A stretch of DNA of 33,447 nucleotides from Candidatus Saccharimonadota bacterium (GTDB taxonomy: Bacteria; Patescibacteriota; Saccharimonadia; Saccharimonadales; Saccharimonadaceae). The stretch lies in NCBI GenBank assembly GCA_017514765.1, contig JAFWIU010000003.1:1-33447 (forward strand), written 5' to 3'. The notes beneath the pieces are model-generated. The model searched no databases. It had not been told where the DNA came from and saw only the letters and a program-made list of their open reading frames with translations. The first letter of the stretch is position 1. Each line of letters starts with the position of its first letter. Positions 1 to 33,447 of this stretch are shown in pieces. A program made the translations under genes and the position numbers.

Positions 1-43
1 CGTTTGAAAAATGGGCGGGTTTTGCTTGAAATGAAAATGCTTA

Positions 44-52
44 TGTTATAAT
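44..52 (+). promoter_or_regulatory. Extended -10 promoter of the first gene, leaderless type
   Basis: TG-T-TATAAT with the hexamer at 47-52 and the ATG at 59, leaving exactly 6 nt between -10 box and start codon. No Shine-Dalgarno can fit, so transcription probably starts at the A of the ATG. A clear -35 is not seen; TTGAAA at 26-31 is only 15 nt away. Confidence 0.7.
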
Positions 53-58
53 GGATAT

Positions 59-1432
59 ATGGATTCGTCACAGGATAATAATTTTGGTAATACGATGCCA
101 AGTGGGGGTGGTGGTGGTGTTGGTGCGCCAGCGAATGATGAAGTGTCGATGGGTATTGGTGTAGGAGCTGGTGGTGTGTCGGTGAATCCTGTGCAATCTA
201 GTCAGCCGGTGAGTTCGATGAATCTTGCGCAACCAATGACGCCGGTAGGACAAACTAATCCTGTGATGCCAGCGAATCCAGTACAGCCTGTGGCATTAGT
301 GAATCCGACGCAGTCTACGGTTTCTGCGAACCCTATGCAACCTATAATATCGGATAATACACAACCTGCAGTGCCGATGAGTTCTGCACAACCTGCAGCG
401 CCAGTGAATCTTGCGCAACCTACAATTCCAGTAGGGCAAGCTCAACCCGCGATGTCAGTCAACCCGATGCAATCTACGATGCCAATGGAACAAGCTAATC
501 CTATTACATCGAACGGATTTGAGCAGCAGATGTCACCCATGGGGATGAATATAAATATGATGAATCCGAGTATGCCGATGAGTTCGGATACTGGTGATAT
601 TATATTAAATGTTGACGATAAGAAGAGGTTTAAGAGGGGGTGGATTGTTGGGATTGTGTTAGGGTTAATGGTGGTTGCGGGGGTAGTGGCGGTTATAATA
701 ATAAAACCTTGGGAGTTAAACGGTAGTATTGTTAATGATACTGTTAAAGATAAGCTTAATATTTACGCAAACTATTTTCTGTTTGGTGAATTGAGTAATA
801 AAAATATAGATTGGCAGATTGTCGATGATGATGGATTTGAGAGTTTTTTTGAGAAAAATATGAATCATGAACCAGATGATAGTAGTATTAGCCGTTCGGC
901 AATGATAAATGGATTATATGAATACTATAATGATTTTTATGAAGCTTATATTAATGAAGGGTTTAAGTCTTCGTGGGTAGTGAATAATTACAGGAATAAC
1001 GTCGCTTTGTTGACAACCTATTATGACGTCGGTATTACTACGAGGACTGAGCTATTAAATGAGTACAGCAAGGATCGTAGTGTGGCAAATGATTTAATAA
1101 ACAGTGTTTCGGAAAAGTATACTGATTTTGATGGCATGTATAATTCTGATATCAGTGAATTGGTTAAGGATTGGGGTAAGAATCAGTTGCAATCTATAGA
1201 AGAATACGATGCAATGGGTTGTCTGTCGAACGGTCAGATTAATTATGGTTGTGCTGCAGAACAGCAGAATGAAACTATTGACACATTATATCAAAATGCT
1301 TCAATTATTTTGAATAGGATTAATGCTATTGCCAATGACTGTAAGAAGAGCCTATATCTAGACTTGCATGTAACTTATGATTATGTGTTGAAAGAAAGCA
1401 GTAAAAAAGGAGAAAATGAAAATGAGTACTAA
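59..1432 (+). CDS. Pro/Gln-rich single-pass membrane protein, possibly part of a type IV secretion-like locus
   Basis: 457 residues, family not recognised. Residues 1-55 are Gly/Ser-rich. Residues 57-147 form about ten degenerate 9-residue repeats of the type AQPxxPVNx, a flexible low-complexity region. A basic stretch (KKRFKRG, 188-194) precedes one membrane helix at about 195-216. The remaining ~240 residues are a soluble, acidic, Asn/Tyr-rich domain, presumably outside if the basic residues stay in the cytoplasm. It has a leaderless-type promoter. It overlaps the following VirB6/TrbL-like gene by 11-17 bp, so the two are probably one operon and may act together in the envelope. No catalytic motif is visible. 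Confidence 0.8.
   Translation: MDSSQDNNFGNTMPSGGGGGVGAPANDEVSMGIGVGAGGVSVNPVQSSQPVSSMNLAQPMTPVGQTNPVMPANPVQPVALVNPTQSTVSANPMQPIISDNTQPAVPMSSAQPAAPVNLAQPTIPVGQAQPAMSVNPMQSTMPMEQANPITSNGFEQQMSPMGMNINMMNPSMPMSSDTGDIILNVDDKKRFKRGWIVGIVLGLMVVAGVVAVIIIKPWELNGSIVNDTVKDKLNIYANYFLFGELSNKNIDWQIVDDDGFESFFEKNMNHEPDDSSISRSAMINGLYEYYNDFYEAYINEGFKSSWVVNNYRNNVALLTTYYDVGITTRTELLNEYSKDRSVANDLINSVSEKYTDFDGMYNSDISELVKDWGKNQLQSIEEYDAMGCLSNGQINYGCAAEQQNETIDTLYQNASIILNRINAIANDCKKSLYLDLHVTYDYVLKESSKKGENENEY
227..499 (+). repeat. In-gene 27-bp (9-residue) degenerate tandem repeats
   Basis: Successive units read AQPMTPVGQ, TNPVMPANP, VQPVALVNP, TQSTVSANP, MQPIISDN, TQPAVPMSS, AQPAAPVNL, AQPTIPVGQ, AQPAMSVNP, MQSTMPMEQ. 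One unit is 8 residues long. They form a Pro/Gln-rich cytoplasmic or linker segment before the membrane helix. Confidence 0.85.
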
Positions 1433-4400
1433 ACTGTATAAAAGGGTAGTTTTGTGTGCTATTCTATTTGTCGGGTTATTATCAAGTTGCAGTTTGGGGG
1501 CTTATGCGGCTCAGATTAGTATTCAAAAAAGTATTGTTAATAAATCTATTTTTCAAGGAATATATAAATGTTATGTCGGCGTTGGCAATGGTGGTTACAT
1601 AAAAAAAAGCCTTGATTTAAAAGATTATTCAAGTATTCACTCTTTGCTATCTGATAAAGATTCAGGCGGAAATTATGTCCCATTAATAACTGGGTCTAGT
1701 GAGGGAACCACCATGGGGATATTCTGGGGGTCGGAACAAACTAGGTATAATGTTGTAGACAATGGACTGTCTTGTTATAAGTTGTTTACTGGATATAATG
1801 GTTTGGGTGGGCAGTCTGTTTCATTGCTTAAAGCTTTAGGTCATCCTGACCCTGATCAGTCAGAAACTGATAATGTTGTTGATTTTATGAAAGGGATGGG
1901 ATATAGCATATTTGAACTGAGCGATAATGGAAAAACTTGCTATTCATTACAGTTTAAAGAAAAAGGCAAAAGTAGCGATATGTATACAAATAAGGTTTGT
2001 GTGGATTCTAGTGGCAAATTTTCTGTGGAGGGGAGATCTGATAACAATAATCTTACGTTTTATATTGATGGTAACAAGGTTTGTGTTCGACATTGGTATC
2101 AGAAGGATGGCGTTAATGATAATGCAATCGAAAAATGTCTGAAAGATAGCGAATCTTTTGACCAGGATGCGTTATTGAAGATTGCTGTGGAAGCATGCGG
2201 TAATAGTACTACATGCACAACGAGTGGCGGCCAGTTTGAAGATGATGGTTATTCCACTTTAATATTATCAACAGCGGTTGGCTCTGTAAAAGAACAGGAT
2301 AGTTTAGATAAATATAAGGCTGAGTTTATTAACAACTCAGCATCTGATGCGGCTATACAGGCAATTAATTATTTATCTGGCAATAATTTGACGGTTGATT
2401 CATTGAAATATAGTCCTTCGGAAAAAAGGATGTTATATCAGGCATATTTGGAATCGTATTATAATGTTGAAGTTGGTTGTGGGGCCGATGAGATTGATGC
2501 TGCATGGACTGGCAGGATAAGATGGTTTGATAAAAATAGTGGCTCGATGAAGGATTGTCATTATCGCATTGGTGATAATGTAAAACACGAAAATGATCCA
2601 GTTAATGGAATAAAGGATGATGGTTTTTTGGGTTATAATTCAATTGATGATTTACAGACTTTAATTGATGAAATTGGAAAATTACCTCAGGATTACAGTG
2701 AGGATGAGCTTAAAGAAATGGGTGAAATAGCTGAAGGGGAGTTGGAGAAGGAGGATGATGAAGAGAACGTTTGCTATGCCAACTCTGGGTCGCTAGGATG
2801 GATTATTTGTCCAATTATTGAGGGTATTAGTCGAGTTGGTACAGCAGCGTGGGAATTTGTCGAGTCAAACTTTTTGCAGATAAGATCTGAAGAATTGTTT
2901 GGTAGTAATAGTGGAGTAAAAGCGGTTTGGGATAATTTTCGTGACATAGCCAATACGGCATTTATTATACTGCTTATGGTGGTAATCTTCTCACAACTAA
3001 CTGGTGTTGGCATAGATAATTATGGTATCAAGAAGATTCTACCAAAGTTAATAATAGTTGCAATCCTGGTTAATCTGAGCTACTTGCTTTGTGAACTAGC
3101 AGTGGAGCTTAGTAACATACTAGGATATGGGTTAAATGAGATGTTTTCAAATTGGGCTGGTGAAATTCCGGAGATAACTGGTCTAGAGACTACAGGATCG
3201 ACTGTTGGATCGAATCTGGCAGTACTTGCATTGGGCGCTGGTGGGTTGGCATTATTCGGAGTGCTGAATCCGGTAGGAGCTTTGACTGTGGGCGGAGTGC
3301 TACTGGGAGTAGGTCTAGCAGTGTTGGGGGTTGTGATTTCTATTGTGTTTTCGATACTGTTTCTATTCCTTATTTTACTTATCAGAAATGCGGGAGTGGT
3401 AATCTTAATTGCGGTGGCGCCGGTCGCGATTGTGTGTAATCTGTTGCCGAATACTGAGAAAATTTACAAAAAGTGGTTTGAGCTGCTTAAGGCGCTACTG
3501 GTAGTATACCCGATTTGTGGAGCGATGATAGGAGCTGGTAAATTGGCAGGGAATATGCTTGCTTCGATTGATAGTCCTGGTATGGCAATATCTGGTATGA
3601 TTGTGAGTGTGTTACCTTTCTTCCTAATACCGACACTACTAAAACAATCCTTGAAGTTGATGGGAAATGTGGGTGCTATGTTGACATCGGCTGGACAGAG
3701 AGGAAGTCGTAGGCTGTCTTCGGGTGTGCGTGGTAAGATTACGGGTTCGGAAGGTGTTAAAGATTGGTCGCAATACCAGAAGGCACAGTCTGATAAGAGA
3801 AGAGCAAATAGAGTAATGAAACAACTTAGTGGGCGAACTGATCTTTCGGCGAGGCAGCAAGATAAATTGAGAAAAGCACAAGATGTGATGTTAGCACATC
3901 GTAAAGAGGAAAAGGAGAATAGACAAAGAGCTGAGAGTGGCTATTATTCGGCGATGTCTAATAAACAGGATTTAGCGTTTGAAACTGAGACTAATGCAAT
4001 GTCGAGATTAAATAATCCTACTGTGCTTGCAGCTGAACGGCAAGCAATGGTTGATGAGGCAAGGATGAAGGAGGCAAAAGCACGTGTAGCGTTGATGACG
4101 AAAAAAACAAGTGGACAGGGTATGGAGCAGTTGATGATGAAGTGGAATACTGCATTCGACAGTGGTAATATGGATGATTTGGTTGCATTAACGACTTTGA
4201 TTAACCAAAAATATGGATCATCTGGGGCAAGTAAAATGGCGGATAGCTTATATACAAAACAGGGTGTGGCAAATAATGCAAACTATCAAACTTCGCTTGG
4301 TGCTTTGCAACAAGCTATGAGTGAAAATAGTAGTCTTGCTGGTAATTTGAAAACTAAAGCTCCAGATGCGTTTCAGATGATAGGCGATGGTGGGATGAGA

Positions 4401-4931
4401 TTTGATCGAAATACGGGTAATATGGTTTATGAGGATATGAATTACTTTACTAAGAACAACCAGACGGCTACAAAGGTCTCAGACTGGGCTAATGTTTCTG
4501 GCTCAGCATTACAGCGCGGTTTAGATAGTGGTGCTATAGATAATAATCAATTAAATGAGTTGTTAACAAGCGAAGATCCTACAATCAAATCAGGAATAAG
4601 GAGTGAAAAAGGAAAACGTGAGGCTTTGGAGGCAGCAAGCTACAATAGAGAGCATGGCTCATCTTTGGATAATTCTATGGCTTCGACGAAGTATCAAGAG
4701 GAACAGAGAACACATAGAGCAAATGAGCAGGCAGCGCAGGATGTTGCTAGACAAAATGCTATGCAGACCACAATAAAAGAAGCTATTAAAGAGGCCCTTC
4801 CGGCTAGTCAGAATTCTAATACTCCAACAATTGTTCCGGGAAATGCTAGCAATCTCGATGATGCGTTAAGGCGGTATAATGATTCGCGTGCTGGAACGAG
4901 AAATATGAATGATAGACACATAGGTAAGTAG
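1416..4931 (+). CDS. VirB6/TrbL-like polytopic membrane protein with large N- and C-terminal extensions
   Basis: 1171 residues. ATG at 1422 has better spacing (9 nt) to AAGGAG at 1407-1412 than ATG at 1416 (3 nt). The N-terminus is a signal peptide with a possible lipobox LSSC at residues 22-25 and also an AYA-A site, so lipid anchoring is uncertain. Residues ~35-480 are a Cys-containing extracytoplasmic region. Residues ~505-750 hold several membrane helices, including the stretch KLIIVAILVNLSYLLCELAV and RNAGVVILIAVAPVAIV. The layout resembles the VirB6/TrbL channel proteins of type IV secretion, and similar long versions occur in CPR genomes (family knowledge). Residues ~750-1171 are a charged, Gln/Ala-rich, partly helical tail, probably cytoplasmic. 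The specific role (DNA transfer, protein export or pilus-like attachment) cannot be read from sequence. Confidence 0.7.
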   Translation: MKMSTKLYKRVVLCAILFVGLLSSCSLGAYAAQISIQKSIVNKSIFQGIYKCYVGVGNGGYIKKSLDLKDYSSIHSLLSDKDSGGNYVPLITGSSEGTTMGIFWGSEQTRYNVVDNGLSCYKLFTGYNGLGGQSVSLLKALGHPDPDQSETDNVVDFMKGMGYSIFELSDNGKTCYSLQFKEKGKSSDMYTNKVCVDSSGKFSVEGRSDNNNLTFYIDGNKVCVRHWYQKDGVNDNAIEKCLKDSESFDQDALLKIAVEACGNSTTCTTSGGQFEDDGYSTLILSTAVGSVKEQDSLDKYKAEFINNSASDAAIQAINYLSGNNLTVDSLKYSPSEKRMLYQAYLESYYNVEVGCGADEIDAAWTGRIRWFDKNSGSMKDCHYRIGDNVKHENDPVNGIKDDGFLGYNSIDDLQTLIDEIGKLPQDYSEDELKEMGEIAEGELEKEDDEENVCYANSGSLGWIICPIIEGISRVGTAAWEFVESNFLQIRSEELFGSNSGVKAVWDNFRDIANTAFIILLMVVIFSQLTGVGIDNYGIKKILPKLIIVAILVNLSYLLCELAVELSNILGYGLNEMFSNWAGEIPEITGLETTGSTVGSNLAVLALGAGGLALFGVLNPVGALTVGGVLLGVGLAVLGVVISIVFSILFLFLILLIRNAGVVILIAVAPVAIVCNLLPNTEKIYKKWFELLKALLVVYPICGAMIGAGKLAGNMLASIDSPGMAISGMIVSVLPFFLIPTLLKQSLKLMGNVGAMLTSAGQRGSRRLSSGVRGKITGSEGVKDWSQYQKAQSDKRRANRVMKQLSGRTDLSARQQDKLRKAQDVMLAHRKEEKENRQRAESGYYSAMSNKQDLAFETETNAMSRLNNPTVLAAERQAMVDEARMKEAKARVALMTKKTSGQGMEQLMMKWNTAFDSGNMDDLVALTTLINQKYGSSGASKMADSLYTKQGVANNANYQTSLGALQQAMSENSSLAGNLKTKAPDAFQMIGDGGMRFDRNTGNMVYEDMNYFTKNNQTATKVSDWANVSGSALQRGLDSGAIDNNQLNELLTSEDPTIKSGIRSEKGKREALEAASYNREHGSSLDNSMASTKYQEEQRTHRANEQAAQDVARQNAMQTTIKEAIKEALPASQNSNTPTIVPGNASNLDDALRRYNDSRAGTRNMNDRHIGK

Positions 4932-4983
4932 TATTTTCTTTAGTAGGGTTTGATTAGCTATATTTGCTGAGAGTGTAATGGGC

Positions 4984-5778
4984 TTAGTTTGTTGAGTTAG
5001 TATTGGTAGTGATGACGTGGTCGAAGAGGCAGGTGACGGTGAGAGGGCCGACGCCGCCGGTGGTGGGGGTGATGGCGGCAAGGTCGGAGCGTTTCCTGAC
5101 CTCGTCGGCGAGATCGCCTTTTAAGACGCCGTCTTCGGAGGCGGTGCCGGCATCGACAAGAATGGCACCGGGTTTTACCATAGAATTAGTAATTAACCCT
5201 GGTTGCCCAGTGGCTGTGATGATTATATCATACTGGTTAAGCTTTGTCAAGTCGGAGCCGCGGTGGAAGATGTCGACATCGTAGCCGGAGTTTGTAAACA
5301 TTTTGTAAAGTGGGGTGCCGACAAGTTTACCGCGACCGACGAGGGCGATTTTGCTACGGTCTAGCGGAATGTCGTAGCCGGCGAGAAGCCAGAGGATGGC
5401 AGTGGCAGTGGCAGAGTCGTAGGAAGTGTTGGCTCCGAGTCCGTCGACATCTTTATCGGGAGCGATAAGATTGCAGAGTGTATCAGTTTGGGATTTATCT
5501 CTAAGGGGGAGTTGGATGATGATACCGTTGATAGATGGGTCGGCATTAGCGCGGATGATTTCTTCTCGAAGTGCGTCGCTATTGTCGGCGCGATGATCTT
5601 CGACGATAACACCAATGTCTTCACCGTAGCGTTGCTTGAGTTTGACGTATTTGGTGATGACGGGATTGTCACTGTCACGGATGATGAGAAGCTTGGGCTT
5701 AGTCTTAAGTGAGTGTACTTGATGAACCTGGCGTTCCTTAATAAACCCCGCTAATTCCTTGCCGCTTAGGAGTTTCAT
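4984..5778 (-). CDS. folD: FolD: methylenetetrahydrofolate dehydrogenase/cyclohydrolase
   Basis: 264 residues starting MKLLSGKEL at 5778. The ORF is open further upstream, but this start overlaps the murB stop as ATGA, a translational-coupling arrangement. Family motifs seen: Tyr and Lys in KYVKLKQ (catalytic Lys region), IIQLPL, DKDVDGL, the NADP-binding GRGKLVGTPL, TATGQPGLIT, and C-terminal GGVGPLTVTCL. FolD interconverts 5,10-methylene-, methenyl- and 10-formyl-THF in the cytoplasm. The usual PCTP motif after KDVDG is absent; the corresponding stretch reads SATATAILWLL. It is the second gene of the murB-folD unit, tail to tail with the VirB6-like gene 52 bp away. Confidence 0.93.
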   Translation of the reverse strand: MKLLSGKELAGFIKERQVHQVHSLKTKPKLLIIRDSDNPVITKYVKLKQRYGEDIGVIVEDHRADNSDALREEIIRANADPSINGIIIQLPLRDKSQTDTLCNLIAPDKDVDGLGANTSYDSATATAILWLLAGYDIPLDRSKIALVGRGKLVGTPLYKMFTNSGYDVDIFHRGSDLTKLNQYDIIITATGQPGLITNSMVKPGAILVDAGTASEDGVLKGDLADEVRKRSDLAAITPTTGGVGPLTVTCLFDHVITTNTNSTN

Positions 5779-6776
5779 TGAATCTCCACGGGTTCTTGCT
5801 CGAGCCAAAAGCCAAATTTGTCGTAGACTTTGCCGGTGATTTCGCCACGGGCTTTGGCGAGGTCATTATAAGAAGTAGCAGATTCGTTAATGAGGACGAG
5901 GGCGGATTTGTCACTGACACGGATGCCGTGGAGGAGTTTACCTTTGAAGCCACACTGTTCGATAAGCCAGGCGGCGTTGATCTTGTGGCCGTCGTTGCCA
6001 TGACGGACGGGATAGCCTTTCTCGGCGGCGATTTCGGCGTCTTGCTCGTTGAGGTAGATGTTGTGGAAGAAGGAGCCGGAGCTAGCTTTTTCTAACGGGT
6101 CGGGGAGCTTCTCGGCGCGGATGGTGGAAACGATGTTGCGGATGCCTTGGGGGCTGAAATCGGTGAGGTCGTGGTCGGCGATGTATTTTTCCATAGAAGT
6201 ATAGAACGGACGTGGCATGGTGCCTTCGTGGAGGGATAATGTAATGGAGATGACGAAATAGCGATTCTTGGCGGTGGTGTTCAGGATGCTTTTGCGATAG
6301 GAGAATTGAAGGTCATCGCGCGATAAAGTAACAAAAGTATCGGTAGCGGAATCGTAGGCTTCGATACTGACGAGGGTGTCAGAAATATCCTGACCATAGG
6401 CGCCGATGTTCTGAACTGGAGCGGCGCCGGCGAGGCCAGGGATTTTACTCATGGCTTCGATGCCGGTAAGGTTGCGTTTGCAAGCATAATCAACAACATT
6501 GTCCCAGTATTCGCCACCCATAATATTGATTGTGGAGGGGTCTATTTCGGTAATACCGCGCATGCGGTTGATGATGATGACGCCATTGAAGCCTTCATCG
6601 TGTCCGAGAGTATTAGCGCCGTAGCCGAGTATAAAAGTAGGGAGTTGGTATTGCCTGGCGAAGCCGTAAGCATCGGGGACATCGGAGGGTTGTTCGACTT
6701 CGATAACATAGCGCGCGGGGCCGCCGAGGCGCATGGTAGTGAGACTTGATATTAAGATGTTTTCATTTACTTTCAT
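5775..6776 (-). CDS. murB: MurB: UDP-N-acetylenolpyruvoylglucosamine reductase
   Basis: 333 residues. MurB reduces UDP-GlcNAc-enolpyruvate to UDP-MurNAc with NADPH and FAD, an early peptidoglycan precursor step in the cytoplasm. Seen: N-terminal LTTMRLGGPARY, FAD-binding GYGANTLGHDEGF, IPGLAGAAPVQNIGAYGQ, SYRKSIL, the active-site Ser motif SSGSFFHN, and LIEQCGFKG near the C-terminus. Length and order fit type I MurB. It implies that the cell makes its own wall precursors, with the MurC-family ligase at 30-31 kb. The promoter is leaderless type; folD follows with a 4-bp overlap. Confidence 0.95.
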   Translation of the reverse strand: MKVNENILISSLTTMRLGGPARYVIEVEQPSDVPDAYGFARQYQLPTFILGYGANTLGHDEGFNGVIIINRMRGITEIDPSTINIMGGEYWDNVVDYACKRNLTGIEAMSKIPGLAGAAPVQNIGAYGQDISDTLVSIEAYDSATDTFVTLSRDDLQFSYRKSILNTTAKNRYFVISITLSLHEGTMPRPFYTSMEKYIADHDLTDFSPQGIRNIVSTIRAEKLPDPLEKASSGSFFHNIYLNEQDAEIAAEKGYPVRHGNDGHKINAAWLIEQCGFKGKLLHGIRVSDKSALVLINESATSYNDLAKARGEITGKVYDKFGFWLEQEPVEIQ

Positions 6777-6782
6777 AGTTAT

Positions 6783-6811
6783 ATTATAACTTAAATAGAT
6801 GAACTCAACAA
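6783..6811 (-). promoter_or_regulatory. murB promoter, leaderless type
   Basis: On the minus strand TTGTTG (plus 6806-6811), a 17-nt spacer, then TATAAT (plus 6783-6788). The murB ATG begins at 6776, exactly 6 nt after the -10 box, with no Shine-Dalgarno. Confidence 0.8.
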
Positions 6812-6852
6812 GGGTTTGCGAAATACATGGGGAGTGGAGTGCTGAAAAAAAT

Positions 6853-6881
6853 TTGCACTAGAATTGTGAATATGGTAAGAT
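6853..6881 (+). promoter_or_regulatory. Promoter of the four-domain hydrolase, leaderless type
   Basis: TTGCAC at 6853-6858, 17-nt spacer, extended -10 TGG-TAAGAT with the hexamer at 6876-6881. The start ATG is at 6888, 6 nt after the -10 box, so the mRNA is predicted to begin at the start codon. Confidence 0.8.
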
Positions 6882-6887
6882 AGAATT

Positions 6888-9857
6888 ATGAAAAAGGCGA
6901 TACTGTGGGTATTGGTCTTAGCTTTAGTGACATCTGCGGCGGGTTTGATGAGTCGTAGCGTGGTGGCTTTTTCGATCCCGAATAATTTACTAAAGGAATA
7001 TTCGGTGAACGGAATATACTTTATGGATCCGTGTGGAAATGGTGCGAATAATAATCGAGGTAATGGTTGTGTGGGGACTTTGCCAGGCAGTGATAATGCA
7101 GAGATGACTTGGAATGCGATTGTGGAAGCGAATGTAGATGGAGTATCAAATAATCCAGCGGCGATTGCGGGGATAATGGGGAATTTGATGCAGGAGACGG
7201 GGTTTGATCCGTTTGAAGTGGCGCGAGGATATTATGGCATTCATATGACTAAGGAGCAGGCATTTATTGATGTGATAAATAATGCAGGGCTTGGCCAATA
7301 CTGGGGACATGGGAAGGAGGCACCGAAGGAAGCTGTGAAACAGGCAATAGAATTAGAGCTAGATTATATCATGAAGACGAACGAGAGGTTCCTTGGTACT
7401 GGAAGTTGGGTGAATAAAGGATTTATGAGTTATGTAAATGATAGTGAGATGCAGCAGGGTACGGCAGAAGATTTTTCGGATTTGTTCTTGGTGACGGTGG
7501 AGGATGCTTGGTGGAATAAAGGTCCACAAAGTCAATGGAAGGGCAATAACATCATTTTGAACGAGACCGCTAAGAAAGTGAGTGAAATGATCTATGGGTA
7601 TGTCAGGTGGTATCAGGAAGCAGAAGTACGGCGTGATAATGCGAAGGAGTTTTATGAAAAGTATGGTTCGTCTGGGGTGTGTAATCTAGGGGGAGCGTTT
7701 AATGGAACTGAAGTGACGTGGCAAGATTTGGAGCCTCTTTCGGCAAATGATAGATTAAAACTGTTGGTAGAACGTTATGGCGAATATACGATGCAATTAC
7801 AGAAGTATTATGGGATACCTTGGGAAATGCCATTTGCGGTGATGGTGTATGAGTCACAGGTGGGGGCAGATAAAAATAGCGTTTCGTATAAAGCACAGCA
7901 AGCTGGTTATTATAATATGATGGGGTTGACTAATTCGGTAGGTGGGTTTGATGACAAATATCGTTCGGAGGCAGCTGGATGTTATGCCGGTAAGGATACG
8001 AATTGCCATTCGGGATATGAATCGATTTCGAAGATGTTACTTGGGTATACGATTTATCATGGGCGAAGTGGATTTGGTGGTGATAAATCATATGATGGTG
8101 GGTTAAAGATACTGACGCCGGATAGTAATTATGATAATAACTTGGGTATAGCAATACTAAGATTAATGGAGACGTACTGTAAGGGTGGGTGTTATAGAAA
8201 CGAAATATTGGGAATGATTCGTGAGGGTGGTAATGACCATGGATGGTCGGGCTTATTAGAGGTTGTACGAGAAAAGGGATGGATGACTTCGGCGGAGTTG
8301 GCCAGGTCTTGGAATATTCAGCCAGGTGGAATAGCAACGCAACAGTGGGGGTGGGGTGATATTAGAGAAGAAATATGGAATGCTTATGGCGAAGCAGGAT
8401 TACCTGGTAATGCATCAGCTACAACTGGAGCGACTTCGATTACTGGTGGAACTGCAAGCACTGGAACTATGAGTGGCTCACTAGTGGGAAATGCGGTACT
8501 GCATAAACCGCAAAATGAGTGGTTGGAGAATGTGGGGTTAGAAGGATACATTAAGAATGAAGTATCGCTTAGCGGTGGTCCTGGTGGTCATATTGATACT
8601 AGTGCGGTGCAGAATGGGCAATATACGGAATTTGCAAGTGATGCGGGAGCGGGGTCTGGATTACCTGGATTTATAGTGCTTCATTTAACATCGGCGGATA
8701 ATTTTGGTTCTAGGAATTGGACGAATTACTGTGGAAAAGGGTTTTATTGCCCACCGCACTTTACGATTGATGTAAAGAAGAGAGAAGTATTTCAGCATTT
8801 TCCGTTGACACATCCTTCGGCGGCATTGTCTAAACGTGGAGCGATGCCAGCGGATCAGTATGGTATTCAGATTGAGATTGTGGGACATGGTGGAGACCCA
8901 ACGGGTGGAAACTATGCGACTTGCATGGCGGGTGCTTGCAGTAGTGAGTATGATTATAAGAATTTTACGGATGAGGATTATGATTATATTGCTAGTTTAT
9001 TAATTGCGATTAGTAAAGAGACTGGGATTCCATTAACTAGTTCCGTGGAATGGGGTAAGACTTCGCATGACACGAAGGCTTTGAAGATTGAGAGCAATGA
9101 GGATTTGAAGAACTATATTGGTGTGCTGGGGCATACGCACGTAAATGGGAAATGGGATCCACTTGATATATGGTATTATATTGAGCCAGCACTAGCAAGG
9201 ATGGGATATGCGTATAGTACAAGTGCGTTTGGGAATTCGGTTAATTGTGGAAGACAGGGCGCTTCGTTGCTGCATGGACATTGTTTTGATATTCCAAGTG
9301 GCGATGGTGGTTGTACGGAGGATGGTTTTACGTGGTTTGGACAAAATGGCGATTCGTGGGGTAGCATGCCATATGGTGGGAGTGGTTGTACTACCATGAA
9401 ATCTGCCGGTTGTGGTCCTTCGGCGATGGCAATGATTATTACGGCTTTGACAGGGCAGTTGGTGTTGCCGCCCGAGATAGCAGAAAAAGCGGTGGAGGTT
9501 GGTGCCAGAAGGTGTAACAACGGTACTGATGTGGTTACATTGGCGACTAAGGTGGCCCCGATGTATGGGTTACAGGCTCAGTGGGTACCGAATTCTGAAG
9601 TGACGGAACAGAACGTGAATAGGTGGTTTGACGAAGGAAAGATGGCGATTTTCTCAGTTGGATTTTATGAGACTGAGTTTGGACAGTTGACTTCTAGTGG
9701 TGGGCACGTGATGGGGCTAAGAGGGAGGGCAAGTGATGGAAAGTGGTATACTTTTGATAGTTCGAATCGTAGTATTCCAAAAAATGATAGGCATTATAAG
9801 CCTAGTGATATTATTAATGCGTTACATAATGATAATTTCTGTTTGATCTATAAATAG
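6888..9857 (+). CDS. Secreted multi-domain peptidoglycan hydrolase: phage-tail-lysozyme-like, second lysozyme/glucosaminidase-like, Amidase_2-like and C39-like peptidase domains
   Basis: 989 residues with a signal peptide (about 1-28). Domain 1 (~75-245) resembles phage tail lysozymes: NNPAAIAGIMGNLMQETGFDP, with Glu103 the likely acid. Domain 2 (~285-480) is lysozyme/glucosaminidase-like around VMVYESQVGA (Glu322). Residues ~503-535 are a Gly/Ser/Thr linker. Domain 3 (~565-765) fits N-acetylmuramoyl-L-alanine amidase type 2: His599 in VLHLTS, His624 in PPHFTI, and GHTHVNGKWDP (749-758) supply zinc-ligand-like residues. Domain 4 (~815-985) fits a C39-like cysteine peptidase: Gln819, Cys842 in AGCGPSAM, His940 in GGHVMGL, Asp957. 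Together these could cut glycan strands, the lactyl-amide bond and peptides. Whether the target is the cell's own wall, a secretion-channel opening or a host wall is inference. The next gene follows within 10 bp. Confidence 0.85.
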   Translation: MKKAILWVLVLALVTSAAGLMSRSVVAFSIPNNLLKEYSVNGIYFMDPCGNGANNNRGNGCVGTLPGSDNAEMTWNAIVEANVDGVSNNPAAIAGIMGNLMQETGFDPFEVARGYYGIHMTKEQAFIDVINNAGLGQYWGHGKEAPKEAVKQAIELELDYIMKTNERFLGTGSWVNKGFMSYVNDSEMQQGTAEDFSDLFLVTVEDAWWNKGPQSQWKGNNIILNETAKKVSEMIYGYVRWYQEAEVRRDNAKEFYEKYGSSGVCNLGGAFNGTEVTWQDLEPLSANDRLKLLVERYGEYTMQLQKYYGIPWEMPFAVMVYESQVGADKNSVSYKAQQAGYYNMMGLTNSVGGFDDKYRSEAAGCYAGKDTNCHSGYESISKMLLGYTIYHGRSGFGGDKSYDGGLKILTPDSNYDNNLGIAILRLMETYCKGGCYRNEILGMIREGGNDHGWSGLLEVVREKGWMTSAELARSWNIQPGGIATQQWGWGDIREEIWNAYGEAGLPGNASATTGATSITGGTASTGTMSGSLVGNAVLHKPQNEWLENVGLEGYIKNEVSLSGGPGGHIDTSAVQNGQYTEFASDAGAGSGLPGFIVLHLTSADNFGSRNWTNYCGKGFYCPPHFTIDVKKREVFQHFPLTHPSAALSKRGAMPADQYGIQIEIVGHGGDPTGGNYATCMAGACSSEYDYKNFTDEDYDYIASLLIAISKETGIPLTSSVEWGKTSHDTKALKIESNEDLKNYIGVLGHTHVNGKWDPLDIWYYIEPALARMGYAYSTSAFGNSVNCGRQGASLLHGHCFDIPSGDGGCTEDGFTWFGQNGDSWGSMPYGGSGCTTMKSAGCGPSAMAMIITALTGQLVLPPEIAEKAVEVGARRCNNGTDVVTLATKVAPMYGLQAQWVPNSEVTEQNVNRWFDEGKMAIFSVGFYETEFGQLTSSGGHVMGLRGRASDGKWYTFDSSNRSIPKNDRHYKPSDIINALHNDNFCLIYK

Positions 9858-9866
9858 GGGATGAGA

Positions 9867-10469
9867 ATGGCGGTGAATGTTCACAATAAAGAAAAACTGA
9901 AAGAATTTGGCGAATGGCTGGTGTCACCATTTGGCATAATTGTGATTGCAGCTGTAGCGATTGGTTTGATTTTGTTGGTCGTTTCAATTAATTTGGTTTA
10001 TAAGACAATAAGGGATAGTGATGCGGAATGGTCATATGAGGAATATGATCCGGCTTCGGATACGACATTTGAGATGGTGGCACCGACAAATGATGAATCT
10101 GATGAGGCATTATATGTCGGGTTCGAGCTATTATTGCAAAATGGTGTCACAAGAGACCAATTTGCTTTGTTTAAGGATGCAGTGAGTGGATATGCTGAAA
10201 GTAAAAATATGGAGCTGACTAGGGTGAGTTATCTAAAAGATAGCTATAAACTGGAGGCGTCGTATGTGTTTGATTTTAAGATTGTACTCAACATAGATCA
10301 GGAGACGTTGAAAGTACGAATAGATAGTTCAGTAGGATGGAAGGATATCATGGGGGCAAAGGTGGAATTATGGAATGAGATAAGAGAGAAGTTGTATGAA
10401 ATAGAGATTACAGAAGATAATATTTGCGAGTATTTCAGGGGATATGAATGTGGGGACGACGGGGATTAA
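9867..10469 (+). CDS. Small membrane-anchored protein of unknown function
   Basis: 200 residues from ATG 9867. ATG 9861 is in frame, but the GGGG at 9857-9860 is better placed for 9867. A short basic N-terminus is followed by one membrane helix at about residues 26-48 (FGIIVIAAVAIGLILLVVSI). The rest is an acidic soluble domain with alternating strand-like segments and no recognised motif. It starts just after the hydrolase stop and is probably co-transcribed. It could be a partner or anchor of the hydrolase, but nothing in the sequence proves this. Confidence 0.75.
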   Translation: MAVNVHNKEKLKEFGEWLVSPFGIIVIAAVAIGLILLVVSINLVYKTIRDSDAEWSYEEYDPASDTTFEMVAPTNDESDEALYVGFELLLQNGVTRDQFALFKDAVSGYAESKNMELTRVSYLKDSYKLEASYVFDFKIVLNIDQETLKVRIDSSVGWKDIMGAKVELWNEIREKLYEIEITEDNICEYFRGYECGDDGD

Positions 10470-10534
10470 GCAGGTGGGTTTCTAAGAAATTAGTGTATTG
10501 TCATATTGGTTTATGGAGATAGATTAATTGGGGG

Positions 10535-10610
10535 TTGTAAAATATTTTGTTCCGTGTTATAAGGGAACGCAGAAAGTAGGGTGTGGGGATAAAATAATGT
10601 ATAATATAAT
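10535..10610 (+). promoter_or_regulatory. recA promoter region with possible operator
   Basis: Two candidate promoters. The upstream one is TTGTAA (10535-10540), 17-nt spacer, TATAAG (10558-10563). The downstream one is overlapping TATAAT boxes at 10600-10605 and 10605-10610 without a clear -35. An inverted repeat GTTCC (10549-10553) / GGAAC (10564-10568) encloses the upstream -10 box and could be a repressor site. The rest of the 10470-10628 gap holds nothing else I can support. Confidence 0.5.
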
Positions 10611-10628
10611 AAAAGAAAGGTATTATTT

Positions 10629-11675
10629 ATGGGAAAAAAGGATGCGGTGGAAAAGAAAAATGTTAAAGCAGAAACGGCGAAGCCTGCAGCTTCGGATGGG
10701 AAATCGGAAGCACTGAAGCTCGCGATAGCACAGATTACGAAGCAATTCGGTGACGGTTCGATTATGAAATTGGGTGAAACGCCAAAGATGGACGTAGAGT
10801 TATTGCCATCAGGATCGTTAGCGTTGGATTTAGCACTTGGCGGTGGGTGGCCAAAGGGACGGATTATTGAGATTTATGGGCCAGAGTCATCTGGTAAAAC
10901 AACATTGGCTTTGCATGCAATTGCGGAGATTCAAAAGCAGGGCGGGCAGGCGGCGTTTATCGATGCGGAGCATGCACTAGATCCGGCTTATGCGAAAAAG
11001 ATTGGGGTGGATACAGCGAATTTATTGATTTCACAACCGGATAATGGCGAACAAGCGTTGGAAATTTGTGAGACTTTGGTACGTTCTAATGCGGTGGATT
11101 TGATTGTAGTGGACTCGGTGGCGGCTTTGGTGCCACAGGCCGAGATTGACGGCGATATGGGTGATTCACAGATGGGCTTACAGGCTCGTTTGATGTCGCA
11201 GGCAATGCGAAAGTTGACAGGTATTATTTCTAAATCGCGAGCAACGGTGATTTTCATTAATCAGATTCGGATGAAGATTGGAGTGATGTTTGGAAACCCA
11301 GAGACGACGACTGGTGGTAATGCGTTGAAATTCTACGCATCGGTAAGAGTAGATATTCGACGGATTGGGCAGATTAAGGATGGTGACAATATTTCAGGGA
11401 ATCGGACGAAGATTAAGGTGGTAAAGAATAAGATAGCAGCACCGTTTAGGACGGCGGAGTTTGACATTATGTATAATGAAGGGATATCGAAATCTGGTGA
11501 CGTGTTGGATTTGGGTGTGCAATATGGAGTGCTTGACAAGGCGGGAGCGTTTATTAAGTACAACGGCGAGACATTGGGGCAAGGGCGTGAGGCGGTAAAG
11601 AAATTGTTCCGCGAGAAGCCTGAACTGATGGCAGAGATAGAAGCTAAAGTGCGCGAAGTCGCCAAGAATGATTAG
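10629..11675 (+). CDS. recA: RecA recombinase
   Basis: 348 residues. RecA forms ATP-dependent filaments on single-stranded DNA for strand exchange and recombinational repair. Seen: Walker [10 protein letters not shown] at 84-92, Walker [11 protein letters not shown], the loop region [36 protein letters not shown], and the C-terminal [14 protein letters not shown] Lys/Ala-rich N-terminal extension of ~25 residues precedes the usual start; GAAAGG at 10615-10620 sits 8 nt before ATG 10629 and supports this start. It heads a recA-Nudix-recX unit with gaps of 2 nt and a 1-nt overlap. Confidence 0.97.
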
Positions 11676-11677
11676 CT

Positions 11678-12235
11678 ATGCATCACGATGAAATGTGGCA
11701 GGTGTACGCACCGAACGGTGAGCCGATAGCTGGTGAGGGGTGGGATTCGGCTTTGGATAATCCGGAAAAGACAGGGTCGGATAAGATTGTGGGGATTGCG
11801 ATTGTGTTCTTGTATCGGTTTAATGAAGAGGGGGTGTTGGAGTTCTTATGGCAGAGGCGGTCGGATAAAGTCGATAGATATCCGGGGGATTATGATATTT
11901 CGGCGGGTGGGCACGTGAATCTAGGTGAGAGCTTGGTGGAGGCGGCGATTCGGGAGGCGCATGAGGAAATTGGGGCGGAGATTACGGCGGAAGATTTGCA
12001 GTTTATGATTGAAGCGCAATTCAATCGGAATCGGTTCGCCTGGGTATATGCGGTAGATTGGACGAGGCGACCGGATGAGTTCACGTTTGATGATGGTGAG
12101 GTGTCGGAAGTGAAATGGGTGCCTTATGCGGAGATGGAGGATTTTCGTAAACAATATGCGAAGAAACCGCTGAGTGAGGATAGCTTTACGTTTACGACGA
12201 TTAGGATGTGGCTTGAGATGCACGGGATGATTTAA
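11678..12235 (+). CDS. Nudix hydrolase, IPP-isomerase-like subgroup possible
   Basis: 185 residues. A complete Nudix box is visible: GGHVNLGES followed seven residues later by REAHEEIGA, matching Gx5Ex7REUxEExGU. The N-terminus reads MWQVYAPNGEPI and the layout resembles Nudix proteins annotated as Idi-like, but the substrate cannot be inferred. Nudix enzymes hydrolyse nucleoside-diphosphate derivatives in the cytoplasm. The gene lies 2 nt after recA and overlaps recX by one base (TAATG), so it is almost certainly translated from the recA message. No own Shine-Dalgarno is seen. Confidence 0.88.
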   Translation: MHHDEMWQVYAPNGEPIAGEGWDSALDNPEKTGSDKIVGIAIVFLYRFNEEGVLEFLWQRRSDKVDRYPGDYDISAGGHVNLGESLVEAAIREAHEEIGAEITAEDLQFMIEAQFNRNRFAWVYAVDWTRRPDEFTFDDGEVSEVKWVPYAEMEDFRKQYAKKPLSEDSFTFTTIRMWLEMHGMI

Positions 12236-12903
12236 TGGAGATATATAAATTAAAAGATGAGGTGCCGGAAAAGAGGCGCAATAGTGATGCTGTGGTCAAA
12301 AAGGTGGGTAGCTATGGTGATGGACTGAGAATTACAGAGATGCGGCAGGGGGTGAAAAACCCGGAGCGGGTGAACGTATATATAAACGGTACCTATGAGT
12401 TATCGCTGGACGTGGCGCAGGTGGTGGACTATAAGTTGAAAGTAGGGGCAGAATTGTCGGAAGAACGTTTGGCGGAGTTGAAGAAGGCTAGTGAATTTGG
12501 CAAGTTATATCAGAGGACGTTGGAGTGGGCGTTGATGAGACCGAGATCGGTGCGTGAGATAAGGGATTATTTAAGAGGGAAAAAGGCTGAGTGTGCTGAC
12601 GAGATTGTTTCACGTTTGGTCTCGCGAGGATATTTGGATGATAGAAAATTTGCAGAATGGTGGGTAGAGAATCGGTTTGTGAAGAAGGGGGTGAGTCGGA
12701 AGAGGTTGGCGATGGAGCTAATGAAGAAGGGCGTAACAAGAGATATTGTTGATGAGGTGTTAGCTGGACGGGATGAAACGCAAGAGATTCGGAAGATGAT
12801 TGCAAAGAAGCGCAGTAAATATGACGATGAAAAACTAATGGCATATTTGTGTCGACAAGGGTTTCCATATGATTTGGTGCAGAGATTGGTAAAGGAAGAT
12901 TAG
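12235..12903 (+). CDS. recX: RecX regulatory protein
   Basis: 222 residues. RecX binds RecA filaments and modulates their activity. Seen: the family signature RPRSVREIRDYLRGK in the first helical repeat, LVSRGYLDDRKFAEWWVENR in the second, and KKGVSRKRLAMELMKKGV, with a third repeat toward the C-terminus ending FPYDLVQRLVKED. The N-terminal ~35 residues are extra and charged. It begins on the last base of the Nudix stop codon. Its own stop overlaps that of the convergent PRC-barrel gene by 4 bp. Association with recA is classical; the intervening Nudix gene is not. Confidence 0.9.
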   Translation: MEIYKLKDEVPEKRRNSDAVVKKVGSYGDGLRITEMRQGVKNPERVNVYINGTYELSLDVAQVVDYKLKVGAELSEERLAELKKASEFGKLYQRTLEWALMRPRSVREIRDYLRGKKAECADEIVSRLVSRGYLDDRKFAEWWVENRFVKKGVSRKRLAMELMKKGVTRDIVDEVLAGRDETQEIRKMIAKKRSKYDDEKLMAYLCRQGFPYDLVQRLVKED

Positions 12904-13493
12904 TCTTGTTTTTCGGTGTCGATAGATGAGAGTTCTTGACCTTGAGTGCGAAAGGGATTAACGAAGTTTGGAACGAAATCTTCTTGTTCGGCACGTTTTT
13001 TCAGGGTTTTCTCTTCGTCTTTGATGATGATTTTGTAGTCGGTAACTTCAACGATTTCTTTGCGAGAGATAGTGAGTTCGGGGTCGACGAGTCGTTTGAC
13101 GAGAGGGCGTTTGACGATGATTTGTTGGACTTGGAAATCGTCGGAATTGACGGTGAAATCGATAAGTTGACCGAGTTTGGTGCCTTTTTTGGTTTCGACT
13201 TTGAGGGAGAGGAGATCGAAATTGAGTTCGAGGATTTGTTCGATATGGACGACGTCGTTTGGGCCAACGAGTTCATCGACATCATCGATAACCATGCCAT
13301 AATCGGAGTATTCACGAATGGAATTAACGTCGAGAATATTAGCGCGTTGATCAATGAGTGGACCAGTGAGGCGGAAGGCAATGATTTGAAGATTATCGGG
13401 ATTGACGATGGCAGAGCTGATTTGACCGATGGGGCCGCCAGCTTGAACACTTAGGATATTGGTGCCGATGAGATGAGAATTATACACTAACAT
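12900..13493 (-). CDS. PRC-barrel domain protein
   Basis: 197 residues with two PRC-barrel-like halves: residues ~1-80 (ending in a DVNSIREYSDYGMVI-type strand) and ~85-165 (KVETKKGTKLGQLIDFTV, then SRKEIVEVTDYKIII). PRC-barrels are small beta domains found in RimM, photosynthetic reaction centre H subunit and many uncharacterised prokaryotic proteins. The C-terminal ~35 residues are polar and probably disordered. No membrane segment or catalytic motif is seen; function unknown. The start codon is 6 nt after a -10 box shared as a palindrome with the truB promoter. Confidence 0.85.
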   Translation of the reverse strand: MLVYNSHLIGTNILSVQAGGPIGQISSAIVNPDNLQIIAFRLTGPLIDQRANILDVNSIREYSDYGMVIDDVDELVGPNDVVHIEQILELNFDLLSLKVETKKGTKLGQLIDFTVNSDDFQVQQIIVKRPLVKRLVDPELTISRKEIVEVTDYKIIIKDEEKTLKKRAEQEDFVPNFVNPFRTQGQELSSIDTEKQD

Positions 13494-13499
13494 AATTTC

Positions 13500-13521
13500 A
13501 TTATATCATACATGATATAAT
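13500..13521. promoter_or_regulatory. Palindromic divergent promoter for truB and the PRC-barrel gene
   Basis: Perfect 10-bp arms, ATTATATCAT (13500-13509) and ATGATATAAT (13512-13521), separated by AC. Each arm is an extended -10 element, TGATATAAT, reading outward. truB begins at 13528 and the PRC-barrel gene at 13493, each exactly 6 nt from its own hexamer. Both transcripts are predicted to be leaderless. Neither direction has a good -35. Confidence 0.8.
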
Positions 13522-13527
13522 GGTGGG

Positions 13528-14187
13528 ATGGAAGATAGAGTGATTTTGGTGGATAAACCAGAGGGAATTTCGTCGTTTGGGGTGGTGGCGAAAGTGCGAG
13601 GACGTTTGAAAGCGGAGTTTGGGCATAAAGTGAAAGTAGGCCATACGGGAACGCTTGATCCGTTTGCAACTGGTTTGTTGATATTATTGTCCGGGAAAAT
13701 GACGAAAAAGTCAGGAGAGTTTCTGAAGTTGGATAAGGAATACGTGGCGACGATGAAGCTGGGATATACTTCAACGACTGGGGACCCTGAGGGGCAGATT
13801 CAAGAGTATAGTGTGAAATCTGTTCTTCCACCGATTGAATCTGTTCTCAGTGACTTTATTGGGAAGATAGTGCAGACGCCGCCGAGGTATTCGGCGATTA
13901 AAATCAATGGGGAGAGGGCATATAAGTTGGCGAGGAAAGGTCAGGAGTTTGAAATACCAAAGCGAGAAGTGGAGATTTATGAAATTGAGGTTTTGCGATA
14001 TGAGTATCCGGAACTTGAGATACGGTGCCATGTGTCTTCGGGGACTTATATTCGGACTTTGGCAGAGGACATTGGTGAACGGTTGGGAACTGGCGCTTAC
14101 TTGACGGCGCTTAGACGTACGCGAGTAGGGAAATATGATGTAAAAGATGCGGTGAAGTTGGATGAATTGGTGACCACAAATAGTTAA
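13528..14187 (+). CDS. truB: TruB: tRNA pseudouridine-55 synthase, short form
   Basis: 219 residues. TruB isomerises U55 in the T-loop of tRNAs. Seen: VDKPEGISSFGVV, catalytic Asp44 in GHTGTLDPFATGLL, TGDPEGQI, TPPRYSAIKINGERAYKLAR, and SGTYIRTLAEDIGERLG. It ends soon after the catalytic domain, lacking the C-terminal PUA/TruB_C region of enzymes of ~300 residues. There is no Shine-Dalgarno; the promoter is the leaderless palindrome shared with the PRC-barrel gene. Confidence 0.95.
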   Translation: MEDRVILVDKPEGISSFGVVAKVRGRLKAEFGHKVKVGHTGTLDPFATGLLILLSGKMTKKSGEFLKLDKEYVATMKLGYTSTTGDPEGQIQEYSVKSVLPPIESVLSDFIGKIVQTPPRYSAIKINGERAYKLARKGQEFEIPKREVEIYEIEVLRYEYPELEIRCHVSSGTYIRTLAEDIGERLGTGAYLTALRRTRVGKYDVKDAVKLDELVTTNS

Positions 14188-14193
14188 AAGGTA

Positions 14194-14222
14194 TTTACAT
14201 TTTAAGGGACTTGCTTTAGAAT
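14194..14222 (+). promoter_or_regulatory. Promoter of the giant FISUMP/InlB-repeat gene
   Basis: TTTACA (14194-14199), 17-nt spacer, TAGAAT (14217-14222). A Shine-Dalgarno-like GGAAGGTGAT precedes ATG 14245, so this gene, unlike its neighbour truB, has a conventional leader. Confidence 0.6.
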
Positions 14223-14244
14223 AATAGTATCAGGAAGGTGATAC

Positions 14245-17200
14245 ATGTTGAAGAGAAAAAACAAAAATTTGTTTGCGTGTTTTGGTGCTTTATTGGTTGC
14301 GCTTTTGATTGTTGTTTTTAAAAATGATTGTGCGTTTGCTTTCTCTCTTAACATTACTACTTCTGGTGACATTGTCACTAATGTTACACCAGTTGGTGAC
14401 GGTGGTGTTGGTACTAGCATAGTAATGGATGAGGTAAATATTACAAGTAACTGTCGTTCGGGTTACACTTTTACAATTACCGGTCCTAGTGATAACAATC
14501 TTTATCTTGATGGCGATGTGACTAATAATGTATCGGGTACTTATTTTACTCCAGTTGATGGTAATTCAGCCTTAAATGGTGCGGGAAACATTAATAAATG
14601 GGGGTATAGTTTAACCGCTAATACTGATACGGGAGTATTTATGCCGTTGTCGAGTACTGGGACGACGCTTAAGACTCCCAGCCAAACTGCAAGTCCGAAT
14701 GCTGATATTGATGTGGTTATTCCAATCTATTATGGTGCAGCCGTAAACAATAATTTGGAACCGGGGAGTTATGCTTTTGCTAATCAAGGAACAATTACTT
14801 ATGCGGTTACTATGGATCCATCATGTACTGTATATAGTGTCCAATATCAGGGTAATGGTGCTGATAATCCTGATGGAATGGGTACTACTAACGAATCTAC
14901 GGGGGAAAAGAGTGTAAGACAAATTAATGTATCGGAAGGAACTACCATTACGTTATTGGCTTCTAATTTTAAAAAACATGGATATGGTTTTCTTGGTTGG
15001 AGTATTGATGAGAATGCTTATTTGCATTTCGTTGATAATGATAATACTAATGATCCAATTATTTATGGACCAAATGAGGCTGTGACGATTACTGCAGACG
15101 TTATTGCAAGTGCTACAGCGAGAAATCAGATTAATATGTATGCTGTATGGTTGCCAGCCTTAAAGTCAGATTTGGCTAATCCTAATAGTACGCCGGTTTA
15201 TTTTCAAGATTGGGATAATCCGAATACTTTGTTGCCTCATGATGGTTGTAGTACATTAACTGCTACCGCATTCGATGACACTATGGTGGATGAGAGGGAT
15301 AAAACCATTGTTACTAAAGATAGCGTAGTAGCCTTAACTGATAAGAGGGATAATGAGGTTTATGCTGTTGCGAAACTTGTTGATGGTAAATGTTGGATGA
15401 TTGAGAACTTACGATTAAATGCTGAGTATACTATGGGTCAGAATCAAAATGATTCTACATTAACAAATCGAGACTTATCGCAAGGATATGGTGGCACTAC
15501 TGGTACATATGGCAACTTTGTGGGATTAGCGGAATCAGAGGATGCGAATTTTGCTAATGTGACTACTGCGAATTCTGTTTACAAGTCCTTTTCTACTCCA
15601 TCGGTGGACACTTATGATCCAATAAATCAAACGCTTGAGGACATTGGTATTATTGATCAACCAAGTCGTCGTATGCCACGTTATAATAATAGCAATACTG
15701 CTAGTTCGGTAACTAATCCGGTATACGTAGAAGACTATTCTGTTTCCCCCAATCCATCTGTAAGTGGAAATTATAAAGCTCTTTCTCTTGTATCATATGG
15801 AAATTATTATTCTTGGGCTGCTGCTATGGGTAATACAAACTATTATAGAGAGGCATCGGCTTCCGAAAGTGCAGGGACTTCTATTTGTCCAGCTGGGTGG
15901 ACCCTTCCAACTGGTGGTAATGATGCGACTAAGGATTTTATTGGACTTTCGCAAGCATATGGTGGTAGTACGCAATCTGGTGGAGTGTTGTCTAATCGTT
16001 TTCGTAGATTTCCAAATAATCTTGTCTATTCTGGTCATTATAATGATTCGACCATTGGATATAGGGGAGCATCTGCTTCTATTTGGACTAGGACGACAGG
16101 TCCTTATGTTGTCTATTATTTCAATCTCAGCAGTTCGGGAGTGAGCTCAAGTGCGAATAACGATCATAAGTTTCGTGGTTATGCTATAAGATGTAATTCG
16201 AACGATTCGAACGTAGAAATTACTCTGAATTCCAACAATAGTTCTAATAGTGTTTCTAGAGTTTATGGTGTCGCTGGTGAGTCTATCGTCCTTCCGCAGT
16301 CATCTATTGCAGAATCTGGTTATGGTTTCAAAAACTGGAATACTGTCCTGGATGGTTCTGGTACTGCCTATACCACTAATTATACTATACCGGCTGATTC
16401 TGTTGGTGAAACATTGTATGCGCAGTGGAGTTCGCAGTATACCATTACTTATATAAATAATTGTCAGAGTTATGCTGGTGCGAATGCTAGCTGTACTCAA
16501 TCTGCTTCTGGTAGTATCTTTTTGCAAAAGATTAATCTTGATACTTCTGGCTCTGGCTCTGGTACACTCAAGGCTTATAATGCGTGGACAACAATGTCTG
16601 GATGGAAGATAGCTGGTTGGAATACTAGCGCGGATGGTACGGGTACTGAATATAGAGTTGGGAGTAATTACTCTGTAGTAAACCAGAATCCTGGAGATGG
16701 TGTTACATTGTATGCTCATTGGGTGCCGTTATATAGTGTTCAATATGACGGTAATGGTGCCGATAATCCTGATGGTATGGGTACCATTGATGCAAATACT
16801 GGATTAAAAAGCGTGCGGCATTATAATGTGGGGGAGGGAGATACTTTTGATTTATTTGCTTCTAATTTTAGAAGAACAGGTTATGGTTTCGTGGGGTGGA
16901 GTATGGACGCTGATGCTTGGGATAAGTTTATTGATAATGACGCTACGAATGATGTAAGGATTTGGGGACCGAATGAGAAAATTACTGCTCCGGCATATAA
17001 TAATACTGCTATTACTACTCTTTATGCGGTTTGGGCACCAGCAGAAAAGGATGCTAGCGATAATCCGGTTTATCTTCAAAACTGGTCTGGATGCTCTTCC
17101 ATGACGGCAACTTTATACGACAGTAATACTGGTGGATTTGATGTGTCGAAAGATAGTATTACTGTTCTAACCGATCAGCGTGATGGTAATATCTACGCCG

Positions 17201-18003
17201 TTGCGAAACTTGTAGATGGTAATTGTTGGATGATGGAGAATTTGCGATTAGATGATTCAGTGGAGCTTTCTACTACTGATACGAATATACCTTTGAACAA
17301 TAGCTCCCTGCCAATTACTAATATTTATAATGCGGATGATACTCTTGCTACAAAGTCGAATTACCTTTCGCCATCGTCTTCTGTAACATTTGATGCATCT
17401 GAAGCACCATATGGTTGGTGTTCCAGTCAAGATGCACCTTGCGGTGATCAGTCCCGCCTTAATACCACTAATACAGTGGTAAATAGTATTCCGAGTAAAA
17501 CTCAAAATCTCATTTCGAATAGTACACATGCTGATTTTAATGATGCGATTTATGGTTACGGGAACTACTACAACTGGTATTCTGCTACGGCTGGGTATGG
17601 AATTTATAACAAAAATAGTGGAGTCACGGCTGGAGATATTTGTCCGATAGGTTGGCATTTGCCATATGGTAGCGGTGGTTCTGGTACGAACGGCGGTAAT
17701 ACCAGTGGTGGTTATTATTATTTGGCTAATTTGATGGCTGCTGCTAGCAGTAATGCAATTAATTCTAACAAATTCCGTAGTTTCCCCAATAATTATGTTT
17801 ATTCTGGTTCTTGGGGGAGTGGAGGTGCCACTAGTCGTGGGGGTTACACGTATTATTGGTCCGCATCTGCTAATAGTTCTAAAGGTCGTGCGTATGCTTT
17901 ACGCTTATATGCTTCTGGTGTCAATCCAGATGGTTCTATATCTATTACTAAAATCAGTGGTGATGCGGTGCGATGTGTGATTTCTGCTAATGTGGGTGCT
18001 TGA
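14245..18003 (+). CDS. Giant secreted protein with InlB-like B-repeats and two FISUMP domains
   Basis: 1252 residues. Signal peptide at ~1-32 (hydrophobic FGALLVALLIVVF, cut near AFA-F). Residues ~35-190 are a beta-rich N-terminal domain. B-repeat-like units (GYGFxGWS, LYAxW ends) lie at ~197-302, ~655-727, ~733-826 and ~830-930. FISUMP (Fibrobacter succinogenes major paralogous) domains lie at ~315-650 and ~942-1247, each with the signature VYAVAKLVDGxCWMxENLRL and a late ICPxGWxLP. The module B-repeat + FISUMP occurs twice, an internal duplication. No sortase motif or C-terminal membrane anchor is visible, so it may be released or held non-covalently. Its role is probably adhesion or surface display (inference). 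Confidence 0.85.
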   Translation: MLKRKNKNLFACFGALLVALLIVVFKNDCAFAFSLNITTSGDIVTNVTPVGDGGVGTSIVMDEVNITSNCRSGYTFTITGPSDNNLYLDGDVTNNVSGTYFTPVDGNSALNGAGNINKWGYSLTANTDTGVFMPLSSTGTTLKTPSQTASPNADIDVVIPIYYGAAVNNNLEPGSYAFANQGTITYAVTMDPSCTVYSVQYQGNGADNPDGMGTTNESTGEKSVRQINVSEGTTITLLASNFKKHGYGFLGWSIDENAYLHFVDNDNTNDPIIYGPNEAVTITADVIASATARNQINMYAVWLPALKSDLANPNSTPVYFQDWDNPNTLLPHDGCSTLTATAFDDTMVDERDKTIVTKDSVVALTDKRDNEVYAVAKLVDGKCWMIENLRLNAEYTMGQNQNDSTLTNRDLSQGYGGTTGTYGNFVGLAESEDANFANVTTANSVYKSFSTPSVDTYDPINQTLEDIGIIDQPSRRMPRYNNSNTASSVTNPVYVEDYSVSPNPSVSGNYKALSLVSYGNYYSWAAAMGNTNYYREASASESAGTSICPAGWTLPTGGNDATKDFIGLSQAYGGSTQSGGVLSNRFRRFPNNLVYSGHYNDSTIGYRGASASIWTRTTGPYVVYYFNLSSSGVSSSANNDHKFRGYAIRCNSNDSNVEITLNSNNSSNSVSRVYGVAGESIVLPQSSIAESGYGFKNWNTVLDGSGTAYTTNYTIPADSVGETLYAQWSSQYTITYINNCQSYAGANASCTQSASGSIFLQKINLDTSGSGSGTLKAYNAWTTMSGWKIAGWNTSADGTGTEYRVGSNYSVVNQNPGDGVTLYAHWVPLYSVQYDGNGADNPDGMGTIDANTGLKSVRHYNVGEGDTFDLFASNFRRTGYGFVGWSMDADAWDKFIDNDATNDVRIWGPNEKITAPAYNNTAITTLYAVWAPAEKDASDNPVYLQNWSGCSSMTATLYDSNTGGFDVSKDSITVLTDQRDGNIYAVAKLVDGNCWMMENLRLDDSVELSTTDTNIPLNNSSLPITNIYNADDTLATKSNYLSPSSSVTFDASEAPYGWCSSQDAPCGDQSRLNTTNTVVNSIPSKTQNLISNSTHADFNDAIYGYGNYYNWYSATAGYGIYNKNSGVTAGDICPIGWHLPYGSGGSGTNGGNTSGGYYYLANLMAAASSNAINSNKFRSFPNNYVYSGSWGSGGATSRGGYTYYWSASANSSKGRAYALRLYASGVNPDGSISITKISGDAVRCVISANVGA
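14833..15150 (+). repeat. First copy of the duplicated InlB-like B-repeat
   Basis: Encodes YSVQY.GNGADNPDGMG, SNF..HGYGFLGWS and IYGPNEAVT, closely matched by the copy at 16729-17034. Each is followed by a FISUMP domain, so the duplicated unit is about 1.3 kb long. Confidence 0.8.
16729..17034 (+). repeat. Second copy of the duplicated InlB-like B-repeat
   Basis: Encodes YSVQYDGNGADNPDGMG, SNFRRTGYGFVGWS and IWGPNEKIT. The paralogy with 14833-15150 is obvious by eye; divergence in between suggests an old duplication. Confidence 0.8.
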
Positions 18004-18028
18004 TTCGTTGTAGCGATGGATATATAAT
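18000..18028 (+). promoter_or_regulatory. Promoter of the aquaporin gene
   Basis: TTGATT (18000-18005), 17-nt spacer, TATAAT (18023-18028). The -35 overlaps the stop codon of the giant upstream gene. A strong GGAGG at 18042-18046 precedes ATG 18053 by 6 nt. Confidence 0.7.
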
Positions 18029-18052
18029 GGGGTTAATTAATGGAGGAATAAT

Positions 18053-18084
18053 ATGAAAAGTATTTAGCGGAGTTTATCGGCACG
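18053..18084 (+). other. Frameshifted 5' end of the aquaporin gene
   Basis: ATG 18053 has an ideal Shine-Dalgarno, but its frame stops at once (ATG AAA AGT ATT TAG). The adjacent frame reads EKYLAEFIGT and runs straight into the aquaporin, matching the usual start MKKYLAEFIGT of this family. One extra A in the A4 run at 18056-18059 would restore it. This is a sequencing error, a real mutation or a slippage site. Confidence 0.8.
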
Positions 18085-18744
18085 ATGATGTTGGTGCTGA
18101 TTGGCTGCGGTACAGCCATGGCAGTGGGCTGTGACCCATCGGCAGGTAGTGGGTATATCCTGACTGCGTTTGCATTTGGGTTGGGGTTGCTCACGATGGC
18201 GTACTCGATTGGCAACATTTCGGGTTGTCACATTAACCCGGCGGTGTCGATTGCGATGCTTGCATCGGGTAAAATGTCAGGTAAGGAGTTTGGTGGCTAT
18301 GTGTTGTCACAAGTGCTAGGTGCGTTAGCTGGAGCGGGGGTATTGGCTTTGATTTTCAATGGAGCGGGTATCATGGATGCAACAGGTGGATTTGGTGCGA
18401 ACGGGCTGAGTGGCGTAAATAATAATGCATGGATTGGACTATTGGTTGAAGTATTGCTGACATTTGTGTTTGTGATATCAATACTAGGTGTAACTTCGGA
18501 TAAAGCGAAGCATGGACATGTAGCGGGGATTGTGATTGCGTTTTCGCTTGTGGCGGTTCATATTTTGGGGATTGGCTTGACCGGTACAAGTGTGAATCCA
18601 GCTAGATCGCTTGGGCCAGCTCTTGTTGCGGCATTTTCGGGTAATGGCGTACCGATGGGGGCGGTATGGGTATTTATCGTAGGGCCGCTTCTCGGAGGCT
18701 TATTAGCTGCTTATGTATATAAGTTTTTGGAAAAAGGTGATTAA
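18085..18744 (+). CDS. Aquaporin (MIP family, AqpZ-like), start lost by frameshift
   Basis: 219 residues from the first in-frame ATG. MIP channels pass water or small neutral solutes through the cytoplasmic membrane. Both NPA boxes are present: SGCHINPAVS and TGTSVNPARSLGPA. Six membrane segments can be traced, the first being MMLVLIGCGTAMAVG. The first ~11 residues, including the conserved Glu of AEFIGT, are in the correct frame only upstream of this ATG and lack a start codon because of the one-base deficit at 18056-18059. No Shine-Dalgarno precedes ATG 18085. If the deficit is an assembly error, the real gene is 18053-18744. The sequence looks more AqpZ- than GlpF-like, but substrate is not certain. 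Confidence 0.85.
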   Translation: MMLVLIGCGTAMAVGCDPSAGSGYILTAFAFGLGLLTMAYSIGNISGCHINPAVSIAMLASGKMSGKEFGGYVLSQVLGALAGAGVLALIFNGAGIMDATGGFGANGLSGVNNNAWIGLLVEVLLTFVFVISILGVTSDKAKHGHVAGIVIAFSLVAVHILGIGLTGTSVNPARSLGPALVAAFSGNGVPMGAVWVFIVGPLLGGLLAAYVYKFLEKGD

Positions 18745-18755
18745 TTTGGTATAAT
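18727..18755 (+). promoter_or_regulatory. Promoter of the 181-residue membrane protein gene
   Basis: TTGGAA (18727-18732), 17-nt spacer, extended -10 TGG-TATAAT (hexamer 18750-18755). The -35 lies within the end of the aquaporin gene. AAGGAG precedes ATG 18785. Confidence 0.7.
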
Positions 18756-18784
18756 CGATAAATAATTTAACATAAGGAGAAAAA

Positions 18785-19330
18785 ATGGCAGAAAAACCTA
18801 ATAGAAGCATGGTGATTGGTATTGTAGTAGGTGTAGTTGCGATAGTCGCAATCATTATCGGGATTGTAATTGCGAAGGGTAATGAAGGCGGTGTTGAAGG
18901 CGGTGACGAGTACGGTGAAGAACAGGTCGAATCGGGTGGAATGCAGATGGATTTTTCGAATATTGATGTGACGGTTGAGTATGGTGATTATGACGGAATG
19001 TATTTACTTTCGAAGGACATCCAAAATGGTGAAATGTTAGGTAAGGTGGTGAGGATTGAAGGAATTGTGTCGCATCCAATGTCGAAGTATTCTATTGTAC
19101 AGGAGGATGGCGATGGTAATAAGATTGGCACAGAGTTTGAGATTGAGGGGATTGACGAAGGTGAATACCCAGAAGATGCTGATCGAGTGCTGATAACTGG
19201 TGAAATAGTTGAAAAAGCGCCTCTTTACTATATTATTCGAACTAAACCAGCGTATGTTGAGAATTTTGGGACGACAGATGGCATGGACGAGCTGGATGAA
19301 CTAGAAGAATACGTAGAGGTTGAAGAGTAA
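18785..19330 (+). CDS. Membrane-anchored protein with an OB-fold-like soluble domain
   Basis: 181 residues. One N-terminal membrane helix at about 9-31 (VIGIVVGVVAIVAIIIGIVIA), a Gly/Glu-rich linker at ~32-55, then a domain at ~60-160. The latter has the pattern EYGDYDGMYLLSKDIQNGEMLGKVVRIEGIV, SIVQEDGDGNKIGTEFEI and DRVLITGEIVEKAPLYYII, which resembles the tRNA_anti-like OB-fold of envelope proteins; this is a pattern-level suggestion only. The C-terminus is strongly acidic. Own promoter and AAGGAG Shine-Dalgarno. Function unknown. Confidence 0.75.
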   Translation: MAEKPNRSMVIGIVVGVVAIVAIIIGIVIAKGNEGGVEGGDEYGEEQVESGGMQMDFSNIDVTVEYGDYDGMYLLSKDIQNGEMLGKVVRIEGIVSHPMSKYSIVQEDGDGNKIGTEFEIEGIDEGEYPEDADRVLITGEIVEKAPLYYIIRTKPAYVENFGTTDGMDELDELEEYVEVEE

Positions 19331-19360
19331 TTAGATATAGATTAAATCTCTTGATAAGCG

Positions 19361-19389
19361 TTGACCTGCTATAAGAGATGTGCTATAAT
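19361..19389 (+). promoter_or_regulatory. rpsO promoter, leaderless type
   Basis: TTGACC (19361-19366), 17-nt spacer, extended -10 TGC-TATAAT (hexamer 19384-19389). ATG 19396 follows after exactly 6 nt. This also decides the start: the ATG at 19378 lies upstream of the -10 box and would not be transcribed. Confidence 0.85.
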
Positions 19390-19395
19390 GTTGGT

Positions 19396-19662
19396 ATGAT
19401 AACAAAAGAGAATAAAGACAAGGCTATTGCCAAGGTTGCCCGTAATAAGGCAGATGTTGGTTCTCCTGAAGTACAAGTTTCTATTCTGACCGAACGGATC
19501 AAAGAAGTGACCGAACACGTTAAGAATAACAAACATGACTTTATGGCCAAAAGAGGTTTGATGCAAATGGTGGGGAAGCGGAAGAAGTTACTACGCTACT
19601 TGGAAGAGACCGATTTTGAGCTGTATAAGAAGACTGTAAAGAAGCTCGGGCTCAGGAAATAG
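19396..19662 (+). CDS. rpsO: 30S ribosomal protein S15
   Basis: 88 residues, the normal S15 length, beginning MITKENKDKAIAK. S15 binds 16S rRNA early in small-subunit assembly. Seen: GSPEVQVSILTERIKEVTEHVKNN, the RNA-binding KHDFMAKRGLMQMVGKRKKLLRYL, and YKKTVKKLGLRK at the end. The gene has a strong near-consensus leaderless promoter and a strong terminator. rpsO-pnp adjacency is widespread in bacteria; here a minus-strand alarmone synthetase gene lies between them. Confidence 0.97.
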   Translation: MITKENKDKAIAKVARNKADVGSPEVQVSILTERIKEVTEHVKNNKHDFMAKRGLMQMVGKRKKLLRYLEETDFELYKKTVKKLGLRK

Positions 19663-19674
19663 ATTGTATAATAG

Positions 19675-19704
19675 AAAACCCGCCTGTTATGTAGGCGGGT
19701 TTTT
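19675..19704. terminator. Bidirectional intrinsic terminator between rpsO and the RelQ-like gene
   Basis: Inverted repeat AAAACCCGCCT (19675-19685) and AGGCGGGTTTT (19693-19703) with a 7-nt loop. It is followed by T residues on the plus strand and, reading the minus strand, also by a T-rich stretch. It lies between two convergent genes and can serve both. Confidence 0.9.
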
Positions 19705-19705
19705 G

Positions 19706-20308
19706 TTAATTTGTGTTGGTGGAATCTCGTAAGGTGATAGCGTTGGCATCAAACTGAGCCAGGAAATTGGCCAATTCTTTGAATTGGTTTTTGATTTCTG
19801 GGGTGACATTGTTACCTTTGTAGCTGATACCATGTTCAATGGAAGCCCACAAGTCCATGGCCTTGGAACGGATTTGGATTTCGACGGAGACCGTACTGGT
19901 CTGGCCGTTGAAGTAAAGTTCTCTTTGGACTAGGAGATGCAGGCTGCGGTAGCCATTATCCTTGGGCTCTGAAACATAATCCTTGATGATGATCGTGTTG
20001 AGTCGGAGCCTGGTTTTGATGGCTTCGGCGACTTTGAAAATGTCATCTTCGAAAAGTGTGACTATACGAATGCCGGCGACGTCGTGGATATTGTTCCGGA
20101 TATTATCGATGGTGAATCTTATTTTCTTTTTCTGACATTTTTCTCTGATGGACTCATATGATTTGACGCGAGATTCTACGGAGTCGATTGGTGATCTGGC
20201 ACCGGTTAGTTCTATCTCGGCGAGATAATCATAGATGCTGGTTTTGACGTGTTCCATGGCGCGTTCGCACATTGTGGCGTATTCGGCATATTCTTGGGCT
20301 ATTCCCAT
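19706..20308 (-). CDS. Small alarmone synthetase, RelQ-like
   Basis: 200 residues. Small alarmone synthetases transfer pyrophosphate from ATP to GDP/GTP to give (p)ppGpp. Matches to the RelA/SpoT synthetase domain: SPIDSVESRVKSYESIREK, HDVAGIRIVTLFEDDI, DYVSEPKDNGYRSLHLLV and VEIQIRSKAMDLWASIEHGISYK. There is no HD hydrolase, TGS or ACT domain, and length and motif order fit the RelQ (SasB) group. A strong GGAGG before ATG 20308 and a consensus promoter mark a conventionally translated gene. It shares a terminator with rpsO and a divergent promoter region with pnp. Confidence 0.92.
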   Translation of the reverse strand: MGIAQEYAEYATMCERAMEHVKTSIYDYLAEIELTGARSPIDSVESRVKSYESIREKCQKKKIRFTIDNIRNNIHDVAGIRIVTLFEDDIFKVAEAIKTRLRLNTIIIKDYVSEPKDNGYRSLHLLVQRELYFNGQTSTVSVEIQIRSKAMDLWASIEHGISYKGNNVTPEIKNQFKELANFLAQFDANAITLRDSTNTN

Positions 20309-20359
20309 GTAAAATTCCTCCTCGTAAAGAACTATTAGACCAAAAGATCAATCTTATAT

Positions 20360-20388
20360 ATTATAGCACACTTTGCTAATATTGTCAA
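20360..20388 (-). promoter_or_regulatory. Promoter of the RelQ-like gene
   Basis: Minus-strand TTGACA (plus 20383-20388), 17-nt spacer, TATAAT (plus 20360-20365): perfect consensus in both hexamers and spacing. The leader is about 45 nt and contains GAGGAGG. The spacer overlaps the -35 of the divergent pnp promoter. Confidence 0.88.
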
Positions 20389-20401
20389 GATTTGGTATAA
20401 T
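20373..20401 (+). promoter_or_regulatory. pnp promoter
   Basis: TTGCTA (20373-20378), 17-nt spacer, extended -10 TGG-TATAAT (hexamer 20396-20401). The predicted start near 20408 gives a ~200-nt leader, much longer than any other in the window. Its -35 sits inside the divergent relQ-like promoter, so the two may compete. Confidence 0.8.
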
Positions 20402-20420
20402 AAATATAACATTAACAATA

Positions 20421-20590
20421 GGGAAGACGGCAGATATGACTGGCAAAATCATCAGATAGTACCTGCTGAGGACCTTCCGCGACTAACGAGGAGCGGGGGA
20501 GCAAAGCGTCACCCGTAACGACGGGCTGGCGCGAGCGAGTCCGAAGCGGGTATTATTGATGATTTTGCTGATGATATCTGAGGTTTTCCC
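20421..20590 (+). ncRNA. Structured leader RNA of pnp; copy 1 of a GC-rich palindromic element
   Basis: Long hairpin. Outer pairs: GGGAAGAC (20421-20428) with GTTTTCCC (20583-20590, one G-U); CAGATAT (20431-20437) with ATATCTG (20574-20580); GCAAAATCATCA (20443-20454) with TGATGATTTTGC (20557-20568). Then ACCTGCT (20461-20467) with AGCGGGT (20545-20551), a GA/GA internal loop, and GGAC (20470-20473) with GTCC (20539-20542). The inner hairpin is CGTCA/TGGCG plus CCCGT/ACGGG with an AACG loop. The core is much more GC-rich than its surroundings and resembles the element inside lepA. The structure ends just before the Shine-Dalgarno AAAGGA (20594-20599), so it may control pnp translation or mRNA stability, as RNase III/PNPase autoregulation does in E. 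coli (analogy only). Confidence 0.7.
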
Positions 20591-20607
20591 GAGAAAGGAT
20601 TATTTTT

Positions 20608-22782
20608 ATGGATATTATTAACCCTAATGGTAAGAAAACGGTGAGGGTTTCGACCGAGTGGTTAGGGCGAGAACTGACTCTAGAGGTGAATAGGGTTGGT
20701 TTTCGGACTACTTCTTCGGTGTTGGTGACCTATGGAGATACCGTGGTACTGGGGTCAGTAGTAGTGGGGACGAAGCCGGTAGTACAGGATTTCTTCCCTT
20801 TGTCGATTGATTACGAAGAAAAGTGGTATGCGGCGGGGAAGATTAGCGGCTCACGCTTTATCAAGAGAGAGGGGAAGCCGGCGGATGAGGCGGTGTTGGT
20901 TGGGCGGTTGATTGATCGGCCAATTCGACCACTGTTTCCGAAGGGTTATCGTCAAGAGGTGCAGGTGGTATGTACGGTACTATCGATGGACCCGTCGTTT
21001 AGACCAGATTGTGTGGCGATGATTGCAGCTTCGTCGGCTTTAATGAATGCTGGTGTGCCATTTGATGGGCCAGTAGCAGGGGTTCGGATCGGGCGAATTG
21101 GGGGTGAGTTCAAGGGATTCTTATCGCCTGAGGAGAGAGATGCTTCGCCTATGGACCTGGTGGTGGCTTGTAAAGATGGTAAAGTGATGATGGTGGAAGC
21201 TGGGATGAAGGAAGTACCAGAAGAAACTATTATTGAAGCGATGCATTGGGCGGTGTCAAATGTGCAGCCGGTATTGGATTTACAGAGAGAATTATCGAAA
21301 CAAGTGGCGGCGCCAGAACAAGAATATGAATTGGTTTTACCGGATGAAGAGGTTTTGAAAGAGGTAGCGGATTGGACGGCTGGGAAATTCGGCTCGAAAG
21401 TGCGTGGCAATGTGATGGAAAGAGCGCATATCCTCGACGATATTAAATATGCGATGCATGACGAATTTGCTTTGAGCAAGGGGCAGGGTGAGACGGACAA
21501 TGAGAAGGTGGAATGGTACGATGAGAATTTGCGTGATATATATGATCAAGCATTTGAATTAGCGGTACATAAGGAAGTACGTCGTGGTATTGTAGAGGAA
21601 GGCGTACGGCCAGATGGGCGTAAGTTGGACGAAGTGCGACCTCTGTCGTCACAGGTGGGGATTTTGCCGAGGACACACGGGTCGTCATTATTTACGCGTG
21701 GCGTGACGCAAGCGATGAATATCGTGACTTTGGCGCCTTTATCTTATTCACAGGATGTGGATACAATGGAGGTGACGGATGGCAAACGACGTTATATGCA
21801 TCACTATAATGCACCATCTTATACGGTAGGGGAGCCAGGAAGGATTGGTTCTCCTGGTAGGCGTGAGATTGGGCACGGATATTTGGCAGAAAGAGCACTG
21901 ATTCCTGTATTACCTTCTGAAGAAGAGTTTCCATATGCGATTCGTAGCGTGACGGAGATTATGTCGCAGAATGGTTCGACTTCGATGGCGGCGACTTGTT
22001 CTTCATGTATGGCTTTGATGGATGCAGGCGTACCAATTAAACGACCCGTATCTGGGGTGGCGATGGGGCTGATGGTAGATGTACCGAAGGGTTCGGAAAT
22101 CACGGCTAAAGATATTGATAAAGCATATGTGCTGACGGATTTGATGGATGCAGAGGATTTTGCGGGTGATATGGACTTTAAGGTAACTGGTACTACTGAA
22201 GGTGTGACAGCTCTTCAAATGGATATGAAGGTGCATGGTTTACCAGTAGAGATTATGGAAAAGGCTTTGAAACAATCGCATGAGGGACGGATGTTTATTT
22301 TGGAACATCTTGTATCGGTAATTCCAGAACCACGTAAAGAGATTTCTAAATATGCGCCACAGATTGAAAAACTGTTGATTAACCCAGATAAAATTGGTGC
22401 CGTGATTGGTAAGGGCGGCGAGATGATTAATAAAATCACTACTGAGACTGGTGCAGAGGTGGATATTGAAGATTCTGGTCTGGTGACAATTTCGGGGAAT
22501 GATCCAGAGAAGATTGCAAAGGCGCTTGAATGGGTGAAATCGCTAGTTGAAGAGCCGGAGGTGGGGAAGATTTACGAAGGAACAGTGGTTTCGATTAAGG
22601 ACTTTGGCGCGTTTGTGAATATTTTGCCGGGAATTGATGGAATGTTGCATATTTCGCAGATTCGTGAGGGGAAGAGATTAAAGTCAGTGGACGAGGTTTT
22701 GAAAGTAGGCGATAAGGTGAAGGTGAAATTGGTGGCGATTGATCATGGGAAGTTGAGCTTATCGATGAAGGATGCCAAATAG
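20608..22782 (+). CDS. pnp: Polynucleotide phosphorylase (PNPase)
   Basis: 724 residues. PNPase degrades RNA 3'-5' by phosphorolysis. Seen: first RNase PH core (DTVVLGSVVV; SRFIKREGKPADEAVLVGRLIDRPIRPLFPKG-type region), second core (RPDGRKLDEVRPLSSQVGILPRTHGSSLFTRG and SEITAKDIDKAYVLTDLMDAEDF), a KH domain (DKIGAVIGKGGEMINKI at ~592-608) and a C-terminal S1 domain (YEGTVVSIKDFGAFVNILPG). Full length. It has a long structured leader and a Shine-Dalgarno 8 nt from the ATG. It is separated from rpsO by the divergent RelQ-like gene. Confidence 0.97.
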   Translation: MDIINPNGKKTVRVSTEWLGRELTLEVNRVGFRTTSSVLVTYGDTVVLGSVVVGTKPVVQDFFPLSIDYEEKWYAAGKISGSRFIKREGKPADEAVLVGRLIDRPIRPLFPKGYRQEVQVVCTVLSMDPSFRPDCVAMIAASSALMNAGVPFDGPVAGVRIGRIGGEFKGFLSPEERDASPMDLVVACKDGKVMMVEAGMKEVPEETIIEAMHWAVSNVQPVLDLQRELSKQVAAPEQEYELVLPDEEVLKEVADWTAGKFGSKVRGNVMERAHILDDIKYAMHDEFALSKGQGETDNEKVEWYDENLRDIYDQAFELAVHKEVRRGIVEEGVRPDGRKLDEVRPLSSQVGILPRTHGSSLFTRGVTQAMNIVTLAPLSYSQDVDTMEVTDGKRRYMHHYNAPSYTVGEPGRIGSPGRREIGHGYLAERALIPVLPSEEEFPYAIRSVTEIMSQNGSTSMAATCSSCMALMDAGVPIKRPVSGVAMGLMVDVPKGSEITAKDIDKAYVLTDLMDAEDFAGDMDFKVTGTTEGVTALQMDMKVHGLPVEIMEKALKQSHEGRMFILEHLVSVIPEPRKEISKYAPQIEKLLINPDKIGAVIGKGGEMINKITTETGAEVDIEDSGLVTISGNDPEKIAKALEWVKSLVEEPEVGKIYEGTVVSIKDFGAFVNILPGIDGMLHISQIREGKRLKSVDEVLKVGDKVKVKLVAIDHGKLSLSMKDAK

Positions 22783-22817
22783 AACCTAGGAAAGTTTGAT
22801 AAAAGTTCAAAAAAGCA

Positions 22818-22845
22818 TTGACATTTTCTAAAAAACGCTTATAAT
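22818..22845 (+). promoter_or_regulatory. Promoter of the VPNTG surface-protein gene
   Basis: TTGACA (22818-22823), 16-nt spacer, TATAAT (22840-22845): both hexamers consensus. Leader of about 35 nt with AAGGAAA before ATG 22887. This strength suggests high expression. Confidence 0.85.
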
Positions 22846-22886
22846 TTGGGATAGAATATAGGTCATATAAAATAAAAAGGAAAAAG

Positions 22887-25139
22887 ATGATGCGGAAAGC
22901 TGGTTTTAGATTATCAAGAGTCAGAAATGTTCTATCCCTGTGTGGAATAGTACTCATAGTTGGTGTGGTGGCGTTTAACGCCGTTATGAATTCAATGGGT
23001 AATGATGATGCTAATGCGTCGAATGGTGGCAGTGCGTATGACGCTAGGCCGGTGCAAATGGAAAAGTTAGATTATGTATCCGTTTTTACTGGTTCTTTAG
23101 TGGATAATACGGTTGATTCGTCGCAGAGCCTTGCTATCACTGATAAGTATTTCGTAGTGGTGCAAGCGAATGGTTCACAAGAGAATGCTGGTTGGATTGT
23201 CGCAACTAGTCTTACTAGCCCAAATTCAACGCCGGCTTGGAAGGTATCATATAATATTGGTCATGGAAATGGTGCGACTTGGACTAATAATTGGACAGAT
23301 GAGATCGTGATTACTAATGGCTCTACGAGATTCTTTTTCGATGCTGATGATGGTACTTTTAATGGTTCGAGGACTGTGAGCACTACCGCATGGGGAATTG
23401 CCTATGACGATGGTATTGCTGGGGGTGGATATGTTGAACTGAACGGTAAAACTGGGCGTTTTGTTGGTATGAACTTTGAATCAATAGGTTCTGATACTTT
23501 TGATACTACGATGCCATTAGTGGCACAGGATGTGGCATATTATAATGGGGATATCTATGTGATAGGGTGGGGGGGTTGTAATTACTTGGAGCATGATCAA
23601 AATAGTTCGGCTGAAGCTGTGGCAATATGTAGAAATGAATTTGGGGAGGGATCTGATGCTATTTATCAGTTTGACGGAAGTGGTAATTATGTAAAGGGGT
23701 ATTATCTTGAAGCTAATGCTGGAGAACTTGAAAGTATGGCATTCGATGCTAGTGGCACGCCATATTTGTTATTTAATGGGGGGAGTCAGTATACGATAAG
23801 TAGAGTTAATACTACACTCGGTGGGGGTGGATCGAACCAAAAGGAGTCTCAGAAAATTACATTTTCGAATAACCCTAATAATATAGTAAATGGTAGTGGT
23901 GGTAATTATACTGTGGTGGCGGGAGCTAGTTGCAGCGGAGCGACGATTATCTATAGTTCTAATAATTCAAATGTTGCGGTGATCGATGCGTTTAGTGGTG
24001 CTTTGACGATTAAAGGAGTCGGTACTACTAGGATTACCGCTACTGCTGCTGAAACTACAAATTGTTATGCTGGTTCAAACTATTATGATTTGACAGTTCT
24101 CGATTCGAGTAATCCTGGCACTGACCCGAGTGATCCTGGAGGTGGGTCTGGTAAACAGAAACAGCATATTACTTTTGAGAAGCAGCCAAAGAATATAACT
24201 TATGGTAGTACTGGTAATCATGCCGTGCTGGCGGTTACTGATGGTGATGGGGAGATTAAATATTCTTCTAGTGTCTCTAGTGTTGCATCAATTGATGAGT
24301 CGAATGGTGCGTTAACGATTAATGGGGTCGGCAGTACAATTATTACGGTACGTGCGACAGAAACTGAAAATTATAAACAAGCTATTAGTGCTTATACTTT
24401 GACGGTTACTGGATCAAGTGACCCTGGTACTGATCCGAGCGACCCCGGTACTGATCCGAGCGACCCCGGTACTGATCCGAGCGACCCTGGTACTGATCCG
24501 AGCGACCCTGGTACTGATCCGAGCGACCCAGGTGACAATCCAAATCAGAAATTGTCACAGGCTATTGCTTTTACAGTTGCACCTTATAAGATAACTTATG
24601 GTAGTGATGAGAACTATACTGTGACAGCAACTACCACTGGTAATGGAGCTATTACTTATACTTCTAGTAATTCTAGTGTTGCAACAATTAATAGGACTAC
24701 TGGTGTTTTAACGATTAAGGGAGTTGGTACTACCACGATTACTGCTACTGCTGCTGAGACTGCAACTCACAATAAGAGTTCTAGAAGTTATACTTTGACA
24801 GTGGTTGCTCAAAGTGATCCTGATGATGACCCAAGTGACCCTAGTGACGACCCGAGTGATCCTGGTGATGACCCAAGCGATCCTGGATATAATTCAGATT
24901 TACCTGATGATAATCCTAACCAATCTGGGGACAAGTCAGATTCGTCTAAAGATAGTCAAAATCAGACTGGAGGTAAGACTTCTGGGGGAGTAGTCGTTCC
25001 GAACACTGGAGAAAACATGAAGGATGGTGGTATGACGATGGATGTTATCATTGCGGTACCGGTATTATTGATTGCTGGCGTAGGATTTGGCCTCGTAGTA
25101 CTTAAAAGAGTGAAAATTGACCATAGAAAGTTTGATTAG
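22887..25139 (+). CDS. Ig-like repeat surface protein with a VPNTG sortase-type C-terminus
   Basis: 750 residues. N-terminal signal or anchor helix at ~15-36. Residues ~55-310 form a beta-rich domain with FFFDADDGTFNG and IYQFDGSGNYVKGYYLE, possibly a propeller. Three similar Ig-like (Big/cadherin-like) domains lie at ~320-405, ~425-507 and ~556-640, each with KITYG and GVLTIKGVGTTTITATAAET-type strands. They are joined by Asp/Pro-rich linkers, including five perfect DPGTDPS repeats (512-546). The C-terminus has VPNTGE (704-709), a membrane helix at ~718-740 and a basic tail, the layout of an LPXTG-type sorting signal with V in place of L. It is probably covalently attached or processed by a sortase encoded elsewhere; no sortase is in the window. 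Confidence 0.85.
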   Translation: MMRKAGFRLSRVRNVLSLCGIVLIVGVVAFNAVMNSMGNDDANASNGGSAYDARPVQMEKLDYVSVFTGSLVDNTVDSSQSLAITDKYFVVVQANGSQENAGWIVATSLTSPNSTPAWKVSYNIGHGNGATWTNNWTDEIVITNGSTRFFFDADDGTFNGSRTVSTTAWGIAYDDGIAGGGYVELNGKTGRFVGMNFESIGSDTFDTTMPLVAQDVAYYNGDIYVIGWGGCNYLEHDQNSSAEAVAICRNEFGEGSDAIYQFDGSGNYVKGYYLEANAGELESMAFDASGTPYLLFNGGSQYTISRVNTTLGGGGSNQKESQKITFSNNPNNIVNGSGGNYTVVAGASCSGATIIYSSNNSNVAVIDAFSGALTIKGVGTTRITATAAETTNCYAGSNYYDLTVLDSSNPGTDPSDPGGGSGKQKQHITFEKQPKNITYGSTGNHAVLAVTDGDGEIKYSSSVSSVASIDESNGALTINGVGSTIITVRATETENYKQAISAYTLTVTGSSDPGTDPSDPGTDPSDPGTDPSDPGTDPSDPGTDPSDPGDNPNQKLSQAIAFTVAPYKITYGSDENYTVTATTTGNGAITYTSSNSSVATINRTTGVLTIKGVGTTTITATAAETATHNKSSRSYTLTVVAQSDPDDDPSDPSDDPSDPGDDPSDPGYNSDLPDDNPNQSGDKSDSSKDSQNQTGGKTSGGVVVPNTGENMKDGGMTMDVIIAVPVLLIAGVGFGLVVLKRVKIDHRKFD
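24420..24524 (+). repeat. Five tandem 21-bp repeats (DPGTDPS linker)
   Basis: Five back-to-back units starting GACCCT/GACCCC and ending CCGAGC. They differ from each other only at the third base of the Pro codon. Near-identity at DNA level implies recent expansion or ongoing length variation. Confidence 0.95.
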
Positions 25140-25159
25140 CTTTATCTGTCAATTTATTG

Positions 25160-25165
25160 TATAAT
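25160..25165 (+). promoter_or_regulatory. lepA -10 box, leaderless type
   Basis: TATAAT at 25160-25165, 6 nt before ATG 25172. It also decides the start: an in-frame TTG at 25157 would lie upstream of the transcript start. A convincing -35 is not visible. Confidence 0.75.
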
Positions 25166-25171
25166 GTAGGG

Positions 25172-27085
25172 ATGGATAAGATACGGAATTATTGTATCAT
25201 TGCTCATATTGATCATGGGAAGTCGACGATTGCGGATCGGATGATGGAAATCACCGGTACAGTAGAGAAGCGCGAGATGAAAGCTCAGCTCTTGGATTCG
25301 ATGGAATTGGAGCGGGAAAAGGGGATTACGATTAAGTTGGCGCCGGTGACAATGAGATGGAAAGGCTACACGTTGAACCTAATTGATACACCTGGACATG
25401 TGGATTTCTCGTATGAAGTGAGTCGGTCGTTGCAGGCGGTGGAGACGGCAGTGTTGGTGGTGGACGCGACGCAGGGTATACAGGCACAGACGCTGGCTAA
25501 TGTTTATTTGGCTTTGGAGCAGGATTTAACGATTATTCCGGTGATTAATAAGGTGGATTTGCCGGCGGCGGATGTAGATAAAGTTGCGGCGCAGATTATG
25601 AATTTGCTGGGTTGCTCGCGAGAGGAAATAATTGAAGTGTCCGGAAAAACTGGGTTAAATGTGGATAAAGTGCTCGATGCTGTAATTTCTGAAGGCCCGG
25701 CCCCATCTTTTCTCGGGCTGCGTTCTCGACCCCTGTCGCCACAGGGGTCGAGCCGCTCATCCTCGCCTTGCCAGGCTCCGGAGGCCCTTAGAAAAGAGGC
25801 GCTTGGGCCTTCGGAAACTAGAGCATTGATATTTGATTCGTATTTTGATGATTATCGTGGGGTGGTATTGTATGTGAGAATTTTTGAAGGAGAGATTCGG
25901 AAAAATGCGGAGATATTGATGATGGCGGCGGGGGTGAAGGGGCTAGCGCTTGAAGTAGGGGTATTGACACCAAAAATGACTTCGAGAGATTTATTGGCGG
26001 CTGGCGAAATTGGGTATATCGTGACGAATTTGAAGACGACGCGGGAGGCTAAGGTGGGCGATACGGTGACATTGGCGAAGGGGCTAGTGGTAAAGGAAAT
26101 TGATGGCGGATACGAGGTGGAGAATACTGATGGTGAGATATTGAAGCCGTTACCAGGTTATAAAAATGTATTGCCATTTGTGTACGCGGGGTTTTTCCCG
26201 GTGTCAAACGATCAGTATAAGGAGCTCAAAGAAGCGATTGAGAAACTGTCATTATCAGATTCGGCGCTGAGATATGAGCCGGAGAATTCGCCGGTGCTTG
26301 GATTTGGTCTAAGAATTGGGTTTTTGGGATTACTTCATATGGATATTATCCGAGAGAGGTTGGAAAGAGAGTTTGGACTGGATTTGATTGTGACGAATCC
26401 TTCGACAAATTATGAAGTAGTAATGAACAATGGTGAGGTACGAGAGATTAAGTCGGCATCGGATTTGCCGGATGCGAGCGAGATACGGGAGATTCGGGAA
26501 CCGTGGGTGAAGGGAGAGATTATCCTGCCGAAGTCAATGATTGGAAATGTGCTGAATTTGATTAATGAAAAGCGGGGACATCAGACAAATGTGTCGTATA
26601 TTGAAGATCGGGCGGTGATTGATTTCGAGGCGCCGATGGCGAATTTACTAACGGACTTCTATGATCAGCTGAAATCTGCAACTTCGGGATATGCATCGTT
26701 TAATTATGAATTGGATGGTTATCGGGCGGAAGATTTGGTGCGGGTAGATTTCTTGGTTGGTGGGCATAAAATGGATGCGTTATCGGTGATGACGCATCGG
26801 AGTGAGGCGGATGCGATAGGACGAGAGGTAACGAAGAAATTGAAGGAAGTGATTCCGCGGCAGAATTACGAGGTGGCTTTGCAAGCGGCGATTGGGGCGA
26901 GAATTATCGCACGAGAGACAATCGGTGCTTATCGGAAGGATGTAACAGTGAAGATTCATACGGGCGATAGGGATAGGAAGGCAAAACTGCTTGAAAAACA
27001 AAAGCGCGGTAAGGCGCGCATGAAGCGATTTGGTAAGATTGATATTCCTTCGGAAGCTTTTACTGTGATGTTAAAGCGTGATTAA
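25172..27085 (+). CDS. lepA: Elongation factor 4 (LepA) with an in-frame insertion
   Basis: 637 residues from ATG 25172, versus about 600 for the family. LepA is a ribosome-associated translational GTPase. Seen: G1 AHIDHGKSTIADRM (10-23), KGITIKLAPV, G3 DTPGHVDF, G4 NKVD, SGKTGLN; domains II-IV with RIGFLGLLHMDIIRERLEREF; and the LepA-specific C-terminal domain RKAKLLEKQKRGKARMKRFG, IDIPSEAFTVML. Between VLDAVI and RALIFDSYFDDYRG the usual ~15-residue linker is replaced by ~44 residues rich in Ser, Pro and Arg (about 174-214), encoded by a GC-rich palindromic element. The insertion is in frame in the linker between the G domain and domain II, where it may be tolerated. Confidence 0.95.
   Translation: MDKIRNYCIIAHIDHGKSTIADRMMEITGTVEKREMKAQLLDSMELEREKGITIKLAPVTMRWKGYTLNLIDTPGHVDFSYEVSRSLQAVETAVLVVDATQGIQAQTLANVYLALEQDLTIIPVINKVDLPAADVDKVAAQIMNLLGCSREEIIEVSGKTGLNVDKVLDAVISEGPAPSFLGLRSRPLSPQGSSRSSSPCQAPEALRKEALGPSETRALIFDSYFDDYRGVVLYVRIFEGEIRKNAEILMMAAGVKGLALEVGVLTPKMTSRDLLAAGEIGYIVTNLKTTREAKVGDTVTLAKGLVVKEIDGGYEVENTDGEILKPLPGYKNVLPFVYAGFFPVSNDQYKELKEAIEKLSLSDSALRYEPENSPVLGFGLRIGFLGLLHMDIIRERLEREFGLDLIVTNPSTNYEVVMNNGEVREIKSASDLPDASEIREIREPWVKGEIILPKSMIGNVLNLINEKRGHQTNVSYIEDRAVIDFEAPMANLLTDFYDQLKSATSGYASFNYELDGYRAEDLVRVDFLVGGHKMDALSVMTHRSEADAIGREVTKKLKEVIPRQNYEVALQAAIGARIIARETIGAYRKDVTVKIHTGDRDRKAKLLEKQKRGKARMKRFGKIDIPSEAFTVMLKRD
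25691..25812 (-). repeat. Palindromic GC-rich element inserted in frame in lepA; copy 2 of the pnp-leader element family
   Basis: Ends GAAGGCCC (25691-25698) / GGGCCTTC (25805-25812); inner stems TCTTTTCT (25706-25713) / AGAAAAGA (25790-25797), GGGC (25715-25718) / GCCC (25784-25787), and a perfect 12-bp hairpin CTCGACCCCTGT (25725-25736) / ACAGGGGTCGAG (25741-25752). Read on the minus strand it shares blocks with the pnp leader: CT(A/G)AGG(G/A)CCT-CCG, then CGAGGA, GCGG, a hairpin, and CGAG..CG.AG(C/T)CCGA. The GGAC/GTCC pair of the pnp copy is GGGC/GCCC here, a compensatory change. In-frame palindromes in coding genes recall Rickettsia palindromic elements. Confidence 0.75.
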
Positions 27086-27090
27086 TGTGA

Positions 27091-27096
27091 TACAAT
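27091..27096 (+). promoter_or_regulatory. -10 box of the 187-residue exported protein gene, leaderless type
   Basis: Extended -10 TGA-TACAAT (hexamer 27091-27096), 6 nt before ATG 27103. No Shine-Dalgarno and no clear -35. Confidence 0.65.
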
Positions 27097-27102
27097 AAAG
27101 AT

Positions 27103-27666
27103 ATGAAGATAAATAGATACTGTCTATATTATATCATACTTTTGTTGATTTGTCTAGTGGGGGTGGTTTTGCCAGCAAGGGCCTTGGATTTACAGGAAGG
27201 CGAAGAGGCGGCGAAAGTGACTTTGTCAAAAACTCAGGAAGCGGCGATAGTGGATCATTGTGCGACGATGAAAGAGAGTTTAAAGACAGTGCAGAAAAGT
27301 GATGCAAGAGCGCGGGTGTATCTGGGTGGAAGATATGAGACAATTTTAAATAAATATATAACGCCGTTGAACGTACGTTTGGTGGAAAATAGTTTGTCGA
27401 CGACTAGTTTGATTGAGAGCCAGAATACTCTGGCGAGCAGTAAGGCGAAGTTTGCGAACGATTATGTGGATTATCAGCAGAAATTGGAGGAGTTGGTGGC
27501 GGTGGACTGCAAGAATAATCCAACGGAGTTTTATGAGAAATTGGATGGGGTGCGACAGAAGCGGAAGAAGGTTGAGCAGGATGTGCAAAAGATGAGGCGC
27601 GTGTTGGCGGAATATGTGGACTCGGTAGGTAAGGTAAAGGAGAAGCTGAATGCGAAAACTAAGTAA
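27103..27666 (+). CDS. Exported helical protein of unknown function
   Basis: 187 residues. Signal peptide at ~1-28 (CLYYIILLLICLVGVVLPARA, cut after ARA). The mature part is almost entirely helical and charged, with two Cys (in DHCATM and AVDCKNN) and a long Lys/Arg/Glu C-terminal stretch likely to form a coiled coil. No family recognised. The promoter is leaderless type. The next gene starts inside its 3' end with its own AAGGAG, so the two are one operon and may form a pair at the envelope. Confidence 0.75.
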   Translation: MKINRYCLYYIILLLICLVGVVLPARALDLQEGEEAAKVTLSKTQEAAIVDHCATMKESLKTVQKSDARARVYLGGRYETILNKYITPLNVRLVENSLSTTSLIESQNTLASSKAKFANDYVDYQQKLEELVAVDCKNNPTEFYEKLDGVRQKRKKVEQDVQKMRRVLAEYVDSVGKVKEKLNAKTK

Positions 27667-28051
27667 GCACAAAAAGTTGGAACGTGGTGGAAAGAATTTA
27701 GTGATTCTCGGCGTAGCGTCGGTATTGATTGCTGCTGTTACAACTAGTGTGGCATTGGCGATTTACCATAATTCGGGCGATATTTATTTGGACAGGTCGC
27801 GGCCAGGGTTTTTACCGGATGAGGACGAGGTTGAGGATGAAAATGATAAGGTTGATGACGAAGAATATGATTTTACAAAGGATGGGCAATTGACAAAGGA
27901 AGATATGGATGAATTTTTGAAGCATCTGAAGGAAGAAATACAGGCGATTGATGATTATAAGAATCCATTTGGAGAAGAGGTACTGTCGGATGAACGTCTT
28001 GGGATTCCAGCTGAGGAAAAGAAGGTAGAGGAAGTTCAGACGAGTGAATAA
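27650..28051 (+). CDS. Small single-pass membrane protein with acidic tail
   Basis: 133 residues. A basic N-terminus (RKLSKHKKLERGGK) is followed by one membrane helix at ~17-39 (LVILGVASVLIAAVTTSVALAIY). Next come HNSGDIYLDRSRPGFLPD and a strongly acidic stretch to the end. Orientation is probably N-in, acidic part outside. AAGGAG at 27638-27643 sits 6 nt before the ATG. It overlaps the previous gene by 17 bp. The function is not recognised; the SGDIYLDRSRPGFLP block looks conserved enough to be useful as a family probe. Confidence 0.75.
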   Translation: MRKLSKHKKLERGGKNLVILGVASVLIAAVTTSVALAIYHNSGDIYLDRSRPGFLPDEDEVEDENDKVDDEEYDFTKDGQLTKEDMDEFLKHLKEEIQAIDDYKNPFGEEVLSDERLGIPAEEKKVEEVQTSE

Positions 28052-28087
28052 TCGGGCGAGTGAAAAGATAGGGGTGTTGGATGGAGC

Positions 28088-28116
28088 TTGATTTTTATAA
28101 AGAAAGAGCTTATACT
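28088..28116 (+). promoter_or_regulatory. Promoter of the fibro-slime-like protein gene
   Basis: TTGATT (28088-28093), 17-nt spacer, TATACT (28111-28116). GAGAGGAAA precedes ATG 28132. Confidence 0.65.
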
Positions 28117-28131
28117 TAAAAGAGAGGAAAT

Positions 28132-29286
28132 ATGAAGCAAAAGCAGCAGGCAAAAAAGAGTATCATGAAAGAATATAAGAAGACATGGATTTTCGGGGTG
28201 TTAGCTGTGATTATTTTTGTGGCGGTATTAGGATTATTGATTGTAGGGATGTCTAGTACGATAGAGAGCGTGAAGGAAGAAGCGATTTCGAAGGCGCCTG
28301 AGGTAATTTTGGCGAGTGCGGGGGTGTCAGAAGAGAAAGAGATACTGATGCCAGTGTCGTATTATGACCAAAGGTCGGATGAATGCGTAAATATATATGA
28401 TGTTTCGCAAAGTGCTGCTTTGAATAAGAGGCAGTTTGGTTGGAGTGATTGCGGGTATTATAATAAGGACGTTGAACAGGGGTTAGTTGAATATGATTTG
28501 GGGGAGGATCATTTGCCCGTCTTTAAAGCTGGAGAGTTGTTGTCTAATAGGGGAATTGGTGATGCAGAACGATGGTTTAAGGCGGTAGATGGTAAGAGTG
28601 CAAGTTATATTGGTGCAATTAAGATGGAATATGTTGCGGCGGGAGCGGTGTTTTCGTTTACAAGGGATGAGTTTTATCCGTTAGATGAGGCGGAATTCAG
28701 CAAGGGTGATGTAGTAAATAAAGATGGGCATAACCATTTGTTTACGATGGGGTTTGCAGTGCCGTTTACGGTGTTAGGAAGTGGAGAAGAAAGCTTTGAG
28801 GTAGAAGCGGATGATGACACATTTGTGTTCGTGGGGGATAAATTGGCGATTGATATGGGTGGAATTCACGATACGATGATTGGTAAATTTGTGATTCAGG
28901 ATAATGGTGAAGTTTATGCGGCGTCAGGTGATGAAGAATTGGCGTATACTGGCATTAGATTAACAAAAGATGATGGTTCGATTGTTCGGATATTCCATGC
29001 GGATCGCGATGCGGAAGATTCGGTGTTTAATATGAAGTTCGCGGGAATGAATTTGACGATTGTGGACACTAAGATGGCACAAAACGGTAAGGGTGATAGC
29101 ATGCAGATAGCTTATGATCCGACGGATTTGACTTATCAAGCGCCGTTGGGTGAAAGTGTGGTGATGAAGCCGGATAACACGAGGGGATACATCATAATGG
29201 CGACAATTGAGGGGGTGATGATTGTGGCGTTTTCAGTGCTGACTGTAGTGGCAGCTAAAATCGTGATAGATCGTAGGAAACAATAA
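28132..29286 (+). CDS. Membrane-anchored fibro-slime (PA14-like) domain protein
   Basis: 384 residues. Membrane helix at ~20-44 and a second at ~352-376 with a short basic tail, so the ~300-residue middle is extracytoplasmic and tethered at both ends. The middle carries a fibro-slime-like pattern: FTMGFAVPFTVLGSG, then DDDTFVFVGDKLAIDMGGIHDTMIGKF, then SIVRIFHADRDAEDSVFNM. This corresponds to the D-D-D-x-W/F-V-F ... L-x-I-D-x-G-G-x-H block of fibro-slime/PA14 proteins, which are carbohydrate-binding or adhesive in other bacteria. Role in attachment is inference. The gene converges with tsaB 29 bp downstream. Confidence 0.75.
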   Translation: MKQKQQAKKSIMKEYKKTWIFGVLAVIIFVAVLGLLIVGMSSTIESVKEEAISKAPEVILASAGVSEEKEILMPVSYYDQRSDECVNIYDVSQSAALNKRQFGWSDCGYYNKDVEQGLVEYDLGEDHLPVFKAGELLSNRGIGDAERWFKAVDGKSASYIGAIKMEYVAAGAVFSFTRDEFYPLDEAEFSKGDVVNKDGHNHLFTMGFAVPFTVLGSGEESFEVEADDDTFVFVGDKLAIDMGGIHDTMIGKFVIQDNGEVYAASGDEELAYTGIRLTKDDGSIVRIFHADRDAEDSVFNMKFAGMNLTIVDTKMAQNGKGDSMQIAYDPTDLTYQAPLGESVVMKPDNTRGYIIMATIEGVMIVAFSVLTVVAAKIVIDRRKQ

Positions 29287-29314
29287 ATAGTATTGATACA
29301 GGATTGGTGGTTAA

Positions 29315-29647
29315 CTATTTGCGTGGGGGAGTGATGTTGGCTGGGTGACCGTAGTCTGGAATGATGATGGGAAGTGTGTCGCCGTGGTGGTTTTTGAGAG
29401 GGATGTTTAGTTCGTGAGCCAGGGTGTTGACGATACTGGCACCGATACGAAGTCCAGTGAAAGAGCCTGGACCAGACATGAAGGTGATTTCTGAGATGTC
29501 TTGGAAGTCTTTGTTGTTTTCTTGCAATTTATCATGAATGAATTTGAGCAGCTGCTCGGCCAAATCGCGGTCGAAATTATGTCGGTATTCTTGATCGTCG
29601 AGACGAAGGATGGTCTCAGGGGTGCTGGTATCTAGGTAAAGTTTCAT
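29315..29647 (-). CDS. tsaB: TsaB, half-size form
   Basis: 110 residues. TsaB supports TsaD in making the t6A base of ANN-decoding tRNAs. Seen: the start MKLYLDTSTPE, helix NFDRDLAEQLLKFI and the signature MSGPGSFTGLRIGAS. The protein stops after NHHGDTLP, so only the N-terminal ASKHA lobe is present, about half of the ~220-230 residues of E. coli TsaB. The stop is clean and the reading frame shows no decay, so this appears to be a genuine short form. Its ATG overlaps the tsaE stop (ATGA), a coupled tsaE-tsaB operon. Confidence 0.88.
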   Translation of the reverse strand: MKLYLDTSTPETILRLDDQEYRHNFDRDLAEQLLKFIHDKLQENNKDFQDISEITFMSGPGSFTGLRIGASIVNTLAHELNIPLKNHHGDTLPIIIPDYGHPANITPPRK

Positions 29648-30042
29648 AGGATAATTTCCCTGCCGTTTTCGGTATAGTTGATAGTAATGGTGGTGCGGTC
29701 GGTCGGGAGGAGGTTAGCGACGGATTCGCCCCATTCAATAACGATGATGTTATGAGGGTTGGCGAGATTTTCGGCAAGGTCTTCGGACATGAGACCTGGG
29801 TCGGTGAGGCGGTAAAAGTCATAATGGATAAGGTGACCATTATTATGGGGGAGGGCGTAAGATTTAGAAATAGTGAAGCTAGGGCTGGTGATGGGTTGCT
29901 TGATGTCGAGACCTTCGGCTAAGCCACGCACGAAGGTGGTTTTGCCTGCGCCAACGTCGCCAACAAGTTCGATGACTTGAGGATGATTCTTGGCGAATTG
30001 GCGGCCGAAATCGAGCATTTCTTGTTCTGAATGAATAATCAT
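29644..30042 (-). CDS. tsaE: TsaE: ATPase of the t6A tRNA modification pathway
   Basis: 132 residues starting MIIHSEQEM at 30042. The frame is open further upstream to 30165, but that lies beyond the promoter and inside the divergent ligase gene. Seen: Walker A GDVGAGKTTFVRGLA, ITSPSFTI, HYDFYRL and IEWGE, all typical of TsaE. It hydrolyses ATP to reset the TsaBD complex. It heads the tsaE-tsaB operon and has a leaderless promoter overlapping that of the divergent gene. Confidence 0.95.
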   Translation of the reverse strand: MIIHSEQEMLDFGRQFAKNHPQVIELVGDVGAGKTTFVRGLAEGLDIKQPITSPSFTISKSYALPHNNGHLIHYDFYRLTDPGLMSEDLAENLANPHNIIVIEWGESVANLLPTDRTTITINYTENGREIIL

Positions 30043-30054
30043 TGTATAATTATA
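30022..30054. promoter_or_regulatory. Overlapping divergent leaderless promoters of tsaE and the MurC-family gene
   Basis: Plus strand: TTGTTC (30022-30027), 17-nt spacer, TATAAT (30045-30050), ATG 30057. Minus strand: TGC-TATAAT with the hexamer at plus 30049-30054, ATG at 30042. Each start is exactly 6 nt from its -10 box, the two hexamers overlap by 2 bp, and the start codons lie only 14 nt apart. Confidence 0.82.
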
Positions 30055-30056
30055 GC

Positions 30057-31334
30057 ATGAAAGTGTATATATCTGGAATATCGGGGACGGGGATGGGTCC
30101 GTTGGCATTGATGGCGAAAGCGGCGGGGATTGAAGTTTGTGGATCGGATTTGGCGAAGGGAGCAATTTATGATGAGCTAGTGAAGGCGGGGATCGAAGTT
30201 TATATCGGTGAACAAAATGGTGATTATTTGAGAATGCAAATGGAACAAGGAGTGGATTGGTTCGTACACACTTCGGCGTTACCAGAGGGTCATGCAGAAT
30301 TGGTGGCAGCGCGTGAAGCGGGTGTGAAGGTAACGAAACGGGATGATTTTACAGCGTTTTTGGTGGAGAAGTTGGGACTTAAAATGGTAGCGGTGGCAGG
30401 GACGCACGGTAAGACAACAACGACTGCGATGATTGTGTGGGCGAGTTTGAAGGCCGAGCTACCGGTATCTTATATTGTGGGAACGACGCTTGGGTTTGCG
30501 CCTTCGGGGGCGTATCATGAGGGTGATAAATACTTTGTATATGAGGCGGATGAATATGACCGAAATTTTTTGAAGTATCACCCGTGGCTTGCGGTGATTC
30601 CGGCGGTAAGCTATGATCACCCGGATATTTATCCGACGGAAGACGATTATAAAAGAGCGTTTAAACAATTCAAAGACCAAAGTGGGCAAGTGATTGAATA
30701 TGTAGATGATAAGATTTGGGAAGATGAAGAGCATGAGGCGATGTACAAAGCGGATGATTTCAAGCTAGCTGGTAAGGCGAGGCGAATTGATGCGGCATTG
30801 GCGGCGAACGCGGTAATGACGATGCAGTTTGAAGAGTATTCTGAAAAAGGCATAACAGTGGATTATAATACAGTGTTTTTGTTGGACACATTGAATGAAT
30901 TTCCAGGCGTCGGGCGAAGATTTGAGAGGTTAAAGGATGGTTTATATACGGATTATGCGCATCATCCGGAGGAAATTGCGGCAACAGTCGAGATTGCAAA
31001 GGAAGAAACAGAGAGGCTTGGGCGAAAAGGGGTAGTGGTGGTGTACCAACCACACCAAAACGTGAGGCAGCATGAAGTGCGGGCTGGATATCGAGAGGCT
31101 TTCATGGGGGTTGAAAAAGTGTTATGGTTACCAACGTATTTGACGCGGGAGGATCCGGAATTGCCAGTGATTGAACCGAGCGAGCTTATTGAAGGATTGG
31201 CGAATAGTGAAGTGGCGGAAGTGGCTGAGATGGGGGATGAGTTGATGAAGAGGATTGAGGACTATATTGAGGACGGGTATTTGGTGGTGTTGATGACGGC
31301 AGGACCGGCGGATGAGTGGCTAAGGCGAGGCTAG
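30057..31334 (+). CDS. murC: MurC-family ligase (UDP-N-acetylmuramate--alanine ligase, or Mpl-like)
   Basis: 425 residues from ATG 30057. Seen: N-terminal Rossmann motif ISGISGTGMGPLA, GSDLAKGAIYDEL, the ATP loop GTHGKTTTT (115-123), YEADEYDRNFLKYHP, DHPDIYP, GRRFE and DYAHHPEEI, then VVYQPHQNVR, the order of Mur ligases. MurC adds L-Ala to UDP-MurNAc. EADEYD and DHxDIY are reminiscent of Mpl, the recycling ligase, whereas GSDLA and overall length are MurC-like, so the substrate is slightly open. In a reduced genome MurC is the more likely call. In-frame codons upstream to 30042 precede the transcript start. Confidence 0.85.
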   Translation: MKVYISGISGTGMGPLALMAKAAGIEVCGSDLAKGAIYDELVKAGIEVYIGEQNGDYLRMQMEQGVDWFVHTSALPEGHAELVAAREAGVKVTKRDDFTAFLVEKLGLKMVAVAGTHGKTTTTAMIVWASLKAELPVSYIVGTTLGFAPSGAYHEGDKYFVYEADEYDRNFLKYHPWLAVIPAVSYDHPDIYPTEDDYKRAFKQFKDQSGQVIEYVDDKIWEDEEHEAMYKADDFKLAGKARRIDAALAANAVMTMQFEEYSEKGITVDYNTVFLLDTLNEFPGVGRRFERLKDGLYTDYAHHPEEIAATVEIAKEETERLGRKGVVVVYQPHQNVRQHEVRAGYREAFMGVEKVLWLPTYLTREDPELPVIEPSELIEGLANSEVAEVAEMGDELMKRIEDYIEDGYLVVLMTAGPADEWLRRG

Positions 31335-31384
31335 GTTTAGTTGTAGGAGAAGTGTGGATTGCGAAATGGGCTGTGAAGCGAGGC

Positions 31385-31413
31385 TTGAAATGATGAAGTG
31401 CTTGTGCTAATAT
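31385..31413 (+). promoter_or_regulatory. Promoter of the TPR-like membrane protein gene
   Basis: TTGAAA (31385-31390), 17-nt spacer, extended -10 TGC-TAATAT (hexamer 31408-31413). ATG 31422 follows after 8 nt, so at most a 1-3 nt leader; near-leaderless. Confidence 0.6.
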
Positions 31414-31421
31414 GGTAATAT

Positions 31422-31991
31422 ATGGAACAGCACGATAATCGTGAAGAAATGGAAGGTGTTGTGACTAAGGGTTCTGGTTCGGAACGTGGCTTAGTAGCTA
31501 TTTTTGCAGGGCTTTGTGTTGTAGCGGTGGTATTAGTGGTGGCGATTGTGGTGGTGAATTTGCAGAGTGGGCAGGGGGAACAGAGTAGTGGAGAGGAAGT
31601 GAATGGTAGCAAAGTGGTTGAGAATGACGTAGAAAGAGAAGAAGTGAGTATAGATTCTAATGGTAGTTATTACGATGAACTTAATAAGATGCCAGTTGAT
31701 GAATATATGGCAGAGATGGGGACGAAAATTGATGCAGCAGAGACGGATGAGGAAAAAGGTAATTTGTATCTTGAAAGAGGCTCTAATTTAAGGTATCTTC
31801 AAATCGATGAGAAAGAACTAGCTGATTTAGCCTTGAAGGATTTTTATAAGGCGGAAGAGTTGTCGCCAAGTAGGGACTCTGCTTTAGGGATATATCATTA
31901 TGAAGAAGAGGCTGGCAATACTGAAAGGGCTAAGGAATATTTACAGAAGGCAATAGATAGGGGATATGTGGAAGTGGAGGGTAATGGATAG
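31422..31991 (+). CDS. Single-pass membrane protein with a TPR-like helical domain
   Basis: 189 residues. A membrane helix at ~23-46 (RGLVAIFAGLCVVAVVLVVA) is followed by a Gln/Ser/Glu linker and a helical region at ~80-185. The latter contains KGNLYLERGSNLRYL, ALKDFYKAEELSPS, LGIYHYEEEAGNTERAKEYLQKAID, the look of two to three TPR-type repeats, although consensus is loose. TPRs mediate protein contacts. It overlaps the next gene by 8 bp and is probably co-transcribed with it. Confidence 0.78.
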   Translation: MEQHDNREEMEGVVTKGSGSERGLVAIFAGLCVVAVVLVVAIVVVNLQSGQGEQSSGEEVNGSKVVENDVEREEVSIDSNGSYYDELNKMPVDEYMAEMGTKIDAAETDEEKGNLYLERGSNLRYLQIDEKELADLALKDFYKAEELSPSRDSALGIYHYEEEAGNTERAKEYLQKAIDRGYVEVEGNG

Positions 31992-33447
31992 GATGGAAAA
32001 GCGTCTTTTATTTGGTATTGCGATGCTTTGCTTTATGGCTATTGCATTGTTTAATGGTGAAGTGGTTTGGGCTAGACAATGTGTATGCGGCGGTAGTGGT
32101 TACACAGCAGTGAGTGCGAGTGAGAATGATTCGATTGCAAATGCATGTAGTCGTTTGAGTAGCAGCGATCGGTCACAAGGTATAATATGGATAAGTGATT
32201 CGAGTAGCAATTATAGTATAGATTCAACAATAACTACAACACGGAAGACTGGAACGATGACTATATATTTGCATGGGGCGGTTATCAATGATCCTGGATA
32301 TGAATCACATGAGGATGCTACCCATATCAAGTTAGTCAAAGGGAGCTCTTCGTTTAGTGGGCAGTGTTTAGGCAGTGATGGTAAGGAATGTAGCAATTAC
32401 GATGCTTTTATTGGAGAAGTGCCGTCTTCTATGAAACGTCCATTAAATAGACCGTGTGCAAATACTGATTTTGAGTCATATACTAAGTCTATGACTTTGG
32501 ATATTGGTTGGATAGTGGAACATGAAACACCAACAAGTGAAACAAGTAGAGAAACTGTGTATAAAATTCCTATACAAGTGTTTCGATGCTATGGTTATTC
32601 AAATACTCCTGGACCCAATAATACGCATTGTTTTTCAAGTAAGTCGATTTTAAGGATAGTGATTGAAAATCCGGATATTAATATAACTTTAACATCTCAT
32701 GCTATTGATAAAGATAGTGGTGCGACATTGAAAAGTCCGTGTGCTGCGAGTACGGCTACAATAAAACAAGGAGAGACTAAAAATGTGACTGTGGGTGGAT
32801 GCCAAGGTCAAGTATCAAATGATTACGTTTTTGTGTGTTGGAGGGATACTCCGAGTGGTGGTTGCATTAGTGATAATGAAGCAAGCTTTACAAAAAGTAT
32901 TGGTGCGAGCGATGATGTGTATGCAGTGTACGAAACAAGTGAATATGAAGGTCAATCAAAAGTTCCAGGTGGAGTAAATACTGTTACTAAGTGGGTAGCC
33001 ACTTCTGATACGGCGGCTGGCGCTAAATTTGATATAAAGAAGGGAGTTGTTGAAAATTGTCCAAGTACTGGCTGCAATGTAACGTTTGAGCATAATCTAA
33101 GACGGGTGAAGGGTGGTGGAAATGTTGAATATAAGATTACTAAGACTACCACTTATGAATCAATTAATACTACTACGTTAGTGGAATCTAAAAAAGAGAT
33201 AGGCACAAACGCGGAAAAGGTCGGAGGAGATGAAATTACTTTGTATCCTGGTATGATGGTCTGTGAAACACTTTATTTTAATACTGAGTTATTCCATAGA
33301 GACGATTTGGGGACGTGGTCTTTTACAACGGTTTGTGTTTCGGCTCTAGGTAATCCTGTAGGTGATGACCCTACGGGTGATGGTATGTTGATTGATATAA
33401 ACGTAAAAAGAGGGGAATATGGTGATTATGCAAAGGAAGTCTATGCA
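31984..33447 (+). CDS. Secreted Cys-rich surface protein, incomplete at the window edge
   Basis: Open for 488 codons to the last base with no stop. Starts at ATG 31984 (GGAGG three bases upstream) or ATG 31993. Signal peptide: MEKRLLFGIAMLCFMAIALF, cut near VWA-R. The mature part is Ser/Thr/Asn-rich with many Cys (QCVCGGSG, SGQCLG, CVCW-like FVCWRDTPSGGC), suggesting disulfides. A segment around CWRDTPSGGC...DDVYAVYE resembles an InlB-like B-repeat ending; otherwise unrecognised. It continues the set of large exported proteins in this window. The C-terminus, and any anchor or sorting signal, lies outside. Confidence 0.8.
   Translation, partial: MDRMEKRLLFGIAMLCFMAIALFNGEVVWARQCVCGGSGYTAVSASENDSIANACSRLSSSDRSQGIIWISDSSSNYSIDSTITTTRKTGTMTIYLHGAVINDPGYESHEDATHIKLVKGSSSFSGQCLGSDGKECSNYDAFIGEVPSSMKRPLNRPCANTDFESYTKSMTLDIGWIVEHETPTSETSRETVYKIPIQVFRCYGYSNTPGPNNTHCFSSKSILRIVIENPDINITLTSHAIDKDSGATLKSPCAASTATIKQGETKNVTVGGCQGQVSNDYVFVCWRDTPSGGCISDNEASFTKSIGASDDVYAVYETSEYEGQSKVPGGVNTVTKWVATSDTAAGAKFDIKKGVVENCPSTGCNVTFEHNLRRVKGGGNVEYKITKTTTYESINTTTLVESKKEIGTNAEKVGGDEITLYPGMMVCETLYFNTELFHRDDLGTWSFTTVCVSALGNPVGDDPTGDGMLIDINVKRGEYGDYAKEVYA

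Follow-up and report, generated by a model that had tools for sequence, protein, structure and literature searches.

A predicted Sec-exported, four-module peptidoglycan hydrolase and its membrane partner: the most fused member of a variable, very probably T4SS-linked family of Saccharibacteria

The stretch of DNA analysed here (the window) comprises 33,447 nt and represents contig C2 of a 697-kb genome in 12 contigs, whose closest named relatives in a one-per-species collection are MAGs of Saccharibacteria, in several cases from the ruminant gut. An ORF on the forward strand (6888..9857) encodes a protein of 989 aa, in which a Sec-type signal peptide precedes four modules, i.e. a phage-tail-type lysozyme (D1), a GH73-like glucosaminidase (D2), an Amidase_2 domain (D3), and a papain-like C39 peptidase (D4), in this order. 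The signal peptide (aa ~1-28, 6888..6971, +; MKKAILWVLVLALVTSAAGLMSRSVVAFS) bears out the previous claim of an exported protein, and a hydrophobic N-terminus is shared by 53 of 57 family members. It is followed by a header motif (aa 36-47, 6993..7028, +) with the consensus [FY]xQNNIxFYxP, which occurs in 32 of 36 hydrolases versus 6 of 345 other ORFs at same-genus loci.

The upstream part of the window encodes a proline-rich TM protein (59..1432, +) and a VirB6-like protein, VirB6b (1416..4931, +), an accessory copy of the VirB6a of the virB4 cluster (core aa 442-757 versus VirB6a, 4e-51) with seven TM segments in its core. The hydrolase gene and the partner gene directly behind it come after VirB6b, with murB and folD intervening on the opposite strand. 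Two further exported proteins are encoded downstream. The large product of 14245-18003 contains Listeria-Bacteroides repeats and Fib_succ_major domains, and a homologue of its C-terminal part is present on contig C8 (L026 2-520). The product of 22887-25139 has an NTGE-type region at its C-terminus as well as Ig-like and tandem (SDPGTDP)n repeats, and is a candidate LPxTG-like surface protein.

The single-sequence Pfam matches to the hydrolase are weak and fall below the curated cut-offs, but they occur in the expected order. For D1 (aa 60-262, 7065..7673, +), PF18013 (Phage_lysozyme2) matches aa 70-258 with 5.5e-5 (score 23.8, cut-off 28.2). The family profile matches the phi29 gp13 lysozyme (3csr) with 1.1e-14, aligning E103 (7194-7196), the catalytic Glu, which lies within a GNxxxES motif and is invariant in the family alignment. 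For D2 (aa 275-500, 7710..8387, +), the match of PF01832 (Glucosaminidase) to aa 300-387 is marginal (0.021). The family profile matches SAOUHSC_02979 GH73 (5t1q) with 3.6e-9, FlgJ (5dn4) with 5.4e-9, and also 5dn5; both E322 (7851-7853) and the NLFGI-like N-x-x-G motif (N343..G346) are invariant in the family alignment.

PF01510 matches D3 (aa 582-789, 8631..9254, +) at aa 594-758 with 1.4e-5 and a score of 25.9 (cut-off 26; 26.5 for the second copy described below). The family profile matches XlyA (3hmb) with 1.9e-6, and a Foldseek search with D3 lists XlyA, PlyP100 and PlyG. D3 is 33% identical to a Brevibacterium phage endolysin, and H749, D757 and E663 align with its motifs GHQH...DP and QIEI. 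All three, as well as H599, are retained in five relatives and the phage endolysin, and H599, H749 and D757 are invariant across the aligned relatives. From this alignment, the zinc set should be H599/H749/D757, and E663 is likely to be the catalytic acid. H624 is conserved too, but presumably is not the ligand expected for this amidase family.

D4 (aa 808-989, 9309..9854, +) is the best-modelled module (AF2 pLDDT about 80-90). PF13529 (Peptidase_C39_2) matches aa 838-957 with 1.1e-3, and the model resembles the pseudomurein endoisopeptidase PeiR (8z4h; Z 15.9, 153 residues, rmsd 2.4), the C39-like 3erv (Z 13.5) and staphopain C (Z 12.9). C842 and H940 are invariant in the family alignment, and D957 is present in most sequences. 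Cas1-like matches to D4 were dismissed as noise.

The whole-protein structure prediction was good only for D4 and parts of D1 and D3, and the assignments of D1 and D2 therefore rest on profile matches; for D2, the model of which is poor (pLDDT ~45), conserved motifs complement the profiles. The central claim of the preliminary description, a four-module wall hydrolase, is borne out by the ORF, a 73%-identical copy in the same genome, the profiles of relatives, the matches to solved enzymes, and the D4 fold. Its catalytic residues could be confirmed as invariant (E103, E322, H599, D757, C842, H940) or nearly so (D957), with the exception that H749 replaces H624 as zinc ligand. Taken together, the protein is predicted with high confidence to be a peptidoglycan hydrolase.

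The second, full-length copy (G000:C8:45029-48028) clears the C39 and amidase Pfam cut-offs and scores higher than the window protein for most modules. The nucleotide identity of the two copies is unevenly distributed. It reaches 95% over the linker between D2 and D3 (aa 481-540, 8328..8507, +) and 87% over aa 241-300, versus 58-78% for most catalytic stretches, and about a quarter of the residues of the catalytic domains differ. High nucleotide identity over linkers next to diverged catalytic domains is expected for recombination at linkers, and the D2/D3 linker is thus a likely recombination joint. The second hydrolase-partner pair (G000:C8:45029-48631; L026 12018-15635) lies between the gene for carbamate kinase and ornithine carbamoyltransferase/agmatine-deiminase-like genes, i.e. 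within an arginine deiminase type locus.

The partner gene (9861..10469, +) begins 4 bp past the hydrolase stop codon. It encodes a single-pass membrane protein of 202 aa (family PT) with one TM segment at aa ~25-43 and an ectodomain of ~150 aa, which is predicted from the N-terminal TM segment to face outward. A homologue also follows the second hydrolase copy. Among the 57 family hydrolases whose neighbouring gene could be read, 54 have a single-pass membrane gene directly downstream, compared with 9 of 167 other large genes (p 2e-38, an overstated value because the genomes are related). The preliminary description had overlooked both this near-obligate partner and the second hydrolase copy. 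The partner type varies with the C-terminus of the hydrolase: PT partners follow 11 of 13 hydrolases that end in C39 and none of six with an internal C39 (Fisher p 0.001, related genomes). These six mostly have CHAP-like C-terminal ends and an LG-type partner. Homology of the PT and LG families could not be established (hhalign probability 19%). In G025 (L027 4531-5711), the second PT partner gene is directly followed by an LG partner gene, an orphan LG beside a PT pair.

The AF2 model of the partner (mean pLDDT 80.7) shows an alpha+beta ectodomain, with a helix packed against an antiparallel sheet. Neither sequence nor fold comparison gave a significant match in the PDB. The best fold similarities (Z about 5) are a mixture of cystatin-like and NTF2-like folds, none of them significant, and both kinds are in the chance range (for the cystatin-like ones: stefin B, Z 4.8/4.3; latexin, 4.2; staphostatin A, 3.6). 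A VirB8-like protein would have an NTF2-like ectodomain behind a single TM segment, of which the partner has the TM segment. The missing match to VirB8 or cystatins counts against neither identity. The partner probably binds the hydrolase, and the odds that its role is restraint or immunity, as opposed to that of a subunit in assembly, fall slightly short of even.

The modules of the window protein are shuffled among dozens of exported hydrolases in other Saccharibacteria. Same-genus relatives contain them in other combinations, together with CHAP, NlpC/P60, VanY and GDSL-type domains. For example, in G025 a protein with GH73, amidase and C39 domains (1136 aa) adjoins one with lysozyme and C39 domains (855 aa), while in G021 GH73 and lysozyme plus C39 are separate genes within the virB4 operon. 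All four modules are united in one chain in three proteins only, the two copies described here and one in L128. The preliminary description had called the combination of activities in one protein unusual; the four-in-one fusion is indeed rare, but most hydrolases of the family combine several modules. Within this family of exported hydrolases, which extends across Saccharibacteria, the window protein shows the highest degree of fusion. A pattern-limited search for the D3-type amidase among 84,980 species returned nine loci, eight titled Saccharibacteria and one “uncultured bacterium”; among phages, matches came from endolysins of Brevibacterium phages and from four unclassified phages.

The content of the family is highly variable. 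Within the genus, the median identity is 87% for VirB4 (range 81-95%), but 38% for the lysozyme domain and 28% for the partner. In contrast to the window form, which is missing from most same-genus relatives, two housekeeping hydrolases, a PcsB-like CHAP protein encoded beside FtsX and a LysM-CHAP protein, were found in 40 of 40 relatives, indicating that the needs of the own wall are otherwise met. The family counts were drawn from related genomes and hence are not independent. Jointly, the hypervariability, the conserved housekeeping hydrolases and the putative linker recombination point to diversification toward changing targets; relaxed selection or differences in own-wall chemistry are possible alternative sources of the hypervariability.

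Relatives also connect the family with a T4SS. Both virB4 and a PF18013 hydrolase were found in 20 relatives (window genome included); in 10 of them, the hydrolase gene follows virB4 on the same strand at a distance of at most 5 kb. The operon maps of relatives read VirB6 - PrgI - X - VirB4 - (large single-TM protein) - hydrolase - partner. The virB4 cluster of the window genome is located on contig C1 and runs directly into dnaJ, without a hydrolase-partner pair; G006 and G010 contain a pair in exactly this virB4-dnaJ slot. Two pairs are present in one virB4 operon in L117 and L036. In G025, two pairs lie directly upstream of a block in which a homologue of the proline-rich TM protein (L027 2870-3745) precedes VirB6b, as in the window. 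The link to secretion, which the preliminary description had drawn from one nearby VirB6-like gene, is therefore firmer than was apparent, and it is very likely that the window protein belongs to a T4SS-linked hydrolase family.

The large protein often encoded between VirB4 and the hydrolase has 830-1040 aa and mostly a single TM segment (L034 3579-6581, L110 9383-12256, L117 10251-12737, and others). It has no clear Pfam match, except for a VanY domain in L110, and is missing between virB4 and dnaJ of the window genome. Possibly it is an uncharacterised surface part of the T4SS. ATPase genes of 735-800 aa near some of the pairs were considered as T4SS coupling proteins and rejected, as they represent FtsK.

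Epibiotic growth of Southlakia epibionticum (S. epibionticum) is reported to require lysozyme and peptidase genes that directly follow virB4 (PMC12102498); the text of the Cell 2023 Tn-seq paper does not mention hydrolases. By analogy with known systems, the window protein is best read as a VirB1/CwlT-like hydrolase whose architecture would be that of a polymorphic toxin, paired with a cognate protein in the membrane. Our overall reading, with a probability of about 0.5, is that of a T4SS-linked, Sec-exported four-module hydrolase that works where epibiont and host touch and is restrained by its partner. Against it stand the position of the pair in the window genome, which is not beside virB4, the location of the second copy amid arginine-catabolism genes, and the partner's no more than weak resemblance to cystatin-like inhibitors (top Z about 5).

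In the main competing explanation, a VirB1-like hydrolase acts on the own wall and clears the way for building the T4SS or pili, with the partner as a VirB8/TraH/OrfG-like channel subunit that binds the hydrolase. We regard this as a serious possibility, although it is not the favoured one. The hydrolases of relatives adjoin virB4, PrgI and VirB6, and the size, TM position and alpha+beta ectodomain of the partner are compatible with such a subunit. In the Gram-positive T4SSs of pIP501, pCF10 and ICESt3, single-pass VirB8-like proteins bind the VirB1-like hydrolase directly (PMC11753425), and S. epibionticum lacks a recognised VirB8 (PMC12102498). However, a single VirB8 type would serve one channel, whereas each hydrolase has its own partner, even with two pairs per virB4 operon (L117, L036) or with the pair far off (C8). 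Moreover, the partner type tracks the peptidase type, and the partners have diverged far more (28%) than VirB4 (87%). The fold match of the partner to VirB8 is not convincing, which bears little on the question either way.

It is unlikely that only some of the modules cut, with D2 or D1 serving as a wall-binding domain. The poor D2 model and its marginal single-sequence Pfam match would fit this idea, but E103, E322 and their flanking motifs are invariant. An ordinary autolysin for growth, division or wall recycling of the epibiont itself is very improbable: autolysins commonly carry GH73 and amidase modules, but the window form is missing from most same-genus relatives, in contrast to the PcsB-like and LysM-CHAP proteins found in 40 of 40, and in many relatives the hypervariable hydrolases go with T4SS genes rather than with those for division. 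A resident-prophage lysin or captured phage lysis cassette is hardly credible, and a phage-tail device is not supported: D1 resembles phage tail lysozymes and D3 a phage endolysin, in keeping with the modular part of the earlier comparison with a phage-tail lysis device, but the neighbours are chromosomal (murB, folD, recA), the protein has a Sec-type signal peptide and the family-wide header, no tail genes or other phage structural or lysis genes were recognised among the window ORFs, and viral contigs contained neither a confirmed relative of the locus nor, like phages, the full architecture.

In the preferred reading of a partner-restrained hydrolase at the epibiont-host contact, Sec would export the enzyme into the wall space between epibiont and host. 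D1 and D2 would cut the glycan strand, D3 would free the stem peptide, and D4 would cut peptides. Local removal of glycan, stem and cross-link could then loosen the wall at the contact site, mainly that of the host. The partner ectodomain may bind the C-terminal peptidase and hold or restrain the enzyme at the epibiont surface, so that the epibiont would be spared, to the presumed benefit of the T4SS. The host wall is somewhat favoured as the main target. The hosts of Saccharibacteria known so far are Actinobacteria (PMC11665869), and the resemblance of the amidase to endolysins of actinobacterial (Brevibacterium) phages is a host-side hint that we count for this reading.

More tentatively, we propose a lineage-wide, T4SS-linked “polymorphic wall-hydrolase” system in Saccharibacteria, in which a common export header would be combined with modules swapped by recombination at linkers to fit the host wall and, to spare the epibiont, with a cognate membrane protein per C-terminal peptidase; the largest assembled form of this system would be the window protein. 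If true, this would provide a concrete, testable gene set for the host range and host killing of these parasites. The pairs are conserved in arrangement, hypervariable in content, and located beside secretion genes required for epibiotic growth, and are therefore candidates for host breach and host range, as well as for the cell-wall part still missing from the patescibacterial T4SS. This bears on the question of how Patescibacteria, among them Saccharibacteria, breach the wall of their hosts or tolerate it, and natural four-in-one lysins against Actinobacteria could serve as useful enzymes. The logic of the family is more interesting than the number of domains.

In the T4SS operon, the Saccharibacteria hydrolases take the position that belongs to VirB1/CwlT/TraG-type proteins in Gram-positive conjugation systems. 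Like CwlT of ICEBs1/Tn916, TraG of pIP501, PrgK of pCF10 and TcpG of pCW3, which are multi-domain glycan and peptide hydrolases of T4SS loci beside single-pass membrane proteins, members of the Saccharibacteria family adjoin virB4 and PrgI. They differ in that a chain may contain four modules, as here, that a family header follows the Sec signal, that the modules are hypervariable, that every hydrolase has a partner of its own, and that a genome can have several pairs, some of them away from virB4. The phi29 gp13 tail lysozyme and the Brevibacterium phage endolysins are homologous to the catalytic domains of D1 and D3, respectively, but here the domains are joined to GH73 and C39 in a cellular exported protein, with no phage. 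Xanthomonas lytic effector/immunity pairs such as XAC2609-XAC2610 (PMC10933484) likewise combine a peptidoglycan-cutting enzyme with a dedicated envelope protein in a T4SS context; their effectors carry a C-terminal T4SS signal, whereas the window protein carries a Sec signal, and a domain of the former kind was not found in it. With polymorphic toxin systems (PMC3482391), the family shares a common N-terminal part, swappable C-terminal catalytic domains, and an adjacent downstream gene that tracks the C-terminal domain (11/13 versus 0/6; 54/57). A known trafficking domain or repeats were not found in the hydrolase family, which differs further by wall hydrolases in series and a single-pass, membrane-anchored partner. 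The known kind to which the protein very probably belongs is that of T4SS-associated wall hydrolases, here with a polymorphic-toxin-like organisation.
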